NCBI GenBank assembly: GCA_028277945.1
Contig: JANQFH010000021.1
Span: 124,001 to 188,000 of the forward strand
Source: Oligoflexia bacterium
Lineage (GTDB): Bacteria > Bdellovibrionota_G > JANQFH01
DNA: 64,000 nucleotides
Reading direction: 5' to 3'
Shown here: in pieces, positions 1 to 64,000 of the stretch
Numbering within the stretch: the first letter of the stretch is position 1
Layout: each line of letters starts with the position of its first letter
Translations under genes and position numbers: made by a program
The notes under the pieces: generated by a model
Seen by the model: the letters and a program-made list of their open reading frames with translations, nothing else
The model's database searches: none
Told to the model about the DNA's origin: nothing

Positions 1-1768
1 CGATACGGTCACTGTCCGTTGCAATGGCTCCCACTGTGGTGCCATCCAACCCGCCATCCACACCACCAAAGATGAAGACAGTGCCGTTATCAAGTTGGGT
101 TGCCGTATGTGCGAAACGTCGTTGCATCAGACGCATACTCTTCTTTGGACCTGTAGGATCGGCTGGGTTTGTTGCTGTTGCCGGAAGAAAGCAAAGGTCT
201 GCGCCGCCATTCTCACTGAGCAGGTACTCTAAGGCATCACTCGACTGGCTGCTCTCCGTACTACCGATGCTCTCGGCTTCGCCCCCGCCGACTAACAGAT
301 GGGTGGCAAGGTTATCCAAATTGTCTTCGTCGCTTAACATCACCTCTTCCATACCAAAGCGTGGCTGCATCATGGTCGCAGCCTCCTGTTTGGTGAAGGG
401 TATCTGTAGGCCAACAGTAACTAGATCGTTACGTATCTCTAGTAGCGAACCACCACTGTCGTAGTAACGGCCTCCGACAAGAGCCCAGAGGTTATCTGCG
501 AGTCGCAGAGCCGTTGCCAGGTGACGTGGTGAGTTGGCGAGATCTCCGATTTCTGGGATCACATCTAAGAGGTCGTTGCCGTAGAAGTAGATTTTGGTTT
601 CGTAGCTTGTGTCAAGCCACTGATTGTCATTGATTCCCGATAATGCTACACCGAAATCAATTCCTGCTTCTTCAAAAGTGAAAAGGGCATGATCGGCAAG
701 CGGTTGTGCCGTTGTACAATCAACGTCTATATTATTTAATTGTAGTGTTTCGAGATCTAAACTGAAAAAAGCACAGGAAATCGGTTCGTGCGTTGTCGGG
801 TCCTCACCCCCAACAATGAGCAGCTCATTAGATCCAGCAAGTAGTGTCAGCCGGTGGTTGATCATAGCTTGTGGTAGCCCAACATGATTGCCGTTATCAT
901 CGTGTAGGTAAGACATGCTGGCTGTCGCGGGATCGTAGACCTCGATACGTGTCTCATTGCCCTCGCAATTACCTTGGCCGCCAACGATGAGGACTTTATC
1001 TGCGACTGCAGGAGATAACGAAGTAGGTGGCGTAGCTGATGAAATGAACGCGGCCTGATGCTGGCTGCGTGGACAGCGTAAATTTTCCGTCGTTATCAAC
1101 GTGCTGGTTTGTGGCGCAAAATAGAGGTTTTTATCTGTAGGCTCTCCGGATTCATCATTGCCACCGGCAATAAAAACGCCTCCTGAAGGCAGCGGCGTTG
1201 CCGTGTGAAAATAACGTGCTTTTCCCGCAGCGATAGCCACTTCGTTAATGTGGTTGTCCACTAAAAATAATAGCGTGTGAGCGGTGGTGCCGTCGTCTAA
1301 AAGCTTACTTTCTGTTAAAGTGCTGCTGCCAATCCGGGCACCATTAAAGTCGATAGGAGTTGTGTTAATACAGGAGCTGGTGTCATTGAGCAGTTCAAAA
1401 CTTGCATTACTGATGTTTGCTGTCGGTAAGGCATCTACTTCAGCAGTGAGTTCTGCCTGGCCGCAGAATCCACTAGCTGTAGTTTGTACACTGCCCTCAA
1501 GTAGCAGAGTGTTGCCATCACTGAACTGCAAGTTTAGGCACGCCCACTTAGCACCGTTTAACGCTGCGCAGGGATCGGTTGCATCTATGTTGGCGAGCTT
1601 TACCTTGAAGCTTGCTGCGAGCGCATCGATTTTGAAATGAATTTCTGGAATCTTGTTGCTGGCCGTGTCATCTAATGGCTGGGAGTCACTACATCCTGTA
1701 AGTAGCAGTACTGCGATTAGGGCGGATCGCAGCCAAAGTCGTGGCTGGTCTGTTCCTTTTGTTTTCAT
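1..1768 (-). CDS. Kelch-type beta-propeller lipoprotein (3' end outside window)
   Basis: Partial gene: the reading frame is open from the ATG at 1768 to the window edge (about 589 codons visible), so the C-terminus is missing. The start gives a signal peptide ending in a lipobox (LLLTGCSDS), so the mature protein should be a lipid-anchored envelope protein. The rest contains recurrent kelch/galactose-oxidase-like blades: GGVFIAGGNDE, KVLIVGGQGN, ELLIVGGEDP, WALVGGRYYD, HLLVGGGEAE and TVFIFGGVDGG, each a hydrophobic strand followed by a di-glycine. Such propellers usually bind ligands or partners, and no catalytic motif is visible. The ATG overlaps the TGA of the upstream PEGA gene (ATGA at 1765-1768), so the two are translationally coupled and probably form one envelope operon. 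The exact ligand cannot be inferred. Confidence 0.85.
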   Translation of the reverse strand, partial: MKTKGTDQPRLWLRSALIAVLLLTGCSDSQPLDDTASNKIPEIHFKIDALAASFKVKLANIDATDPCAALNGAKWACLNLQFSDGNTLLLEGSVQTTASGFCGQAELTAEVDALPTANISNASFELLNDTSSCINTTPIDFNGARIGSSTLTESKLLDDGTTAHTLLFLVDNHINEVAIAAGKARYFHTATPLPSGGVFIAGGNDESGEPTDKNLYFAPQTSTLITTENLRCPRSQHQAAFISSATPPTSLSPAVADKVLIVGGQGNCEGNETRIEVYDPATASMSYLHDDNGNHVGLPQAMINHRLTLLAGSNELLIVGGEDPTTHEPISCAFFSLDLETLQLNNIDVDCTTAQPLADHALFTFEEAGIDFGVALSGINDNQWLDTSYETKIYFYGNDLLDVIPEIGDLANSPRHLATALRLADNLWALVGGRYYDSGGSLLEIRNDLVTVGLQIPFTKQEAATMMQPRFGMEEVMLSDEDNLDNLATHLLVGGGEAESIGSTESSQSSDALEYLLSENGGADLCFLPATATNPADPTGPKKSMRLMQRRFAHTATQLDNGTVFIFGGVDGGLDGTTVGAIATDSDRI

Positions 1769-2778
1769 TCGAGCGTCACCGTCGTTGTGATGGTGATAGG
1801 CCCGTCACTGCCGCCACCCCCTGATCCCGTACCACCGCTACTCGAACCACTGCCTGAGCCACTACTGCCACCTCCAACGATTGCATTGGTGGAGTCTTCA
1901 CCGCCGCCGGCGAGACTAATGGCAGCTACTGTAGCAGCCGAAGCGGCAACCCCGCCAATCAGGGTCCATAACCACCACTTTTTGGCGCGACGTTTTGGTC
2001 TCTCTGGTGCCGGCGGAATTTTGGTTTGCAGTGCAACGAATTCGTCTGTGTTGATGGTTGTTTGCAACGGTTTTGCTTTGAGTTGAAAACGCAGCGTTTG
2101 TTCAGATTTGGGTGTTAGCAAGATAGTTTGCTCAGCGCTGACATAACCAATTTTCTCAACACGAACCGTGTGGTGTCCTGGAGGCATCTGTAGTCGACGC
2201 GAAGTCTTATCGGGTTTTCCAGGAATTGCGTTGGCATCTACATAGATCGTGGCACCCGCTGGTATTCCCTCCAGCCGTAAGATTCCCTTGGCAGTGAGGC
2301 CCGCCTGATCGAGCAATTTTGCGATTGCCTGTTTTGTCGCTTCGGCAAAAGTTACCGTGGCGCGTTTGCCGCGTTCCTTGATCATCCATGGGGAGCTCTG
2401 CTGTTTTTCCAATGAATAGAGTTTGAGAGTCACTGTAAACATGGAACCAAGTCCGTGCAGGGCGCCTTCAAGATAGTGGGTCGCGCCACGTTTCTCCATG
2501 AGCTGCTGGCGACAGTCCTGGCTGCTTAAACAGTTCTTGTTGGCTTTATCAGGCAGGTAGTTACTTGCCTGGAGCCAGGCGTAGTCGTTGATTTCCTGGC
2601 GCAGCAGACGGGTAAGCTCAATGCGATTTTCTGCGGCAATGCCTAATCCAGATACCTCGCCAACAAGAATGTGCTCGGCCGCCTCTGTTGGCAGGGTGGT
2701 GGTGATGAGACCAAGCAGCATCAGTAGCCAGGTAACGCGAAGACGGGGTTTTCTACTTATGCGTTGTTGGTAGCTCAT
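1765..2778 (-). CDS. PEGA-domain envelope protein with Gly/Ser-rich tail
   Basis: 337 residues. An N-terminal hydrophobic segment (about residues 13-33) looks like a signal peptide or anchor. Residues 35-165 resemble a periplasmic domain of the kind that scores a small-molecule or stress state, but no family is recognised. Residues 167-235 form a PEGA domain (IPAGATIYVDANAIPGK, then PPGHHTVRVEKIGY), a beta-sandwich common in delta-lineage surface and kinase proteins. A proline-rich linker and a cluster of Lys/Arg precede a second hydrophobic helix (268-290), and the tail (293-325) is almost pure Gly/Ser. The two hydrophobic segments suggest a protein attached to the inner membrane with the PEGA part in the periplasm. 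The gene overlaps the kelch lipoprotein by four bases and sits 23 bases downstream of a sigma-54 promoter. Function unknown, but the pairing suggests an envelope complex. Confidence 0.75.
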   Translation of the reverse strand: MSYQQRISRKPRLRVTWLLMLLGLITTTLPTEAAEHILVGEVSGLGIAAENRIELTRLLRQEINDYAWLQASNYLPDKANKNCLSSQDCRQQLMEKRGATHYLEGALHGLGSMFTVTLKLYSLEKQQSSPWMIKERGKRATVTFAEATKQAIAKLLDQAGLTAKGILRLEGIPAGATIYVDANAIPGKPDKTSRRLQMPPGHHTVRVEKIGYVSAEQTILLTPKSEQTLRFQLKAKPLQTTINTDEFVALQTKIPPAPERPKRRAKKWWLWTLIGGVAASAATVAAISLAGGGEDSTNAIVGGGSSGSGSGSSSGGTGSGGGGSDGPITITTTVTLE

Positions 2779-2801
2779 GGGTTGCCTGCACGGCTGTAGA
2801 A

Positions 2802-2817
2802 AGCAACAGCCGTGCCA
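2802..2817 (-). promoter_or_regulatory. Sigma-54 (RpoN) -24/-12 promoter for the PEGA/kelch operon
   Basis: Read on the minus strand the bases are TGGCACGGCTGTTGCT, which fits the RpoN consensus TGGCACG-N4-TTGCW at every fixed position and has the GG/GC elements at the correct spacing. Transcription would begin near 2791, about 13 bases before the PEGA ATG at 2778. The same segment forms a 10-bp inverted repeat (2788-2797 with 2806-2815) with an 8-base loop, so the early transcript or the DNA could also fold. rpoN itself is in this window. Expression would need an enhancer-binding activator; its site is not identified. Confidence 0.75.
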
Positions 2818-2950
2818 GCTGCCTTGTAGTTAACTTTATGAAATAATTATATAAATTTACTCTAACATGGCCGCAGTGCGTAAATTGTAACATTTGTTCG
2901 TCTGATGGCTCTTTGTCTGCGCAAAAAGTTGCTAAAACGTATTTTGTAAC

Positions 2951-3063
2951 CTCAAACAGAGCATCGGGTCCTGCCGCACCGTTTGCTCCCATCCTCCGTC
3001 TTCGCCGTAGGTCAAAGACGGGAGACGGACCCCTCCGGCGCGTCACCCGCTGCCCTGTTTGAG
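2951..3063. other. Nested inverted repeats, possible structured RNA
   Basis: This 113-base part of the 310-base gap between the PEGA start and the tatD stop contains three nested complementary pairs: 2951-2959 with 3055-3063 (CTCAAACAG/CTGTTTGAG), 2966-2971 with 3027-3032 (GGGTCC/GGACCC), and 2996-3002 with 3015-3021 (CCGTCTT/AAGACGG). An alternative innermost pairing (2995-3001 with 3023-3029) also exists. The segment is more GC-rich than its flanks. It may be the 3' leader of the metG-tatD transcript, a small RNA, or an upstream control region of the sigma-54 promoter. It has no U-tract typical of an intrinsic terminator and does not match the SRP, 6S or RNase P signatures I know. The remainder of the gap (2818-2950) shows only AT-rich sequence with two TTGTAAC copies. 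Confidence 0.3.
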
Positions 3064-3088
3064 CTGCTAAAATTCGTTACGAGTTTTA

Positions 3089-3925
3089 TTATGGAAGTGG
3101 TAGCTGGAAGAAGCGAACGCTGTTGGCGTAAGTCTCAGCACAGATTTTGGTGACATCCTCGCTGCGCAGTTGTGCTGCTGCCGCTGCGGTCCACACAAGG
3201 CAGGCAGGCTCATTACGAAAGCCTCGTCTCGGCTTGGGAGTGAGGAAGGGTGCGTCTGTCTCTAACAACAAGCGTGAAGCAGGCACCTGTTGCAGCGCCT
3301 GGTGTACGGCAGTGGCGTTGGCAAAGGTAACGATGCCAGCAAAGGAGACGTGCATGCCCAACTCTAGGTAGGCTTGCAGCTCGCCGGGCCCTTCACTAAA
3401 GCAGTGTAGTAGGGCGCCAATCTCTTGAATGTGCTTTTGATAGTGTTGCAGCACCTGCAGGGTCTCTTTGTGGGCGTTACGGGTGTGGATAATGAGCGGC
3501 AGTTTAAGCTGAGCAGCGATCTCACACTGCTCAGAAAAGGCACGCCGTTGGTTTTTCACGGCGCTGTGGTTGTAGTGAAAATCGAGGCCAACCTCGCCAT
3601 AGCCAACAACGCTATTTGTCCTTGCCATCTCAAACAGCTTGGCGCGTGTCTCTTCGTTCCACTGATCGGCATCGTGTGGGTGTATTCCAATAGCGGCATG
3701 CAGTCCACGTTGTTGCTCCGCCAGTTGCAGGGCAGTGTAGTTGCCGTCAATGCCCTGGCCCGCACCAATGACAACGATCTGCTCAATCCCACTTTGGTGG
3801 GCCCGAGCAATGACCTCTTGGCGGTCGTTGTCGAAAACAGCTGCACCTAGATGACAGTGGCTGTCAATGAGCCGAAGTTTTTCAACGCCAACTTCCGGAA
3901 GCTTGTCGGCAGGCAACGGCTGCAT
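3089..3925 (-). CDS. tatD: TatD-family metal-dependent DNase
   Basis: 278 residues, the usual length for TatD-type amidohydrolase-fold nucleases. Metal ligands are visible in order: DSHCHL near residue 21, the glutamate of GYGEVGLDF, the histidine of LIIHTRNA, the histidine of LLHCFSEG and the aspartate of LLETDAPFL. These proteins hydrolyse DNA 3' ends and act in DNA repair or turnover in the cytoplasm. The ATG at 3925 overlaps the metG stop by one base (TGATG), so the two genes are co-translated. metG-tatD pairs are common in bacteria. The assignment is secure at the family level, while the physiological substrate is known only from relatives. Confidence 0.93.
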   Translation of the reverse strand: MQPLPADKLPEVGVEKLRLIDSHCHLGAAVFDNDRQEVIARAHQSGIEQIVVIGAGQGIDGNYTALQLAEQQRGLHAAIGIHPHDADQWNEETRAKLFEMARTNSVVGYGEVGLDFHYNHSAVKNQRRAFSEQCEIAAQLKLPLIIHTRNAHKETLQVLQHYQKHIQEIGALLHCFSEGPGELQAYLELGMHVSFAGIVTFANATAVHQALQQVPASRLLLETDAPFLTPKPRRGFRNEPACLVWTAAAAAQLRSEDVTKICAETYANSVRFFQLPLP

Positions 3926-5499
3926 CAGGCCAAGTTTTCGTCGATGCGTTTAAAGAGCGGCTCACCCTTGTGCACTTTGCTCTGTGGTTGCACGCTGTTC
4001 GTATCAGCCCACTGCTCTGCCTCTTCCAGGTAGCCGTGTGAACTGCGATCATCAATGCTCGGCAGTGAGATCTTCTGGCGCAGCTGGTTAGCCATTACTG
4101 GCATAAAGGGGAAGATGAGAATAGAGACGATCCGTAGCGACTCGATAAGATTGTAAAGTACTTGGTCTAAACGGTCTTTATCGTCGGCTGTCTTGGCTAA
4201 CTGCCATGGTTTGGTTTTATCAATGTAGCGATTGACCCTACCGATAAAGTCCCAGGTCTTTTTGAGCGCCTCTTCAAAGCCAAGTGCTTGCATGGCTTGG
4301 GTGTAGTCCTGCGCACACTCTTTGGCTCGCTGTGCTAGCTCGTTGTCTCTCTCTTGACCACCGGATGGTTCAGGTACTAAACCGTCGCGGTACTTCTCTA
4401 CCATGGAGATAGCTCTACTCGTTAGGTTGCCAAGGTCGTTGGCGAGGTCGCTGTTGATGCGCCTGACAAATGCGTTCTTGGAAAAGTCGCCATCAAGACC
4501 AAAGGGGAACTCGCGCAAAAGAAAATAGCGAAAGGCATCGGCCCCATACTTCTTCACCATATCAAAGGGATCGACAAAGTTGTCCTTGGACTTAGACATC
4601 TTTTCACCCTCAACCGTCCACCACCCATGGGCGTAAATGGTCTTTGGCAGTGGCAGGCCAGCGGACATCAAAAAGGTAGGCCAGTAGATGGCGTGGAAAC
4701 GCAAAATATCCTTACCGACAACATGGTAGTTTGCTGGCCACCAGTGGTTAAATTGCTTCTCATCACTGCCGTAACCAATAGCGGTCAGATAGTTGGTGAG
4801 AGCGTCAAACCAGACATAGATTATGTGCTTGCTATCCTGGGGTACGGGGATACCCCAGCTAAAGGAGGTGCGGCTGATGGAGAGATCCCGCAGACCCTGA
4901 CGCACAAAGCTTACGACCTCATTGCGTTTAGAGGTCGGTTGAATAAACTCTGGGTTGTTCTTAATGTGATCCAGTAGTGCCTCTGTATACTTAGACATTT
5001 TGAAGAAGTAGCTCGCCTCTTTGAGGCGTTCGGTAGGGCGCTGGCAGGTTGGGCAATGGCTCGCTTCAAGCAGTTGCGTCTCCGTCCAATAGGCCTCACA
5101 AGGCACACAGTACCAGCCCTCGTACTCACCGAGATAGATGTCGCCAGCAGCAAAGACCTTGTGAAAAAACTGTGTGGCGCCCTTAACGTGTCGCTCTTCG
5201 GTGGTGCGGATAAAGTCGTTGTGCGACATATTCAGCTCCACCCAGAGTTTTTTCAGCCGTTCAACAACACGATCGGCGAGTTGAATCGGCGTTTCGCCCT
5301 CCTGTTTAGCGCTCTTTTCGATCTTTTCGCCATGTTCGTCTGAGCCAGTGAGAAAGAAGACCTCGTTGCCCAAAAGCCGTTGAAACCGCGCAGCCGCATC
5401 GCAGGCCACAGTGGTGTAAGCGTGGCCAATGTGCGGATAGTCGTTGACGTAGTAGATAGGGGTGGTGATGTAAAATCGATCACCCTTGTTTTTGCTCAT
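3925..5499 (-). CDS. metG: Methionyl-tRNA synthetase
   Basis: 524-residue class I synthetase charging tRNA-Met. The HIGH motif is at residues 23-26 (YPHIGHAY), the KMSKS loop at 300-304, and a zinc knuckle of four cysteines at 131, 134, 149 and 152 inside the connective-peptide domain. The C-terminal helical anticodon-binding domain is present (about 360-500), but the extra EMAP-like tRNA-binding domain found in E. coli MetG is absent, as in many shorter bacterial forms. The gene is followed by tatD with a one-base overlap. It is divergent from the downstream tRNA-Arg gene, with about 90 bases between them holding both promoters. Confidence 0.97.
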   Translation of the reverse strand: MSKNKGDRFYITTPIYYVNDYPHIGHAYTTVACDAAARFQRLLGNEVFFLTGSDEHGEKIEKSAKQEGETPIQLADRVVERLKKLWVELNMSHNDFIRTTEERHVKGATQFFHKVFAAGDIYLGEYEGWYCVPCEAYWTETQLLEASHCPTCQRPTERLKEASYFFKMSKYTEALLDHIKNNPEFIQPTSKRNEVVSFVRQGLRDLSISRTSFSWGIPVPQDSKHIIYVWFDALTNYLTAIGYGSDEKQFNHWWPANYHVVGKDILRFHAIYWPTFLMSAGLPLPKTIYAHGWWTVEGEKMSKSKDNFVDPFDMVKKYGADAFRYFLLREFPFGLDGDFSKNAFVRRINSDLANDLGNLTSRAISMVEKYRDGLVPEPSGGQERDNELAQRAKECAQDYTQAMQALGFEEALKKTWDFIGRVNRYIDKTKPWQLAKTADDKDRLDQVLYNLIESLRIVSILIFPFMPVMANQLRQKISLPSIDDRSSHGYLEEAEQWADTNSVQPQSKVHKGEPLFKRIDENLA

Positions 5500-5552
5500 A
5501 GTTCTGGTAAGTTACTGGAGTTGCCGGGTAAAGTAAAGCTCAGCGTAGGCCG

Positions 5553-5581
5553 TTGACAAGCCAGCAGAACTTTGGAATGAG
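5553..5581 (+). promoter_or_regulatory. Probable promoter of tRNA-Arg
   Basis: A perfect TTGACA at 5553-5558 lies 17 bases upstream of a weak -10 hexamer (AATGAG at 5576-5581). Transcription would begin a few bases before the tRNA 5' end at 5592. The -10 is poor, so only the -35 is persuasive. Confidence 0.4.
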
Positions 5582-5591
5582 TAGCCGGCAC

Positions 5592-5665
5592 GCGCCCCTA
5601 GCTCAGCTGGATAGAGCGCATGGCTACGGACCATGAGGTCGGGTGTTCGAATCATCCGGGGCGCG
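5592..5665 (+). tRNA. tRNA-Arg, anticodon ACG
   Basis: A complete 74-base cloverleaf. The acceptor stem GCGCCCC (5592-5598) pairs with GGGGCGC (5658-5664). The D stem is GCTC/GAGC. The anticodon stem CATGG/CCATG (5619-5623 with 5631-5635) carries the loop CTACGGA, giving anticodon ACG (ICG after modification, reading CGU/CGC/CGA). The T stem at 5641-5645 pairs with 5653-5657 around the loop TTCGAAT, with one G-T pair. The discriminator base is G. CCA is not encoded. The 3' end is repeated at 7076-7091, marking this gene as an integration target. Confidence 0.95.
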
Positions 5666-5666
5666 T
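5651..5666 (+). repeat. Direct repeat, left copy (tRNA-Arg 3' end), att-like
   Basis: The 16 bases ATCATCCGGGGCGCGT end the tRNA gene and recur exactly at 7076-7091. The sequence after each copy is also related (an A-run, then a TCGTTTA block). The 1.4-kb segment between the copies holds a DUF4143 ATPase gene and no integrase. Confidence 0.7.
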
Positions 5667-5713
5667 TTTAAAAAACTAGGCCTGTCGTTTATCGATAGAC
5701 ACACACAATAAGA

Positions 5714-5748
5714 ACCCGACCTCTACAATCGACGGGTGTTCGAAGCCC
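5714..5748. other. tRNA-derived debris downstream of tRNA-Arg
   Basis: Two fragments of the tRNA recur just after it: ACCCGACCTC at 5714-5723 is the exact inverse of 5635-5644, and GGGTGTTCGAA at 5734-5744 is a direct copy of the T-arm segment 5641-5651. They look like remnants of earlier recombination at this tRNA, though an extended hairpin with the tRNA tail, acting in transcript processing, cannot be excluded. Confidence 0.45.
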
Positions 5749-5779
5749 AACTCTCTTTCTCCAAGCGAGAGAAGAGCCT

Positions 5780-6940
5780 CTACTCACGTAACATTTGGAA
5801 AAATTCCTGATATGGCACAACCTTATATCCATTCACGACACGGGAGCTCTTTCCTGCACAAACACATAGGCACTTAGCTTTGGGGATAATTTTTTTAATT
5901 GCCTGAAATCCTGACATAAAATCTAGGGGAACAGGTGTTGTTTTGCTTTTGATTTCAATGGCTAGGATTTCGCCATTCGGTTTTTCAATTATCAGATCGA
6001 CCTCCACGTCGTTTGCTGTGCGCAGAAACGAAAAAGAGAAGTCTTTTCGGAGGTATGAAGAAATTCGGTTTGCTTCATTAATTACCCAGGTTTCGAAATA
6101 GTTGCCGAACTCAAATGATTTGGCTTGAACTGGTAACGATAAACGCTTTTGTGCCGCGCGTAGAACGCCGGTATCGAAAAAGTAGAACTTAGGACTAAGT
6201 TTGTGCCGTTTTCGCTGTGAAAAAGAAAATGGCATGAGGAATGAACCAATCAATGTATCCTCCAGAATTTTATAATATTCTTTCACAGTCACTGAGCTTA
6301 CTCCAACATCGCGTGCGATGTTGGAGTAGTTGATTTGTTCTCCATTGGTTTGAGCTGCGGTAGCAAGAAAACGAATAAAGCCGCCAATATTCCTAGAAAG
6401 CGCTTCTGCCTCTATTTCCTCCTTCAGATAAACTTCCACATACGAGCGTAAATTTTCTTCTTTATGATGAGCGCTATGGCTAGCTATATTTTGAGGGAGC
6501 GTACCAAAGGTTAAAAGTTCGCTGAGTTTTGTTGTTCCAACCTCGTGCAAGGTTAAGGGGAAAAGGTTGTAGGTCCACGCTCGTCCAGCTAAAAGATTTC
6601 CTCGACCCCGCCGCAGTTTTCTGGCACTTGAACCGCTGAGAATGAATTGACGTCGTTCTTTTTGGTCGATTAGAAACTGCACTTCATTCAGGAGGGCTGG
6701 TATCCTCTGAACTTCATCAATGAATATCGTGTTGACTGAGGGGGGAAGTGCGGCAATTTCTTCACGCAGAATGTGGGGCTCAGCTGCCAATTTCGTGAAG
6801 GTTTCACCAAGTAGCAGGTTGTACTCCTGTAAATTTTTTCCACCAAATAGTTTCCGAATCAAAGTGGTTTTGCCAGTTTGACGAGCGCCAAACAGAAAAA
6901 AATGCTGTTTTTTCGGTAGGTTAAGTTCTCTTAAAAGCAT
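5780..6940 (-). CDS. AAA+ ATPase with DUF4143 C-terminal domain
   Basis: 386 residues. N-terminal AAA_14-type ATPase: Walker A GARQTGKTT at 18-26, Walker B TIFIDEVQ at 71-78, and a sensor segment FILSGSSARKL. The C-terminal half has the DUF4143 layout ending in a PD-(D/E)XK-like core, VEVDLIIEKPNGEILAIEIK, in which the D, E and K of a nuclease-type fold are all present. Members of this family are abundant, mobile and often found in accessory regions; their activity is not well established. The gene is the only one between the two tRNA-Arg repeats, and a palindrome lies seven bases before its start. It is probably cargo of a small integrated element. Confidence 0.85.
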   Translation of the reverse strand: MLLRELNLPKKQHFFLFGARQTGKTTLIRKLFGGKNLQEYNLLLGETFTKLAAEPHILREEIAALPPSVNTIFIDEVQRIPALLNEVQFLIDQKERRQFILSGSSARKLRRGRGNLLAGRAWTYNLFPLTLHEVGTTKLSELLTFGTLPQNIASHSAHHKEENLRSYVEVYLKEEIEAEALSRNIGGFIRFLATAAQTNGEQINYSNIARDVGVSSVTVKEYYKILEDTLIGSFLMPFSFSQRKRHKLSPKFYFFDTGVLRAAQKRLSLPVQAKSFEFGNYFETWVINEANRISSYLRKDFSFSFLRTANDVEVDLIIEKPNGEILAIEIKSKTTPVPLDFMSGFQAIKKIIPKAKCLCVCAGKSSRVVNGYKVVPYQEFFQMLRE

Positions 6941-6946
6941 AGTTTA

Positions 6947-6963
6947 AATATCCATGGGATATT
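6947..6963. promoter_or_regulatory. Palindrome upstream of the DUF4143 gene, possible operator
   Basis: AATATCC (6947-6953) and GGATATT (6957-6963) are exact inverted copies separated by three bases, just before the ATPase ATG at 6940. A possible -10 (TATGAT on the minus strand, 6972-6967) lies immediately upstream. This fits a repressor site over the start of transcription, but no cognate regulator is evident next to it. Confidence 0.35.
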
Positions 6964-7007
6964 CTTATCATAGTTATATTTATTTGCAAGCAATGAGGCT
7001 GTTTTCT

Positions 7008-7075
7008 CGACCTCAGGGTCCGTAGGTGCTGAGGTCGGGAGTTCGCAACCCAGCTTCGCCGACCGCAGGGAGGCC
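7008..7075 (+). pseudogene. Degraded tRNA-Arg 3'-half at the right end of the island
   Basis: TGAGGTCGGG at 7030-7039 matches tRNA positions 5634-5643, followed by GTTCG, and then a segment of about 28 unrelated bases precedes the right repeat at 7076. The copy is therefore a tRNA half interrupted by an insertion. A 9-bp inverted repeat, CGACCTCAG (7008-7016) with CTGAGGTCG (7029-7037), overlaps it. Confidence 0.5.
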
Positions 7076-7091
7076 ATCATCCGGGGCGCGT
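7076..7091 (+). repeat. Direct repeat, right copy of the tRNA-Arg 3' end, att-like
   Basis: Exact second copy of ATCATCCGGGGCGCGT. It marks the distal boundary of the 1.4-kb insertion and directly adjoins the toxin-antitoxin locus. Confidence 0.7.
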
Positions 7092-7101
7092 ACTAAAAAA
7101 A

Positions 7102-7472
7102 TTAAGTCTTTCGTTTACTAAGCGTCTTAGCAGCGACGATAAACTCTTCAATGGTAGCCAGATAGTCTTTATCGGTAACATCAACATAATCATGAACAGC
7201 TAAGTTGCGGTCTTCAACAAAGGCAAGCCACTTTTCAACATCATCAATCAAACCAAGTCTACCTGCGTGCTTAATAATTTCCTTTGGTCCATACGCTTCA
7301 ATGCCAGCCTCTTTAACCAGAGCAAGGAGGAATTTCCAGGCGTATTCTAAGCAGACTTCAAAAGATTTTGAGATACCGTAGAAGTAAAAAGCATCTTTTT
7401 AATCTTGTGCCTGAAAGTCCACGCATGCTCAAGGGAGACGATGCTTTCCAGAAATCTACTACGCTGCCTCAT
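7102..7472 (-). pseudogene. hepT: HepT-type HEPN toxin, frameshifted
   Basis: Starting at the ATG of 7472-7470, which overlaps the MntA stop (ATGA), the frame encodes a HEPN/HI0074-like protein but is broken in the A5 run at 7396-7400, where one base is missing. Restoring it gives about 123 residues ending at TAA 7104-7102, with KDAFYFYGIS after the break, then PKEIIKHAGRLGLIDD and EDRNLAVHDYVDV. The last segment holds the Rx4HxY signature of HepT RNases (R, H and Y in RNLAVHDY), so the catalytic and modified residues are intact. HepT cleaves RNA unless its tyrosine is AMPylated by MntA. The break may be inactivation, a homopolymer sequencing error or slippage on the A-run. Confidence 0.75.
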
Positions 7473-8026
7473 TTTTTATATTTGCTAACCTTCTCCTGCA
7501 GCATTAGCCAATCTTGACGTTTACCCGTCAGAAATGCCCAATTGTGTGCAATAGACTGCAGAAAATCATCATCAGCTCGATTCAAATTCGCTACATCAAC
7601 AAAAATAGGTTGTGACTCTTCAATCTCGCTCTTTTTTCTAAGCAAGCGCCTAAACTCCTTGTGCTCAATACCTTTGGCAGAGAAGACGCCGATGTCTAGG
7701 TCAGCATACTTTGAATGCTTTTGGCTTGCACGCGAACCACACATGACAAACGTCCAGTTAGGAAAACCTGTTGCCAGACTATCAACAATATTTGCCACCA
7801 AAGCGTCCTGCTGAGACCGGCTCTTATGATGGACTAAGACCTTAGACAGCTCGAGCTGAAGAAAGTCGAGCATTTTCTCTAAGTTATTCGAAACAACTCC
7901 CCTGCCAACAAAGTAACCTTGAACGGTATTACGATGTAGGCCGACGACAGCTGCCAGCTGCTGAATGGAGCTAATGCCGCGCGCCTTCATCGCCTCCTCA
8001 ATCTCTTGCCTATCCAAACAATACAT
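7469..8026 (-). CDS. mntA: HTH-MntA antitoxin nucleotidyltransferase
   Basis: 185 residues. Residues 19-40 form a helix-turn-helix (IQQLAAVVGLHRNTVQGYF), followed by a minimal nucleotidyltransferase domain: GSRA at 97-100, D109 and D111 in YADLDIGV, and a third aspartate in IFVDVANL (about 144), so all three metal ligands are present. MntA antitoxins AMPylate the tyrosine of the HepT RNase. Here the antitoxin is fused to a DNA-binding module and precedes the toxin, with a four-base stop/start overlap. An inverted repeat overlaps its promoter, so the fused HTH is a good candidate autorepressor. A second ATG at 7990 with an AGGAGG just before it is an alternative start, which would remove 12 residues but keep the HTH. 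Confidence 0.85.
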   Translation of the reverse strand: MYCLDRQEIEEAMKARGISSIQQLAAVVGLHRNTVQGYFVGRGVVSNNLEKMLDFLQLELSKVLVHHKSRSQQDALVANIVDSLATGFPNWTFVMCGSRASQKHSKYADLDIGVFSAKGIEHKEFRRLLRKKSEIEESQPIFVDVANLNRADDDFLQSIAHNWAFLTGKRQDWLMLQEKVSKYKK

Positions 8027-8032
8027 ATCTAG

Positions 8033-8063
8033 TAACTATAGCATGCATAGTTATAATAGTCAA
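8033..8063 (-). promoter_or_regulatory. Promoter and overlapping operator of mntA-hepT
   Basis: On the minus strand TTGACT (8063-8058) and TATAGT (8040-8035) are separated by exactly 17 bases. The inverted repeat TAACTAT (8033-8039) / ATAGTTA (8047-8053) covers the -10 and the adjacent spacer. Initiation would fall near 8028, giving a nearly leaderless message from 8026 or a 38-base leader for the ATG at 7990. Confidence 0.6.
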
Positions 8064-8160
8064 TGCCTATTTAAAATATGCAAATTAGACCTTGGCTCCA
8101 AAACAGCTGCTTGCAATTCGCTTGTTGCCTCGGTTTCCTAAATTGGGATATTAGTAGCGA

Positions 8161-8742
8161 ATGATGCAGATAGCTTCCTTGATTCTATCGATGCTGTTGA
8201 TGCTCACTCTTGGATGTCATGGTAAAAATCCACGGGTGCTTTTTGAGACCGGCCTTGGCGACATTACCGTTGAAGTCTACGAAAAACAGGCGCCAGGTAC
8301 GGCTGCTAATTTCTTGCGTTATGTAGATGAGAGCCGCTTTGCCGACATGTCATTTTATCGGGTGGTGCGTGTAGACAACCAGACAAATCCAGTCGAGATT
8401 GCGGTGATCCAAGGAGGACTTGGCTTCGACGACCATCCCCAACGCCTTCCAGCCATTGCCCATGAGACCACAGAGGCAACCGGTATCCGACATGAGAATG
8501 GTACCATTTCCATGGCAAGGATGGCGCCAGGCACGGCGTCATCGGAAATCTTTATCTGTGTGGGTGAGCAACCTGAGTTAGACTTTGGCGGCAAGCGCAA
8601 TCCAGATGGCCAGGGGTTTGCCGCCTTTGGCAAAGTCATTCAAGGCATGGACGTGGTCCACAAGATTCATCAGCAGTCTGCGGAAAAGCAGATGCTCAAA
8701 CCAATTGTTAAGATTAATCGGGTTCTAAGGTCTGAGCGTTGA
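8161..8742 (+). CDS. Cyclophilin-type peptidyl-prolyl isomerase lipoprotein
   Basis: 193 residues. An N-terminal hydrophobic segment ends in LTLGC, a lipobox, so the mature enzyme is probably an envelope lipoprotein. The rest is a cyclophilin domain: FETGLGDITVEVYEKQAP, TAANFLRYVDE, DMSFYRVVR, IQGG and GTISMARMAPGTASSEIFI. The F-x-R and Q residues of the active site are visible in SFYRVVR and VIQGG. It catalyses proline cis/trans isomerisation during folding of exported proteins. Two adjacent ATGs (8161 and 8164) are possible starts. It stands alone, facing the VTC gene convergently with an 8-base gap. Confidence 0.88.
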   Translation: MMQIASLILSMLLMLTLGCHGKNPRVLFETGLGDITVEVYEKQAPGTAANFLRYVDESRFADMSFYRVVRVDNQTNPVEIAVIQGGLGFDDHPQRLPAIAHETTEATGIRHENGTISMARMAPGTASSEIFICVGEQPELDFGGKRNPDGQGFAAFGKVIQGMDVVHKIHQQSAEKQMLKPIVKINRVLRSER

Positions 8743-8749
8743 ACTTTAT

Positions 8750-9436
8750 CTATGTCAACAATTTATCTATTCCATCAATATACTTAGATATTTTTGTAAG
8801 ACGAAAGGGAAAATAGGACGTAACGCTTTCGGCATCGTCATCATGGTCAGCATCATATTTCATCTCTACAATAGTCTCGCCTCGGTCTAAGGCTCGAGCT
8901 AAAAAAAGATTTTCTGTCTGATTAAGTAGGTAGTGACGTATGTCTGAATCAACTGTTATTCTAAAACGTTTGCAAGACGAGATATAATAACTTCTAAAAT
9001 ATCGATTTAGTATTTTGATCTCGAGTCCCTTTAACCTAAGCTGCCACTGTCTGGGAATTTCCGAGCGATGTAATGATTGGCTTAAGTCCTCCATTGAGAA
9101 TCTGTCGCTGATCAAGAATGGTTCGAGTGGATACCGTTCTTTCCAACCTACCACTCCACACTTGTGCTTTATTTCCAAAGTCGGGTTGGTGATTTTGCCA
9201 AACAGATGTCCATACCAACGCACTCTAATCTTGAGGCGTCGGTCAAGACCGGCAATATTGGCCTGGTAGTTTGAGAAATCAAGCGTATCGAGATAGAGGT
9301 TATTAATATAACGAGGTTCAAAAAGTGCGCGAAAATGGGATGGATGTGTTTTCAAGAGGGCTTCCGTTTCCTCTATTGATAGTGTGTCTACAAAGGCCTT
9401 ACGTTCGTATCGGCAGTCTATTTTCTTTCTTGCCAT
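8750..9436 (-). CDS. VTC-domain protein (polyphosphate polymerase type)
   Basis: 228 residues, the size of the VTC catalytic domain alone. The family's tunnel residues are visible in order: RYERKAFV (9-16), KIRVRWYG, TLEIKHK, RSYYIS, RITVDSDI and IVEMKYD, giving the ring of Lys/Arg/Glu that in yeast Vtc4 binds triphosphate and extends polyphosphate from ATP. There is no membrane segment or SPX domain. In many bacteria such proteins are encoded with DUF4956 and CotH proteins, both of which follow here. Only 28 bases separate its ATG from the divergent alkaline phosphatase start, so at least one of the promoters lies inside coding sequence. Whether it makes polyphosphate is inferred from the family. 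Confidence 0.85.
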   Translation of the reverse strand: MARKKIDCRYERKAFVDTLSIEETEALLKTHPSHFRALFEPRYINNLYLDTLDFSNYQANIAGLDRRLKIRVRWYGHLFGKITNPTLEIKHKCGVVGWKERYPLEPFLISDRFSMEDLSQSLHRSEIPRQWQLRLKGLEIKILNRYFRSYYISSCKRFRITVDSDIRHYLLNQTENLFLARALDRGETIVEMKYDADHDDDAESVTSYFPFRLTKISKYIDGIDKLLT

Positions 9437-9464
9437 TTATTGAAAATTTTAACAGATTAAGGCG

Positions 9465-10730
9465 GTGATGGGTAGGTTCTTCAGGTTCGTTGCTTCTTTG
9501 CTGTTCTTGCCGTTTGCCTTAGCGATTACAACGTCAGCAGAGACAAAACTTCAGGCAAAGAGTGCCATTTTGTTTATTGCAGACGGTATGGGATTGGCGA
9601 TGATAACGGCAGCAAGAATTTACGACAGAGGAGTCAGCGGACAACTGCACATAGACCTTTTTCCGAAAACGGCTATTGTTAAGACTCATTCAAGTGATAA
9701 TATTGTTACAGATTCCGGTGCCGCAGCTACAGCTATAGCGACAGGAGTAAAAACTAACAACAATGTGATTGGTGAGGATAAAACCGCCATTTTTAAGCGT
9801 AGACATGGCAAGAGGCTGACTACCATAGTTGATCTTGCTGTAAAAGCGGGAAAATCAGTAGGGCTAGTAACGACCAGACGGGTTACAAACACAACGCCCG
9901 CGGCATTCTATTCGCATCATCATAACAAGTTTGCCGAGTTAGCCATCGCAGGTCAATTTGTTGATGATGAGCTGCGGCCGCATGTTCTTCTCGGAGGAGG
10001 CCGTCGTTTTTGGCTTCCATCGAAGGGCGGTCGAAATTTGCTTCAGGAGCTTAAAGTCAAAGGTTATACCTACGTAGATAGCAAAAAGGATTTAGAGAAG
10101 GTTAAGTCAAAGAACACAGAAAAGTTGATTGGTCTATTTTCTATGGATGACATGAGCTATGAACTAGATAGGAACAGTGTGGATAGTACGCAGCCAACTC
10201 TTGCCGAAATGACCAGCACTGCGATCGAAGTTCTCGGTAAGAATCCATCCGGTTATTTCTTGATGGTTGAAGGTGGGCGGATCGATCAAGCAGCACATAA
10301 CAATGACGTATTGAGAACGATTACCGACATTCTAGCATTCGACGAGGCTGTCGGGGTAGCCATGAAGGCTGTAGATGTAAAACAGACGCTTTTGTTAATG
10401 ACCTCTGACCATGAAACCGGGGGTTTTACTGTTAGCGGAAGTGCGCCCGTAGATACAAAAGGAAAGGCTCTACTTGGCAAGTCTCCGATGGGTAGGATAA
10501 AGGGCTATCCGATGGTGAACTGGGCTAGTGGTCCAGGTCGTCAACGTCGACCTGTCGGAAAAATCAAATCGCAGGAACATCTAAGTCATTCTCTCATTCC
10601 TTCGAGACTTTCAGAGCATACGGCTGTCGACGTCATACTTGCTGGTATGGGGCCGGGATCTCAAAAGGTACACGGGTTTCTCGACAATACAGAGATTTTC
10701 ACGATCATCAAAGCTGCTCTTAATATCTGA
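9465..10730 (+). CDS. Alkaline phosphatase (PhoA family)
   Basis: 421 residues with a signal peptide (cleavage near residue 25), so periplasmic or exported. Metal-binding D40 is in LFIADGMG, the catalytic serine 84 is in TDSGAAATAIATG, and the distal metal ligands include LMVEGGRIDQAAH and TSDHETGG. It hydrolyses phosphomonoesters to free phosphate. A good SD (AAGGCGG) precedes the ATG. It is divergent from the VTC gene, and the phoB/phoR/pst genes lie 9 kb away, so phosphate starvation control is plausible, though no convincing Pho box is seen. The VTC-CotH-DUF4956 genes flank it, which ties the phosphatase to that locus. The spacing of metal sites is standard. Confidence 0.92.
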   Translation: MMGRFFRFVASLLFLPFALAITTSAETKLQAKSAILFIADGMGLAMITAARIYDRGVSGQLHIDLFPKTAIVKTHSSDNIVTDSGAAATAIATGVKTNNNVIGEDKTAIFKRRHGKRLTTIVDLAVKAGKSVGLVTTRRVTNTTPAAFYSHHHNKFAELAIAGQFVDDELRPHVLLGGGRRFWLPSKGGRNLLQELKVKGYTYVDSKKDLEKVKSKNTEKLIGLFSMDDMSYELDRNSVDSTQPTLAEMTSTAIEVLGKNPSGYFLMVEGGRIDQAAHNNDVLRTITDILAFDEAVGVAMKAVDVKQTLLLMTSDHETGGFTVSGSAPVDTKGKALLGKSPMGRIKGYPMVNWASGPGRQRRPVGKIKSQEHLSHSLIPSRLSEHTAVDVILAGMGPGSQKVHGFLDNTEIFTIIKAALNI

Positions 10731-10746
10731 TATAGTGTCTGAATTT

Positions 10747-13332
10747 CTATTGCGAATCATAGAGTGTTTTACTTAAATTCTTACTGTTTGACGCCATTTT
10801 CCTACCATCGATTGTCAATAATGACTCATCTTCTACAAGATAAGGGTTGCTGACGTTTTTTGTTTTTACCGACCTTACTTGTAGATAGCCTGGTCCATAC
10901 TCGCTCTTTTTTTGATAGCTCGATAAGCCAATTTTACTATCCAGCAGAGATAAGCCATTAACCTGTATTTTTGATAAGTCTTTGCTTGCTATACCTATAT
11001 ACGCACCCCGAATTATTGCCTGGGTCACATTGGCAACGCTGGCTTCTCCAAAACTGAAAGCCTTGTCTCCAGCCGAATTGATAGCAATGCGATCAAGATT
11101 AACATAGCTACCCGAGACGTCTATGGCATCGTTGCCAACCTGATCAAACGTAGTGCTGGCGACTGATCCAGTTGAAAAATCAACGTCTATGGCGTCTAAG
11201 TAGACCGATTTAAAAGTACAATTTCTCACCGTAAACTTAGAACGGACAATATTGAGAAAGTCGTCACCATCTCGATTTGATTCGAATAGCGTTCCCGATA
11301 TCTCAACATCGGATTCATAGAACGTTATTGCACCAGTAAGCGACCATCCGGGGTATACAGGTGCCGACAAGCCAGAGAATCGAACTTGTTTTATGAAAGA
11401 CTTACCGTCGGCCTGTACAACAACCACGCCATGACCGCCATGGGTTGAGTCGATGGTAATCGGTCGATCCTTGGATCCCAGAAGATAAAGTGGTGAATAG
11501 GTGATTATAGTCGCACTATCACGTAAGTTAAGACGTAGCCCGGCGTGACCGTAGACTACAAAACCTGGAGGAATGACAAGATTTTTTTTAATAGACCAAT
11601 CACCGTGCACAAAATGGATTTCCTTCATCGAGTCACTGATGTCTAGAAACGGTCGGTCTCGAAAACTAGACCTTTTCAGTTTTAGGTCAGTTTCTATCAT
11701 TGCTTTTGAAAAACGCTTTACAGGTATGACATCAAGTGACTGTTCATTCCCACTGCCGAGTAACTGAAAGGAAATTCTAATCGGCTTCTCTTTAGAATGA
11801 GCGTTACGGATCGTTTTTCCCCCTTCGAAGGCCAGCTCTTTATATTTTACGGGATCAGCTGCCTTCTTACCTGAGACAATCATTCTTTTCTTAGGTGTAA
11901 GCGTTAGGTCATCGCCCACAAAAACATGTAAAATCTCGACTGGAAAGTGTTGTAGGTTGCCCACCTCCAGAAGTAACTGTTTCTCATCCACGGATTCGAC
12001 ATAGGCATGGATGGTTTTAATCGGTTTTAATAACGCGCGAATCCTGGTCTGATTGTTATAGAAAAACCTTTTGGAGAATCGATAGTTAGGAAATTCCGTC
12101 GCTATGATATTGAGATTTTTGTTCAGTTCCGCATCACACTTGTTGATAAGAGCATCGAAGTAGTCCTTTGCGGCAACTCTTTTCAGAGCCTGGACATACG
12201 CCTCGACAAAAAGATAATCATTGAATAGCCTGTTAATGAAGGCCATCTGGTAAGGACGATAACCATCGTTCAACCACCAAGATGGAATTCTTACCGATTT
12301 TCCAGAATGGATTTCTTTGCCTATTGGTTCGAGCTTAGAAGTGAAAGGATTTAGATAGAACTTCATATCCTTCCAATCAAACTCGTCGGAAGCGAACAAC
12401 ACGTGAAGAGCCATACTAAAAGCCAACTTTTGTACATCAAAAACTTCTGAGGCTTTCATGGTTTTTAATCTAAAGGCTTCAAGAAGAGAGGTCGCCTTAA
12501 TAAAATTCTCTTCGGCTAAAGAGTGACGTACAATGCTGCCCGTCTCTGATCCGTCAATTCTGGCGGATAGAAAAGAGCCATCGAGATTGTATACTGGTAT
12601 GCCACTACGATTGCGTCGACGATACTCTTGAACCCAGATGTCCTTGCTGTAACCAACAATCGGTCCCTCTCGGTAACCGCTATGCTCTAGGGCGTGTTTT
12701 CCAAAGTGCTCTTCTAGAGCGTAAATTCCATGACTTTTACCGTTGATTATCACCTCTACAAATTTATATCTCAGCGAAATCATTCCTTCATCAGCCAGAG
12801 CCTGTAAGAATAGCCACTCATGGATAAACTGGCGTGTTTGCGGATGTTGTAAGGAGAAACGTTTCATCCCCATGATTGTGTTGTTTCCACGAGCTTTTAC
12901 GAGAAACGACCATTTCTTTCTGTCTCTCCAGTGATCAGGCCAGACACCTTTTAGGCGCAACCGCACCTTAATATTTTTGCCATTGTAGCGAATCCTTGCA
13001 GGAACGTAATGCAAACTTGTTGGAAAGTGTATGCGATCTTTCAGCGCGACATGTCTATCGAAACGAATCTTTTGATAATCCTTATGTTTTATATCAATGA
13101 CTATTCTCTCGATATCAGCAGTCAACTTGGCTCTCTGTTGGCGATAAAGTTTCGTGAAAAGGTTTGGCCTATTTACATTTTCGTTAAAAAAATCAGTGTG
13201 ATAAAGAAGGAACAGCACGGTAACACAAATAAATACAAGTACTAAAGATATGAGTCTTACAGTTCGTGCTCTATCTTTAAGATAGGAGATGATGCGGGAT
13301 AGTGACGACGAATGTGTCTTAATTTTCATCAA
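10747..13332 (-). CDS. CotH-family kinase-like protein with C-terminal beta-helix
   Basis: 861 residues. One N-terminal transmembrane helix (about 26-44) is followed by a large exported region. Residues 90-380 fit the CotH (spore-coat kinase) family: RLRLKGVWPDHW, KKWSFLVKARG, QHPQTRQFIHEWLF, KSHGIYALEEHFGKH and the ASDEFDWKDMKFYLNP core. The segment that usually carries the second catalytic Asp reads EPIGKEIHSG, with a possible Asp-to-Glu change. The C-terminal third (about 600-830) is a right-handed parallel beta-helix with repeated short strands (VRNCTFKSVYLDAIDV, TTFDQVGNDAIDVSG). It follows DUF4956 with a one-base gap and is on the same strand as the VTC gene, across the convergent phoA. 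It probably acts on the periplasmic side; the substrate is unknown. Confidence 0.8.
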   Translation of the reverse strand: MMKIKTHSSSLSRIISYLKDRARTVRLISLVLVFICVTVLFLLYHTDFFNENVNRPNLFTKLYRQQRAKLTADIERIVIDIKHKDYQKIRFDRHVALKDRIHFPTSLHYVPARIRYNGKNIKVRLRLKGVWPDHWRDRKKWSFLVKARGNNTIMGMKRFSLQHPQTRQFIHEWLFLQALADEGMISLRYKFVEVIINGKSHGIYALEEHFGKHALEHSGYREGPIVGYSKDIWVQEYRRRNRSGIPVYNLDGSFLSARIDGSETGSIVRHSLAEENFIKATSLLEAFRLKTMKASEVFDVQKLAFSMALHVLFASDEFDWKDMKFYLNPFTSKLEPIGKEIHSGKSVRIPSWWLNDGYRPYQMAFINRLFNDYLFVEAYVQALKRVAAKDYFDALINKCDAELNKNLNIIATEFPNYRFSKRFFYNNQTRIRALLKPIKTIHAYVESVDEKQLLLEVGNLQHFPVEILHVFVGDDLTLTPKKRMIVSGKKAADPVKYKELAFEGGKTIRNAHSKEKPIRISFQLLGSGNEQSLDVIPVKRFSKAMIETDLKLKRSSFRDRPFLDISDSMKEIHFVHGDWSIKKNLVIPPGFVVYGHAGLRLNLRDSATIITYSPLYLLGSKDRPITIDSTHGGHGVVVVQADGKSFIKQVRFSGLSAPVYPGWSLTGAITFYESDVEISGTLFESNRDGDDFLNIVRSKFTVRNCTFKSVYLDAIDVDFSTGSVASTTFDQVGNDAIDVSGSYVNLDRIAINSAGDKAFSFGEASVANVTQAIIRGAYIGIASKDLSKIQVNGLSLLDSKIGLSSYQKKSEYGPGYLQVRSVKTKNVSNPYLVEDESLLTIDGRKMASNSKNLSKTLYDSQ

Positions 13333-13333
13333 T

Positions 13334-14014
13334 TTAAACTAATCTATTATCGAGAAAGGAAATCTTTAAGGTGTCGTCTTCTTCAGTTAGTTTGCGACGT
13401 GTTAGTTCCAGGCTATTGAAGTCAGCAAATTCGACGTAAAATACTGCTTCCAAAGCATCGTTGGTTTCGTCAAAACGTTTTAAGTCTACCGATAAGCAAG
13501 AATCCGATAAGATCTTAGTAATCTTTTCAAGCGAAAACTTTTTTCCAGCTTGGCTACTAATACTCAAAAACGTAAATTTATTCTGCTCCGTTCTCTGGCC
13601 ATGTCTTCTCAATATGATCAGAGACATAATCGTTAAGCTCGCGACGAGGGTTATTAGCCGTTGGTCTGCGCCGAGTCCTAAGCCAATCGCAATTGTCAGG
13701 AAGAGATAAGTCAGTTCCTCCGGATCTTTGATTGCTGCACGAAACCTGACGATTGATAGAGCGCCTACTAGGCCAAGCGAAAGAGCTAGTGAAGATTTGA
13801 CAACCGCAATAATAAACATAGTGGTCATTGCCATGATTACAAAGTTATTTGCAAACCGCCGACGGTTTGAGAGGGCACGGCCGTACTTTACGTAGATATA
13901 CTGTAAGAGATAAGCGAGCACGAAGACTATGATTAGGTTGGTCACGAAGCCAAGCACAGGGATATTAACGCTATGAGTCGTCATAAATTCTTGGAAAGTT
14001 TGTGACTTATTCAT
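13334..14014 (-). CDS. DUF4956 membrane protein
   Basis: 226 residues. About four transmembrane helices fill residues 20-136, followed by a soluble alpha/beta C-terminal domain of 90 residues. The hallmark conserved block of DUF4956 is present (GALSIVRFRAAIKDPEE at about 84-100, between helices). The family has no established activity but occurs repeatedly with VTC and CotH proteins. Here it precedes the CotH gene on the same strand with a one-base gap, implying one transcript. A model consistent with the arrangement is a membrane partner that moves or presents the product of the VTC domain; this is inference only. Confidence 0.85.
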   Translation of the reverse strand: MNKSQTFQEFMTTHSVNIPVLGFVTNLIIVFVLAYLLQYIYVKYGRALSNRRRFANNFVIMAMTTMFIIAVVKSSLALSLGLVGALSIVRFRAAIKDPEELTYLFLTIAIGLGLGADQRLITLVASLTIMSLIILRRHGQRTEQNKFTFLSISSQAGKKFSLEKITKILSDSCLSVDLKRFDETNDALEAVFYVEFADFNSLELTRRKLTEEDDTLKISFLDNRLV

Positions 14015-14102
14015 TTCTACTCTCCTCTACCGCTATACTTTACAAGATTTTGCCATGAACTGACAGCCGCGATAAGATAAAAACAACAGGGATATTCTAA
14101 CG

Positions 14103-15605
14103 GTGTCTGTCAATCAAAGTTTTGCGAAGTGGTTACCTAAAACAAAGATAGCTCTTCCTTACTTGTCCATCGCTTTAATTACTGTTTTAGTCAACTTTTC
14201 AGTGAGCCCCACGGTTATCGCTAATGGCACAGATCGCGAGGTGTTCAGGTATATGGGCATGTTAATCAGTCTAGGGGGCATGCCTTATTTAGATGCTTTT
14301 TATGATAAGCCGCCACTAATCTACTTGTTGGCCGCCTTGGTTCATGGGATGGGTCCCTGGGGGCTGTGGTTTTTGGAGTGTGTGTTTGTTGCGGTCGCGG
14401 CAATGGTCTTCTACAGATTCGCCAAAGTTCAAGGTTGGGTATTTCCTTGTTTGCATGCGCTACTTCTTGTTATTTGGTTACGTACGCCTGGAGAGGTCTG
14501 GAAGGATGGCGGTCGTTATGGAGACACACGGTCGTTTGTCGCGCCCTTGTTAATGATACTTTTCGTTTTGTTATGTAGCAAGATTAACAAACGTTTTCTA
14601 ATCGGTGGTGTAATAGCAGGCGCCTTAGTGATGCTACAACAGGAAGCTCTTTTGCCTTTAATGGGATTTGTTCCGGTTTTATTATACAGCCATCCTCGTA
14701 AGATACAGATTGTCTCGGAGTTTATCATGGGCGTTATGCTGGCAGTGGGTTCAATCTTATTGTGGCTATATAGTGGTGACGCGTTTGGGACATTTTACAC
14801 GCAAACGGTTGACTTTGCTTTCTCGTATCATGTCTCGCTTTTGGAACGCCTAGGCCTTATAGCCATGCTTCCTGGCAAACTGCTCTACTTTCAATGTTTG
14901 GTGCCACTGGTTCTTGTTGTCTTTGTCGGTTTAGTAATGATTAGAAAAAATAAGATCGGTTATCTTGAGGTTGCCATTTTTTTAGCATTGTTCATGCAGC
15001 TCATTTCTATTTCCTTAACTGGTAATTTTATGTGGGACTATTTTATTCCCATTTTCCCCTTTCTGAGTCTGGCTACAGGATTTGCGGTTACAAGACTTTG
15101 GCAATGGAAGGGTAGTGTTGTGGCCATTGTCGTTGCTTCAGCCATTTACATAACCCCATTTTTACCTGTAGCGAAAGTTCTAGGTAGGACCTATTTTGGT
15201 ACTAGAGCACCTGACTACTATTCGAGATTTGCACCGGTAAAACAAGAGATCGAACATCTTCACGGCAGTCACGGTGAGTTTTTTGCAATGCGTGAAGGGC
15301 GGGCTCTGTCAATTAACACAGATCTAGAAATCATTGCACCGACAAAATGGATTCACTACTACGTTGACAAAAAAGCTGGGCACAATACAGAGGCAAAAAT
15401 TAAGAAATTCAACGATGGCGTTTCAGAACTCGACAGTATTCTGACGGATTTGGAGCTCGCTGAAACCTCTTACATACTCGATAATACAGGCAATTTACCC
15501 TTAGGTCGAGATCCACAGAGTAAGTGGATGGCCTATCTGAAGCAACACTACGATCCTATCCTGCAAAATCAAAAGTACGGTGTGCTTTGGAAAAGACGAA
15601 AATAG
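14103..15605 (+). CDS. GT-C type membrane glycosyltransferase-like protein
   Basis: 500 residues with roughly ten transmembrane helices. The first extracytoplasmic loop holds DREVFRYMG (44-52) and the DKPP motif (68-71), the acidic and DKPP elements of ArnT/PMT-type transferases that use polyprenyl-phosphate-linked sugars. A soluble C-terminal region (about 385-500) follows. Substrate unknown: lipid A, a glycan or a protein are all possible. The start is a GTG at 14103. It is divergent from DUF4956 with an 88-base gap, and lies beside the VTC/CotH cluster, so a surface-modification role is the natural guess. Confidence 0.75.
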   Translation: MSVNQSFAKWLPKTKIALPYLSIALITVLVNFSVSPTVIANGTDREVFRYMGMLISLGGMPYLDAFYDKPPLIYLLAALVHGMGPWGLWFLECVFVAVAAMVFYRFAKVQGWVFPCLHALLLVIWLRTPGEVWKDGGRYGDTRSFVAPLLMILFVLLCSKINKRFLIGGVIAGALVMLQQEALLPLMGFVPVLLYSHPRKIQIVSEFIMGVMLAVGSILLWLYSGDAFGTFYTQTVDFAFSYHVSLLERLGLIAMLPGKLLYFQCLVPLVLVVFVGLVMIRKNKIGYLEVAIFLALFMQLISISLTGNFMWDYFIPIFPFLSLATGFAVTRLWQWKGSVVAIVVASAIYITPFLPVAKVLGRTYFGTRAPDYYSRFAPVKQEIEHLHGSHGEFFAMREGRALSINTDLEIIAPTKWIHYYVDKKAGHNTEAKIKKFNDGVSELDSILTDLELAETSYILDNTGNLPLGRDPQSKWMAYLKQHYDPILQNQKYGVLWKRRK

Positions 15606-16204
15606 CTGTGGATGCTTTCAGAAATTCTCTTTTCCAATACTAAAACAGTATAAATTTTTACGGTTGCTCATAGCGGTCGGCCTTGCCAATGTATCCACGC
15701 TGATCGTTGTTAATTTTTTCGAACTTAAGACTATAAGCCTGGTCTTTCTGTTGCCTATCTTTCTATCTAATAGACCGAAAGCATATTGTTATGGCTTTGG
15801 TATTTTTGACCATGCGAGGGGTGTTGCTACCCACTCTTGTGTTTTACTATCTCCTTTGTCGTCACCTCGAGCCATGGCAACAACAACTTGGAAGCAGGAG
15901 GACAGTGCATTTAGTGTTTGGGTTGATTGTTGGTATTGGTTGCATTGGTTTTGTGCGTGAGTGGGGCGGCCACATGCTGTATGCCTATCATAATCTGCAG
16001 CGGGCGGATGGTGGCTTGGCGCCCGGTTATAGAGAGATGGCAAGGAACCCGCAGACAGAGTATTTTGGTTCGGACAACAACTGTAGTGTTTACAAGTTTG
16101 GATTTGTCTATGCTGAGAAGATGATCAGGGATACTCCTTTACGGGCAATGCAGCGCGTTGATTTGGAACTCATCAAGCTGCCGAAACTGTCACAACCGCA
16201 GTGA
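15606..16204 (+). pseudogene. Putative multi-pass membrane protein gene, possibly frameshifted
   Basis: Two overlapping open frames cover this stretch. The upstream one (15613-15780) encodes FLRLLIAVGLANVSTLIVV and ISLVFLLPIFL, two apparent membrane helices. The downstream one (15791-16204, 137 codons from an ATG) encodes LVFLTMRGVLLPTLVFYYLL and VFGLIVGIGCIGFV followed by a polar tail. Read with one frame change near 15775-15790 they would give a single four-helix protein. No family is recognised. The piece from 15791 is the safest coding call; the rest may be a broken 5' end. It directly follows the GT-C gene on the same strand. Confidence 0.4.
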
Positions 16205-16257
16205 GTTAGGCAAAGGCCCCGGTGGTGAGAGAATAGCCGAGCTCAGGTCTAACTCAC
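16201..16257. other. Inverted repeat after the membrane protein gene
   Basis: GTGAGTTAG (16201-16209) pairs exactly with CTAACTCAC (16249-16257) around a 39-base loop, directly after the preceding stop codon. A GAAA-loop mini-hairpin (TTGCGAAAGCAA near 16266-16277) and a perfect 12-base palindrome AGCGCTAGCGCT (16291-16302) follow before the REC-EAL start. There is no U-tract, so it may be a poor terminator or a leader structure; it does not match the c-di-GMP riboswitch cores I know. Confidence 0.3.
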
Positions 16258-16340
16258 TGACGTTGATTGCGAAAGCAAAGAGATTCCAGTAGCGCTAGCG
16301 CTTTCTTAAATGGCTAGAATAGAGTACTGTAAATTATTAA

Positions 16341-17534
16341 ATGCGAACAGAGGACATGGCTGTGGCGGAGAGAGAGGCGGATTCCAAACCTAAAATCCTC
16401 TTGGTAGATGATGAGCCAGGAGTTTTACGAGCGCATCAACGTGCTTTTACCTCCATGGGTTACGAAGTATTTACGGCATCCAACGGTGATCAAGCCGTTT
16501 CGTATGTGCAGTCGCTTGAGTTCGATGTCGTTGTCAGTGACATTGCCATGCCCATGATGGATGGCGTGGCTTTGCTGCGTGCGATTCGTCAGTTCGATTT
16601 GGATGTACCGGTCATTCTTATTACTGGATATCCAACTGTGGAGACTGCAGCACTGGCAGTGCAATATGGCGCCTTTCGTTACCTCATTAAACCAGTAGAA
16701 ATGGAGGAGCTACAAAAGACCGTTACCCAGGCATCGCTTATGCATCAAATGGCCCGCCTTAAACGGAATGCCTTGCAGATTCTCGGCGATGAGGCGCACT
16801 GGATTGGCGATCTTGCCGGTCTAGAGGCTAAATTTGATAATGCTGTTGCAACCCTGTGGATGGCCTACCAACCCATTGTTAGCTGTGCCGCAAAATCGGT
16901 CTTTGCTTATGAAGCGCTGGTGCGCTGTGAAGAGTCAAGCTTGAAAAACCCTGGAGCGTTGTTTAACTCTGCAGAGCGTCTTGGGCGGCTGCACGAACTA
17001 GGACGCACTATTCGTAAGCATATTGCCAATGTCGTCGGTAGAACCGCAGATGAGGTGACTTTCTTTGTAAACCTGCACCCGCAGGATTTGAATGATGCTA
17101 CTCTCTTTTCCGCAGATGCGCCGCTAGCGAAGTTTTCCAAGCGTGTGGTCTTTGAAATCACGGAGCGTGCATCTCTTGATGATGTAGATGAAGTCCGCGA
17201 GAAGGTTAGCACGCTACGTCGCTTAGGTTTTCGAGTGGCGTTAGATGACTTGGGTGCTGGCTATGCAGGACTCACCAGTCTAACCAAGCTTGAACCTGAA
17301 ATCGTTAAATTGGACATGTCGATCGTACGTGATGTCCATCTGGAGCCAAAAAAACAGCGCCTTATCCAGTCGTTTATAAAGCTCTGTAAAGAGATGGAGA
17401 TCGAGTTTATTGCTGAAGGCATTGAGGTAGCTGAGGAGCGCGACACATTGATACACGCCGGCTGCGACTTTATGCAAGGCTTCTTTTTTGCCAAACCCAC
17501 CCGCGAGCTGGTGCAACTCAAGTGGGATCCATAA
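16341..17534 (+). CDS. Response regulator with EAL phosphodiesterase output
   Basis: 397 residues. The receiver domain (18-135) has acidic D23/D24, the phosphoacceptor D67 in VVVSDIAMP, T95 and K117. The EAL domain (165-395) keeps the catalytic set: YEALVR (EAL at 191-193), N244 in FFVNLHP, FEITER, DDLGAGY (302-308), VKLD and FIAEGIE. All metal-binding residues are present, so it is predicted to hydrolyse c-di-GMP under phosphorelay control. No histidine kinase is adjacent. It lies tail to tail with dxs, with six bases between the stop codons. Which sensor it serves is unknown. Confidence 0.92.
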   Translation: MRTEDMAVAEREADSKPKILLVDDEPGVLRAHQRAFTSMGYEVFTASNGDQAVSYVQSLEFDVVVSDIAMPMMDGVALLRAIRQFDLDVPVILITGYPTVETAALAVQYGAFRYLIKPVEMEELQKTVTQASLMHQMARLKRNALQILGDEAHWIGDLAGLEAKFDNAVATLWMAYQPIVSCAAKSVFAYEALVRCEESSLKNPGALFNSAERLGRLHELGRTIRKHIANVVGRTADEVTFFVNLHPQDLNDATLFSADAPLAKFSKRVVFEITERASLDDVDEVREKVSTLRRLGFRVALDDLGAGYAGLTSLTKLEPEIVKLDMSIVRDVHLEPKKQRLIQSFIKLCKEMEIEFIAEGIEVAEERDTLIHAGCDFMQGFFFAKPTRELVQLKWDP

Positions 17535-17540
17535 GCTAGG

Positions 17541-19520
17541 TTAGCTATACAGGTTGGCGTGGGGGGTTTTGGCTGGGCTCATAGTTTGCGGTCGGATGGT
17601 CCGCTGCTGGAGGATGTCGAGCAGGCGTTGGGTTATGCTTTGGGCGTCGAGGCCAACTTCGGCTAACTGGTTTTGTCGACTATCTTGATAAACCCACTTC
17701 TGTGGCATGCCCATGCGATAGACAAGGTGGGTTGGCAGCTGCAGCTCGTTAAGCCCTTCAAGAACTGTGGCGCCAAAGCCACCGAGGAGCATGTGATCTT
17801 CAATGGTGACGAGTGGTACGCTGTCGGTAATCAGCTGAGAGACCAGCTGCATATCAATCGGTTTGGCAAATCGTGCATCGTAAAGAGCCATGTTAAAACC
17901 CTGCTGCTCCAGTTTGCGGACGGCTTCATAAGCGGCATAGACCTGGGTGCCATAGGCGAGGATGGCCAGTTGGGGTTTTTGTTGTGTAGTTGTGGCGTGT
18001 ACTAGACATGCCTTGCCCAACTCGAAAGGCGGTACTTGGGGATGTAGAGAGGGGTTGGCGACGTTGTCACGTGGGTAGCGGATGAAGCTCGGTCCGTCAT
18101 TATATTGGCGCATGAACTCAAGGCCGGCTTTGAGGTTGGGTTCGTCGCTTGCTGCCAGAAGCACGTTGCCCGGCATGGTTTTAAACATCGCGATATCCAT
18201 AAAACCGTGGTGAACAGCACCATCGCCGCCGACAAATCCGGCGCGATCCATACAGACCCGAACCGGAAGTCCCTGCAGCGCCACCTCCTGAAAGACCTGA
18301 TCCAGAGCGCGCTGTGAAAAGGTCGAGTAGACAGCAAAGAAGGGCTTGAGGCCAGCCTTGGCCATGCCAGCACACATGTCCATGGTGTGGCTCTCACAGA
18401 TTCCGGTGTCTAAAGTACGTTCGGGAAAGCTCTGCATCACCTTTGCCAGTCCTGTGCCATCGGGCATGGCAGCTGTGATGGCAAAGACCTTGTTGTCCTT
18501 TTGCATGAGTTCGATCATGGCGTCGGCATAGGCTGTGGTGAAAGAGCGACCCCCCTCTTTGAGCTCAACACCACGACCATTACGCACAAAGGGCTTTGGT
18601 GAATGAAAAGTGGTTGGATCGCCGCTGGCAAAGTCAAAGCCCTTGCCTTTGATCGTCTTGCAGTGAATCAGCAGTGGTCGCTCAAAGTCTTTGACCTGCT
18701 CAAACATTTTGATGAGGCCACTTATGTCGTGACCATCGATCGGTCCAACGCAAACCAAGCCAAAACCGCTGAAAATATGCTCTGGATGTACCGCCGCATG
18801 CAGCGCGCCGGTTAGACGGGCGTAGAGTTTCTCCACAGTCTCGGCATGCGGCAGGTGGCTGAGCACCTGCTTAGCGCGTGCTTTGAGGTCACCAAAGGTG
18901 TGGCTTATACGGATGCGATCAAAGTACTGTGCCATGGCTCCTTGGGGTTTGGCAATAGACATACCGTTGTCGTTGAGCACAACGAGAAACTGGCGCTTTA
19001 AGGTCCCAGCGTTGTTGAGGCCCTCCAAAGCAACCCCGTTGACAATCGAGGCATCGCCAATGAGCGAGACAACGCGACGGTCTTGTGTAGCCAAAATGCT
19101 GTCGGCACGTGCCATGCCTACGGCTGTGGATATAGAGGTGCCGGCATGGCCAACGCTGAAGAGATCGTAGTTAGACTCTCGCGGTTCTGGAAAACCCGCC
19201 ATGCCCTCACGGCTGCGTAATTTACGGAGCAGGTGCTGGCGCCCGGTCAACAGCTTGTGCGGATAGCATTGGTGCCCTACATCAAAAAGGAGACGGTCGT
19301 GGGCAAAGTCAAATACGTAATGCAATGCAATGGTGAGCTCCACCACTCCAAGGTTAGGGGTAAGATGGCCACCACTACGGGCGACCTGATCACAGATGGC
19401 GTGGCGGATCTCTTCTGCCAGTTGTGGCAGCTTGTCGACGTCAAGCTCTCGTAAGTCTGCTGGCGACTGGATGGTAGCTAGTAGTGCATCCGACATGGTG
19501 TGGCTCATCCGCTCATGCAC
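17541..19520 (-). CDS. dxs: 1-deoxy-D-xylulose-5-phosphate synthase
   Basis: 659 residues, slightly long for Dxs (about 620-640). It condenses pyruvate and glyceraldehyde-3-phosphate with thiamine diphosphate, the first step of the MEP isoprenoid pathway. Visible motifs: GHQCYPHKLLTGR, the ThDP region GDASIVNGVALEGLNNAG, IDGHDISGLI, and GICESHTMDMCAGMAKAG with PFFAVYSTF in the Pyr domain. The extra length is a C-terminal tail rich in Q and R and an N-terminal extension. Starts at 19520 or at internal Met codons (MSHTM, MSDALL) are possible. ispH of the same pathway is at 30 kb. It is separated from phoU by 60 bases on the same strand. Confidence 0.95.
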   Translation of the reverse strand: MHERMSHTMSDALLATIQSPADLRELDVDKLPQLAEEIRHAICDQVARSGGHLTPNLGVVELTIALHYVFDFAHDRLLFDVGHQCYPHKLLTGRQHLLRKLRSREGMAGFPEPRESNYDLFSVGHAGTSISTAVGMARADSILATQDRRVVSLIGDASIVNGVALEGLNNAGTLKRQFLVVLNDNGMSIAKPQGAMAQYFDRIRISHTFGDLKARAKQVLSHLPHAETVEKLYARLTGALHAAVHPEHIFSGFGLVCVGPIDGHDISGLIKMFEQVKDFERPLLIHCKTIKGKGFDFASGDPTTFHSPKPFVRNGRGVELKEGGRSFTTAYADAMIELMQKDNKVFAITAAMPDGTGLAKVMQSFPERTLDTGICESHTMDMCAGMAKAGLKPFFAVYSTFSQRALDQVFQEVALQGLPVRVCMDRAGFVGGDGAVHHGFMDIAMFKTMPGNVLLAASDEPNLKAGLEFMRQYNDGPSFIRYPRDNVANPSLHPQVPPFELGKACLVHATTTQQKPQLAILAYGTQVYAAYEAVRKLEQQGFNMALYDARFAKPIDMQLVSQLITDSVPLVTIEDHMLLGGFGATVLEGLNELQLPTHLVYRMGMPQKWVYQDSRQNQLAEVGLDAQSITQRLLDILQQRTIRPQTMSPAKTPHANLYS

Positions 19521-19580
19521 AGCATTGCCGATTGGGCTTGGAAGTCAAGAAAAAACTCTAACAAAAATGGGAAGTTAAAG

Positions 19581-20234
19581 TTAAGTGGTATGGCGGATGA
19601 TGTCGCCCTCGACCATGTAGACGACGTCTTCGGCAATGTTGGTTGAGAGGTCTGCGATCCTCTCTATCTGTCGTGCCGTAGAGAATATATCCAGTGCCTG
19701 GTCAATTTCATCCGGCTTGCTATGCATGCGTTGACGTAACTCTTTGACGATGTTGCGGTGACACTGATCAACGACATCGTCCTGCTTGCAGACTTGCTTT
19801 GCTCCGGCCACGTCTCTGTTTACAAAGGCATCTAGGCTGTTGCGCACCATGGTTAGCGTTGCCTGGGTCATCTTTGTCAACCCCTCTGGCATTTGAGTAG
19901 GTGTCTCCTTTGCCAGCGAGAGCGCACGTTTGGCAATGTTGACAGCGCAATCGGCCATTCTCTCTAGATCGTTGTTGATCTTCATGACCGAAGTGATGAA
20001 ACGTAGATCTTCGGCCACCGGTTGGTGCAGTGCGAGCGATTTAAGACAGTGTTCTTCGATTTCAACTTCCGCATCGTCGACCTTACGATCGTTGCTGACT
20101 ACTTCTTGTGCCAATTCAGCGCGTCGTTCTTTAAAAGCAGCGAGGGCTTTCTGTACTGCCTCTTCCACAAGTGCACCAACTTCAAGCAGAGCTCCTTTTA
20201 AGTAGTCTAAATCTTTCTGTAGATGCTTTGACAT
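19581..20234 (-). CDS. phoU: Phosphate transport system regulator PhoU
   Basis: 217 residues made of two PhoU-type helical repeats (about 10-105 and 115-205), each with the acidic metal-binding helix motif (VSNDRKVDDAEVEIEE, ITSVMKINNDLERMADCA, then STARQIERIADLSTNIAEDV). PhoU links the Pst transporter to the PhoR kinase and restrains the Pho response when phosphate is plentiful. A clear AGGAG precedes the ATG by seven bases. It follows pstB by 14 bases in the pstCAB-phoU order, so it belongs to the phosphate operon. Confidence 0.96.
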   Translation of the reverse strand: MSKHLQKDLDYLKGALLEVGALVEEAVQKALAAFKERRAELAQEVVSNDRKVDDAEVEIEEHCLKSLALHQPVAEDLRFITSVMKINNDLERMADCAVNIAKRALSLAKETPTQMPEGLTKMTQATLTMVRNSLDAFVNRDVAGAKQVCKQDDVVDQCHRNIVKELRQRMHSKPDEIDQALDIFSTARQIERIADLSTNIAEDVVYMVEGDIIRHTT

Positions 20235-20248
20235 CTTTTTCTCCTCTG

Positions 20249-21010
20249 CTAACCAAACTTACCGGTGACGTAATCTTCAGTTTGTTTTACTTTAGGTCGA
20301 GTAAAAATGAGCTCAGTGGGTCCATATTCAATCAACTCTCCCTGGTACATAAACGCCGTGTGATCGGAGACTCTTGCCGCCTGTTGCATGTTATGAGTAA
20401 CGATAACAATCGTATAGCGTTGCTTGAGTTCAAATAGCAGATCCTCAATGCGTCTGGTCGAGATAGGATCAAGTGCGGAACAGGGCTCATCCATGAGGAT
20501 AACCTCAGGCTCCATGGCGATCGTCCGGGCAATACAGAGCCGCTGCTGTTGGCCACCAGAGAGCGACAGCCCATCTTGATCTAACTTGTCGCTCACTTCG
20601 TCCCAAAGAGCGGCCTTTTTTAGGGCCTCTTCAACACGTTGTTGTAGTGAGCCAGGGTAGCCGTTGATCCTGGGACCCCAAGCGACATTCTTAAAAATGG
20701 TCTTTGGGAAGGGGTTTGGCTTTTGAAACACCATGCCAATAGCGCGTCGCAGCGATACTACATCGACGCTGGTTTCATAGATGTTCTGTTCACGAAAGCG
20801 CACCATGCCCGTGGTTCTGACGCTGGCAATAAACTCATTCATACGATTAAAGGCTCGCAGCAGCGTGCTCTTGCCACAACCACTGGGGCCGATAATGGCA
20901 GTGATGCTTTTTTCCGGGATAGACAAGTTGATGTGACGAACAGCTTCCAGGGTACCGTAGGCAATGTTTAGATCTTTAGTCTCTAAGATAGGATGATTCT
21001 CTCCCGGCAT
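20249..21010 (-). CDS. pstB: Phosphate ABC transporter ATP-binding protein
   Basis: 253 residues from the ATG at 21010. I prefer this start over the upstream one at 21040 because AAGGAG lies four bases before it and the length fits PstB. Walker [12 protein letters not shown], signature [17 protein letters not shown], Walker [14 protein letters not shown] and the switch histidine ([13 protein letters not shown]) are all intact. It powers high-affinity phosphate import. It sits between pstA and phoU with gaps of 10 and 14 bases. Confidence 0.97.
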
Positions 21011-21020
21011 GGTTCTCCTT

Positions 21021-21896
21021 TTAGTGCTGCTCTCTTTCAAAATGGTTTCGTGAGAGTATGGCCACTGCGTTCATCGTCAACAACAGTAGAAGCAAGACAA
21101 TGATACCAGCCGCAGCGATATTGTGAAACTCATGTTGTGGTCGTGAGGCCCAGTTAAAAATTTGAATTGGCAGGGCAGTAAAGGGGTCGCTGAGTCTTTC
21201 GGGTACAAACGCCACATAGGTTAGAGCGCCAATCATAATGAGAGGCGCGGTTTCACCGATAGCCCGTGACATTGCCAGGATGACCCCGGTCATCATGCCA
21301 GGAAAGGCGCTTGGTAAGATGTGGTCCCGGACCATCTGCCAGCGACTGGAGCCCAGTGCCAAGGCGGCAAAGCGGATTGAGTCGGGGATGGCCTTTAGCG
21401 CCTCTTGTGAGGCGATGATAATCGTAGGCAGGATTAGCAGGCTCATGGTTAACGCTCCAGAGATTACGCTCCGTTCTAGATTAAGCCAGCGCACGAAAAT
21501 GACCAACCCCAACATGCCATAGACAATAGAGGGAACTGCCGCCAAATTGGCGATGTTGAGTTGGATAAAACGGGTAAACCAATTCCTAGCAGCAAACTCT
21601 TCCAGGTAGATACTCGCACCCACACCAACAGGTATAGAGAAGAGTGCGGTGCAGCCTATTAACCAAGTGCTTCCCCATAGCGCTGACTTGATTCCTGCTC
21701 TAGCAGGGAAACGCGATGGAAAGCTCGTCAGAAACTGGCTATCGAGGTAGGCATAGCCATCACGGACAATATCGATCAGCAAGACACCGAGCAACACGAT
21801 ACCAAAGAGGGTTGAGGCTACACAGACCAGCAGAGAGACTTTGCCAACAAGCTTTCGTCGCTTCAGGTTTTTCTCAAGTTTCCTTGTGTCGAACAT
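21021..21896 (-). CDS. pstA: Phosphate ABC transporter permease PstA
   Basis: 291 residues from the ATG at 21896, which overlaps the pstC stop by one base (TGATG); an in-frame TTG one codon earlier is less likely. About six transmembrane helices, with the permease coupling motif in the second half ([22 protein letters not shown]), typical of PstA. It forms the phosphate channel with PstC on the PstB ATPase. Hydrophobic segments and length (about 290) agree with the family. Confidence 0.95.
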
Positions 21897-22807
21897 CAAT
21901 CGTACCTCTCTCGAAACCTTGCCAGTAGCTTCTGAGCGAGGAAGTTCATCAGTAAGGTAATCACAAACAGCGTCAAGCCAACAGCGAAGATCGTCTGATA
22001 CTCAATGGTCCCAGCCGGCGTGTCGCCAAGGCTCACCTGCACAATGTAGGCTGTCATGGTTTGAATACTCTCGAAGAAGTTGAGTGTTAGCTTTGGCGTA
22101 GCACCAGCAGCTAAAGTGACGGCCATGGTTTCGCCAATAGCTCGGGAGAGTGCCAACACAAACGAAGCAACAATGCCGGAGAGTGCCGACGGCAGAACAA
22201 CGCGGAAAGAGACATCGTATTTGGTGCTGCCAAGAGCGTAGCCGGCGTATCGCAGACTTCCTGGCACGGCGCGCATGGCGTCGTCCGAGAGCGAAGCCAC
22301 TGTAGGTAAGATCATAATGCCAACGACGATTGCTGCGCTTGCTGCGTTGAAGACCTCAATCTCTGGATAGAGCTTTTGCAGCAGAGGTGTGACAAAAGTC
22401 AGGGCAAAGTAGCCATAGACCACAGTGGGAATGCCCGCGAGGATTTCCAAAATGGGTTTGAGGATTTGTCGGGTTTTGCGGTCAGAGTATTCACTGAGAA
22501 AGACAGCGGCAAAGGTGCCAAGAGGTAGGGCAATGATCGCTGCGCCCAAAGTGATCAGAAGCGTTCCAGAGATGAGCGGTAGTACTCCAAAATGGCGTGG
22601 TTCAAAGAGCGGGGCCCATTTAAGGCCGGTAAAGAAGGCGAGGGGCGATATTTCGCGGAAAAAGATAAAGCTTTCACTTAAAAGTACCCAGATAATACCG
22701 AGCGTGGTTAGCACGGATACTATGGCACACAGAAACAGGCCGGTCTGGATAAGGATCTCACCAAAACGCCACCGTCCCTTTAAGCTCGGTTGGGTTACCG
22801 CGGTCAT
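21896..22807 (-). CDS. pstC: Phosphate ABC transporter permease PstC
   Basis: About 303 residues from the ATG at 22807; an upstream TTG at 22819 is possible. Six transmembrane helices. The ABC permease loop ([19 protein letters not shown]) and an inner-membrane topology match PstC. It is the first Pst gene after phoR, with an 87-base gap in which no convincing Pho box is visible. The substrate-binding protein gene pstS, usually next to pstC, is not in this window. The permease pair would need it from elsewhere in the genome. Confidence 0.94.
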
Positions 22808-22894
22808 AGTCGCTGGCAACCTACGCTGCTTTCATTAAGATCTGTTAAAGATGGTGTTGTTTGTCGGTGTTTGATAGTAATAGTTTGAATTTAT

Positions 22895-24187
22895 TTAATC
22901 TTTTACGCTGAGTGGTAGGGAGACAGTAAACTGACTCCCCTTGCCAACGCTACTTTCTACTTTGACCTCGCCTTTCATCCCCTGAACCAGGTGTTTGACG
23001 ATTGCGAGTCCAAGGCCGGTTCCCATCTGTGACCGGTCTCGGCTTTTGTCTACCTGATAGAAACGTTCGAAAATGCGCTCAAGTTCATGTTCAGGGATGC
23101 CGATGCCCGTGTCCGCGACCTCAAGGATGGCTCGATTCGCTTGGCAATAAACCCGGACCCTGATTGTTCCACCAGCATGGGTGAATTTGATAGCATTATC
23201 AATGAGGTTATCGAGAAGCTGATGGAGTGTCTGTGAATCGGATTTGACCAGAATGGCGCGATCTTTTTCCATCTCTAATAGTAATTTCAGCTCCAGCCTC
23301 TGTTGTTTTATTCGCTGATGATGTCTTGAGACAGCTTCAGTGACAATAGGGACTATATCGAGAACAGTGTAGTGTTGTGACATTTTTCCAGATTCGATTT
23401 TTGTAAGCGACAACAGGTCGTTTGTCAGATTGATAAGACGATCGACGTTTTTATCGATCTGTGAAAGAAAATGGGCTTGGGTCGCTGAATCTGTGGTGGA
23501 AGATTCCAACAAGGTATCCACGTAGCCTTTGATTGCCGTCAATGGCGTTTTTAGCTCATGCGAGGCATTATCAACAAAGGTTTTGCGAATTTTCTCTAGT
23601 CTGCGGAGTGGTGTGATGTCATGAAACACTAGTACTACACCTTTGGCTTCCTTAAGATCGATAGGGGCGGCATGACTGCTGAGAAAAAGCTCCTCCTGAT
23701 TTTGATAGGCAAAAATTTCGCGTTGCACAACTTTATCTCTGTGCCGAACTTCCTTAATCATTTCGTTTAACTCAGGTATACGAACGACCTCAACTAGATT
23801 AGCCGTCTCTTCTATGTGAGGAGGTATGTTGAGTAGCTGCTGCGCGGTTTGGTTATAGAAGAGTATACGGTTCTGATGGCCAATGGCCACTACCCCTTCA
23901 ATCATACCACTGAGTATAGCCTCTAATTTTGTACGATCCTGCTCTATCAAATCAAGTTGTTTGGTCCATTGGGCGCCAAGCTGATTGAGGGTCCTGCCAA
24001 GCTGTCTCAGCTTGCCTCGCGGCAACTCGTCTACCTTTCTGTTGTAGTCGCCTTCCAGCATTGCCGTAGCAGCTTTAATGAGACGCTGCATAAATCGTTG
24101 TCTGCGATTGATAAGAAAAAAGACGACACCTAGGAGAATGACAAAACCAGAGAGAGCCAATGGTGTCGTCGTCAAGGACCAGGTCAA
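22895..24187 (-). CDS. phoR: Phosphate sensor histidine kinase PhoR
   Basis: 430 residues. One N-terminal transmembrane helix (12-30), a HAMP-like juxtamembrane helix, a PAS domain (about 80-190, EGVVAIGHQNRILFYN), a HisKA phosphoacceptor box FVDNASHELKTPLTAIKGY and an HATPase domain (DNAIKFTHAGG, DTGIGIPEHE, GTGLGLAIVKHLV). This single-helix PAS layout is characteristic of PhoR, which senses phosphate through PstSCAB-PhoU. The ATG is two bases after the phoB stop, so the two are translationally coupled. Confidence 0.95.
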   Translation of the reverse strand: MTWSLTTTPLALSGFVILLGVVFFLINRRQRFMQRLIKAATAMLEGDYNRKVDELPRGKLRQLGRTLNQLGAQWTKQLDLIEQDRTKLEAILSGMIEGVVAIGHQNRILFYNQTAQQLLNIPPHIEETANLVEVVRIPELNEMIKEVRHRDKVVQREIFAYQNQEELFLSSHAAPIDLKEAKGVVLVFHDITPLRRLEKIRKTFVDNASHELKTPLTAIKGYVDTLLESSTTDSATQAHFLSQIDKNVDRLINLTNDLLSLTKIESGKMSQHYTVLDIVPIVTEAVSRHHQRIKQQRLELKLLLEMEKDRAILVKSDSQTLHQLLDNLIDNAIKFTHAGGTIRVRVYCQANRAILEVADTGIGIPEHELERIFERFYQVDKSRDRSQMGTGLGLAIVKHLVQGMKGEVKVESSVGKGSQFTVSLPLSVKD

Positions 24188-24189
24188 CG

Positions 24190-24882
24190 TTACTTATCCT
24201 TGAATCGGTAGCCAACTCCGCGAACGGTGATAATCCAGTCGGCATGTCTTTTGAGTTTTCTGCGCAGAGAGGCAATGTGAACATCGACATTGCGATCGAC
24301 AATGCTGATATCGCTGCCACGCACTTGATTGATCAACTGATCGCGAGTAAACACACGCCCGGGTCTAGACGCCAGAGTGGCCAATAGGCGAAATTCAGAC
24401 AGGGTCAGAGCTAGCGGTGTGTTATCGATGGCTGCCTCATATTTACCCGTGTTAATGACCAAGGGTCCACGACAAATCAGGTTAAGATCCTGCTGCGAAT
24501 CATCGAGGTCTGTTCGTCTTATGACGGCTCTGATGCGGGCGATGAGTTCTTTGGCACGAAAGGGCTTAACGACATAATCGTCGGCACCCATATTGAGACC
24601 GGCAACGACGTCACTCTCCTCCCCCTTTGCAGTCAGGATTATAATGGGAATAGATTTGGTCGCCTTGTCTTGTTTTAACAGCTCGCACAGCTCTAACCCG
24701 CTAATGTAGGGTAGCATGAGGTCCAAGAGGATGACATGGACGGACTCAGGCTTTGCAAGCTTTAATCCTTGTCTACCATCTTTGGCAGCGAACGTCTTGA
24801 AACCTTCACGATGGAGATTGAATTGGAGGACTTCGACGATATCTGGATCGTCTTCAACAATGAGAATTTTTCTATCTACCAT
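24190..24882 (-). CDS. phoB: Phosphate response regulator PhoB
   Basis: 230 residues. Receiver domain (1-120) with the acidic pair in IVEDDPD, the phosphoacceptor Asp in ILLDLMLP and K in YVVKPF, followed by a winged-helix DNA-binding domain (130-228, LALTLSEFRLLATLASRPG, VDVHIASLRRKL, VRGVGYRF). It activates the Pho regulon. It heads the phoB-phoR-pstCAB-phoU block. The 122 bases between its start and the next plus-strand gene (25005) hold the divergent promoters; no strong Pho box could be picked out by eye. Confidence 0.96.
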   Translation of the reverse strand: MVDRKILIVEDDPDIVEVLQFNLHREGFKTFAAKDGRQGLKLAKPESVHVILLDLMLPYISGLELCELLKQDKATKSIPIIILTAKGEESDVVAGLNMGADDYVVKPFRAKELIARIRAVIRRTDLDDSQQDLNLICRGPLVINTGKYEAAIDNTPLALTLSEFRLLATLASRPGRVFTRDQLINQVRGSDISIVDRNVDVHIASLRRKLKRHADWIITVRGVGYRFKDK

Positions 24883-25004
24883 ACCATTTGCTTTTGAACT
24901 ATAGGCAGGTGGATTTAGGTTTCCAATGATTTTTTAATAGATTTCAATAGACTAAGAATCCTAGAGACTTAAAAGCAATGATCGAGTAGTTTAATGATAC
25001 GCAG

Positions 25005-25898
25005 ATGATGGCGAAAAATTACTTCCTCTACATTTTTATATGCTGTTGCACTTCCCCACTTTGGGCAGGTGAGCTCAAGGGTCTCTGGGTTGAGAACCGT
25101 GGTACCTGGAAGATGGTCCGAGATACCCCTTCCAGCAAGGGCATTGTTTGTGATGCAATGCGTCCAGGAGAGCGTTTACCACTCGTAGGGGCGAGCGAGA
25201 ACTTCTACAAGGTAAGGCTGAAGCGAGGGGATTGCAGCAACAACATCGGTTACTTGTCTCGTAAAAGCGGCGACATTGTCTTACTACGTCAGCGTGTAAA
25301 GGCTAAACAGAAACGAACGAAGATTAACCCAGCAAACACAATAGACAAAACAGCAGTGGGTGATGCTGAATCGAATGGTGGCTCTATGTGGCAGGATCGT
25401 TGGGGCGTGGAGCGTGGGTTTTACTTGGCTGGTAGGGCTGGGGCAGCACTCGGACTTAAGCAGCTCGAGGATGTGACCTTTGTCGGTGGCTTGGAGCTTG
25501 GGATTGTGCCGTTACGGCGACACGCCTTTACACTGGCGTTACCGATAAGCTACGCCTCTCCTGGATTGATTGATATTGGCGACGGTTTGGAACTCGATGT
25601 GCATATGGTCATGGTCAGCATCAGTCCACAGTACCGTCTTGCTTTTGGCGATTCTGCAATCTTTACCCTGTTGCGGGCAGACGTTGGTGTTGCCTTTGCC
25701 TTCGGTAGCTTTTCTCAGTCGATTGACGATGTTTTTGATTATTCCTTACTGCTGCGTCCAGGCGTGGGACTTGGCTATCAAACGGATGACGCAAACATCG
25801 TCTATCTGCTTGAGAGCGGTGCCAACCTCATGCCGGTTGGCTACGGCGTCTTTGCAGCTTCGGCGGAGGTTGTCTTCGCAGTGCAGTATTGGTTTTAG
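25005..25898 (+). CDS. Outer-membrane beta-barrel protein with N-terminal SH3-like domain
   Basis: 297 residues. A signal peptide (cleavage near LWAG) precedes an 80-residue segment of the SH3/bacterial-SH3 kind (WVENRGTWKMVRDTPSS, ENFYKVRL). After a basic linker the C-terminal 160 residues alternate hydrophobic strands (RAGAALGLKQLEDVTFVGG, LALPISYASPG, YLLESGANLMP) and end in the aromatic FAVQYWF. That pattern fits an eight-stranded outer-membrane barrel. Function unknown. Two ATGs are adjacent at 25005. It is followed by the metzincin lipoprotein with an 8-base gap, so they may be one transcript. Confidence 0.7.
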   Translation: MMAKNYFLYIFICCCTSPLWAGELKGLWVENRGTWKMVRDTPSSKGIVCDAMRPGERLPLVGASENFYKVRLKRGDCSNNIGYLSRKSGDIVLLRQRVKAKQKRTKINPANTIDKTAVGDAESNGGSMWQDRWGVERGFYLAGRAGAALGLKQLEDVTFVGGLELGIVPLRRHAFTLALPISYASPGLIDIGDGLELDVHMVMVSISPQYRLAFGDSAIFTLLRADVGVAFAFGSFSQSIDDVFDYSLLLRPGVGLGYQTDDANIVYLLESGANLMPVGYGVFAASAEVVFAVQYWF

Positions 25899-25906
25899 AG
25901 GTGGGT

Positions 25907-28093
25907 GTGAGAAAGTTGGCTACCAAGAGTCTGTTGTCGGCGCCAGTCGCGGTGATCTCTCTCAGCCTGGCCATACTGCTTGCCTGTGGTCAGAGCTTTG
26001 ACGATATCCGCGAGCTGCGGACGTTGGTGGTTAGTGTGCTTGATTTAGGCGAGTTTGAGCTTGCCAGCTCAACTTTTGAACAGCCACTACGGTTGTCACC
26101 TCAGGTGGCCTTAAACTTTCCGAGTGATCTTGGCAGCGCTGGTTCCGTGACTCTACTGATGCAACCGACAGAATCCTTAACTCAAGAGCACCTCTTTACG
26201 GTCGAAGTCGAGCAGGAGAGCAACAACAGTGCCAGCGGGGCGCAAGCACTGCCTACAACGACAGTCCAAGTAGACGGTAATATTAGCGATAGTGATGCTG
26301 GTTCGACAGTGGACGGTTCAACAGCCGAAGATTTCTTTTCGCTCTCTCATGGCACCACCGAGTCCCGTGTTGCCATGCTTACATCGCAGCTGACCACAGC
26401 CGACTTTGAACTTCTGGTGTTAGATGCACCTGGTACGACTGTGCTTGCCGATAGCCGCAGCGACGAGGATGGCAGTAGCAATGAAAGCGAGCTTGTTGAG
26501 TATGCAGCGGTTGCAGGCGAAACGCGTCTATTTGCCATCGACAAGGTGAGCAGCGACAGCATAGACGTTGGCTATCACCTATCTCATTGGCAGCTTGTAA
26601 TGGAGGTAGAACCCAATGACACTACGGCAACAGCTCAGAGTCTCAACGCCACTGGTGATCTTTTCCATGCGATTGATGGGGCGGCCGCAGCGGTCGATGT
26701 TGGTTCCAGCGTAAGCATCGAGGGAGACAGCAAAACAGTCGAAGACTTCTATCGTGTTACCGTACCACGCAACGCTTTGGTCGCATTTGCGCTACAGATG
26801 ACAAGCAAGCCTTTGCTGGGTGATCTTGATCTTTACGTCGTTCGGAGCGATACAAACGAACTGCTTGGCTCGTCGACCATTGATCAGTCAAGCTCCAGTG
26901 CCAATGTTGAGAGCTTCACTGTATTGCTGCCAGCAGATGTCGAGGTGTTTATTTTTGTTGATGCCGTTAGCGGTCTATCCGACTATCTCCTGGGTATTCA
27001 GGTGATCTCAGAGGCATTTGTCACCAAGCCACTGCTACTACTAAGCGGATTTGAGGATCCCGATGAGGTTCCTCTCTTTGCGTTGAGTTCGGAATGCACA
27101 TCAGCGAGTTTTGCCTCTGCTGATTGCAAGGTGCAGGATAATGGGCTGTTTAGTAAGCTTAATGAGTTCAGCAATGTTCTTAATCAGAGCGTGGGACTTG
27201 ATGCCCTATCCTTGCTGCTGCCAAACAACGATGTCTCTTTCCCTTTAGACGATGACAAAATAGTTGTAGCAGGAGATTATGGCGCGTTGTTTTCGGGCGT
27301 CTATCTTGACAATGCCACCGTAGACAGCGAGCATACACTGACTTCCGAGGTGAAGGCGTTGGTCAAGAAGGACAACGACATCAACTTTGGACTGCTGAAT
27401 ATAAATCTCTATTTTGTGGGTAATACGGTTGTTGATGCCGCCACTTCGGAGAGCGGGGTGCAACGCGTAGACGAAATCCTTGCAGGTATTGATACGATCT
27501 ATGCTCAAGTTGGCATTGAACTAGGGGAAGTAAAGCGTTTTAATTTAACGACAGCAGCAGCAGATAGTTTAGGCATAGATTTTGAGCTTACGGATGCAGA
27601 GAGCATTACCCTGCTTTTTGAAAATATCCAACGTGAAGAGGGTGTTATGAACATCTTTCTGGTTGAGTCCTTCTCCATTCCAGGGGTCGTGGGTCTTTCG
27701 CTTGGGATTCCAGGCCTTCCAGTTGTCGAAGGTTTTCCAACCAGTGCGGCAATCTTTGCTATGTTAACACCCATTGACCAACAGAGCGGCACGGAGCTCA
27801 ACATACTTAAACGGATTATTGCCCATGAGATAGGCCATTACCTTGGTCTCTACCATCCCACGGAGTCTGACGGAGAGGAATTTGATCCGCTTACCGATAC
27901 CGCTCAGTGCGGCACGGAAAACGATGCCAATGGCGATGGGTTTGTCACCCACTCAGAGTGTACGGACAAGGGTGCCGAGAATCTGATGTTCTGGGTTCTT
28001 CCAGATAATAATAATGATATTAATAATATAGATGGCATAACGCTCTCCGAGCAGCAGGGTTTTGTGATGCAGGTCAACCACTACGTGCGGTGA
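25907..28093 (+). CDS. Metzincin-type zinc protease lipoprotein with PPC-like repeats
   Basis: About 728 residues. The lipoprotein signal ends in AILLACGQ. I prefer the GTG at 25907, which has GAGG five bases upstream; an upstream TTG at 25889 is also open. Two copies of a PPC-like (pre-peptidase C-terminal) domain follow, at about 100-220 and 230-370, each with acidic E-x-N/D-N/D stretches (EQESNNSASGA, EVEPNDTTATA) and TAEDFFSL or TVEDFYRV. The catalytic domain near 560-725 has HEIGHYLGLYH, the HExxHxxGxxH zinc motif, and the downstream Met-turn in ENLMFW. It is probably a surface protease. The substrate is unknown. Confidence 0.82.
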   Translation: MRKLATKSLLSAPVAVISLSLAILLACGQSFDDIRELRTLVVSVLDLGEFELASSTFEQPLRLSPQVALNFPSDLGSAGSVTLLMQPTESLTQEHLFTVEVEQESNNSASGAQALPTTTVQVDGNISDSDAGSTVDGSTAEDFFSLSHGTTESRVAMLTSQLTTADFELLVLDAPGTTVLADSRSDEDGSSNESELVEYAAVAGETRLFAIDKVSSDSIDVGYHLSHWQLVMEVEPNDTTATAQSLNATGDLFHAIDGAAAAVDVGSSVSIEGDSKTVEDFYRVTVPRNALVAFALQMTSKPLLGDLDLYVVRSDTNELLGSSTIDQSSSSANVESFTVLLPADVEVFIFVDAVSGLSDYLLGIQVISEAFVTKPLLLLSGFEDPDEVPLFALSSECTSASFASADCKVQDNGLFSKLNEFSNVLNQSVGLDALSLLLPNNDVSFPLDDDKIVVAGDYGALFSGVYLDNATVDSEHTLTSEVKALVKKDNDINFGLLNINLYFVGNTVVDAATSESGVQRVDEILAGIDTIYAQVGIELGEVKRFNLTTAAADSLGIDFELTDAESITLLFENIQREEGVMNIFLVESFSIPGVVGLSLGIPGLPVVEGFPTSAAIFAMLTPIDQQSGTELNILKRIIAHEIGHYLGLYHPTESDGEEFDPLTDTAQCGTENDANGDGFVTHSECTDKGAENLMFWVLPDNNNDINNIDGITLSEQQGFVMQVNHYVR

Positions 28094-28097
28094 AGTG

Positions 28098-28676
28098 ATG
28101 CTAAGGCGTTCGTTATTGCTGCTGTTGATAATTTGTAGCCTTCTGGCTGTGAGCCCCCCACTGCGAAGCCAGAGCGGTGATCTACGGCAACGTATCATGC
28201 TGCTGTTGACTGCCTACCACCCACAGTTCAGCGCCCAAGACTGGCAGCAGCTTGGTGAGGATGCGCCCTTAGTCATGATGGCTATGGTTGATGAACTGGT
28301 AGAGGTGCGTAGTTGGCAGCTAAGGTTGCTGGACGGGCTCAAGTACTTTGCGCAGAAAGAGGTGATCGCCTTTCTAGAGGGGATTGCCGATGGTACTGGG
28401 GATTCTCTTTTACGCCGTCAGGCGGTGAGCTCATTGGTGTTTATGCGCGGTAGTGAAGAGATTCCGCGATTGCAGCGGTTGCTGTCGCAAGCATCTAGCC
28501 AGAATGATTGGCGGCTACGAGCGCGTATTTTGCAAGAGCTCGTTGATCTTGGTGATGAGAGCGGACTAAGGTTGGTAACACAACACCTGCGTCAAGAAAG
28601 CTCCGCCATCGTCCGCAGCCGTACGCAGCGTCTATTGCAACAGCGGTTTCGTCGCTTTGGTAGCTCTCCTCGTTAG
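28098..28676 (+). CDS. Exported HEAT-repeat-like protein
   Basis: About 193 residues. A signal peptide (LLLLLIICSLLAV) is followed by three or so helical repeats (LLRRQAVSSLVFMRG, RLRARILQELVDLGD, IVRSRTQRLLQQRF) of the HEAT/armadillo kind, normally used as protein interaction scaffolds. No catalytic motif. It begins just after the metzincin stop codon (27-base distance to the previous open frame is absent: GGTGA, then ATG), so it is likely the third gene of the barrel/metzincin unit. GTG at 28095 is an alternative start. Confidence 0.65.
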   Translation: MLRRSLLLLLIICSLLAVSPPLRSQSGDLRQRIMLLLTAYHPQFSAQDWQQLGEDAPLVMMAMVDELVEVRSWQLRLLDGLKYFAQKEVIAFLEGIADGTGDSLLRRQAVSSLVFMRGSEEIPRLQRLLSQASSQNDWRLRARILQELVDLGDESGLRLVTQHLRQESSAIVRSRTQRLLQQRFRRFGSSPR

Positions 28677-28683
28677 CCTCTGT

Positions 28684-29448
28684 TCAGAGTTGGGCGATGA
28701 AGATGTCATAAGCGAACTTGAGGATAATAAGGTTTACTACTAACAAAAAGAGCAAGCGTACGAAGCGACTACCACGAGCCATAGCCATTCTTGCGCCTAA
28801 TACACTACCAGCGAGATTGCAAATAGCCATGGGAATGGCGACGCCGTAGAGAATGTGATTCGTGCTGGCAAGATAGGTTAAAGCAGTAATGTTGGAAGCA
28901 ACATTGACAACTTTTGCAGTGGCTGTGGCGTTAAGAAAGTCAAAGCCTACGAAACTAACCAGAAGCAGAATCAGAATCGTGCTACTGCCAACAGGTACGA
29001 GCGCATCCTGAAAACCAAAAAAAACACCTAGGGTCAACGGGATAATAGTTAGTCGTAACGGTCCATACGGAAGTTGATGGACGGTACCAAAGTTTTTTCG
29101 CAGTAGAGTAAAGAGAGTCACGCAAACAAGAGCAATGAGAATAAGAAGACGTAGCAGACGATCTGGCAGGGCGACCATGACTACCGTGCCTAGCCAGGCA
29201 AAGAGCACTGTCGTTAGAGAGAGCAAGAGAACAATACGCCACTGCATTGGCAGCCGACGAATATACTGAATGGCCGCACCGAGCTGACCCGACACGGACG
29301 AGAATTTGTTAATACCGATAATGGTGGCAGCTGTAGTTTGCGGTAGCAGCACGAACAGCGCGGGCAGTTGCAACATGGCACCACCACCGGCGATGGCATC
29401 CATCCATCCAGCAGCAAAGGCAATGAAACAGAGTAACAGCAGCTCCAT
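28684..29448 (-). CDS. TSUP/TauE-type membrane transporter
   Basis: 254 residues with about eight transmembrane helices, arranged as two halves of the TauE/SafE (TSUP) fold. Typical conserved glycine/asparagine positions appear: FAAGWMDAIAGGGAMLQLPA and ATIIGINKFSSVSG in the first half, GFFGFQDALVPVGSSTIL-like in the second half. The family exports sulfite, sulfoacetate and other organic anions, and the specific substrate is not evident. It lies tail to tail with the HEAT protein (7-base gap) and is 17 bases from the thioesterase stop, same strand. Confidence 0.85.
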   Translation of the reverse strand: MELLLLCFIAFAAGWMDAIAGGGAMLQLPALFVLLPQTTAATIIGINKFSSVSGQLGAAIQYIRRLPMQWRIVLLLSLTTVLFAWLGTVVMVALPDRLLRLLILIALVCVTLFTLLRKNFGTVHQLPYGPLRLTIIPLTLGVFFGFQDALVPVGSSTILILLLVSFVGFDFLNATATAKVVNVASNITALTYLASTNHILYGVAIPMAICNLAGSVLGARMAMARGSRFVRLLFLLVVNLIILKFAYDIFIAQL

Positions 29449-29465
29449 CTAGGAGATCGTAGTGG

Positions 29466-29963
29466 TTAGGAGGTGCAAATCTGCTGAGATAGTTTGAGTC
29501 GTTTGAGACGTTCCTCACGCCGCTTCTTTGCCGCGGCGTAGCGTTGCATCTCCCTTTCGGTTTCAGGCACAATGGGCGGCACCTTGACCGGCTTGCCCTC
29601 CTTGTCAACAGCAACGAAGGTGGTATAGGCGACCAGCGTTTGCTGTTTTTTCACCTTACTGGGGCTTTCTGCAAACACCCTGACTTCGACCTCCATACTC
29701 GTGTTTCCACAGTAAGTGACCTCAGCAACGATGTTGACAATGTTGCCAAGCCTAATGGGGTGGAGAAAGTGGAGATCGTCAATGGAGGCCGTGACTACGC
29801 CTTTATGGCAATGTCGTTTCGCTGAGATTGCTGCTGCTATGTCAATCCACTGCATCACCTTGCCACCGAATATGGTGCCATGAAGATTCGTGTCTCCTGG
29901 GAGTACCAAGTGAGTGGCGTGAACACGGGAGTTGCTGACCGTATGCTTTTTGGTCTTGGGCAT
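29466..29963 (-). CDS. Acyl-CoA thioesterase, hotdog fold
   Basis: 165 residues. A single hotdog domain with THLVLPGDTNLHGTIFGG and MQWIDIAAAI, followed by FLHPIRLGNIVNI and EVRVFAE, the layout of YciA/ACOT-type thioesterases; the GTIFGG and catalytic Asp (WID) are present. It hydrolyses acyl-CoA esters of unspecified chain length in the cytoplasm. The last 30 residues are a basic helix (REMQRYAAAKKRREERLKR). It is divergent from ispH, whose promoter must lie in the 58-base gap. Confidence 0.88.
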   Translation of the reverse strand: MPKTKKHTVSNSRVHATHLVLPGDTNLHGTIFGGKVMQWIDIAAAISAKRHCHKGVVTASIDDLHFLHPIRLGNIVNIVAEVTYCGNTSMEVEVRVFAESPSKVKKQQTLVAYTTFVAVDKEGKPVKVPPIVPETEREMQRYAAAKKRREERLKRLKLSQQICTS

Positions 29964-30021
29964 GGGTTGATCTTTTTTGCTCTTCTGTTATAGATTGAGT
30001 TTATAATAAGTTCAAGAAGAT

Positions 30022-30885
30022 ATGAGTGACAAACAGCAAAAGTTGCAGATAAACATCGCCCGCACGGCTGGATTTTGCTTTGGTGTTAAGCGGGCTGTAG
30101 ACATGGCCACGGATAATGCCAAAGCCGGTAAAAAGGTCTACATGCTTGGCCACATAGTTCACAATGAGCTTGTGGTTGACCGCTTGAAACGCCAAGGGAT
30201 CCGTTTTGTCGATCAACTAGATGAGATTGATTCTGACGGTACACTGATGATCCGGGCTCACGGTACGGTGCCGGAGACCTACACAGATGCTGAGGCAAAA
30301 GATCTTGAGGTTGTGGATGCAACTTGTCCGATGGTATTGGAGATCCACCACTTGGTCAAGGAGCTTGCCGACGATGGCTATCGTATTATTATTATCGGAG
30401 ATCACGACCATCAGGAAGTGAAAGGGATCGCCGGACAGGTAGAAGATCCTATTATTGTTGCCAATCCCGAAGAAGTTAACCAGCGTCTGCCGCACATTTT
30501 GAAGAAAGCAGGTGTGGTCGTACAGTCGACGCAAAACATTTTTAATGTGCAGGCAATTGTCCGAGAGTTGGTGCCCCGTGTACAAAATCTACATGTTGTC
30601 AACACCATCTGTGGCCCAACCAAGTCGCATCAGAAAGAGATTCACAAGATGCCGAATGACAACGACGTCATTATTATTGTGGGTTCCTTTATGAGTGCCA
30701 ATACCAAGAGATTGACTTCAATTTCAAAAGAGCTCAACCCTCGTACCTATCAGGTAGAAAAAGCCGCTGACATTCAACCCGAGTGGTTTCAGGGTGCAGA
30801 GACTGTAGGTGTTTCTGCAGGCGCATCGACTCCGGACTGGCTCATTGAAGAGGTGGTTGAGCGACTACAGAGCATCGCTGCTTAA
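30022..30885 (+). CDS. ispH: 4-hydroxy-3-methylbut-2-enyl diphosphate reductase
   Basis: 287 residues. The last MEP-pathway enzyme, making IPP and DMAPP with a 4Fe-4S cluster. The three cluster cysteines are C19 (AGFCFGVKRAV), C102 (DATCPMV) and C197 (NTICGPTKSHQ). The substrate-binding histidines are in LGHIVHNE and GDHDHQEVKG, with SANTKRL and SAGASTPDW close to the C-terminus. Length and motif order match IspH. The TTTATAATAA stretch at about 29999-30008 is a likely -10. Together with dxs at 17.5 kb it shows the MEP route is used. Confidence 0.96.
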   Translation: MSDKQQKLQINIARTAGFCFGVKRAVDMATDNAKAGKKVYMLGHIVHNELVVDRLKRQGIRFVDQLDEIDSDGTLMIRAHGTVPETYTDAEAKDLEVVDATCPMVLEIHHLVKELADDGYRIIIIGDHDHQEVKGIAGQVEDPIIVANPEEVNQRLPHILKKAGVVVQSTQNIFNVQAIVRELVPRVQNLHVVNTICGPTKSHQKEIHKMPNDNDVIIIVGSFMSANTKRLTSISKELNPRTYQVEKAADIQPEWFQGAETVGVSAGASTPDWLIEEVVERLQSIAA

Positions 30886-30941
30886 AACTCTTCTACTGCT
30901 TCCCCGCAATGTTGTGTTTAGCAAAAACTTTGAAGACGATA

Positions 30942-31805
30942 TTAGTTACTGTCGATGTCACGATCTTCTATTTTAAGCGTGCCGACTTGCGGTTTCATTT
31001 TTTCAGCGAGCCAGTGGGCGATGGCAACGCTGCGATGCTTGCCTCCAGTACAGCCGATGGCAATGTGTAGATAGGCCTTACCCTCTTCAAGGTAGAGGGG
31101 CACGAGGTACTGGACAATGTCGAGAAGCTTGTCTCTGAAGCTGCCGGCTGTCTCTGAGGTGAAGATATACTCCTGAACCTTGTTGTCTAAACCGGTAAGG
31201 TGGCGAAACTCATTGCGAAAGAAGGGGTTGGGCAGAAAGCGCACGTCGAACACGAGGTCAGCATCTCGTGGCAGACCGTAGCGGAAGCCAAAGCTCGTAA
31301 TACGCACAGCCATCTTTTTGCGACTACCAGATTTTCCCAAAAAGGTCTGTGACAGCCGATCTTTGAGTTGGTGAATATTGTAATCAGAAGTGTCAATGAC
31401 GAGGTCGCTTATTTCACGTATCTCTTTGAGAATTGCCTGTTCTTTGGCAATGCCGACCGCGGGTGAGTCGTCTGGACTTAGTGGGTGTTTACGGCGGGTT
31501 TCGCTGTAACGTCGGGATAGAACCTCTTCAGCTGCTTCGAGGTATATGAGGTCGACCTGATGTTGTTGTCGACGAAGGTTTTCAACCGTTTGTGGTAATA
31601 GGTTAATGGTATTGCCAATTCGCGCATCCATAACCATGGCAATTTTTTGGATACCCTCACGGCTCTGTGATGTTAGGTGGAGAAAATCATCTACCAGAGG
31701 CACAGGCAGGTTATCGATGGTAAAATAACCCATGTCCTCGAAACACTTTGTCGCAGTGCTTTTGCCTGAACCGGAGAGCCCTGTGATGATGGCTAGGCGC
31801 AGCAT
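30942..31805 (-). CDS. rapZ: RNase adapter protein RapZ
   Basis: 287 residues from the ATG at 31805; a TTG two codons earlier is open but less likely. Walker A GLSGSGKST in the first 20 residues and the C-terminal conserved GCTGGKHRSV mark RapZ/YvcJ, a nucleotide-binding protein that controls small RNA turnover or cell-wall amino-sugar metabolism, depending on the lineage. It follows hpf immediately on the same strand, the usual rpoN-hpf-rapZ order in Proteobacteria. Confidence 0.94.
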   Translation of the reverse strand: MLRLAIITGLSGSGKSTATKCFEDMGYFTIDNLPVPLVDDFLHLTSQSREGIQKIAMVMDARIGNTINLLPQTVENLRRQQHQVDLIYLEAAEEVLSRRYSETRRKHPLSPDDSPAVGIAKEQAILKEIREISDLVIDTSDYNIHQLKDRLSQTFLGKSGSRKKMAVRITSFGFRYGLPRDADLVFDVRFLPNPFFRNEFRHLTGLDNKVQEYIFTSETAGSFRDKLLDIVQYLVPLYLEEGKAYLHIAIGCTGGKHRSVAIAHWLAEKMKPQVGTLKIEDRDIDSN

Positions 31806-31811
31806 AGGCAA

Positions 31812-32132
31812 TTAGGATTGCGTCGGAATAGAATGCTGTCCGCTCTTAGCGCCTTTTACCTTGTCTTTGTGCCTTCTCGCTGCCTTGTTGAGTTTGTCTA
31901 CAACACTATCAATGGAAGCGTACATGTCTTCTAGCTGTTCTTCGCAGTGTATGGAGAACTGTTTCGACTGCAGGTTGATTTCAACAGACTGCAAATAGCG
32001 TTCTACAGAGAGAACGACGTGCGCTTCAACAGGCTGGTGGAGATATTTTTCAATTTTAGCAAGCTTTTCATGAATGTAATTTTTGAGCGCTTCTGTAGGT
32101 TGTATTTGCCTAAAGGTAATCGTTATTTTCAT
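31812..32132 (-). CDS. hpf: Ribosome hibernation-promoting factor (short form)
   Basis: 106 residues, the short HPF form. The sigma-54 modulation/ribosome-hibernation fold is visible: ITFRQIQPTEALKNYIHEKL, the beta strand HVVLSVERYLQSVEINL, then DMYASIDSVVDKL and a basic tail (ARRHKDKVKG). HPF binds the 30S subunit to stabilise inactive 100S ribosomes. It is in the rpoN-hpf-rapZ operon, 11 bases after rpoN. Confidence 0.93.
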   Translation of the reverse strand: MKITITFRQIQPTEALKNYIHEKLAKIEKYLHQPVEAHVVLSVERYLQSVEINLQSKQFSIHCEEQLEDMYASIDSVVDKLNKAARRHKDKVKGAKSGQHSIPTQS

Positions 32133-32143
32133 ATCACGTTTCC

Positions 32144-33571
32144 TTAAAATAGTTTTTTGCGTTTTGAAGAGGAAAGAACTCCCATCATTTCTCTATATTT
32201 TGCAACCGTCCGTCTAGCAATGTTAATATTAGACTGCCTGAGCATTTCGACGATTTCCTGGTCACTGAGGGGCTTTCTCGCATCTTCTTGGCTGATAAGA
32301 CTGCGGATCTTTTCCTTAACGCTTTCGGAGGCGACACTCGCTGCCCCATCTGTCTTACGAATACCACTATTGAAGAAAAACTTGAGCTCGTAGATTCCCT
32401 GTGGCGTATGGATATACTTGTTTGACGTCACTCGGCTGACTGTTGACTCGTGCATGCTAATGTCATCGGCCACGTCTTTCAGCACCATAGGACGGAGGTA
32501 ACCGATACCCTTAGTTAAGAATTCCTTTTGGAAGCGTATGATACTTTCAGTCACTCGATATATGGTGCGCTGACGCTGATGGATGCTGCGGATAAGCCAG
32601 AGCGCTGACCGCATCTTATCATTGACATACTCTTTTGCCATTTTTGACGTGTGGTTGCCCCTTAAGAGCTTTTGGTAGAAGCCGCTAATGCGAAGCTTCG
32701 GCATTCCGTCTTCATTTTGGGCAATGACAAATTCGTCACCTACTTTATAGACGTAGATATCAGGAGTTATGTACTGGCCACTTTCATCGTAGAACGGCCT
32801 ACCTGGTTTTGGCTCTAACTCAGAGATGAGCTTGGCTGCGCTGACGACCTTTTCCACGGGTACCTTTAGGGCACGGGCGATGGCCGGATAATTGCGCTTT
32901 TCTAGTTCCTTCATGTGTTGGGAGACAATCTTTTGTGTCAGCTCCGGAGAGGTCAGCTTTCTCGTCTGAATGAGCAGGCACTCTCGTAGATCACGAGCGC
33001 CGACACCGAGGGGATCAAACTCCTGCACACGGTGAAGAATGTTCTCGGCAAATTCACGCGTGACACCCTCCTTACTGGCAATGTCTTCTAGGTTGTTGCG
33101 TAGATAGCCATTGTCGTCAATATTACCGATGATACGCATACCAACACGCTGCTCATCGGCATCAAAACGGGCAAGGTGCAGCTGCCATAAGAGGTGTTCG
33201 GTCAGGGTGGGGCGTTTGGTCAGAGAGGCCTCAAACGGCGGCAGGTCATCATCGACGTACTTGGGGCTACCTGAAGGTGGCACCGAATAGCTCTGCAGAT
33301 AATTTTCCCAATTAAAATCATCCGTTCCTTCACCTTTACCCTCAAGCTCCTGGGGCTTGTCGCTGCTGCTGTCGTCGGCCTGCGCCGCAGGCTCCTCTGT
33401 CTCCGGAGGTTCGACATTGTCTTCAAGCACGGGATTATCGAGAAGCTCCTCACGAATGTGCTCGACAAGCTCAAGACGATTGAGCTGCAACAGCTTGATG
33501 GCCTGCTGCAGCTGCGGCGTCATAACCAGTTGTTGGCTCAATTTCAGTGTCTGTTTGATTTCAATCGCCAT
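32144..33571 (-). CDS. rpoN: RNA polymerase sigma-54 factor
   Basis: 475 residues. Region I: LKLSQQLVMTPQLQQAIKLL (activator-responsive, Gln-rich). An acidic linker follows, with EETEEPAAQADDSSS-like content around 55-85. The core-binding and DNA-binding parts include the HTH segment (ADDISMHESTVSRVTSNKY), and the RpoN box is ARRTVAKYRE near the C-terminus. It recruits RNA polymerase to -24/-12 promoters such as that at 2802-2817. The operon continues into hpf and rapZ. Confidence 0.96.
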   Translation of the reverse strand: MAIEIKQTLKLSQQLVMTPQLQQAIKLLQLNRLELVEHIREELLDNPVLEDNVEPPETEEPAAQADDSSSDKPQELEGKGEGTDDFNWENYLQSYSVPPSGSPKYVDDDLPPFEASLTKRPTLTEHLLWQLHLARFDADEQRVGMRIIGNIDDNGYLRNNLEDIASKEGVTREFAENILHRVQEFDPLGVGARDLRECLLIQTRKLTSPELTQKIVSQHMKELEKRNYPAIARALKVPVEKVVSAAKLISELEPKPGRPFYDESGQYITPDIYVYKVGDEFVIAQNEDGMPKLRISGFYQKLLRGNHTSKMAKEYVNDKMRSALWLIRSIHQRQRTIYRVTESIIRFQKEFLTKGIGYLRPMVLKDVADDISMHESTVSRVTSNKYIHTPQGIYELKFFFNSGIRKTDGAASVASESVKEKIRSLISQEDARKPLSDQEIVEMLRQSNINIARRTVAKYREMMGVLSSSKRKKLF

Positions 33572-33667
33572 TGACGCGCCGCTCCTTCCGCATTCCCTTA
33601 GGCTATGGTATGGCAGGATCAGAGTGTTTTAAATAGGTTACCTGGGCACTGCAATGATTATACCATA

Positions 33668-34576
33668 ATGAAAATCCAATACTCAATCGCTATTCCGTGG
33701 AGTCTTGGCAAAACGGCTGCCAAAGCGGCAATGCTGGCGCTTTCACTTTTTCTGCAGTTTATCCCCATCAAAACCGCCACGTCTGCCAGCAAATGGGTTG
33801 AAGACGATTTTGGTCAGCGGCTAAGGCTCGATAGACCACCCAGCCGGGTCATCTCCCTAGCTCCGAGCATTACCGAGGCTATTTTTGCATTGGGGCAGGA
33901 GGGGCGCCTGGTGGGAGTGACCAGCTTCTGCAACCATCCGCCTGCGGCACGACGGGTGGCAAAGGTCGGTGGCATTCTCGATTTTAATCTGGAGAAGATC
34001 GTTGCCTTGCAGCCGCAACTCATCCTGGCGCTTGCATCCGGGAGTACCAAGCGCCAGGTGGCGCTGCTACGCAAAGCTGTAGCCCCGGTGGTGTTGACCT
34101 ATCGGGTAGAGAGCCTTGAAGATCTCTACCAGCTCTTGTTTCGATTGGGTGAAATCTTTGCGATCAAACCAAGGGCCAGGAAAGAGGTCGATACAATCCG
34201 TAAGGTAGTGACCAAGATAAAGCGACTGAGTCGCAAATCTGCAGGGGTAGCGACTCTGTTCCTGGTGGGTTGCCGTCCTAACATTGGCGTTGGCAAGCAG
34301 ACTTTTATTCACGAGTGGATTGGCATTGCTGGCGGCTACAACGTCTTGGGTGCCATGCCAGGTTATCCTGTGGTCAACCCTGAATGGCTCGTCAAGTATC
34401 AGCCACGCCGTATCCTCATAAGCAATGTTAACCTAGGCTCAGCTTGTGATACGTTCCAATCCCAGGCAAAGAAGCTCATCCATGCCGATGTCCAGTTTGT
34501 CGATGCAGACCTGTTTCAACGACCTGGTCCACGTGCGGCTACGGCTATCCGACAACTCTATCAGTTATTACATTAA
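33668..34576 (+). CDS. BtuF-like periplasmic binding protein
   Basis: About 302 residues from the ATG at 33668, which gives a signal peptide (AAMLALSLFLQFIPIKTATSA-like core, cleaved after ATSA). The rest is a class III substrate-binding fold: RVISLAPSITEAIFALGQ, VGGILDFNLEKIVALQPQL, FIHEWIGIAGGYNVLG and a C-terminal helix. This family binds vitamin B12, heme or siderophores; the specificity here is unknown. No permease or ATPase gene is adjacent. The transporter partners are probably elsewhere. Confidence 0.82.
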   Translation: MKIQYSIAIPWSLGKTAAKAAMLALSLFLQFIPIKTATSASKWVEDDFGQRLRLDRPPSRVISLAPSITEAIFALGQEGRLVGVTSFCNHPPAARRVAKVGGILDFNLEKIVALQPQLILALASGSTKRQVALLRKAVAPVVLTYRVESLEDLYQLLFRLGEIFAIKPRARKEVDTIRKVVTKIKRLSRKSAGVATLFLVGCRPNIGVGKQTFIHEWIGIAGGYNVLGAMPGYPVVNPEWLVKYQPRRILISNVNLGSACDTFQSQAKKLIHADVQFVDADLFQRPGPRAATAIRQLYQLLH

Positions 34577-34577
34577 G

Positions 34578-34607
34578 TTGCTGAAATCGACAGCCGCGGC
34601 TTATAAT
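34578..34607 (+). promoter_or_regulatory. Sigma-70-type promoter for the cNMP-FHA gene
   Basis: TTGCTG at 34578-34583 and a consensus TATAAT at 34602-34607 are 18 bases apart. Initiation near 34614 gives a leader of about seven bases before the ATG at 34621. This is the best -10 in this part of the window. Confidence 0.6.
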
Positions 34608-34620
34608 ATAAGATTAGAAA

Positions 34621-35412
34621 ATGCCTTCCACACCAATCAAGAAATTTGACAAAGATTCTGTGGTATTCCGCGAGGGCGATTTGGGTGAAGAGATGTACAT
34701 CATCCATCGTGGCAGGGTGCGTATTGTCAAACAGATGAGCTCTAAATTTGAAACCCTTGGTGTGTTGGAACGCGGTGATTTTTTTGGCGAGATGGCGATT
34801 ATCGATAACCTACGACGAACCGCAACGGTCATAGCCATAGAAGATAACACAGAGCTGATTGCAATTAACAAAGCTCAATTTGAAGATATGCTAAAAAATC
34901 AGATTGAAATCGCTATACGTATGATTCGTAAATACGCCCACCGACTCAGAGAGAGCAACGAACGTGTGGAGAAGATGATTCGAGACAAGCAAGAAATAGA
35001 CACTGGCATTCAAGATATTCTTAGCCATATTCGTAAGAGGTCAGACGACAGAGAAGAGGGCTCGGAGATTTTTGGCTGGCTACAGCACAACGCCTCTAGC
35101 AGTAGTTTTCCATTAAAGCGCCCCGAAGTTTTAGTAGGGCGTCAAGATTCTGTCACTAGAATCCATCCAGATATCGATCTTACAAGCATAGACGATAACA
35201 GGACAGTAAGTCGACGGCATGCGCGCATAAGCTGCATGGAGGACGGTGTATACGTCAGCGAAGAGATCGGCGCTACAAATGGCACTCTCTTAAATAGCAG
35301 GCAGATAGATAAGGGGAAGATCGTTCTTATCAAACACAACGACCAACTAAATTTCGGCGAACTTGGATTTACGGTCGTTTTAAATGCAGAAAGCTCTGAA
35401 GAAAACAAATAA
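34621..35412 (+). CDS. cNMP-binding/FHA domain protein
   Basis: 263 residues. Residues 5-120 form a cyclic-nucleotide-binding barrel (VVFREGDLGEEMYIIHRG, GDFFGEMAIIDNLRRTATV), without a DNA-binding HTH. After a coiled linker, residues 165-255 form an FHA domain, with the conserved GR (LVGRQDS), SRRH (TVSRRHARI) and N (GATNGTLLN) that recognise phosphothreonine. The protein could couple a small-molecule signal to Ser/Thr kinase signalling. It runs towards the TPR-kinase gene, whose stop codon is one base away, so the two are convergent. That adjacency is suggestive of kinase-FHA pairing. Confidence 0.88.
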   Translation: MPSTPIKKFDKDSVVFREGDLGEEMYIIHRGRVRIVKQMSSKFETLGVLERGDFFGEMAIIDNLRRTATVIAIEDNTELIAINKAQFEDMLKNQIEIAIRMIRKYAHRLRESNERVEKMIRDKQEIDTGIQDILSHIRKRSDDREEGSEIFGWLQHNASSSSFPLKRPEVLVGRQDSVTRIHPDIDLTSIDDNRTVSRRHARISCMEDGVYVSEEIGATNGTLLNSRQIDKGKIVLIKHNDQLNFGELGFTVVLNAESSEENK

Positions 35413-35413
35413 G

Positions 35414-37885
35414 TTAACCCGTAGCCTTTTGAGATGATTCCAACCTAGTGCGAATTTCGGTAACACTCTGATAACGATCCTCAGGTTTTTTCTGAATACA
35501 ACGCTCTACGATCTCGGTCAAGTATTCGGGGGTATCCTGGCGTATGTTTGCAAGAGGAGTTGCAAGAGTATGAAGGTGATGATAGCCGATGTCACCACGA
35601 TCGAAAGGTGGTCGTCCCGCTACCATCTCGTATAGGGAGATTCCCAGCGCATAGATATCCGTGCGGTGATCAATGGTCTGTCCGAGAATCTGTTCCGGGG
35701 CCATGTAGATCGGCGACCCTTGCGATCGAGTACTGCCTGACATCGACTCTTCGACAATTTTGGCAAGACCAAAGTCGGTAATTTTTACGATTTTGTCATT
35801 GGTCCAAAGAATATTTGCACTCTTTATGTCTCGATGCACAATATTTTTTTGATGGGCATAAGCAAGTCCCTGACATATCTGATTACAAATCATAGCTATA
35901 ACGTTAAAGGGCAGATTACAGGAAGAGTCGATAATTTCTTTGAGATTCACCCCGTCCACGAATTCCATGACGATAAAGTAATTTTGCGATTCGGGATCCA
36001 CCTCAATATCATATATGGTAACAATATTCGTGTGGTTCAAACGTGCAGCTGAGCGCGCCTCTTTGAGGAACTTTTCATTGTCCTCCTGTCTTGCTGTGAG
36101 TGCGGGCGGTAAAAACTTCAAAGCAACCGTACGTTGCAACATGCTATCCGCGGCCTTATAAACCACGCCCATGCCACCTCTGCCGACTTCTCTGTCAATT
36201 TTGTAGCGTTGTTTGATAACCTTTGCGCTCTCTGCCGTTTTTTGCTCAATGCTTGGCTTTTCAAGCGCCTGTCTCTTGGCAAGCGCATCTTTGTAGTGAT
36301 AGTCCACAGCCAATACTTGATCGTAGATCTTTGCTGCTTCCTCAAGCTGATTTTGCTTTTGTCGCAATTCAGCAAGATCGTAGAAAAAATCTAGCGTATT
36401 CTTTTCTACTGAAAGATCTTCAACTGCCTTTTCCAGCTTTTCGCTTGCAAGACTCTCCATATCCCGTTTAAGAAATATGCGGCCCAAAAGGTTGCAGGCA
36501 TAACGGTAGTCAGGGGAATCTGGATCAATCTGCTGCAGAAAGGTTATCGCCTTATCGTCGTCCTTATCCAGCAGGTACATTCCAGCTTCGAGAAAAGAGC
36601 TACCCTTTGCCAACATGGCCAGGTACTCTGCTTCCTGGTTGAGCTCGAGATAGCATTTGGCCGCCGAGCTAAAGCGGTTTGCCTGGGCATAACACCGCGC
36701 CGCATCCTCTAACCTGTTGGCATTTTGGTAAGCGGTGCCGGCATCTGCAAGTTGGCCTATCTGTTCAAACAGAGCAGCAGCCTCTTCGTGCTTGTCTATG
36801 TCACGAAACAGATTGGCTGCTTCCTGCAACCTTCCAGCTTTGCGGAAGCTGTCCGCGGCGCGTATTTTTTCGCCCTTTTTTAGATCTATGTGAGCGCGAT
36901 ATTCGGCTGCTGCCTTGGTCTTGCCAGCTTTCTCCATTGCCAGGGCCACGGCCTCGTGGTCTTCGAGGCTCTTATAGGTGGCAATAGCGTCGTCAAAATC
37001 GCCTGCCTTCTCAAAACATGCAGCGGCTTTTTGCCGCTGATCACACTTGAGAAAGATTCCGGCCGCCTCAGCGTATTGACCAGCTGCTTCCAGAGCTTCA
37101 GCACCCTCTTCCCGATTGCCGCCCTGCAGGTATATCGCAGCCGCCTTTTCGTAATCGGGTACCATTGTGTAATAGTCTCCCGATTTTTTCGAGACACCTT
37201 TCAGAAAGGCATGACGTTTTCCTAGCGTCTTCTCATCGATTTTATCCTGTGACTTTTGACTCTCCTGCAGAAATTCCGTTTCAAACATCTGTGCATTGTG
37301 GAGATAGCTTTGCTCCTTATTATACATCTCCTCTGCTTTCTTGAGATATTTGATGCTTTGATAGAGAAGACCGGCCTGCATACAATCGCCAGCGTGCTCG
37401 AACTGTTCTGCGGCCTCAAGAGGACGCTTTACTTTATGGTAAAGCTCTGCCGCCTTAAGAGACTCGCCCTCCTGAGCATAGTATTTTGCGGACATATCAA
37501 AGTCTTTGCTTTTCTCAAAATTTTCCGCCGCGGCTAAGTACTGACCAAGTTTGACGCAACACTGTGCTGCTTTTTTGTAGTTCCGTGCCTTTATGAAATA
37601 GCGTTTGGCTTTTTCAAACTTTCCTTTTGCAAAGAGCCTGCCAGCGCGTTTGTTAGCGCTTTCAGTAAAGGGTGCGATGAACAACCTATGAAAGAGAAAG
37701 AAACAACCCAGTAAAAATATAATTAGAATGACGGCTATTAAAACTGAAAAAATCGTCTCTTTATAAGGTAAAGGTGGTATGGCGTCATACAGGTTGTTAA
37801 TAAAGAGTTGCAGTTTTTTGAGATACGGAGAGACCTCGGGAAAGAATTCACTGATTTTTTCTATGATACTATCAGTTGGCATCAT
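35414..37885 (-). CDS. Membrane-anchored TPR protein with C-terminal Ser/Thr kinase
   Basis: 823 residues in an unusual order. One N-terminal transmembrane helix (24-48) is followed by a long helical array (about 75-560) of short AA-rich repeats of the TPR/Sel1-like kind (AAELYHKVKRPLEAAEQFEHAG, AAACFEKAGDFDDAIATYK), and only then the kinase domain (about 566-820). The kinase has GRGGMGVVY (P-loop), VALKFLPP (Lys), IVHRDIKSANIL (catalytic loop), TDFGLAKI (DFG) and SPIYMAPEQILG (APE), so it is predicted to be active. Most bacterial kinases have the kinase domain first. The def gene overlaps its 5' end by 14 bases. Confidence 0.88.
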   Translation of the reverse strand: MMPTDSIIEKISEFFPEVSPYLKKLQLFINNLYDAIPPLPYKETIFSVLIAVILIIFLLGCFFLFHRLFIAPFTESANKRAGRLFAKGKFEKAKRYFIKARNYKKAAQCCVKLGQYLAAAENFEKSKDFDMSAKYYAQEGESLKAAELYHKVKRPLEAAEQFEHAGDCMQAGLLYQSIKYLKKAEEMYNKEQSYLHNAQMFETEFLQESQKSQDKIDEKTLGKRHAFLKGVSKKSGDYYTMVPDYEKAAAIYLQGGNREEGAEALEAAGQYAEAAGIFLKCDQRQKAAACFEKAGDFDDAIATYKSLEDHEAVALAMEKAGKTKAAAEYRAHIDLKKGEKIRAADSFRKAGRLQEAANLFRDIDKHEEAAALFEQIGQLADAGTAYQNANRLEDAARCYAQANRFSSAAKCYLELNQEAEYLAMLAKGSSFLEAGMYLLDKDDDKAITFLQQIDPDSPDYRYACNLLGRIFLKRDMESLASEKLEKAVEDLSVEKNTLDFFYDLAELRQKQNQLEEAAKIYDQVLAVDYHYKDALAKRQALEKPSIEQKTAESAKVIKQRYKIDREVGRGGMGVVYKAADSMLQRTVALKFLPPALTARQEDNEKFLKEARSAARLNHTNIVTIYDIEVDPESQNYFIVMEFVDGVNLKEIIDSSCNLPFNVIAMICNQICQGLAYAHQKNIVHRDIKSANILWTNDKIVKITDFGLAKIVEESMSGSTRSQGSPIYMAPEQILGQTIDHRTDIYALGISLYEMVAGRPPFDRGDIGYHHLHTLATPLANIRQDTPEYLTEIVERCIQKKPEDRYQSVTEIRTRLESSQKATG

Positions 37886-38411
37886 TACGAGGGAAGCGTT
37901 GGAGCTCTTCCTCGAAAGCCAGGGTAGAAAGGTCGCGTATGCGTTCGGGAAAGAGAATACCGTCTAGGTGATCTACTTCATGTTGCAGGACTCTAGCAAA
38001 AAAACCGCTAGCCTTAAAGGATACCTCTTTGCCGTTGCGGTCAAGGGCCTGTAACTCGATGGCTGTTGCACGCGGTACTATACCGCGCAGTCCTGGTATG
38101 CTCAAACAGCCCTCCCAGTCCTCCTCGGTTTCTTTTGAGAAGTCGTTTATGTGTACGTTAAACAAAACAGTTAGGGGGACGACCCCAACCTCTGGGTAGC
38201 GAGGGTTGGGCTTTACTTCTACTACAAGTAGGCGTTTCGATTCATGCACCTGTGGAGCAGCAAGCCCGACACCGTGATACTCATGCATGGTTTCGATCAT
38301 ATCATCAACAAGCTGCTGTGTTTTTGCAGTGAGAATTTCCTTGCGGCTCAGTTTCTGTGTTGGTTTCCTTAGAACCGGATGGCCCATGCGAGCGACTTTG
38401 AGTATGGCCAC
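37872..38411 (-). CDS. def: Peptide deformylase
   Basis: About 180 residues. I place the start at the GTG at 38411, which has AGGAG seven bases upstream and begins VAILKVARMGHPVLR, the usual Def N-terminus; the ATG at 38426 adds five odd residues. The three metal motifs are present: GVGLAAPQV, EGCLSIPG and QHEVDHLDG. It removes the formyl group of new proteins. The stop overlaps the TPR-kinase start by 14 bases, so the two are coupled. No fmt gene is adjacent. Confidence 0.94.
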   Translation of the reverse strand: MAILKVARMGHPVLRKPTQKLSRKEILTAKTQQLVDDMIETMHEYHGVGLAAPQVHESKRLLVVEVKPNPRYPEVGVVPLTVLFNVHINDFSKETEEDWEGCLSIPGLRGIVPRATAIELQALDRNGKEVSFKASGFFARVLQHEVDHLDGILFPERIRDLSTLAFEEELQRFPRNDAN

Positions 38412-38460
38412 GAAACAACTCCTCAACAGAGTGGATAGCGCTATAAATCAAAGTCATACT

Positions 38461-39024
38461 TCATTTCAAGCTGAAATGCAATCGGTGGGCAGTTACGGAG
38501 GCTGTGCCATTGCCAGGATCGCCGTCGAGATCGATTCCGGTAATACCATCATTGCTGAAATGGTCTGATGACTCTTCTTGATCATGTTGCCATAGAGTGA
38601 GTAACAACTCCTGCCATGATAGCAGTGCGGAATGATCCAGTGGCACGAGTAATGGTTTACCATTCTTACGATAGGAAAACTCGACTTGGGTCACTCTAGA
38701 TAACAGGCTTTGACTGCCATTTTTATCGATCCGTAAAAACTCACTGTTGCTGGCATAATAGTGGACATTGGGTAGCTTGAGCTCATGTCGCATAGCCACA
38801 ACGTTGTTACTGGTGTCAGTTTGACGGCGATTACTGGCAAATGTCCTGAGGTCCGCTTTAAGCAGCTCTTGCAAGCCGGTGTCCTCAAGATGCTGTTGTC
38901 GATTCAACAGCTTCAGCTGGGTTATTAGCAGGACAAGGATGATAGCCAGTGCCAATAGCAGGTTGATTATAGCAAAGCCGTGAGTTGGGCTGTCGGCCTG
39001 GTGGCTGTTTTTGTATCCTCGCAT
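38461..39024 (-). CDS. Pilin-like protein lacking Glu at position 5
   Basis: 187 residues. The N-terminus HGFAIINLLLALAIILVLL resembles a type IV pilin/pseudopilin N-terminal helix after a G-F cleavage site, but the fifth residue after the glycine-phenylalanine site is Asn, where Glu is nearly universal. The rest is a mixed alpha/beta domain without a recognised family. It may be a minor pseudopilin. It is divergent from the gene at 39071, and a second pilin-like gene lies at 53114-53842. If it is a pseudopilin, it would assemble with others encoded elsewhere. Confidence 0.5.
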   Translation of the reverse strand: MRGYKNSHQADSPTHGFAIINLLLALAIILVLLITQLKLLNRQQHLEDTGLQELLKADLRTFASNRRQTDTSNNVVAMRHELKLPNVHYYASNSEFLRIDKNGSQSLLSRVTQVEFSYRKNGKPLLVPLDHSALLSWQELLLTLWQHDQEESSDHFSNDGITGIDLDGDPGNGTASVTAHRLHFSLK

Positions 39025-39038
39025 ATTTACGGTATACT
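39011..39038 (+). promoter_or_regulatory. Possible promoter for the gene at 39071
   Basis: TTGTAT (39011-39016) and TATACT (39033-39038) are separated by 16 bases. Transcription would start near 39045. An AGGAG follows at 39044-39048, eight bases before a GTG that opens a 9-codon frame ending at 39086, whose TGA overlaps an in-frame ATG (39083) of the downstream gene. Confidence 0.4.
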
Positions 39039-39070
39039 CTAACAGGAGAACTTAGCGTGAACAAACTGCT

Positions 39071-39544
39071 ATGGGCAAACCTATGATACCGCAGGGCATG
39101 GTAAGTTTGCGAGCCGTTATACTGTTGTTGCTGTTGGCCGGGCTTGTGTATGTAGGGTTTCAGTTTGGTGAGGCGTTGATACTGCATGCAACCCTTGAAA
39201 GGGACGTAGAAGAGATGGCAAGACGCGATATTCTAAACCGTCGTGGCGACCTTCACGGCAAACTCATCAATCGTATGAGCAAAATCCGTGGCAGTTTTGT
39301 CCCCGATCAAGACCTAGCCATCAAATACAGCCCCAGTCGTGATGCAGTACAGGTCGAGATTTATTATGCAAGAGACGTGCAGCTCAAGGTGGCAACCGTA
39401 CCATTGGAAATGCATGTTGATGTGACAGTAGAGGAGAGCCAGGCAAAGAGCAAGATAGATAGCGTACGTGAAGCATTTGATACCATGGGTCAATCCACTG
39501 GCTCGCGCTACAAAAAGTCAGTCAAAGAAGCCTTCGACAAGTAG
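39071..39544 (+). CDS. Small single-helix membrane protein
   Basis: 157 residues. One N-terminal transmembrane helix (about 15-35) and a C-terminal alpha/beta soluble part (YARDVQLKVATVPLEMHVDVTV) with no recognised family; the topology is typical of small periplasmic-domain membrane proteins (it recalls DUF4845 proteins, at low confidence). The start is uncertain: 39071, 39083 and 39098 are in frame, and none has a good SD, the nearby AGGAG being spaced for a GTG minigene at 39057. The gene is divergent from the pilin-like gene. Confidence 0.6.
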   Translation: MGKPMIPQGMVSLRAVILLLLLAGLVYVGFQFGEALILHATLERDVEEMARRDILNRRGDLHGKLINRMSKIRGSFVPDQDLAIKYSPSRDAVQVEIYYARDVQLKVATVPLEMHVDVTVEESQAKSKIDSVREAFDTMGQSTGSRYKKSVKEAFDK

Positions 39545-39598
39545 TATTTGTTTTATTAAACAAGGCGTGTCCAACCAAGCCTAATGAATTCTAGGTTT

Positions 39599-41764
39599 TC
39601 ACTGTGAGGAAGATCGGCGCAGGGGTAAGTGATCTGTGACGATGCCGTCAACTCCCTGACGCACAAGTCTGTGGCGGCTGCTCGCATGATTGACGGTCCA
39701 GACAAATAGCATCTGCCGCATCTGGCGTGCTATCAGTATTCGTTGTTCATCATAGTGATGCTTGTGGAGGCTTATAAGGTCAAGGTCGGGTAACAGAGGT
39801 TCATTTTTGCCAATTCGACCGTAGCCTCTTCCGACAATCGCGCCAACACAGAGGTCACTGCGTTCCTGTTTGAGTTTTTGTGCCATACGGATGTTAAAAG
39901 AACAGACAGCGACACGTCCTGTTGCTCTGTGTTTATCGAGCAGCTTTACTACACGTCTCCATAGTGCTGGTGAGTTGGTTTCATCTTTTACATCTAGATA
40001 GATGAGGATCTCTTTGGAAAGCGTTGTCAGCAGTTCTTCGAGAGTCGGTACTCTGCTCTCCGCAAAGCGCTTGTTGAACCAGCTGCCGGCGTCCAAACGT
40101 TTGAGCTGCTGTAGTCGATGGCGCGTCACCTGACCCATGCCGGTCGTGGTACGTTCCAAGGTTTGGTCGTGTATGATGATGGGTACATGATCAGCACTCA
40201 TGCGCAGATCACATTCGATGCCGTCTGCACCTCGTGCTACCGCGATCTCGAAGGAGGCCATGGTATTCTCCGGAGCTTGGCGGGGAGCACCTCGATGGGC
40301 GATCAAGAGTGTATGCATGGTTAGCAACTTCTGCTGCCATAGAGAATCTTGGAACCACTTCTTTTGCCGTAAAAAAATAGCAGCCCTTGTTAGCTGTTGC
40401 CATTGAGCTGAATTGAGATATTTGCTCTTGATTGCAGGGGTGCGTCGGACTTCATTGCTGTTATCTCGATTGGGTCGTTTGTTTATTAACAGGCTAGCAA
40501 CACCCATGAGCGAGCTTCCCTGTTGACCAAAATTGATAAGTTTACACCCGAGAATATCTGCCTGTGTCTTCATAAAGGGCAGGTTACGGCTGAGACCGCC
40601 ACTAGTAGTAATTGTTGTCGGCGACCGTATTCCGTGTAGCTTAAGCCAGTCGAGAATCTCGCGTAGACGGTAGGCCACAGCAGCATAGGCAGACTGACGC
40701 AAATCTGTTGGCAAACTCTTGCCAAAGAGTAGGGGTTGTAGATCTGTCTCCCAGTGCGGGGCGCCCAAGCCGCTTAGAGCCGGAATGATAACAGTTTGCT
40801 CTAAAGGCGTCTTAATCAACGGTAGCTGTGGTTTTTTGTCCAGCCAATGTAATAGGCTAGCAGCACTGTTAACCGTACCTTCGATAAAGTAGTGTGCTGT
40901 CCTGCCTTTGGAGTAATAGAGTGTCGTTAACAATCGCGGACAGTGAAGCTTTCTCCTACCAAGGTAGTGGGCGATGAAGGCGCCGCTACCGTACTGAATG
41001 GCAGTACGGTATGGATGGCCAAGGTGTTGGGCTATACAGGCGGCTTGCGTGTCGCCAATGGAGAGCATGATCGGGATGGAGAGCCGTTGCCAACGCAGGC
41101 TACCGTAATACGCACAGGTAGGACGCAACGGCGGTAGTATCCGTTTAGGGATATCAAAGAGCCTACAGAGGTGGGCATCCCATGCTAACGTTTGATAGTT
41201 TAAAAGCAGGCTACGTTGTGCCTGGGCGTGGTCCATGCAATAGGTCTTGCCAGCGGTTAACTGCCAGATGATATAGGCATTGAGTGATCCCCAGAGTAGA
41301 CGATTTTGTCTGTAGGCCTTTTGTACTGCAGAAATGTGTTTGAGTGCCCAGCGCAGTTTGGGGGCCATGTAATGCGCGGAGAGGATGAGGCCGCTTGTCG
41401 CAGCGACCTTTGTTGCTGCCACCCTGAGTTTAGCCACCTGATCCGCTGTGCGTAGGTCCTGCCAGCTTAATGCCGGACAGAGCGGTCCCTGTTGGTCCCA
41501 GAGTACGAGGGTGGAACGCTGGCCCGTGACACCGATGGCTTTTACCTGGGCTGCCTCGCTGCCAAGGTCATTTAGCAGTCCAAGGAGCATATGATGGATC
41601 CTCTGCCAGACCCGGTGCACCTCGATCTCAACCCGGGCGCCATGTCGCTGAGTCGGTGTCCTGTGTGATCTTATTTCCAAGGTGTTGAGATCGGCATTGA
41701 ATAGTCCAACTTTTAAAGTTGAAGAACCGAGGTCAATCGCAATGACAAGATTTTTTTTTGGCAT
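39599..41764 (-). CDS. Fusion of FGGY (glycerol kinase-like) domain and glycerophosphodiester phosphodiesterase
   Basis: 721 residues with two complete catalytic domains. N-terminal FGGY kinase (1-470): IAIDLGSSTLKVG, VTGQRSTLVLWD, the catalytic-type Asp in IGDTQAAC (D238), SGLGAPHWETD and TSGGLSRN. C-terminal GDPD (485-721): IAHRGAPRQAPENT with H490/R491, E499, GIECDLRMS (E517, D519), IIHDQTLERTT, and GVDGIVTDHL near the end. Together they would hydrolyse glycerophosphodiesters and phosphorylate glycerol, both giving glycerol-3-phosphate. The stop/start with glpD (41767) is two bases apart, so G3P is passed to the dehydrogenase. I do not know this fusion from well-studied bacteria. The FGGY part could also use another polyol. 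Confidence 0.85.
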   Translation of the reverse strand: MPKKNLVIAIDLGSSTLKVGLFNADLNTLEIRSHRTPTQRHGARVEIEVHRVWQRIHHMLLGLLNDLGSEAAQVKAIGVTGQRSTLVLWDQQGPLCPALSWQDLRTADQVAKLRVAATKVAATSGLILSAHYMAPKLRWALKHISAVQKAYRQNRLLWGSLNAYIIWQLTAGKTYCMDHAQAQRSLLLNYQTLAWDAHLCRLFDIPKRILPPLRPTCAYYGSLRWQRLSIPIMLSIGDTQAACIAQHLGHPYRTAIQYGSGAFIAHYLGRRKLHCPRLLTTLYYSKGRTAHYFIEGTVNSAASLLHWLDKKPQLPLIKTPLEQTVIIPALSGLGAPHWETDLQPLLFGKSLPTDLRQSAYAAVAYRLREILDWLKLHGIRSPTTITTSGGLSRNLPFMKTQADILGCKLINFGQQGSSLMGVASLLINKRPNRDNSNEVRRTPAIKSKYLNSAQWQQLTRAAIFLRQKKWFQDSLWQQKLLTMHTLLIAHRGAPRQAPENTMASFEIAVARGADGIECDLRMSADHVPIIIHDQTLERTTTGMGQVTRHRLQQLKRLDAGSWFNKRFAESRVPTLEELLTTLSKEILIYLDVKDETNSPALWRRVVKLLDKHRATGRVAVCSFNIRMAQKLKQERSDLCVGAIVGRGYGRIGKNEPLLPDLDLISLHKHHYDEQRILIARQMRQMLFVWTVNHASSRHRLVRQGVDGIVTDHLPLRRSSSQ

Positions 41765-41766
41765 GG

Positions 41767-43389
41767 TTATGAAAAAGTTGCTCTCAGCAACTCTTGCCCT
41801 ACTTCATACCGCTGCCGGTAGTTCTGTTTTTGCACTGCCAACTCTTGCTGTGAGGTTCCTAGAACGCGTTGAAAAATTGTTGCCACCAGTTCCAAAGCGT
41901 CCATACTGCCCCCAGGCTGGTAAAAGAGCTTTGTGCGACGGACAAAAAAGTCTTCAAGTTGGCGTGCCTGTTCGTGGATAATGGCATAAACAACCTCTGC
42001 GCCTATATGTGGCGCAGCTGAGGTCAGGGCGTGAGCGAGTGTGGGCTCGCTCCGACTCACCTCAGCCACCTTATGCCAACGCGTACCATAGTTATGCACC
42101 AGATGCTCTGCTGTGGCTCGAGAGAACGGGTAGTTCTTTTGGCAGAGGGTCACCGCCTGGCGTTTAAACTGTTCCCACGGCTCTACGGGAGAGCCGACGA
42201 GTGGCGTTGTTGCGGTCCGGCAGGGACGGTGGACTTGTAGGCGTGTGCAGATCTTATCGACAATTTTCTCAGCAATTTTTCGATGGACCGTATACTTTCC
42301 ACCAATGATACTCCAGAGGTTCCTTGGCTCTTCATGGATTCTATAGTGTCTTGAGATATCTCGTGTGCTTCTACCCTTTACGTAGGTCAACGGTCGAACA
42401 CCCGCCATGGTGGCAATGGGTTTTAACTGTTTGAGGGCGGTACGGGTTAGGTGGTGTGCAAGGCAGCGATGAAGATAGGCAACATCGTCCTCTACCGCGC
42501 GAATCTGTTCGAGCATTCCATCGTAGGGAGTGTCGGTAGTGCCAACGAGCAGCAGGTCATTCCATGGCATGATGAAGAAGATGCGTTCTTCCCCTGGAAC
42601 TTCAAGCAGTAGAGCATGACGTAAGGGAAATCCAGCCTGTAAGACGAGGTGTATGCCTTTGGCGTGTTTGACTAAGGGTGGCTGTTTTGCCGTGGCCATG
42701 TTGAGCACATCGTCGATCCAAGGTCCCGAAGCGTTGACTACGGTTTTGGCCTTTACCGAGACGTGTTTTCCTTGATGCCGTATGGTCAGACGAAAAGCCC
42801 CGGAGTCTTCTATTCGTATCTCTTCTACGGGACTGTAGTTGATACACTGTGCGCCTGCCTCTCTGGCAGCGAGGATGTTATGGATGACCAGACGGCTGTC
42901 ATCCATCTGACAGTCCCAGTACGTAGCTCCACCTCGTAGGCGTTCGCTGCCAAGAAAGTCGACGCTCTGCTTTATTTGCTTAGGCTGCAGTAGTTGATAG
43001 CGAGGGAGAGGGTCTTTGCCTGCCAACATGTCGTAGAGACGGAGTCCAAGGCGGAAGCGCCAAGGTGGCCGACGTGAGGCTTGGGAGAATGGAATCATAA
43101 ATTTGAGAGGACGAACCAAGTGCTTGGCACAGTTGAGCAGTATCGCACGTTCCCGCAGGGACTCATAAACCAGAGGCATCTCCAGTCGCTCGAGATAGCG
43201 AAGGCCGCCGTGGATCAGCTTGGAGCTATTGCTGCTAGTAGCCTGGGCGAAGTCATCACGCTCACACAACAGTACAGCCAGGCCACGCATGGCGGCATCA
43301 CGGGCGATACCAGCCCCTTGAATACCGCCACCAATGATGACGACATCGTAAGGGCCCTTGTGTGGCTGCCATAGCTCTATACCCTGCAT
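41767..43389 (-). CDS. glpD: Aerobic-type glycerol-3-phosphate dehydrogenase
   Basis: 540 residues. FAD-binding Rossmann motif VVIIGGGIQGAGIARDAA (16-33), followed by SNSSKLIHGGLRYLE, the GlpD/GlpA active-site region, and a C-terminal helical domain (DAO_C type). It oxidises glycerol-3-phosphate to dihydroxyacetone phosphate, passing electrons to quinones at the inner membrane. It is the first gene of the two-gene unit, with the kinase-GDPD fusion after it. Together with pckA 0.6 kb further on, this links glycerol use to gluconeogenesis. Confidence 0.94.
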   Translation of the reverse strand: MQGIELWQPHKGPYDVVIIGGGIQGAGIARDAAMRGLAVLLCERDDFAQATSSNSSKLIHGGLRYLERLEMPLVYESLRERAILLNCAKHLVRPLKFMIPFSQASRRPPWRFRLGLRLYDMLAGKDPLPRYQLLQPKQIKQSVDFLGSERLRGGATYWDCQMDDSRLVIHNILAAREAGAQCINYSPVEEIRIEDSGAFRLTIRHQGKHVSVKAKTVVNASGPWIDDVLNMATAKQPPLVKHAKGIHLVLQAGFPLRHALLLEVPGEERIFFIMPWNDLLLVGTTDTPYDGMLEQIRAVEDDVAYLHRCLAHHLTRTALKQLKPIATMAGVRPLTYVKGRSTRDISRHYRIHEEPRNLWSIIGGKYTVHRKIAEKIVDKICTRLQVHRPCRTATTPLVGSPVEPWEQFKRQAVTLCQKNYPFSRATAEHLVHNYGTRWHKVAEVSRSEPTLAHALTSAAPHIGAEVVYAIIHEQARQLEDFFVRRTKLFYQPGGSMDALELVATIFQRVLGTSQQELAVQKQNYRQRYEVGQELLRATFS

Positions 43390-43485
43390 GTGTCAAAAGG
43401 CCGGTTCATGGCAACTTACCTTTGAGTTTTACTTGCACCTCAATTATGATACGACATTAGAATACAGCTTGCTAGCGGAACAACG

Positions 43486-43983
43486 ATGTTTAAAAGGAAG
43501 CACCCCTACGTACGCAGATACAAGTTTATCGACAAGAAACAGCAGATTCGTTTTGCTGTCGATGTTGCACTGCACTCCTTGCTCTTTCCGATTCTTTTGT
43601 TGCTGTTGTTGATCCTACCACCCTATTCAACCATCTTACTAAGAAAGAAAGCAGTACTCGTCAAACCGATTATTCTCGATTTTTTTAGAGTCTGCTGGGA
43701 ACATTGGTGGGTTGTGTTGTTAGCGCTCTTCTGCGTCGGTTACTACAGCATTCTCTTTAGCCATCAGATCATGGGACCTATGCGTCGGTTCGAGAATGCT
43801 CTGCTCAAGCGCAAAGCGGATGCGCATACGCCTGTCAAGTGCAATCTACGTAAACGCGATTACTTCCACAATTTTTCTAAACTGCTTGAAGAGGTTTTAA
43901 ACGGTTCGTCTGCGGAAAAGATGGCGTCCCAGTCAGATCCGCCTGCAGGAGAAGAGGCCACTTCTAAGGAGACGACTTCCTAA
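43486..43983 (+). CDS. Two-helix membrane protein with HAMP-like segment
   Basis: 165 residues. Two transmembrane helices (about 24-46 and 65-90) enclose a short loop, followed by SHQIMGPMRRFENALLKRKA, which has the I-x-G-P-x-R-x-F spacing of a HAMP linker, and a coiled polar tail. No output domain follows. It may be a truncated sensor or a partner of one. The 3' end overlaps the pckA stop by 20 bases in convergent orientation. The exact function is not known. Confidence 0.6.
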   Translation: MFKRKHPYVRRYKFIDKKQQIRFAVDVALHSLLFPILLLLLLILPPYSTILLRKKAVLVKPIILDFFRVCWEHWWVVLLALFCVGYYSILFSHQIMGPMRRFENALLKRKADAHTPVKCNLRKRDYFHNFSKLLEEVLNGSSAEKMASQSDPPAGEEATSKETTS

Positions 43984-45565
43984 CCTGGGGTCCTGCGGCC
44001 ATCACATCTTTGCCCATTTGCGCTGCAAAAGTCTCAAAGTGCTGCTGGAATTTGCATGCCAACTCACGGCTTTTGTTCTCGTACGCGGCCTGATCAGGCC
44101 AGTTTTGCCGTGGATTCAGTATCTCTTCTGGAACCTCTGGGCAGCTCTGTGGAATTTCGAAACCAAAGGTTGTATCAGTCGCTGTTGGCACCTTAGCGAG
44201 AGCGCCACTGTGAATGGCATCGATGATCTTTCTAGTGTAGTGGATTGGCATTCTCTTGCCAATTCCATAGCCACCACCAGACCAACCAGTATTGACCAAC
44301 CAACAGTCAGCAGCGTAACGGTTTATCTTGGTACGTAAGAGTTCGGCGTACACGGATGGATGTCGTGGCATAAATGGAGCTCCAAAACAGGGGCTAAAGG
44401 TTGCCTGTGGTTCTTTGCCTAAACCTACTTCCGTGCCCCCGACCTTTGCCGTGTAGCCGCTTATAAAGTAGTACATCGTCGCTTCTGCGGACAGCTTTGC
44501 CACCGGAGGCATCACACCAAAGGAGTCGCAAGTTAACAGAATAAGGTTTTTTGGATGTGGCCCCAATCCCTCATGTAAAGCCCCATCGATATGGGTTAAG
44601 GGGTATGAGGCGCGCGTATTTTCTGTGATCGCGTCGCTGTCAAGGTCCAACTGACGCCTTTCAGGATGATAAACGACGTTTTCTAGAATGGTGCCGTAAC
44701 GTCGTGTGCACTGCCAGATATCAGGCTCTGCCTCTTTCGATAAACGAATGACTTTAGCATAGCAGCCACCCTCAAAATTGAAGATGCCGCTATCGCTCCA
44801 GCCATGCTCATCGTCACCAATAAGTCGACGTTTGGGATCAGCGGAAAGGGTGGTTTTCCCTGTTCCTGATAGTCCAAAGAAGAGGTCGCTATCTTCTTGT
44901 TCACCAACATTTGCCGAACAGTGCATGGGCAATACGCCCTTTTCTGGAAGTAGATAGTTCATCACGGAAAAGACAGACTTCTTGATTTCGCCGGCATAGG
45001 CGGTGCCGCCAATGAGGATTAATCTCTCGGCCAAGTTGAGGATAATAAAGGCTTCGGATTGGGTGCCGTCGTTCTGTGGACTGGCTTGAAAACTAGGGGC
45101 GTGCAAAACGGTTAGTTCGGGCGCAAACGTTTGTACATCATAATGCTTGGGCCGTAAAAACATATTACGTGCGAAAAGACTGTGCCAGGCATTTTCACTA
45201 ATCACCCGGAGTGGTAGCTGGTATTGAGGATCCGCACCACAGCAGCAGTCTTGCACAAAGATATCACGGCTCTGTAAGTGCTTCATCAAACGCTGATGGA
45301 GGCCGAAAAATTTATCGCTAGCAAAAGGTCTGTTGATTTTTCCCCACCAGATATTGCTTTCACTGCTTGGCTCTTTGACGATAAATCGGTCGGCCACCGC
45401 TCTTGCAGTGTGTCTGCCGGTATCGACGCTCAGCGCACCACCTTGAGTGAGCTTACCTTCATTGCGTTTGATAGCTTCTTCGTAGAGCAAGGCTGTTGAC
45501 GAATTCAGAAAGACTTTGCAGGAAGTCTTGAATAGACTTGGGTTTTTCTGCATAGAAGTAAGCAT
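43964..45565 (-). CDS. pckA: Phosphoenolpyruvate carboxykinase (ATP)
   Basis: 533 residues, the size of the ATP-dependent PckA. P-loop GLSGTGKTTLSADPKR, metal and oxaloacetate-binding IGDDEHGW, GGCYAKVI and SYPLTHIDG are all intact. It converts oxaloacetate and ATP to PEP, CO2 and ADP, for gluconeogenesis. The 176 bases upstream, before the K+ channel start, hold a possible minus-strand promoter (TTTGCG-N16-TATACG near 45610-45640) and short GC palindromes; nothing else is seen there. Confidence 0.96.
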   Translation of the reverse strand: MLTSMQKNPSLFKTSCKVFLNSSTALLYEEAIKRNEGKLTQGGALSVDTGRHTARAVADRFIVKEPSSESNIWWGKINRPFASDKFFGLHQRLMKHLQSRDIFVQDCCCGADPQYQLPLRVISENAWHSLFARNMFLRPKHYDVQTFAPELTVLHAPSFQASPQNDGTQSEAFIILNLAERLILIGGTAYAGEIKKSVFSVMNYLLPEKGVLPMHCSANVGEQEDSDLFFGLSGTGKTTLSADPKRRLIGDDEHGWSDSGIFNFEGGCYAKVIRLSKEAEPDIWQCTRRYGTILENVVYHPERRQLDLDSDAITENTRASYPLTHIDGALHEGLGPHPKNLILLTCDSFGVMPPVAKLSAEATMYYFISGYTAKVGGTEVGLGKEPQATFSPCFGAPFMPRHPSVYAELLRTKINRYAADCWLVNTGWSGGGYGIGKRMPIHYTRKIIDAIHSGALAKVPTATDTTFGFEIPQSCPEVPEEILNPRQNWPDQAAYENKSRELACKFQQHFETFAAQMGKDVMAAGPQVRKSSP

Positions 45566-45741
45566 CCTCGCGAGTCAAGGTCGTATATTGCCGCCCCTAC
45601 ATACGCAAAAACCCCTACTAGGGCAAACGATTCCTCACGTGGATCGCGGTACGAGGCTGGCGATCGGGAGGCTACTTGTCTATAACCTATTGAAAAATTT
45701 GAGTTCTCTGCTATAACCAAAGTGAGGTTAGGGAGGGGACG

Positions 45742-46764
45742 TTGTTCAGCGCGCCTACCATTGGCAAGCAGCTTGGATTAACCCTGTTTCTTCTGGCTGT
45801 CGTACTGAGCGCCGGTACCATCGGCTATAGAATCCTTGGTGGCCAGCACGCCGATTGGCTGAGCAGTCTTTATATGTCGGTAGTTACCCTGACAACGGTT
45901 GGTTACCATGAAATTGTCGACTCTACGGATAATCCTACCCTACGAATCTTCACTATGGTGCTTTTGCTTTCCGGGCTTGGAGTCATGTTTTATGGTTTGA
46001 GCACGGTCATAGGTCTTTTTGTCGAAGGGGAGTTAAAACAGATTTTTTGGAGAAAGAAGATGTTAAAGACCATTGGTAAGTTGTCCAATCATACAATCGT
46101 GTGTGGTGGTGGCGAGGGAGGCGGTCACATAGTCCGAGAGCTCTTACTCCATCAACAGGACTTTGTTGTTATTGACATTAAGCGAGAACAAGTAGAGCGA
46201 CTTATTCGGACGACGGGCGATTTTCCATTTATCATTGGCGATGCTACTCAAGATGACGTTCTTGAGCAGGCGGGCATACAACAGGCTCGAGGATTGATCA
46301 CAGTGCTCTCTAGTGATCAGGATAATCTATTTGTGGCGCTGTCCGCCAGGCAGATAAATCCACACATACGTATCATCGCTAGGGGCATAGATACCGCTAC
46401 CCATAGCAAGTTTCTCAAAGCTGGAGCCGACCGGGTTATCAATCCCAACCGAATTGGTGCGGCCAAGATGATTTCCGGCTTAATGCGTCCAAACGTATCG
46501 AGTTTTCTTGAGTCCATGATGCAGGATCCCTCGGTGCCGGTGAGTTTTGAAGAGTATCGGGTAAAGAAGGGCTCTCACTTTGAAGACAAAAAACTTAGCG
46601 AAACAAGAATTCGCGAAAAAACTGGAATATCTATTCTTGCAGTAAAAGATGCAGAGGGTCAGTTTGTTTATAACCCTCCACCGGATACGGTGCTACGTAC
46701 CAATATGACGCTGATTATGTTGGGAGACCCTAAGCAGTTTCGTCTAGTAGAGGAGACGATGTGA
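45742..46764 (+). CDS. Potassium channel with RCK (TrkA) domain
   Basis: 340 residues from a TTG start at 45742, preceded by GGGAGGGG. Two transmembrane helices (12-32 and 68-92) flank a pore helix and a selectivity filter TVGYHE (52-57). The C-terminal 220 residues are an RCK domain: a Rossmann segment HTIVCGGGEGGGHIVREL and a TrkA-C part. The final filter Glu/Asp position is occupied by E, preceded by H instead of the usual G. It gates K+ flux in response to nucleotides or ions. It overlaps the next gene by four bases (ATGATG). Confidence 0.9.
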   Translation: MFSAPTIGKQLGLTLFLLAVVLSAGTIGYRILGGQHADWLSSLYMSVVTLTTVGYHEIVDSTDNPTLRIFTMVLLLSGLGVMFYGLSTVIGLFVEGELKQIFWRKKMLKTIGKLSNHTIVCGGGEGGGHIVRELLLHQQDFVVIDIKREQVERLIRTTGDFPFIIGDATQDDVLEQAGIQQARGLITVLSSDQDNLFVALSARQINPHIRIIARGIDTATHSKFLKAGADRVINPNRIGAAKMISGLMRPNVSSFLESMMQDPSVPVSFEEYRVKKGSHFEDKKLSETRIREKTGISILAVKDAEGQFVYNPPPDTVLRTNMTLIMLGDPKQFRLVEETM

Positions 46765-47360
46765 TGGAAGATAACAAGAAAACTGGACCCGCATCACCGG
46801 CGATTGACGATAGCAATGACACAAGCGACGCATGGTACAAAAAGGGCAGGCAGTATAAAAAAGCCGGCGACTACAGCAATGCCATTGTCTGCTTTCAGAG
46901 TATGTTGCAAAAGAGCGCTAATGATACTGTAGCTCTGAACGAATTCTACAAGTGTTGTATTTTGGAAGGGCGGCTTAAAGAGGGTATTGATGCGGTGAAT
47001 AAGCTGGTGCGGCTGTACGTGAATGCCAGCAAAAAGACGGAGGCCTTAACGGTTTATGGTGAGCTGATGCAGTCGCAGGCGAAGCACTGCTTTGAGCAAG
47101 ATGTTCAGATTATACTGTCTGAGTGGCTAGAGGAGTTTGAAGACTTTGAGGGTGCAGTAACGGCGCTTATGAACTATGCCGATCGTTACAAACATGATAA
47201 GCGTGCGCCTGACTTACTCTTGCGTGCGGCTCTCATTTGCCAAAACCGACTAGACGATAAGGAACAGACCCAGCAGATTGCTGACCTAATAAGTGAGAGG
47301 TATCCTGACTCAAAGGCGGCTGAGGAGGCCGCCTTGCTCTTTTTTGACACGCACGTTTGA
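46761..47360 (+). CDS. TPR-like helical repeat protein
   Basis: 199 residues. Helical repeats of the TPR/hemopexin-free kind: AWYKKGRQYKKAGDYSNAIVCFQSML, with NEFYKCCILEGRLKEGIDAVNKL and EALTVYGELMQSQAK. Such proteins are interaction scaffolds. It is coupled to the K+ channel upstream by a four-base overlap and to the 47357 gene downstream by a four-base overlap (TTGA). No signal peptide is seen, so it is cytoplasmic. Function unknown. Confidence 0.65.
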   Translation: MMEDNKKTGPASPAIDDSNDTSDAWYKKGRQYKKAGDYSNAIVCFQSMLQKSANDTVALNEFYKCCILEGRLKEGIDAVNKLVRLYVNASKKTEALTVYGELMQSQAKHCFEQDVQIILSEWLEEFEDFEGAVTALMNYADRYKHDKRAPDLLLRAALICQNRLDDKEQTQQIADLISERYPDSKAAEEAALLFFDTHV

Positions 47361-48679
47361 ATCCTGGTTTTTTGTTGATGCAGGAAAAATTTTATACCCT
47401 CTTCTGGACTTGGGATCATCGTATGCAATGGAGCGGTGATGCGAATCTCAGTCTACCCGCTGGGGAAGCAGGGCCATATTTGAAATCATCAGAGACTTTT
47501 TTAAACGAATATAAGTGTCTTATTGACTATGCATCCCAGAGACAGATTGATGCGGTGATTGTCGCTGGTATGTTGCGGAAGAGCCATGGTGGCGTTCGTG
47601 CTGCCAAAAAGCTCATCGACTATGGTCGGAAGAGGGGAGTCTCTGTACTACCGAGCGCAGGTACAGGATCCTACGATGGTTTTGTCGTGCAAACGGATGA
47701 TCATTACTGTCTCTCCTCTTGGCTCGAGCGCCATCCACAGCTAGCTGCTATAGATCCAGCCGGCAAACCCTATACTCGACAAAACGCTCCTGCCCTCTAC
47801 CTTTGTTCGTCCAAAGAGGAAAACCAGCAATGGTTAAAGCAGGGCACCCAATGGCTTATAGATAAACTAGAACCCGAAGGCATTTTTCTTTCTCATGGCA
47901 GGCTAGAGGTTTGTCACTGTTCGTCTTGTAAGCGCAGTCGTGATTCGCTTGAAGGTTCTGACGAGATTTTTAAAGAGTTTGCCAACCTGACCAGCCCCAT
48001 GTTGCAAGCGGTCCAAGGTTGTGGTGGCAATCTCATGGTCATTTGTGCTAGCGAGGCCGTTGTGGATAGAGCTACCTACACGAACACCATCCCGTTGCAG
48101 TATTTTGCCTCACTAGCCAGTTTCTCTTGGGAACTATCGCTGCAATCCCTTAAAGCATGGCCTGCTGGTAATACAGCTCGCCGTGGCAAGCACCTGGGCC
48201 AACTACACCACTCGATCTCCGAGCCTAACAGTAGTTTTGGTGTCGGTGACTTTCATCGACGCCAACTCTTACTCGATGAAATCCGTAGCGCTTGTCGCCA
48301 CGCTCATGGCGACAGTCTCAGCGGCTTGATTCTCAACGGTGAAATGGGTATTCACAGTGTCAGCAATGAGTTGAATTATCTGGGTTTCAGTGCCTTTTGC
48401 CGTGATCCCCAGCTGACCTGGGAGGCATTTGCTGTCCAGCATCTTAGCCCAGGCTTTGGCGACCCAGAGACGAGTTATAAATTCTTGCAAATGCTGCAAC
48501 AGTCTATCAGCCTACACCGGGAACTGGTTAAGATTAGCGGACCACAAGAACGTCATTACCTAAGCCGTGAAGCGTACCATCTGTTTACAGAAGTCGCCCG
48601 TGTCACCGAGGCGATTTCAGGTGAAAGCCAACGCCGATGGGCGTGGTTGCTTGGCTCCATAGCAGAGATTGTGTTATAG
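47357..48679 (+). CDS. Predicted TIM-barrel-like (glycosidase-like) protein of unknown function
   Basis: 440 residues. Segments such as LFWTWDHRMQWSGD, DAVIVAGMLRKSHGG, KLIDYGRKRGVSVLPSAG, EGIFLSHGRLEVCHC and GLILNGEMGIHSVSNELNY alternate strands and helices in the manner of glycoside hydrolase or other TIM barrels, with acidic residues at strand ends (E in NGEMG). A CxxC pair (CHCSSC, about 187-192) suggests a metal site. I cannot assign a family or a substrate. The TTG at 47357 overlaps the TPR stop; an ATG at 47378 is the alternative start. No signal peptide. It is followed by the ClC gene. Confidence 0.55.
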   Translation: MNPGFLLMQEKFYTLFWTWDHRMQWSGDANLSLPAGEAGPYLKSSETFLNEYKCLIDYASQRQIDAVIVAGMLRKSHGGVRAAKKLIDYGRKRGVSVLPSAGTGSYDGFVVQTDDHYCLSSWLERHPQLAAIDPAGKPYTRQNAPALYLCSSKEENQQWLKQGTQWLIDKLEPEGIFLSHGRLEVCHCSSCKRSRDSLEGSDEIFKEFANLTSPMLQAVQGCGGNLMVICASEAVVDRATYTNTIPLQYFASLASFSWELSLQSLKAWPAGNTARRGKHLGQLHHSISEPNSSFGVGDFHRRQLLLDEIRSACRHAHGDSLSGLILNGEMGIHSVSNELNYLGFSAFCRDPQLTWEAFAVQHLSPGFGDPETSYKFLQMLQQSISLHRELVKISGPQERHYLSREAYHLFTEVARVTEAISGESQRRWAWLLGSIAEIVL

Positions 48680-48701
48680 CGCCGGCTGGAAGCACAATAC
48701 T

Positions 48702-50462
48702 ATGTCACATACCAAAACAGATCAGGGCAAATCGAGACGGATAAGAGTGCTACGTCGATTACGCTGGTTTGGCCAGCATGAGAACATTCTTATGAGCCTG
48801 CTGGCCGTTGTTGTCGGGTTGGTTTCTGGACTTGTTGCCGTGCTATTTCGTCAGCTTATCGCCCTTATGCAAAATCTCTTTCTCTTCAGACAGCTGTCGT
48901 TGGGTGATTATCTCAGCCCGCTTGACCATGTCTGGGGCGGCTGGATCATCTTGATACCAGCTCTCGGGGGTCTTTTGGTCGGTTTGCTCACCTACTTTTT
49001 TGCGCCAGAGACCAAGGGCCACGGAGTGCCTGAGGTCCTCGAAGCAGCAGCGGTAAAGGGTGGCAGGATGCGGGGCCGAGTGGTGCCGGTCAAGGCGGTG
49101 GCGACCGCTGTCTGTCTTGGTTCAGGCGGTAGCACCGGTCGTGAGGGGCCTGTGGTACAGATATGCGCTGCCGCAGGTTCTTATATGGCGCAAATCTTCC
49201 ATATGCGCAGTGAGCTGACCAAGATCCTCTTGGCGTGCGGTGCCACCGGTGGCATTGCCGCTAGCTTCAACACACCAATAGCCGGCGTGTTGTTTGCGCT
49301 TGAGCTGGTAGCACTGGAATTTAAGACGCGTTCGTTTATTCCGTTGGTCATTGCGGCGGTGTTTGCAACACTAGTTTCGCGTACTTTTCTTGGAGATATG
49401 CCTGGCTTTATTGTCCCAGAATACACCTTGATCTCCCATTACGAACTGCTCATCTATCTGCTTCTTGGAATTTTAGCAGGCTTGGTAGCAATTCTCTTTA
49501 TCGATACGAGTTATCGTGTCGAGGCGTTCTTTAATGGTTTGAACATGCCGTCCTATTTGAAGCCAGTGTTGGGCGGAGTGCTTGTCGGCTTGTTGGCCCT
49601 GTTTTTACCGGAGATTCTCGGCGGTGGTTACGATACGGTTTCTGATGTCCTGTTGGGTAAACTCGGTTTTGGTCTCTGCTTGCTTCTAGTATTTGGTAAG
49701 ATCCTGGCTGTGTCGCTCACCCTTGGTTCAGGGGGCTCTGGTGGCGTCTTTGCCCCCAGTCTCTTTATTGGCGCCATGTTGGGTGGGGCAATCGGTGCCC
49801 TATTTCATCACTACTTTCCAGAGAACACGGCTAGTGCAGGTGCTTACGCTTTAGTCGGTATGGCCGCAGTTTTTGCGGGCGTCAGTCGTGCTACCCTCAC
49901 AGCGATCATCATCCTTTTTGAGATGACACTCAACTACAACATCATTCTACCGTTGATGTTTGCCTGCGTCATTAGTGATGGGGTTGCTTGGTCGCTTTAT
50001 GGCGACTCGATTTACACCAAGAAGCTACGTCTTAAAGGAATTCGTTTCTTTCAGGATCTTGGTCCTGATGTTTTGGCTATGCATCTGGTTCAGGAGGTGA
50101 TGAGTCGTAATGTTGAGACTGTCTCGGCTACCAGTTCATTACGATCTGTGTGGGAGAAGATTCTCAAAACCGGCCACCAGGGCTTTCCCCTTTTGGGTGA
50201 GGATGGGACTCTTGTAGGGATAATCACCGCCTCAGACGTGAGGCGGGCTTTGGCTGCCAACGACTTGGATCAGCAGGCTGAAGACTATGCTACCAAGAAG
50301 CTCGTCACCACCTATCCAGACGAAGACCTGCACACGCTTTCAGATAAGATTGCCAAACATAAGCTAGGCCACATTCCTGTAGTAGATCGTAACAATTCGC
50401 AAATACTGCTTGGTATCATTACCCGTAGTGATCTCATGAAAATCGGCTACGGCGCACTCTAA
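48702..50462 (+). CDS. ClC chloride channel/antiporter with CBS domains
   Basis: About 586 residues from the ATG at 48702; the earlier TTG at 48669 is open but overlaps the previous gene. Ten or more transmembrane helices carry the ClC motifs: GHGVPEVLEAA, GSGGSTGREGPVVQ (the gating Glu in GREGP) and GSGGSGGVFAPSL. Two CBS domains (about 450-585) follow, with VMSRNVETVSATSSLR and ITRSDLMKIG. The gating glutamate suggests a chloride/proton antiporter or channel regulated by adenine nucleotides. It ends the K+ channel-TPR-barrel-ClC run, which pairs anion and cation flux. Confidence 0.92.
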   Translation: MSHTKTDQGKSRRIRVLRRLRWFGQHENILMSLLAVVVGLVSGLVAVLFRQLIALMQNLFLFRQLSLGDYLSPLDHVWGGWIILIPALGGLLVGLLTYFFAPETKGHGVPEVLEAAAVKGGRMRGRVVPVKAVATAVCLGSGGSTGREGPVVQICAAAGSYMAQIFHMRSELTKILLACGATGGIAASFNTPIAGVLFALELVALEFKTRSFIPLVIAAVFATLVSRTFLGDMPGFIVPEYTLISHYELLIYLLLGILAGLVAILFIDTSYRVEAFFNGLNMPSYLKPVLGGVLVGLLALFLPEILGGGYDTVSDVLLGKLGFGLCLLLVFGKILAVSLTLGSGGSGGVFAPSLFIGAMLGGAIGALFHHYFPENTASAGAYALVGMAAVFAGVSRATLTAIIILFEMTLNYNIILPLMFACVISDGVAWSLYGDSIYTKKLRLKGIRFFQDLGPDVLAMHLVQEVMSRNVETVSATSSLRSVWEKILKTGHQGFPLLGEDGTLVGIITASDVRRALAANDLDQQAEDYATKKLVTTYPDEDLHTLSDKIAKHKLGHIPVVDRNNSQILLGIITRSDLMKIGYGAL

Positions 50463-50624
50463 GCATAGATTGTTTACGACGGCAACGTGCAGATTCTCGC
50501 ATCCCTGCGTTGGGTCCGCTCATCCGGGTCCTCACGTACGTTTTCAGTACGCTGCTGAAGTGATTAATTGATATTATTAAAAAATAATCATGAGTGATTT
50601 GAAATGGTATCCCTTTCACAGCCA
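50463..50624. other. Convergent intergenic region
   Basis: 162 bases between the ClC and PBP1A stop codons. It contains small inverted repeats, CGTAC/GTACG around a 7-base loop (near 50535-50552) and ATTATT/AATAAT (near 50574-50590), which may serve as a bidirectional terminator. No coding frame of substance was found. Confidence 0.35.
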
Positions 50625-52598
50625 TTACTTGAGTTCTTCATCGCAGAGCTGGGTTGGCTCGGATCCTTTGATAAAAGCGACCTCGATAGGATCACTGCAG
50701 TTCGGAGTTGCTAACCTGCCTGAGGAGTGGTCGATGGTTTTGATGGTGACGTTTTCAGGAACTTGATCGGTGGTTGGTTGTGCCAGCAAAGTGCAGGCAG
50801 ATTCAGCAAAGTGGACCCAGATCGGTAGTGCAGCAGTAGTGCCGGTCTCGGCTTTGCCGAGACTGCGGTTATCATCAAAGCCCACCCAGACACCTGTTGT
50901 CAGTCGAGGGCTGAAGCCGACAAAGAGTGCATCGGTATAGTTGTTGGAAGTGCCGGTCTTGCCAGCAACATTGCAAGAGAGCTGCGCCGCCTGGTTAGCA
51001 GTCCCATGGAGCACAACTCCGCGCAACAAGTCGTGCATAATATAGGCGACATCAGGCTGGAGCGCGGCTCTGGTTGCAATCGCAGGCCTCCAGAGTTGCT
51101 GCCCGGAGGCATTCGTGACCGAGAGTACGGTGTGGGGGCTGTTGTAAATGCCGTTATTTGCAAAGACCGAGTAGGCCGCTGTCAGTTCCAGTAGCGAAAT
51201 TGAAGCAGAGCCTATGGCTATAGTTAGGTTGTTTGGAATCGTTGCCGTGATGCCAAGCTGTCGAGCCATCTTTTGAACTTGCGCTATACCAAGTCGAGAA
51301 GCTAGTTGTACTGCAACTGTGTTGAGTGACTTTTCCAATGCCACTCTCATGGTGACAGGGCCGAGATGGCCCCTGCCAAAGTTGGCGGGTTGGTAAGGTT
51401 TACCTTTGTGGCCTGGGTAGGAGATGGGCACATCCTGAAAAATCGTTGACTGGTTGTAACCGGCGGCAAGGGCTGCGGCATAGACGATAGGTTTGAAAGC
51501 CGACCCTGACTGCCGTTTTGCTTGCACAGCCCGATTGAACGGACTGCGACGAAAATCTTCACCACCGACAAGAGCTCTGATAGCTCCCGATTGCGAGTCT
51601 ATGGCGATCAGCGCGGCTTCTGGGCTAGTGCTTACCACTGTAGATCTCGTCGGCAGCGGTTGTGGATGACGCTGGCGGTAGGCGAACAGACCAGAGGCAA
51701 CGGCTCGCTCTGCTGCCTGTTGCAACTCAACGTCGATGGTCGTGGCTACGTTTAGCCGGCCTTTGAGCACCTGATTGGCGCCCAACTGAGCCAGCAGCTG
51801 TTGTAGGATCATCGAGTTGATGTGGTTACGGATCCCTGGCGAGCGACAGGGCTGAACGTCAATCGCTGCGTCGCGGGCCAGCTTGAACTGTGTTGTCGAT
51901 AGCAGACGATTTCGGGCCATAGCCTCTAGTACCTGATTACGCCGTTGTCGGCTTCGTTCTGGATTTATAGATGGGGCATAGATCGATGGCCCCTTGGGAA
52001 TTCCTGCCAATGTGGCTATTTCCGCAGTGGTTAACTCACCTAGAGGTTTACAGAAATAGAAGTGCGATGCCGCGGTCATCCCATAATTACCTTCGCCCAT
52101 ATAAATCTGGTTGAGATAGAGCTCGAGTATCTCGTCTTTGGTGTAGTGTTTTTCGATTTGGAAGGCGATGATGATCTCTTTTAACTTACGGATGTATGAC
52201 TTTTCCGGTGTTAGAAAGAGAACGCGGGCCAGCTGCTGAGTCAGCGTACTACCGCCCTGGGCGCGTCTTTGCTGCATGATATTTTTGAAAAGGGCGCGGA
52301 CAATACCCTTTAGGCTAATACCGTGGTGATGGAAGAAAGAGCTATCTTCAACGGCAATGACCGCTTCAACAAGCTGTGAGGGCATTTTTTTTAGTTCGAC
52401 AGGCAGACGGCGTTCGTGAAAGATTTCGCCGACGAGCTGACCTTGATGATCGATCAGCCGGGTGATGCCTTTAGGTTTGAACTCTTCTAAAGATTCAATT
52501 TGTGGCAGATCTTGTAACAACAGAAAGGCTACAGCACCCAGTACACCGGTGGCTCCGGCGACCACAAAAATAGAGACAAGGATGGGCCACCTTTTCAT
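50625..52598 (-). CDS. Penicillin-binding protein 1A-type bifunctional transglycosylase/transpeptidase
   Basis: 657 residues. One N-terminal transmembrane helix, then the GT51 domain (EDSSFFHHHGISLKGI, GGSTLTQQLARVLF, the catalytic Glu in EDSSF) and a transpeptidase domain with SGSAFKPIVYAAAL (active Ser-x-x-Lys) and KTGTSNNYTDALFVGF (KTG). It polymerises and crosslinks peptidoglycan in the periplasm. Short for a PBP1A (usually over 750), it has no extra C-terminal domain. It follows ssb with a 25-base gap, last in a seven-gene run led by the CD-NTase-like protein. Confidence 0.93.
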   Translation of the reverse strand: MKRWPILVSIFVVAGATGVLGAVAFLLLQDLPQIESLEEFKPKGITRLIDHQGQLVGEIFHERRLPVELKKMPSQLVEAVIAVEDSSFFHHHGISLKGIVRALFKNIMQQRRAQGGSTLTQQLARVLFLTPEKSYIRKLKEIIIAFQIEKHYTKDEILELYLNQIYMGEGNYGMTAASHFYFCKPLGELTTAEIATLAGIPKGPSIYAPSINPERSRQRRNQVLEAMARNRLLSTTQFKLARDAAIDVQPCRSPGIRNHINSMILQQLLAQLGANQVLKGRLNVATTIDVELQQAAERAVASGLFAYRQRHPQPLPTRSTVVSTSPEAALIAIDSQSGAIRALVGGEDFRRSPFNRAVQAKRQSGSAFKPIVYAAALAAGYNQSTIFQDVPISYPGHKGKPYQPANFGRGHLGPVTMRVALEKSLNTVAVQLASRLGIAQVQKMARQLGITATIPNNLTIAIGSASISLLELTAAYSVFANNGIYNSPHTVLSVTNASGQQLWRPAIATRAALQPDVAYIMHDLLRGVVLHGTANQAAQLSCNVAGKTGTSNNYTDALFVGFSPRLTTGVWVGFDDNRSLGKAETGTTAALPIWVHFAESACTLLAQPTTDQVPENVTIKTIDHSSGRLATPNCSDPIEVAFIKGSEPTQLCDEELK

Positions 52599-52623
52599 TT
52601 GGCCGGGTAGTTAGGAGGCGTGG

Positions 52624-53067
52624 TTAAAAAGGCACATCCTCGTCAGCACTGTAATTTTCGGCCTGCCCTTGTGTGTTATCGGCGCTTAGGGTTCCTGGCT
52701 GCGGCAGCTCTTCGTGCTCTTGTCCTGTGCTAGTACCGCGTCCACCCAAGAATACCACGTTTGCAGCGGTAATCTCCGTTGTATAGCGCTTTTCACCCTC
52801 TTTGGTCTCCCAGCTATTGGTACGCAGCTTACCCTCAACAAAGACCTGGCGGCCTTTACCAAGGTATTCACCACAGATCTCACCAAGTTTTCCCCAAGCG
52901 ACAATACGGTGCCACTCAGTACGCTCCTCTTTATTACCATCTTTACCCGTCCAGGTTTCATTGGTTGCCATACGGAAGTGTGCTACCGGTGTACCGCTAC
53001 CTGTATAACGCACTTCTGGATCTGCTCCCAACCTTCCTACTAAGATCACTTTATTCACACTGTTCAT
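52624..53067 (-). CDS. ssb: Single-stranded DNA-binding protein
   Basis: 147 residues. OB-fold: [53 protein letters not shown] and [17 protein letters not shown], then a low-complexity tail ending in the acidic DEDVPF tip that docks repair and replication proteins. Replication and repair protein. It lies between a pilin-like gene and PBP1A. Confidence 0.96.
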
Positions 53068-53113
53068 TGAGTTGCCCTCAGTCTAAAAAATTCATCTTCA
53101 GCTGAAGGAGTTA

Positions 53114-53842
53114 TCATGGCGTTTGCGTCGGTGTCAAGACAGGCAGATTGCGCAGTAGCACCGACACCTTGGTGCTCGCTTTGATGGGTTTCACAGCAGC
53201 CCGTTCTTCGAGTTCTAAGAAGATGTCTAGCCTGTGGATATCTTTTAAAGTTTTTGGATCATTATACAAACGGTCTGTCGCTATGGGCTCACCATTAGCG
53301 TCAAAGTAGGTAAACAGCAGTCGTCGTACGCCCTTGGTGAGAATCTGCCAACGGCCCTGTTGTTCAGGTGCTGCAACATACTGCTGCAGCTGGCCATTAT
53401 ACAGGCGAAAACTGCTTATCTCTCTGCCATCGGTACGGCCGGCAACAGGGCTCAGCTGCCTGTCCAGGGTTGATGCCGTGAGGATCAAGCCATCTGGGCT
53501 TCCCGTTGCCGAGATCAAATCAGAGCTCAGGACAATTCGGTCGGGCCAGGCAGCGACGATGCCAATCCGTCGCGTTAAGTCGTTTTCCGTATCATAGGGG
53601 ATGGCCAGTGGGTTGTAGCCGCTGTTACGCAGCTCTTTTTCAACGCGGCCAAGGGTGCGTTTTACGTTTGCTAACAGCTTGGCTTCACGAGTGGTGCGGT
53701 GGAGATTTTGCCAATAGAGACGCACAGTTTGATAAATGGCCGCCATGACCACGGCTGCAAGAAGGGTGGCAATCAAGAGTTCGACTAGCGAGTAGCCCTT
53801 GGCATCTCGTTCGTTTTCTTTCTGTTTAAAAAGTGAGTCCAT
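53114..53842 (-). CDS. Type IV pilin-like protein (PilW-like)
   Basis: 242 residues from the ATG at 53842, which overlaps the queE stop by one base. The prepilin peptidase site is clear: AKGYSLVELLIATLLAAVV, with G before the cut, Y/S after it, and Glu at position 5. A short hydrophobic helix and a 190-residue globular domain follow (LGRVEKELRNSGYNPLA), of the PilW/minor pilin size. It is probably a minor pilin or pseudopilin in a type II/IV system. It lies in a metabolic run (QueE, FolB) rather than with other pilin genes. Confidence 0.8.
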   Translation of the reverse strand: MDSLFKQKENERDAKGYSLVELLIATLLAAVVMAAIYQTVRLYWQNLHRTTREAKLLANVKRTLGRVEKELRNSGYNPLAIPYDTENDLTRRIGIVAAWPDRIVLSSDLISATGSPDGLILTASTLDRQLSPVAGRTDGREISSFRLYNGQLQQYVAAPEQQGRWQILTKGVRRLLFTYFDANGEPIATDRLYNDPKTLKDIHRLDIFLELEERAAVKPIKASTKVSVLLRNLPVLTPTQTP

Positions 53843-54567
53843 CAAACTCCCCTACGGTTGCCCCAGAGTTCGATATGAGTTCGCGGACAAAAATTAAAGC
53901 GATTTTGTTTACACAGCTCGACTACCCATCTTCCTCTTTTCTTGAGGTCCTCGTGTTCAATACCCTGGGGCATGAGATAAATTTTTTCATTTGGGATATC
54001 GAAACTATCTCTGAATGCAAAAATTTCTTGCAGATCCTCTGGCACGTGGATGACAAATTTGATTTGATAATCATGGTGCTTTATAAAGCTTTTGATGGCC
54101 TTAGGCGCCAGTCTTTTCGCGTTCCACTCTCTTGGGTTGCAGCTAGACGATAGTTTGGGGCTTATGGAGATAAACTGCGCTCTGGTTTTACGAAAAATGG
54201 TTCCATTCGTTTCTACGGTCACATAAGAACCGAGATCTACCAGAGAGTCTATCAGGTTGGTGACAGCTTCCTGAACAAACGGTTCACCGCCGGTAATGAC
54301 AACATGCTGGCAGGAATGGTTGCTAACTTGTACAACAACATCTCTAGTTGCTCTACGGTTTTCTTCTGGTTCAAAGCTGCTGTAGGGAGTGTCACATCTT
54401 GTCGTGCTACCATCAGAATTGCGCCATTCACAGCGTAGGTTACAGCCGCTAAGTCGGACAAAGACAGCCGGCCGTCCGTTATAAGTTCCTTCGCCTTGCA
54501 CGGTATAAAAGACACCCCTGTCGCCGTCTAAGGTAAGGTTAATACTAGAATTGTTTTCCACCACCAT
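53842..54567 (-). CDS. queE: 7-carboxy-7-deazaguanine synthase QueE, variant radical-SAM spacing
   Basis: 241 residues. Radical-SAM enzyme making the 7-deazaguanine base for queuosine. Opening motif VFYTVQGEGTYNGRPAVFVRLSGCN is typical (E/G and substrate contacts), but the cluster cysteines are CNLRCEWRNSDGSTTRC, a CX3C followed by an 11-residue gap to the third Cys, unlike the usual CX3CX2C. CDTPYSSF then follows, the conserved DTP of QueE. Other parts (GGEPFVQE, VTVETNGT) fit. It lies between folB and the pilin-like gene. The catalytic set appears complete with altered spacing. Confidence 0.88.
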   Translation of the reverse strand: MVVENNSSINLTLDGDRGVFYTVQGEGTYNGRPAVFVRLSGCNLRCEWRNSDGSTTRCDTPYSSFEPEENRRATRDVVVQVSNHSCQHVVITGGEPFVQEAVTNLIDSLVDLGSYVTVETNGTIFRKTRAQFISISPKLSSSCNPREWNAKRLAPKAIKSFIKHHDYQIKFVIHVPEDLQEIFAFRDSFDIPNEKIYLMPQGIEHEDLKKRGRWVVELCKQNRFNFCPRTHIELWGNRRGV

Positions 54568-54585
54568 CGCTTGAGAGTATGATAA

Positions 54586-54960
54586 TCACTTTTGGCATCG
54601 TTCGATTTCAACGCCGACACTACGCGCAAAACGTAATGCCCGCGGCTTATCTACAGAAATCCGCACCCTTGTGACTTTCTCATGGCGCAGACATACACCA
54701 GCAATCGCCTCAGCAATATGCTCTATTAAGTTGTGCGAAGATTTCTCAACCGTTGCGACAATCTCTCGTTTCAGTTCTGAATAGTCAATGGTGTCACGTA
54801 TATCGTCGCTCTTTGCCGCCGCAGCTAGATCTGTAAAGAGCGTCGTATTAACGATGATATCTTGCTTTTTTAGGCGTTCATCTTTTTTGACACCAACGAT
54901 GCAACGTAGATGCAAATTACGTATGTAAATTTTGTCGGACACTGCATCGTTTCTATCCAT
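54586..54960 (-). CDS. folB: Dihydroneopterin aldolase
   Basis: 124 residues. IRNLHLRCIVGVKKDER, TIDYSELKREI, HNLIEHIAEAIAG and ISVDKPRALRFARSVGVEIER carry the FolB substrate Glu and Lys. It converts dihydroneopterin to 6-hydroxymethyl-dihydropterin and glycolaldehyde in folate synthesis. Its start overlaps the SDR gene by eight bases. This pairing with an SDR suggests a pterin reductase partner. Confidence 0.93.
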   Translation of the reverse strand: MDRNDAVSDKIYIRNLHLRCIVGVKKDERLKKQDIIVNTTLFTDLAAAAKSDDIRDTIDYSELKREIVATVEKSSHNLIEHIAEAIAGVCLRHEKVTRVRISVDKPRALRFARSVGVEIERCQK

Positions 54961-55696
54961 ACATGGCTCCCTTCAAGTGTCGTCCCCCATCAACAAAGAT
55001 CACCTCTCCGGTGATAAAGCGGCTTTCTAATAAAAAGAGCACCGCAGCCGCTACATCGTCTTCAGTGCCGTGGCGTTTTAAGGGAAGTTCAATAGCGCGA
55101 CTCTCTGTATCGGCAGACTCTGTGCCACTGGCCGAGCAAATGAGTCCAGGTGCAACGGCGTTAACCCGAATCTTCGGGGCGAACTCTACAGCCATCATCC
55201 GTGTGATGGTAAAAAGCATACGTTTGCTGAGGTAGTAGGCTGCATGGTCTGTATCGTAAGTAAGCATGCGACTGTCTAAAAGATTGACGATGTTACCCTC
55301 AGAGTTTTGTTTTGCAAAAATGCGAGAGAGAAGCAATGGTGCGGCTGCATTGAGTTGAACGTTTTGCCATAGGTGTTGCATTGAAAAGTCAGTAAGGCGG
55401 CTCTCAACGAAGCTTGAGGCGTTGTTTATAAGGATATCGATGCGTTTGACAAGTTGTGTCGCTTTGGCAAAGAAAGGCTCCACTTGGTCTAGATCTTGTA
55501 GATCCGCTTGGAGCGACCAAGATGGGGTGCCTTGCTGTTGCAACTTGTTGATAAGCTTGGTTGTTCGTTCGCCCGAAGAGTGAAAGTGAGCAATGATATG
55601 AGCACCCTGTGCCGCCAAGGCAAGCGCAATGGCGTGGCCAATGTGACTGCCAGCTCCGGTAATCAAGGCCGTCTTGCCCTCTAGATCGTGTTTCAT
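54953..55696 (-). CDS. Short-chain dehydrogenase, possible pteridine/dihydrofolate reductase
   Basis: 247 residues. SDR Rossmann TGAGSHIGHAIALAL, catalytic YYLSK (Tyr-x-x-x-Lys) and the NAG-type strand (INNASSF). The eight-base overlap with folB supports a FolM-like role (dihydromonapterin/dihydrofolate reduction), but sequence alone does not prove it. Soluble, cytoplasmic. It lies 25 bases after the CD-NTase-like gene, same strand. Confidence 0.8.
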   Translation of the reverse strand: MKHDLEGKTALITGAGSHIGHAIALALAAQGAHIIAHFHSSGERTTKLINKLQQQGTPSWSLQADLQDLDQVEPFFAKATQLVKRIDILINNASSFVESRLTDFSMQHLWQNVQLNAAAPLLLSRIFAKQNSEGNIVNLLDSRMLTYDTDHAAYYLSKRMLFTITRMMAVEFAPKIRVNAVAPGLICSASGTESADTESRAIELPLKRHGTEDDVAAAVLFLLESRFITGEVIFVDGGRHLKGAMYG

Positions 55697-55721
55697 GCAG
55701 TCAGTCGGTCTGCTAATAGCG

Positions 55722-56699
55722 CTATGCCGTTTTTGGAAACGGTTTTCCGAAGAGGTCTGCCATGCTCCTGATCGCTAGCCTGTGGTGTCCTCTCTTTGCA
55801 TCGAAAAAGGCTTGTTTTATGCGAGCCTGAGAGGTTTGAATCTTTGTCCGCGACGGCTCGTCAAAATAAACCGTCAACACTTCTCCAACGTTTGCAGGGG
55901 AGTTAATCTCTCTACCATCAAACTCAAGCAGCTTATCAAAGAACCAAGGTATTTCAAATTCAAAACCTAAATAACCAGACGGTGCAGAGTGGAAAGCAAT
56001 GCTTTGCAAAGCAAATGATGAAAGCAGCTGTCCCTGATGTCGATTCCAACACTTCAGAAACTTTACCAGGGGGTTGAAGAGTCTCTCTCGACACGCCTTG
56101 TTGGCTTTGGCCAGCGCATGGACGTCGGCGAGTGGATCCATGACCTGCCAATTTGGCGTTAATAGAGAGGTCGATGGTGTGAGGAATCCGCCACCTTTAC
56201 GGCGCAATGCCGGCATCACCGACATCTTCATATCTTTCCAGCGGACACTGACAATAGGGCGGTCGATGCGGATAGTCGCCTCGGGTAATTTCTGTAGACC
56301 GAGAAAGAGATCCTGCAATAACTTGGTTCCACCATCTTTGGGTTTCCAAAAACGTGTTAAGTTCCAGGATGTGTTGTCAAGAATCAGGAGCAGGTCTACA
56401 TCTAACACCTTATTAACAGGATCAAGGGGCTCGATCTGAAGATCTGTCGCATAGGATCCAATCAGTGCGGATCTCTCTAGGTTCAATAACGCTCGTGGGC
56501 CCTGTGCATGATGTTCGATGGCCTCCTGACGTTTTGCAACAAGCGTCGGTTTACGGTCGCTGACTTCTAAGGCGCGCAAAAAATCTAGAATCGCCTCATT
56601 TAGAGTCTTAGGTCGTTGTGTCTCTGGCAAACCGCGGAGAACGTTCTGCACCGGAGTTGCCGTGGCTGCTTCATTCATACCACCTGTTGGATACTTCAT
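55722..56699 (-). CDS. CD-NTase-like (SMODS) nucleotidyltransferase with substituted third carboxylate
   Basis: 325 residues. It fits the SMODS/CD-NTase layout: GSY at 81-83, DVDLLLIL (D100, D102), then VSVRWKDMKMSVMPALRR, where the normally acidic third position (as in VDVVPA) is Ser160, and a helical C-terminus (LVKFLKCWNRHQGQLLSSF, AIRSMADLFGKPFP). CBASS synthases of this fold make cyclic nucleotides; the missing carboxylate puts activity in doubt. No CBASS effector is adjacent. It leads the seven-gene minus-strand run ending in PBP1A, and is divergent from the Hpt-REC genes. The ATG at 56699 is used; an ATG at 56678 would trim seven residues. Confidence 0.7.
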   Translation of the reverse strand: MKYPTGGMNEAATATPVQNVLRGLPETQRPKTLNEAILDFLRALEVSDRKPTLVAKRQEAIEHHAQGPRALLNLERSALIGSYATDLQIEPLDPVNKVLDVDLLLILDNTSWNLTRFWKPKDGGTKLLQDLFLGLQKLPEATIRIDRPIVSVRWKDMKMSVMPALRRKGGGFLTPSTSLLTPNWQVMDPLADVHALAKANKACRERLFNPLVKFLKCWNRHQGQLLSSFALQSIAFHSAPSGYLGFEFEIPWFFDKLLEFDGREINSPANVGEVLTVYFDEPSRTKIQTSQARIKQAFFDAKRGHHRLAIRSMADLFGKPFPKTA

Positions 56700-56903
56700 T
56701 TACTACCCAAAAGGCAAGTGCCGCCAAAAATTTAATTATTTTAACTATTTGTGTAAAACTCAAAAACTCCGTGGAAACGAGTCTTTATTGATACAGTCAT
56801 GGAAGCCATACCGTATTAGAAGGAACAACCCTATGTTAGCCAGCTTTACTTGATCACTGGCGTACGGTATTTTTAAGACTTAAGCTGAGATTTTCAAAAA
56901 ATC

Positions 56904-57266
56904 ATGCAGGACGAAAAGACGACAAGCGGGGTTGATCGAGATGGCCTGTTAAGGTTGGTTGGCGGTGACGTGACTTTGTTACGTACGATTGTAAAAACCT
57001 TTTTAAAGGAGTACAAGGTCTTTCTCGCCTCCGTAGAGAAGGCTATCTCTGATAGCGATCATCATACGCTAGAGCGCGCTGCACACACACTAGCTGGTTC
57101 GGTATCCTATTTTGGTACAGAACAAACAGCAGTGCTGTTTCAAGAACTCGAACGCATGGGCCGTGAGGGCATTATGCATCAGGCAGAAGAAAAGTACGCG
57201 TTGGCAAAGGAGGCATTGGAACGTCTGGAGCCTGAACTCGCCAAAGTCATAGAGGATATCGCTTAA
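56904..57266 (+). CDS. Hpt phosphotransfer protein
   Basis: 120 residues. A single Hpt four-helix domain with the phosphoacceptor histidine H61 in RAAHTLAGSVSYFG, which has the H-x-L-x-G-x5-G pattern. It relays phosphate between receiver proteins. No hybrid kinase is next to it. It opens a plus-strand run with REC, GAF and PATAN genes. The 204-base gap before it holds no clear promoter, RNA or coding sequence. Which kinase feeds it is unknown. Confidence 0.9.
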   Translation: MQDEKTTSGVDRDGLLRLVGGDVTLLRTIVKTFLKEYKVFLASVEKAISDSDHHTLERAAHTLAGSVSYFGTEQTAVLFQELERMGREGIMHQAEEKYALAKEALERLEPELAKVIEDIA

Positions 57267-57416
57267 CCCGTCGAAGATTACCGATATGTCCATCCGCTTA
57301 AGGGACATCTGCTAAGGGTGCTAAACTCATGACAAATGTCCGATAACGTGCTACATATAAACCGCCCTGTTAGCAGTGTATAATCTTCATGAATTCAACA
57401 AGAGGAGTCTAACCCG

Positions 57417-57797
57417 TTGAAAAAAAGGATTCTGTTAGTTGATGATGCAAATACAGTGCTGATGCTCGAGAAGATGATGCTGTCAAGTGAGGGGTATGAT
57501 TTACTCACTGCTGGCAATGGGGAGGAGGCGCTTGCGGTTCTCAAGGAAGACAAGCCCGACCTCATTCTTCTCGATATCATGATGCCCGTCCTAAACGGAA
57601 TCGAGACACTTAGGAAGATTCGTGCTGATGAATCGACGAAAGAAATTCCGGTAATCATGGTAACTACCAAAGGTGAAACGGAAAAGGTAGAAACATGTTA
57701 TGAGATTGGCTGCAACGATTTTATTACGAAGCCCTTTGATAAACTGGGCCTTTTAACCAAAGTAAGAGCGGTTCTTACTGCACAAGAAGAGAAATAA
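57417..57797 (+). CDS. Single-domain response regulator
   Basis: 126 residues from a TTG start at 57417, with GAGGAG about 10 bases upstream. Receiver fold: D9/D10, phosphoacceptor D53 in LILLDIMMP, T84 and K105. CheY-like with no output domain. It probably exchanges phosphate with the Hpt protein upstream, 150 bases away. A TATAAT sequence occurs near 57380. It lies six bases before the GAF gene. Confidence 0.92.
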   Translation: MKKRILLVDDANTVLMLEKMMLSSEGYDLLTAGNGEEALAVLKEDKPDLILLDIMMPVLNGIETLRKIRADESTKEIPVIMVTTKGETEKVETCYEIGCNDFITKPFDKLGLLTKVRAVLTAQEEK

Positions 57798-57802
57798 ATA
57801 AA

Positions 57803-58648
57803 ATGAGCGATCACAATAATTACAGCGGAAAGCTGAAAGAGAAACAAGAGTATATCATCAGAGTTTTTGATCAAACAAAACAGTTTACTGAAGGACTCAT
57901 CAAGGAAAATGATAAACTTCGTGCAACTCTTTCTAAACTTAAAAAGCAGGTTAATGAGAAAGTAGACTTAGGCGGTTTGAAAGACAAACTCAGTGCTACT
58001 GAAGCCGAAAATGCAGCCCTAAAACAGCAGCTTGCTCAGTTGAAGGAAAATCTACATGAGATTGAAGAAGAGAATCGTGAGTTTGCAGAAAACTACGTCA
58101 AGATTGAACAACAGAGCAACAGCCTGGCAAGCCTCTATGTGGCCAGCTACCGTTTACACTCGACGCTGATTTTTAGCCAAGTGCTTGATATTGTAAAGGA
58201 AATAGTTATCAATCTTATCGGTTCCGAGTGTTTCGGGGTCTACTTGGCAGATAAGGAGAACCGTTTACTCCTGGTTGCTCACGAAGGCTTGGAAGACAGT
58301 GAGAAACATGGAGTCATTCAGGCCGGCGAAGGTACTGTCGGTAATGCGTTTGCAAAGGGTGAAGACTATCGCTTAGAAGATCTCTCTAAGAAGACAGATG
58401 TGGAGAACCCAATTACCTGTGTCTGTCTGAAAATCCACGATGAGTGTATTGGTGTGATTGCTATTTATAAACTGCTAGGTCACAAAGATAAACTTGAGGC
58501 TTTAGATTTTGAGCTCTGTGAACTTCTTGCAAGTCATGCGGCAACGGCTATTTACAGTTCTCAACTGTACTCACAGGTTGAACGCAAGTTAGATACTTTT
58601 AAGGGTCTTTTGGATCTGATCAAGGTTGACGAGAATGGTTGGCAATGA
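57803..58648 (+). CDS. Coiled-coil/GAF domain protein
   Basis: 281 residues. An N-terminal coiled coil (10-115) is followed by a GAF domain (about 125-265, GSECFGVYLADKENRLLLVAHEG, IQAGEGTVGNAF). The GAF domain probably binds a small ligand or mediates dimerisation. No kinase or output domain. Its TGA overlaps the ATG of the PATAN gene (58645-58648), so they are coupled. It is likely a scaffold or sensor in the Hpt/REC signalling unit. Confidence 0.82.
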   Translation: MSDHNNYSGKLKEKQEYIIRVFDQTKQFTEGLIKENDKLRATLSKLKKQVNEKVDLGGLKDKLSATEAENAALKQQLAQLKENLHEIEEENREFAENYVKIEQQSNSLASLYVASYRLHSTLIFSQVLDIVKEIVINLIGSECFGVYLADKENRLLLVAHEGLEDSEKHGVIQAGEGTVGNAFAKGEDYRLEDLSKKTDVENPITCVCLKIHDECIGVIAIYKLLGHKDKLEALDFELCELLASHAATAIYSSQLYSQVERKLDTFKGLLDLIKVDENGWQ

Positions 58649-60372
58649 GCCTCTATGGGAGCTTAGAAGATGTTTCGTTACTAGACATTCTGCAGATTCT
58701 TCATATTACTCAGAAAACCGGAACGTTATTACTAGAAAAGGGAAAAAAAGTTGGCAAGATATACCTTAAAGAAGGTAATATTATCGGTACCGTCTCTCCT
58801 GACCCCGAGGATAACATTGGTTGTGCGCTTGTTAAGAGTGGGCTCTGTTCAGAAGAGGACATCACTGAGGCTGTTGCGAGTCAAAAGCAGCTAGCGGAAC
58901 CCAAGCCGCTAGGCGCCATTCTTGTTGAGAACAAAAAGGTCGGCTTTGAGCAACTCAAAGACGTTGTATTAGGACAGATCGTTCGTGTCTTCCAGGATCT
59001 CGCGTCTTGGGAAGAGGGTAGTTTTTTCTTTGATATCGACAGTATAGATACGTTTGATGAAATCTCTTACATCCCGCATGAGATGGTGCCCGCTATCAAT
59101 ATTGATACACGGGTCCTGCTACTAGAATCCGTTAAAATCCTCGATGAAAAAAACAGGAGCCTACAAAAACAGCCTCAGGATGAGGTTCCGACACAGACAG
59201 AGAAGGGGGCTGACGAGTCAGCCACCGACACGCAAGAGGCATCGTCCGATACCGTGGCGGGTGGTGGATCATCAGCATTGCCCAGCGAATTGGCAGATAT
59301 AGATGACAAAGAAATTTACATTTTAGAGGAGAGCGTACTACCACAGAAAGAGGATGTCGCTATTTTACTACTCTATGACGGTCTGTTGATTCAAAATATC
59401 AAAAACCACTGGGGTAGCAAGCCGTTTAAAGCGCATATTTTTGGTGACATCCGCAGCGTTCAGCTAAAAATAGACGAACTTCTTAAGGAGCACCGAGAAC
59501 CGGTCATTGTCACCGATGTTGTCGCTTCCGGTATAAGAGGGACAAAACCAGAGGGCGGCTTAGCACTACTACGAACCATGAAAACAAAGTACCCGCGACT
59601 GGATGTCATTTTAACGGGCCCTAGTATTGACTACGGACTGCAAAAGCGCATCTACGCTGCGGGAGCCCACAGTATCCTGGTGCGTCCGGCACGGCAGGTT
59701 GTTGCGGAAACCCCTTATGTAGCTCAAGTACGTAATTTTGCTGAAATTTTGTCGCAACATCTGTGCAACTACTTTGAGGCACGTACCTCCCATCTGCAAG
59801 CAAACGTGGTTGGCGTGCTGTCGAGTACCATACAGTCTCTTAAGGAGAGTTTGCAAAATCTGCAACGGAATCAAGAGACCTCAACTGTATCCTTACTTTT
59901 GCTAGAGTATATTTCCAAAAAGGTAGATCGCGCTATTCTGTTTTTTGTACGTGAGCAGGATCTAATTGGGCTAGGTGCTTTTGGCAATACTCTAACGGAC
60001 CAGCCCCTTGCGGCAAGAATTGCTAACCTACGTGTTTTATTACAAGGAAAGGCTTCGACACTAAAGAACAGCATCGTTTCTGGCCAAGCTTTTAGTGGCG
60101 TGCCAGACAAACCAACACTAAAAAGTTTAGCACCACTTCATAATATTATTGGTCGTCCAGTAACCAGTGAGCTTCTTTTAGTGCCTATTGTGATTCAAGA
60201 TAAAACTTCCGCAATTGTTTATGGTGACAACGGTAAGAAACAAAAATCAATTCTAGATATTGCTATTGTCGATATACTCGTTAGCCATGCTAGCATAGTT
60301 TTAGAGAACGCCATGTTGCATAAGCGGCTCGGTCAGCTGCAATCCGGCCCTGGGGTGGGGGCGCAGCACTAG
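58645..60372 (+). CDS. PATAN (DUF4388) domain signalling protein
   Basis: 575 residues from the ATG at 58645, which overlaps the GAF stop (ATGA). Residues 1-130 are a PATAN/DUF4388 domain ([40 protein letters not shown]), an alpha/beta domain used in response-regulator output and gliding-motility regulators. A low-complexity linker follows, then a REC-like alpha/beta part (about 235-350, [22 protein letters not shown]) in which the Asp is not obvious, and a GAF-like C-terminus. Convergent with the MCP gene, whose stop overlaps by four bases. Confidence 0.8.
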
Positions 60373-62231
60373 ATTTTAAAGGTCTTCACCTGCTGTTTTA
60401 GTAGTTCTGACTGTTTTTCCAGGTTTTCCGCAGTTACTGAGAGTGTCTCTACGGCTTTGACGTTCTGACGGGAAACGTTTGCAATAGACTCGACCGCCTT
60501 GAGAACGATTTCTCCGCCTCTTTTTTGCTCACGGGTCGAGTTGGCGACCTGTTGCGTAAGTTGATTCATCTCATCTGCGGTCACAGTTATTTGACCGGCA
60601 GCGACAGCATTTTCCTTTGCTGAAACTAAGATTTGTCGAGCCAAAGTCTTCATTTCACCAGATCTCTCCAGCATCTGGCTAGCACCCGACGACTGCTCTT
60701 CCATCGATTCGACAATCTGGTCAAGGACCATATTCGTGGTTTCGACACCCACGCTAATCTCTCCCTGAATGGTAGTAATCAGAGAGCCTATCTCTTTCGT
60801 GGATTTCATCGAGCTTTCTGCCAAGTACCGCACCTCCTCGGCTACAACGGCAAAGCCCTTTCCGGCTTCACCTGCACGAGCCGCCTCAATAGCGGCATTG
60901 AGCGCCAGCAATTTCGTTTGGTCGGCAAGATCATCAATTACCTTGGAAACCTTGCCGATTTCTTTAGAGCGGCTGTCAATGTTAGTCATGGTCTGCTGGA
61001 GGTTCTGGCTGCCGGTTTTTGCATCATCAAGGGACACTTTAGCGATCTTTTCTAATTTTTCTGCGGTCGTGGAGCTGGATTGCACAGCTTTCATCAAAGC
61101 GTCAATGTTTGTTGCTGTCTGTTCAAGCGTGGTAGTCATCTGCTGAATTGCTGAAGAGGTATTCTCGACGCCTCTGGCCAGAGTATCGGCATCCTCGGCA
61201 ACTTGTTGTAGTTGTGCAGCTATCTCTACCATAGTAGAGGAAGTCTCTTCAGTAGAGACTAGTTGCTCTGAGGAGCCTTGTGAGAACTGTTTTGCTAACT
61301 GGTTGATTCCGTCACAGGAGATGGCGAGGTCATTGGATGACTCAAGAATGCGGTATACGATTTGGCGGAGGTTTTCGACCATTTCAATGAATGAGTGACC
61401 AAAGAGATCGTCTTTCGACCGTGGTTGTACGTTAGTGATCAGCTTACCTTTAGAAATAGAGCGTGCCACGCCTGCCATCTCTTTAAAATAGTCGATCATT
61501 TTACCGACGTGGCGGGCGAGCATGCCAATTTCGTCTCTACGTCTTTTATGCGTTTCGGTAATGGTTACATCAAAATGGCCCAAAGCGACACGTCGGGCGT
61601 TTTCTCCTAAGACTGTCAGAGGATAGAGGCTTTTCTTGAGAAAGAGGAAGGCGCCGCCGCCGGTTAACAGCAAAATTAGAATAGTTGTAAAAGCCAAGGC
61701 TTGCTGGGATTGACGTAAAGATCGATGCAGTGTCTCTGTTGAGAAGCCGACGCGGACTACAGCAATCGGTAGACGGTTAACCTGTAGTTCTCCCGAGGGC
61801 TTTGGTATTCTTACTTCGGTATAAATCGTTTCAAAGACGTCTCTATAAGTCCCACGTTTAGTATCTAGATAGCCACTGATCCGTTTATCCAGAATAACCT
61901 GTTGCTGCCATTGTCTTTGTTCCACATTAAGAAGATCTTCATGGGACTCGACTAGTTGGTTGCCAGAGCTGTCATACACTATTATGTAGGAGACCTCTTT
62001 TAGCTCATTGGTGGCTATGAGAATTCTGTCAAGCATCTCTGGTTCTAGGTCTGCCGTTATGTTATAAATGTTTTCTGCTAACAGCTGTGTTAGTTGGTCT
62101 GCCTTTCTCTCAAAGTCCCCGCGAAAATTCTCCTCAAAAAAACGCGAAAATAGAAACCAGCCAATCAGCATGGCAATAGCGCTTAGAACCCAAAAGAAGA
62201 GAATAATTTTTGTCCATAACCGATTGAGCAT
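60369..62231 (-). CDS. Methyl-accepting chemotaxis protein
   Basis: 620 residues from the ATG at 62231, two bases after the stop of the CxxCH gene, with GGTGAG ahead; the longer frame from 62369 is not needed. Two transmembrane helices (about 4-27 and 183-203) enclose a periplasmic sensor domain of 155 residues. HAMP linker and the long signalling hairpin follow; its tip [20 protein letters not shown] is the conserved receptor core. It controls the chemotaxis kinase CheA. The ligand is unknown, but coupling to a heme/redox gene hints at redox sensing. No cheW/cheA nearby. Confidence 0.92.
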
Positions 62232-62233
62232 GT

Positions 62234-62950
62234 TTAACTCACCGCTTGCGATGGGTGCCGTCCTGACTTTATCAGTGTAATAATGCCCATGGATAGCGTA
62301 GATAGAGCCAATAAGGCGTGTCCCAGCGCTCTTCCATAGGCAAACTCTAACGACCAGTGCATAGCCCACCAGCTGGCAAAGTCAATCAATAGGCCACCAT
62401 AAGCGGTGGCTGAGAGTAGGTATTTGCACCAGCAGGGCACATCAGCTTGAAAGAAGAGGTATGAGATAACGAACAACAGTAACCCAATCGTAACAATGTG
62501 TATTTTCGTAAAGTTTAACTGCTCAGGTAGGCTCGGTGCAGGGGGATGGTTTACCATTTCCAACAGCTGTTCATAGTTTGTCAAAGGACGAAATGAGGCT
62601 TTGCCGCCATGACGATGGCAGCCCATACAGGAGTTCTTGAGAATGGGCATGATAGAGTGGTCAAATTCACTCTTTGTTGCGCCATGAACTATCCATTCGT
62701 GAATCTCATCCAGCGCCTTTACTGAAGGAAGATAAGGACGCATGGTTCCATAGATTTTGTTTTCCAACTGATTATCGTATCCGCCAGTAAAACTGATCTG
62801 CAAATCGCGTACGCTCAATGCCGGTCGGCCATCGGCAAGATGCATGGTTTTCCACAGTAAGGCTTCACCGAGGAGGAAGCCCACCATCAGGATAGTGAGG
62901 AGAAGCTTGGCGGGCAAGCTGGTTAGGTGGTTGGCCTTACCGTCTAGCAT
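62234..62950 (-). CDS. Membrane protein with CxxCH heme motif
   Basis: 238 residues. A first transmembrane helix (15-32), a periplasmic segment with one c-type heme motif CMGCH (108-112), and three more helices (about 150-168, 172-190, 205-225). The domain resembles the cytochrome c-like domain often found upstream of chemoreceptors. It would attach a covalent heme in the periplasm. The gene is two bases upstream of the MCP start, so both are coupled. Heme attachment needs a cytochrome c maturation system not seen here. Confidence 0.7.
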
Positions 62951-63078
62951 TGAGTACTACACTTAACTAGTAAAATTAACATGACTCTTTAGCAGGACAA
63001 AAGATAAAGGCATGGGTAGCGACGCAGACAACCCAGCGTCACCGTTTGCGGCCTCGCAGAAAAACACAGTATAATCAA

Positions 63079-63738
63079 CTACTTATAGCGTCCGTAGGGC
63101 AGCCGGTCTTTGTTTAAATGACGTTTTGGTAGCTTTGGTGCTGGCAGAGTAAAGTCCAGCTTCAAGCGCTGGCCTGGTTGCAGTTCAACGCTTTTCTCAA
63201 CAGCGCGGTGTCCTGGTATCCATCCAGCCACCTTATATTTGCCGGGTGGCAGTTCCGTAATTTCATAGGTTCCGTTTGAGGTTGGTTTGGCAAAAAAGTT
63301 GTTGTCAACAACGAGAATATTGGCCTGCATCCGCTCATGTACATTGCAATAGATCTCCACAGCTCCGGGTTTCTTTAGCTTGATGGAACGGGACTCACCC
63401 TTACGATATAGACCTAAATCAAATGCATTTCCAGGACTCAGAGAAAAGACGTTATGAAAAACTCGGTCAAGGTTTGGAAATGCGATGTTTGTACCATTAG
63501 TAACGACCATATGATTCGGGATAAACTTTTTATTTTTTTGTTCTATGGTCTTAGCAGGCATGGGCGCAGCCTTGGGCAGATTGCCTGTGACGTACACGAC
63601 CGATGTCTGTAGATGTGCTGCTGTCTTGACATGTACGGATCCTGTTACCGTGGCATTTTGTGCCGCGGCGTCGATGGACAAAATAGCTGTAGCCCAAACT
63701 ATTAGAGTAAGATGGATTAATCTTTTGTTTCGTAACAT
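63079..63738 (-). CDS. Cupredoxin/carboxypeptidase-regulatory-like exported protein
   Basis: 219 residues. Signal peptide (cleavage near DAAAQ), an SD of GGAGG before the ATG. Residues 30-140 are a cupredoxin-like domain with a type-1 copper set: H95 (RVFHNVFS), C131 and H134 (IYCNVHERM), M137. The C-terminal 80 residues (KPTSNGTYEITELPPGKYKVAGWI) match the carboxypeptidase-regulatory (CarboxypepD) beta-sandwich. It resembles the methylamine-utilisation type proteins of many marine and delta genomes. Probable periplasmic electron carrier. It is upstream of the CxxCH gene with a 128-base gap. Confidence 0.8.
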   Translation of the reverse strand: MLRNKRLIHLTLIVWATAILSIDAAAQNATVTGSVHVKTAAHLQTSVVYVTGNLPKAAPMPAKTIEQKNKKFIPNHMVVTNGTNIAFPNLDRVFHNVFSLSPGNAFDLGLYRKGESRSIKLKKPGAVEIYCNVHERMQANILVVDNNFFAKPTSNGTYEITELPPGKYKVAGWIPGHRAVEKSVELQPGQRLKLDFTLPAPKLPKRHLNKDRLPYGRYK

Positions 63739-63753
63739 CAGCAGAAACCCTCC

Positions 63754-64000
63754 TTAGAACTTAAAGACAGCTGAGGTCAATATGAGGTCATTGGCCAGGT
63801 TCGGTGATGGGTCTAGCTCTAGGTTATGTAGATACTCTGCTTTAGCAATGACACGCGACGTGATGTCGAATCGGGCCCCGTAGGTCAAGCGCATAATGTC
63901 TACTTCGTAAACAAAGATGCTCGGAGACAAATGGGTCGCGTCTCGGAAGCCCCAACGGAAGTATGGAGTAAACCAATTTAGCAGCTGATAGTGGAGCTCG
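63754..64000 (-). CDS. C-terminus of an outer-membrane beta-barrel protein
   Basis: Partial: 82 codons up to the TAA at 63756-63754. The visible segment has the alternating pattern of barrel strands (FTPYFRWGFRD, YEVDIMRLTYGARFDI, VIAKAEYLHNLEL) and ends in AVFKF, an outer-membrane insertion signal with a final aromatic residue. Porin-like protein, possibly DUF-type. It is upstream of the cupredoxin gene on the same strand with a 15-base gap, and therefore may be the first gene of the cupredoxin-heme-receptor run. The N-terminus is outside the window. Confidence 0.65.
   Translation of the reverse strand, partial: ELHYQLLNWFTPYFRWGFRDATHLSPSIFVYEVDIMRLTYGARFDITSRVIAKAEYLHNLELDPSPNLANDLILTSAVFKF

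Follow-up and report, generated by a model that had tools for sequence, protein, structure and literature searches.

The genes for DUF4956, CotH and VTC proteins form a real, strongly linked module that recurs as a tightly spaced operon in many phyla, and in the 64,000-nucleotide stretch of Oligoflexia DNA analyzed here (the window) this module encloses an alkaline phosphatase gene. On the minus strand lie the genes for a VTC-domain protein (8750–9436; 228 aa, Pfam E 2e-20), a protein combining a CotH-like kinase domain with a right-handed beta-helix (10747–13332; 861 aa, CotH E 4e-6, Beta_helix E 5e-4) and an MgtC-like DUF4956 membrane protein (13334–14014; 226 aa, Pfam E 8e-17), and on the plus strand lies the gene for a PhoA-type alkaline phosphatase (9465–10730; 421 aa, Alk_phosphatase Pfam E 1e-93). 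The phosphatase gene splits VTC from CotH, being convergent with CotH at a distance of 16 bases and divergent from VTC across a 28-base gap (9437–9464). The first-pass annotation had described such a locus with a phosphatase inside, the 28-base spacing of the two starts and a phoBR/pst cluster about 9 kb away, and all three are confirmed by the coordinates, the sequence and the Pfam assignments: the VTC start at 9436 and the PhoA GTG at 9465 leave 28 bases, or 31 if the in-frame ATG at 9468 is used, and the cluster of phoU, pstB, two pst permease, phoR and phoB genes (19581–24882, minus strand) is separated from the phoA end by 8.9 kb and from the edge of the locus by 5.6 kb.

Conservation was assessed on 100 loci, 80 from a GTDB genome scan with DUF4956 alignment and 20 from a further genome survey, which are not all independent because at least one contig is in both sets, L028 and L094 being apparently identical. 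Gene families across the loci were made by iterated HMM search, and the 87 loci in which a DUF4956 gene was called served as the base for trio counts. The complete trio was present in 60 of these 87, most commonly in the order DUF4956-CotH-VTC (19 loci) and next as CotH-DUF4956-VTC (13 loci), with a median spacing of 3 nt between trio genes and less than 30 nt in 131 of 161 neighbouring pairs; some loci carry no CotH or no phosphoesterase, and many contigs are truncated. Across 191 genomes, VTC was found in 19 and DUF4956 in 21, with both in 18, so that 18 of the 19 VTC carriers have DUF4956; CotH was found in 27, including 20 of the 21 DUF4956 genomes. Hypergeometric p values, not corrected for phylogeny, were about 3e-21 for VTC with DUF4956 and about 3e-20 for CotH with DUF4956, and the recurrent co-occurrence claimed earlier for the three genes is thus borne out. 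Bacterial carriers include Planctomycetota, Bacteroidota, Verrucomicrobiota, Pseudomonadota, Calditrichota, Patescibacteria and Anaerolineae, and archaeal carriers belong to three lineages (Methanogenium, Woesearchaeota and Nanohalarchaeota). Phyla are intermixed in the DUF4956 tree, many forks of which are weak, and the window protein lies on one of the two deep branches of this tree, which was built from the surveyed sequences and does not include those of Pel loci. Searches of plasmids and of viral contigs found no relatives. Glycosyltransferases and Wzy-type ligases are abundant among the immediate neighbours of the loci, as counted with no background set for comparison.

For the module proteins, topologies and folds were predicted by software. 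The VTC protein of the window scored 73.6 bits against PF09359 (cut-off 23) and matched the profile of yeast Vtc4 (3g3q, E 5e-14). Charged columns R9, E11, K13, K69, R71, R73, E88 and K90 are invariant in 20 sequences, as are K99, R148, R159, D163, E191, K193 and K218, and the window protein retains all of these basic and acidic tunnel residues. A transmembrane helix was predicted in none of 82 VTC proteins and likewise not in the window protein, and VTC is predicted from its sequence to be a cytosolic polyphosphate polymerase. It shares tunnel-domain residues and fold family with Vtc4 of the yeast VTC complex (PDB 3g3q), but has neither an SPX domain nor a fused membrane domain, and the candidate membrane partner here is DUF4956. 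In a search for PPK1 alone among the polyphosphate kinases, it was not found in this genome (a 95.6%-complete assembly) or in 12 of 18 other VTC genomes tested.

All 89 DUF4956 proteins have a predicted transmembrane helix, and the AlphaFold2 model of the window protein (pLDDT 86) consists of membrane helices and a C-terminal ferredoxin/ACT-like domain. Alignment of DUF4956 with the MgtC profile by hhalign gave a probability of 98.2 and an E value of 3e-14 over 195 columns covering the membrane and C-terminal domains, compared to 0.2 and 0.27 for an unrelated pst permease used as control; on this profile evidence, DUF4956 is MgtC-like. The S. intermedius homologue has likewise been termed MgtC-like (PMC12345266). 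A membrane domain and a C-terminal ACT-like domain are shared with the MgtC/SapB family, but DUF4956 falls below the Pfam MgtC cut-off and is a family of its own: PF02308 had no match in this genome at that cut-off, and the DUF4956 protein of a relative reached E 1.6e-6, also below it. No solved relative was found by sequence, and Foldseek matched only the C-terminal ferredoxin-like (ferredoxin/PII-like) domain.

The CotH protein scored 26.9 bits against PF08757 (cut-off 23.8) and matched B. cereus CotH by profile (5jd9, E 1e-16). That it is fused to a beta-helix, as annotated at first, was confirmed by an AlphaFold2 model (pLDDT 86) and by Foldseek, which returned 5jd9 at E 2e-12, with 5jda also matched, and then glycanase and lyase beta-helices; the modelled helix, with glycanases, alginate lyases and tailspikes among its matches, resembles glycan-active helices. 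A single N-terminal membrane helix is predicted, and such a helix is predicted in 59 of 66 long CotH proteins. At the positions of the canonical set of a catalytic Asp, an Asn and a metal-binding Asp (D228/D251 in B. subtilis), HMM alignment places Glu, Asp and Glu in the window protein. Among its relatives, the first position is variable, usually with a His beside it, and the last is Asp or Glu. The canonical Asp/Asn/Asp set is thus found neither in the window protein nor in most family members, so that the CotH domain may not be a kinase. The earlier suspicion that the second catalytic Asp is missing holds in that no Asp is present, but the position carries a Glu, and both residues are normal there in the family; acidic residues and the invariant motifs are retained, and the acidic pattern is altered and not simply lost. 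Compared with the Bacillus spore-coat kinase CotH (PDB 5jd9/5jda), the likeness lies in a kinase-like domain, seen both in profile searches and in the predicted structure, and the differences in the altered canonical positions and the added membrane anchor and beta-helix.

The window PhoA (315 bits against a cut-off of 24.4) has an N-terminal hydrophobic stretch and contains the motifs DSGAAATA, GGRIDQAAH, SDHETGG and SEHTAVD; it is one of two PhoA genes in the genome, the second being 51% identical to it. When the co-occurrence survey proposed in the first-pass annotation was run, none of the 100 loci compared proved to contain PhoA (HMM gene families), which is one half of what that annotation had named in advance as counting against its proposal, and PhoA was rejected as a general module member. 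The idea that a phosphatase belongs to the locus survives in a different form, because 27 of the 60 loci with the full trio carry a member of a divergent calcineurin-like phosphoesterase family, several of whose proteins Pfam misses. In five loci the phosphoesterase gene lies inside the trio, with the order DUF4956-CotH-phosphoesterase-VTC in four and DUF4956-phosphoesterase-CotH-VTC in one. Hydrophobic stretches are N-terminal in 22 of 28 members and C-terminal in 12 of 28, and the family is predicted to be mostly secreted. A search of the 191 genomes gave two matches above 200 bits, each within a trio locus. Their scores are inflated, as the training set included both proteins, but no other protein scored more than 140 bits; no member was found in this genome.

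The VTC, PhoA, CotH and DUF4956 genes, together with the gene for a 500-aa membrane protein, make up a contiguous low-GC3 block (8750–15605; GC3 0.39–0.45) in surroundings of higher GC, the window averaging 0.51 in GC3; such a block would fit horizontal acquisition. The 500-aa protein (14103–15605, plus strand, eight predicted helices, GC3 0.44) is encoded divergently from DUF4956, has no Pfam match and no homologue in any other surveyed locus, and is unproven as a module member. The 28-base divergent gap implies that at least one promoter overlaps a coding region or that transcription from CotH continues into VTC, antisense to phoA. Being separated from its partners by phoA, VTC needs such antisense read-through, as in a noncontiguous operon, or a promoter within phoA, and we infer that one of the two drives its expression. 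Signals in sigma-70 and terminator scans were near shuffle level. E. coli-type Pho-box matches at the locus were at chance level, and a strict scan was blank upstream of phoB too; the scans gave no Pho-box enrichment, and the phosphate-regulation cluster at 19581–24882 counts here as a neighbour of the module. No recognizable pstS gene adjoins that cluster.

As the phosphoesterase lies in or beside the PhoA slot in five loci and its family is absent here, PhoA may be a stand-in for it; it may also have come with the low-GC3 block, its GC3 of 0.43 being like that of the block and that of the second copy being 0.57, or it may be incidental. We give an even chance to the explanation that PhoA has no functional tie to its neighbours and arrived by chance in a horizontally acquired low-GC block, which concerns the role of PhoA only and is compatible with any other explanation of the module. 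Its absence from the comparison loci, its opposite strand, the GC3 values and the lack of a Pho box in the scans above all accord with a chance arrival, but PhoA occupies the position held by the phosphoesterase in other loci, in a genome without that family.

The trio was first reported beside Gram-positive pel genes (PMC7112168), and CotH, PPP, DUF4956 and DUF4832 genes accompany Gram-positive Pel clusters as accessory genes (PMC7112168; SIR_1591–1594 in PMC12345266), so that the initial description of the trio as of unknown purpose is partly outdated, both studies tying it to Pel exopolysaccharide. Common to the Pel accessory genes and the present locus are a polyphosphate polymerase, a secreted CotH, an MgtC/ACT-type DUF4956 and a tie to exopolysaccharide, whereas CotH carries a beta-helix here and FN3 in S. 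intermedius, and the DUF4832 hydrolase there contrasts with a phosphoesterase here. PelG was found in none of the 21 DUF4956 genomes, that is, neither here nor in the 20 others, with T. maritima as a positive control; the survey thereby separates the VTC-CotH-DUF4956 module from Pel clusters and contradicts the statement published in 2025 that the arrangement is not found outside Pel loci (PMC12345266). In S. intermedius, deletion of the DUF4956 homologue raised Pel and, in one medium, brought aggregation down to less than half, deletion of the CotH homologue lowered both Pel and aggregation, and cells with the VTC homologue (polymerase) deleted still aggregate and make Pel, with no defect reported (PMC12345266).

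We tentatively favour the view, at somewhat less than an even chance, that DUF4956, CotH/beta-helix and VTC constitute one envelope phosphoryl-transfer module. Cytosolic VTC would polymerize the gamma-phosphate of ATP into polyphosphate, and MgtC-like DUF4956 would dock VTC at the membrane and gate or pass the chain. Outside, the membrane-anchored CotH kinase domain, guided by the putative glycan-binding beta-helix, would phosphorylate a polysaccharide or a protein of the cell surface; as ATP is in short supply there, we hypothesize that the phosphoryl donor is probably polyphosphate. A secreted phosphoesterase, usually of the divergent calcineurin type and here probably PhoA, would reverse or trim the modification or recover phosphate. 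The predicted layout, with a polymerase inside, an MgtC-like protein in the membrane and a kinase-like protein and phosphoesterase outside, is best explained by transenvelope phosphoryl transfer. Trio linkage, topology, VTC residues, the failure to find PPK1, the glycosyltransferase and Wzy neighbours and the glycan-like beta-helix support this model, as do the altered Pel level and aggregation in the S. intermedius DUF4956 and CotH deletions (PMC12345266). It is weakened by the S. intermedius VTC-homologue deletion without reported defect, the altered canonical residues of CotH, the incomplete loci and the restriction of PhoA to this locus. MgtC proteins are also not known to serve as polymer channels, which weakens it further. 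The first-pass proposal of phosphoryl or polyphosphate chemistry at the envelope therefore draws support from the linkage and the predicted layout but not from PhoA, nor from the Pho-box scans, in which no site at the locus was outstanding. The most specific form of our model, in which the MgtC-like protein threads out cytosolic polyphosphate, extracytoplasmic CotH phosphorylates surface glycans with it as phosphoryl donor and a dedicated secreted phosphoesterase or PhoA acts as eraser, in a pathway widespread among bacteria and archaea, seems improbable.

It is rather unlikely that the module is instead a regulator of exopolysaccharide synthesis, in which DUF4956, with its MgtC-like and ACT-like domains, detects a ligand in the cytosol and adjusts how much polymer is made, VTC and CotH being phosphate-linked sensors or effectors and not a phosphoryl-transfer chain. 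The opposite changes in Pel upon deletion of the DUF4956 and CotH homologues (PMC12345266) would follow from such a function, and the MgtC-like character and the ferredoxin/PII-like C-terminal domain of DUF4956 would suit it, but a large exported CotH/beta-helix and a recurrent, mostly exported phosphoesterase suggest extracellular work, and VTC has the residues of a polymerase. Export of polyphosphate as a polymer of the cell surface or a store of phosphate, with CotH and its beta-helix as a mere glycan anchor and the phosphoesterase recovering phosphate, is unlikely: intact VTC, a membrane partner, no PPK1 found, the non-canonical CotH residues and a frequent phosphoesterase agree with it, but CotH keeps acidic residues and invariant motifs that would be needless in a pure anchor. 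Phosphoryl transfer across the envelope, as favoured here, bears on how polymers are phosphorylated outside the membrane and on the function of bacterial VTC proteins; the survey adds a recurrent phosphoesterase partner to the module and provides a pathway that occurs in many phyla with concrete roles that can be tested.

Several smaller observations concern the loci and the window. In three Anaerolineae loci (L112, L120 and L121), DUF4956 is fused to an N-terminal 3-keto-disaccharide-hydrolase-like domain, identified by Pfam on L112 only and counted in L120 and L121 by equal length, hinting at a glycan link. In two other loci, a protein resembling an HlyD-type membrane-fusion protein, identified by eye, adjoins VTC (L035:7011–8096 and L038:10932–11978). 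Elsewhere in the window, a helix-turn-helix is joined to a Pol-beta-type nucleotidyltransferase domain (7469–8026), and a cNMP-binding/FHA protein is encoded next to a TPR-Ser/Thr protein kinase (34621–37885).

Follow-up and report, generated by a model that had tools for sequence, protein, structure and literature searches.

A CD-NTase-like gene with a degenerate active-site pocket at the head of a housekeeping gene run in an Oligoflexia bacterium

Background

Type IV CBASS combines deazaguanine-type genes with a CD-NTase, and ADP fills the nucleotide role in the mitochondrial fission receptor MiD51. Non-catalytic relatives of cGAS are already known in animals. Human MAB21L1, one such relative, carries Gln169 where cGAS has its third Asp, and no nucleotidyltransferase activity was detected (PMC4897736); MiD51, as cited in the same paper, has the nucleotidyltransferase fold and binds a nucleotide where the active site used to be, but is not catalytic (PMC4897736). 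Among bacterial enzymes, the state of Vibrio cholerae DncV depends on folates, which inhibit it (PMC10653837), and its folate-pocket residues are R108, W110, Q116 and Y137 (PMC7288161). In Bacillus cereus CdnD (BcCdnD), D73, D75 and D123 are ligands of the catalytic metals, and the counterparts of S82, D102, K216 and F229 of the protein described below hold Mg-ATP in the donor site (PMC13424991, also the source of the roles given here to the lid residues). The literature searched yielded no description of a lone bacterial CD-NTase that has lost its active site and heads a core metabolic run, and nothing apt on orphan or inactive bacterial CD-NTases.

The gene considered here lies in a window of 64,000 nucleotides, the whole stretch of DNA that was analysed (positions 124,001 to 188,000 of contig JANQFH010000021.1). 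An earlier note, made from the sequence alone, had described it as a CD-NTase-like gene with Ser in the third metal position, heading a housekeeping run (Table 1).

Table 1. Features of the CD-NTase-like gene and the adjoining run, with positions in the window.
Feature	Positions	Strand	Evidence
CD-NTase-like (SMODS) gene, degenerate pocket, 325 aa	55722..56699	-	Pfam, PADLOC, AlphaFold, Foldseek
GSYATDL, residues 81-87 (family GSYxRxT)	56439..56459	-	GS kept; Arg replaced by T85, Thr by L87
DVD, residues 100-102, first two metal Asp, kept	56394..56402	-	Alignments
Ser160 codon, third metal-carboxylate position	56220..56222	-	Alignment of homologues; equals D123 of BcCdnD
Lid segment, residues 187-192: Lid1 Thr = M187, Lid2 His = D192	56124..56141	-	Alignment
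Residues 213-232: K213, K216, F229 kept; invariant Glu = Q232	56004..56063	-	Alignment
SDR, pteridine reductase-like (FolM-like)	54953..55696	-	NCBIfam
folB, sole genome copy	54586..54960	-	Pfam FolB 8.9e-32; one match
queE-like radical SAM gene, sole copy found	53842..54567	-	NCBIfam QueE models, below cut-offs
N-methylated pilin/pseudopilin gene	53114..53845	-	Pfam N_methyl
ssb	52624..53067	-	Pfam SSB 2.3e-38
PBP1A	50625..52598	-	ORF; name from the earlier note, sequence consistent
Divergent AT-rich intergenic stretch, 36% GC, presumed promoter region	56700..56903	.	Base composition

Results and discussion

Family, fold and residence in the genome

The open reading frame is intact; given the base composition of the window, a frame of 325 codons would stay open by chance with a probability of about 6e-8. 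Its product matches the Pfam SMODS profile (40.4 bits, E 4.4e-10, cut-off 26.5) and the PADLOC Cyclase model PDLC00823 (109.5 bits), and scores 82.2 bits against the curated cyclase model NF041117 (CBASS_cyclase_b), well short of the cut-off of 200. The nearest solved sequences are those of P. aeruginosa CdnD, and CdnD structures are also the top PDB matches found by Foldseek (best E 5e-17, probability 1.00, TM 0.71-0.78) to an AlphaFold model built from 39 sequences (mean pLDDT 83.4). There is no question about the CD-NTase fold: profile, overall fold, GS motif and DxD all place the protein in the SMODS/CD-NTase family, in agreement with what had been read from GSY (residues 81-83) and DVD.

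The GC3 of the gene (0.489) is like that of its neighbours, whereas that of a second CD-NTase gene of the genome, on contig 47, is 0.333. A recent arrival was rejected on the strength of codon use and GC. As far as one genome can tell, the open frame and native GC3 speak for what would be long residence and continued use of the gene.

The third metal position

Homologues were gathered into a set of 59 that comprises 48 genome loci and two viral loci from alignment-based scans together with plasmid and whole-genome matches. In the column of Ser160 they have D in 54, E in three, Y in one and a gap in one, so that 57 of the 58 readable homologues have an acid there; the surrounding motif is MSVMP here versus VDVVP or IELVP in the family. 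More distant CD-NTases in 385 other genomes also keep an acid wherever the match spans the third-metal region. A family profile alignment to the solved structure equates Ser160 with D123 of BcCdnD, and separate alignments concur with it, which rules out misalignment: the residue is on the right strand, and the serine had been correctly assigned. Thus the third carboxylate, which an active CD-NTase requires, is absent.

The rest of the pocket

Five more near-invariant pocket residues, beyond the one in the earlier note, have been lost. According to the alignment of 59 homologues, the donor Arg is replaced by T85; L87 stands in place of a Thr that does not vary among the 57 homologues readable at that column, and Q232 in place of the Glu of SFHLE (58/58); both lid residues differ as well. 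The protein therefore lacks, besides the third carboxylate, the donor Arg, conserved Thr, lid Thr and His, and conserved Glu of an active CD-NTase; S82, D100, D102, K213, K216 and the stacking Phe F229 are kept, and with them the core of the donor site. The lid pair taken alone proves little, because these residues are altered too in other diverged homologues, including the cyclase of contig 47.

The earlier note had allowed for a nucleotidyltransferase with other ligands. Such an enzyme would work with two carboxylates in a remodelled pocket and use another acceptor, a protein or small molecule; the retention of GS and DxD is in its favour, as are the lid changes in other diverged cyclases, and the authors of the MAB21L1 study leave open whether activity is possible with a non-acid at the third site (PMC4897736). 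However, changing any one of the three metal ligands of cGAS to Ala abolishes activity (PMC4897736), and the protein described here has also lost the donor Arg and the invariant Thr and Glu. Since several catalytic residues have been lost and not one, this is the less likely of the two proposals of the note, and we consider it improbable.

Pocket and fold positions compared

The losses were compared with those in six homologues that have diverged about as far from the family (mean identity 25-30%). Within a pocket set that was chosen after the losses had been seen, from published roles and conservation, 6 of 12 residues are kept here versus 67 of 72 in the six homologues (Fisher p 7.4e-4). Of 45 near-invariant positions outside this set, 35 are kept here, and the six homologues keep 200 of 270 (p 0.71). 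Because retention differs in the first set but not in the second, the pocket is lost and the fold kept: judged by these positions, the fold is constrained as in relatives with an intact pocket, and the pocket is not.

The main rival to a retained function is that the gene is a relic in slow decay: a cyclase left over from a CBASS operon that lost its effector, with a pocket that erodes because it is no longer needed. Such a gene might persist either because decay began not long ago or because it supplies the promoter of the run. The absence of an effector nearby would fit, as would the restriction of the gene to one genome, with four other genomes of the phylum lacking it, and broken or point-inactivated copies of the family do occur elsewhere (loci L074, L091 and L109, below). 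In the tree the gene stands alone on a very long branch (4.55 changes per site), so long that its exact placement is unsure, and this also suits a relic. Against it, the frame is open and structural positions are conserved as in homologues with an intact pocket; general decay would hit both sets of positions alike. Decay is a serious possibility, to which we give clearly less than even weight.

The downstream run

The CD-NTase-like gene heads a run of SDR, folB, queE, pilin, ssb and PBP1A genes, with spacings in that order of 25, -8, 18, -4, 46 and 25 bases. These are ordinary housekeeping genes of folate, queuosine, pilus, DNA-binding and cell-wall functions, and the PBP1A reading frame has no match to a defence family. 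To judge from the gaps, the CD-NTase-like gene is probably co-expressed with the folate and queuosine genes behind it; scans for promoters and terminators gave matches no better than chance.

QueE belongs to the ordinary queuosine path, because it is single-copy and the other genes of the path are elsewhere (QueC on contig 45; TGT on contig 68, about 91 kb away), and on the same grounds a link with type IV CBASS through QueE was ruled out. The QueE-like protein has a Cys pattern of C-x3-C-x11-C (CNLRCEWRNSDGSTTRCDT), where other QueE proteins of the phylum have C-x3-C-x2-C; it is also unlike the known C-x14-C-x2-C form.

The SDR scores 211 bits with NCBIfam PRK09134 and 192 bits with PRK09135 (pteridine reductase), both below cut-off. 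It may be the main pterin or folate reductase, because FolA was not found in the genome and ThyX is present. The ThyX gene (L117/L118, G000:C85:111073-112464) encodes two tandem Thy1 domains in one open frame of 520 amino acids.

These genes invite a special case of the pseudoenzyme proposed below, a folate or pterin sensor whose ligand would come from the SDR/FolB branch. In its favour, the run behind the gene includes FolB and an SDR that resembles pteridine reductases, the latter possibly the main reductase in the absence of FolA, and a CD-NTase, DncV, is known to bind folates and be inhibited by them (PMC10653837). However, the counterparts of DncV R108, W110, Q116 and Y137, as located by motif counting only, are R76, A78, A84 and I106, so that Arg alone is matched (1/4); a review describes the folate pocket as not conserved across SMODS proteins (PMC7288161), and the gene order is conserved in no homologue locus. 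With the DncV pocket not kept by this count, the folate link comes down to gene order, and a folate sensor is very unlikely.

CBASS and the second CD-NTase

Neither the run nor the ten flanking proteins scanned yielded a CBASS effector, as the earlier note had said of the immediate neighbours; a search for S_4TM genes, positive in a control genome, found none in this one. Thus the effector that CBASS requires beside its cyclase is missing, as are the deazaguanine-type genes (QueC-, TGT-like) that would adjoin the cyclase in type IV. The proposal of a CD-NTase-derived protein outside CBASS holds: the protein has the SMODS fold and lacks the marks both of an active cyclase and of a CBASS locus.

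The second CD-NTase (G000:C47:1433-2326), which the earlier note did not include, carries a Glu in the third position and keeps R-x-T and the invariant Glu. It adjoins an open reading frame that by eye reads like a SLATT-type membrane effector, with no Pfam match, and an integrase is nearby; from its gene content this locus is likely a CBASS island. The same stretch (G000:C47, L055 897-6291) also holds an MqsA/Panacea-type antitoxin-like gene, and the integrase is split. The two CD-NTases did not arise together, since they are distant (about 23% identity), on different contigs and of different base composition. Their presence in one genome raises the idea that the 325-aa protein is a dominant-negative partner or decoy for the other, which has an acidic third site and a SLATT-like neighbour; the low identity, separate contigs and unlike base composition speak against this, as does the want of a Pfam match for that neighbour, and we regard it as most improbable.

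Homologues and their loci

Single-protein scans of genome and viral contig collections returned zero relatives, and the best homologues from alignment-based scans of these collections reach about 31% identity at most. Neither the 385 related genomes nor the scanned genome and viral collections yielded an orthologue; the gene is in one genome only. An S_4TM effector adjoins the homologue in 16 loci, and at one further homologue locus that was tested the neighbour passes the SLATT_4 cut-off. The earlier note had set against its own reading orthologues that keep the third Asp beside CBASS effectors, or a residue that maps to another loop. Homologues do keep the acid, many of them beside S_4TM or SLATT genes, but these are distant homologues and not orthologues, so that they mark the gene as an exception and do not refute the reading; nor does the residue fall elsewhere. 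The suggested co-occurrence with folB, queE and ssb is conserved nowhere tested: neither FolB nor QueE was found in the homologue loci, the sole SDR lies about 5 kb from its homologue (L074), and the phylum's four other genomes, too distant to inform, showed no synteny for QueE, SSB or FolB.

Several of these loci are of interest in themselves. Two rhizobial homologues (L074 5941-6852 and L091 5944-6851) are interrupted, the frame being split in two or broken by an internal stop, which shows that the cyclase family does include broken copies. On a viral contig (L109, IMGVR_UViG_2551306090_000015, about 4174-4191), a CBASS cyclase that adjoins an S_4TM effector has Tyr in the third metal position (GTCTACGTA); a Pelagibacterium locus 90.5% identical to it (L079) has Asp there (GTCGACGTA), a single-base difference. 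A Bacteriovoracaceae genome (L096) has tandem CD-NTase-like genes (5827-6762 and 7355-8659). Adjoining a plasmid CBASS, a gene for a 578-aa hypothetical protein with a C-terminal CD-NTase-like region (L004 8101-9834, minus strand) faces the cyclase and S_4TM genes in convergent orientation.

A putative CD-NTase pseudoenzyme

The explanation that we favour, with a probability of about 0.5, is that the gene encodes a CD-NTase pseudoenzyme: a descendant of a CdnD-like CBASS cyclase, without an effector, non-catalytic and kept for another job. By this account, which is built on sequence comparison, the ancestral cyclase would have lost its effector; the present protein would be unable to join two nucleotides, might still bind one, and would act by contact with a protein, a non-catalytic job for which the gene would have been retained. 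The best candidate role is that of a nucleotide-binding, non-catalytic regulator, and the sensor or regulator proposed in the earlier note is possible. The more specific proposal that a formerly antiviral cyclase was domesticated as a non-catalytic, ligand-binding regulator of the folate and queuosine run, a bacterial counterpart of MAB21L1 and MiD51, is speculative and rather unlikely as a whole. If the protein is functional, it would indicate that antiviral cyclases can become housekeeping regulators inside bacteria; even as a relic, it cautions annotators that a match to SMODS does not imply CBASS.

Comparison with known systems

The best sequence and fold matches of the 325-aa protein are the CdnD-like CBASS cyclases with S_4TM or SLATT effectors (PDLC00823; NF041117), with which it has in common the fold, length, GSY, DxD and a C-terminal FP end. 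These cyclases differ from it in retaining the third acid, R-x-T and Glu, and they often adjoin a membrane effector. Type IV CBASS resembles the locus in that a 7-deazaguanine gene lies near a CD-NTase, but QueE here is a sole copy, with QueC and TGT elsewhere. DncV is a folate-dependent CD-NTase, and the gene described here adjoins folate genes; DncV, however, is active and part of CBASS, and by motif counting its folate-pocket residues are not kept here. MiD51, an animal membrane receptor, is likened to the protein by description. MAB21L1, an animal developmental protein comparable through the shared fold only, nevertheless has the same arrangement of a non-acid at the third-Asp site with the first acids kept (PMC4897736).
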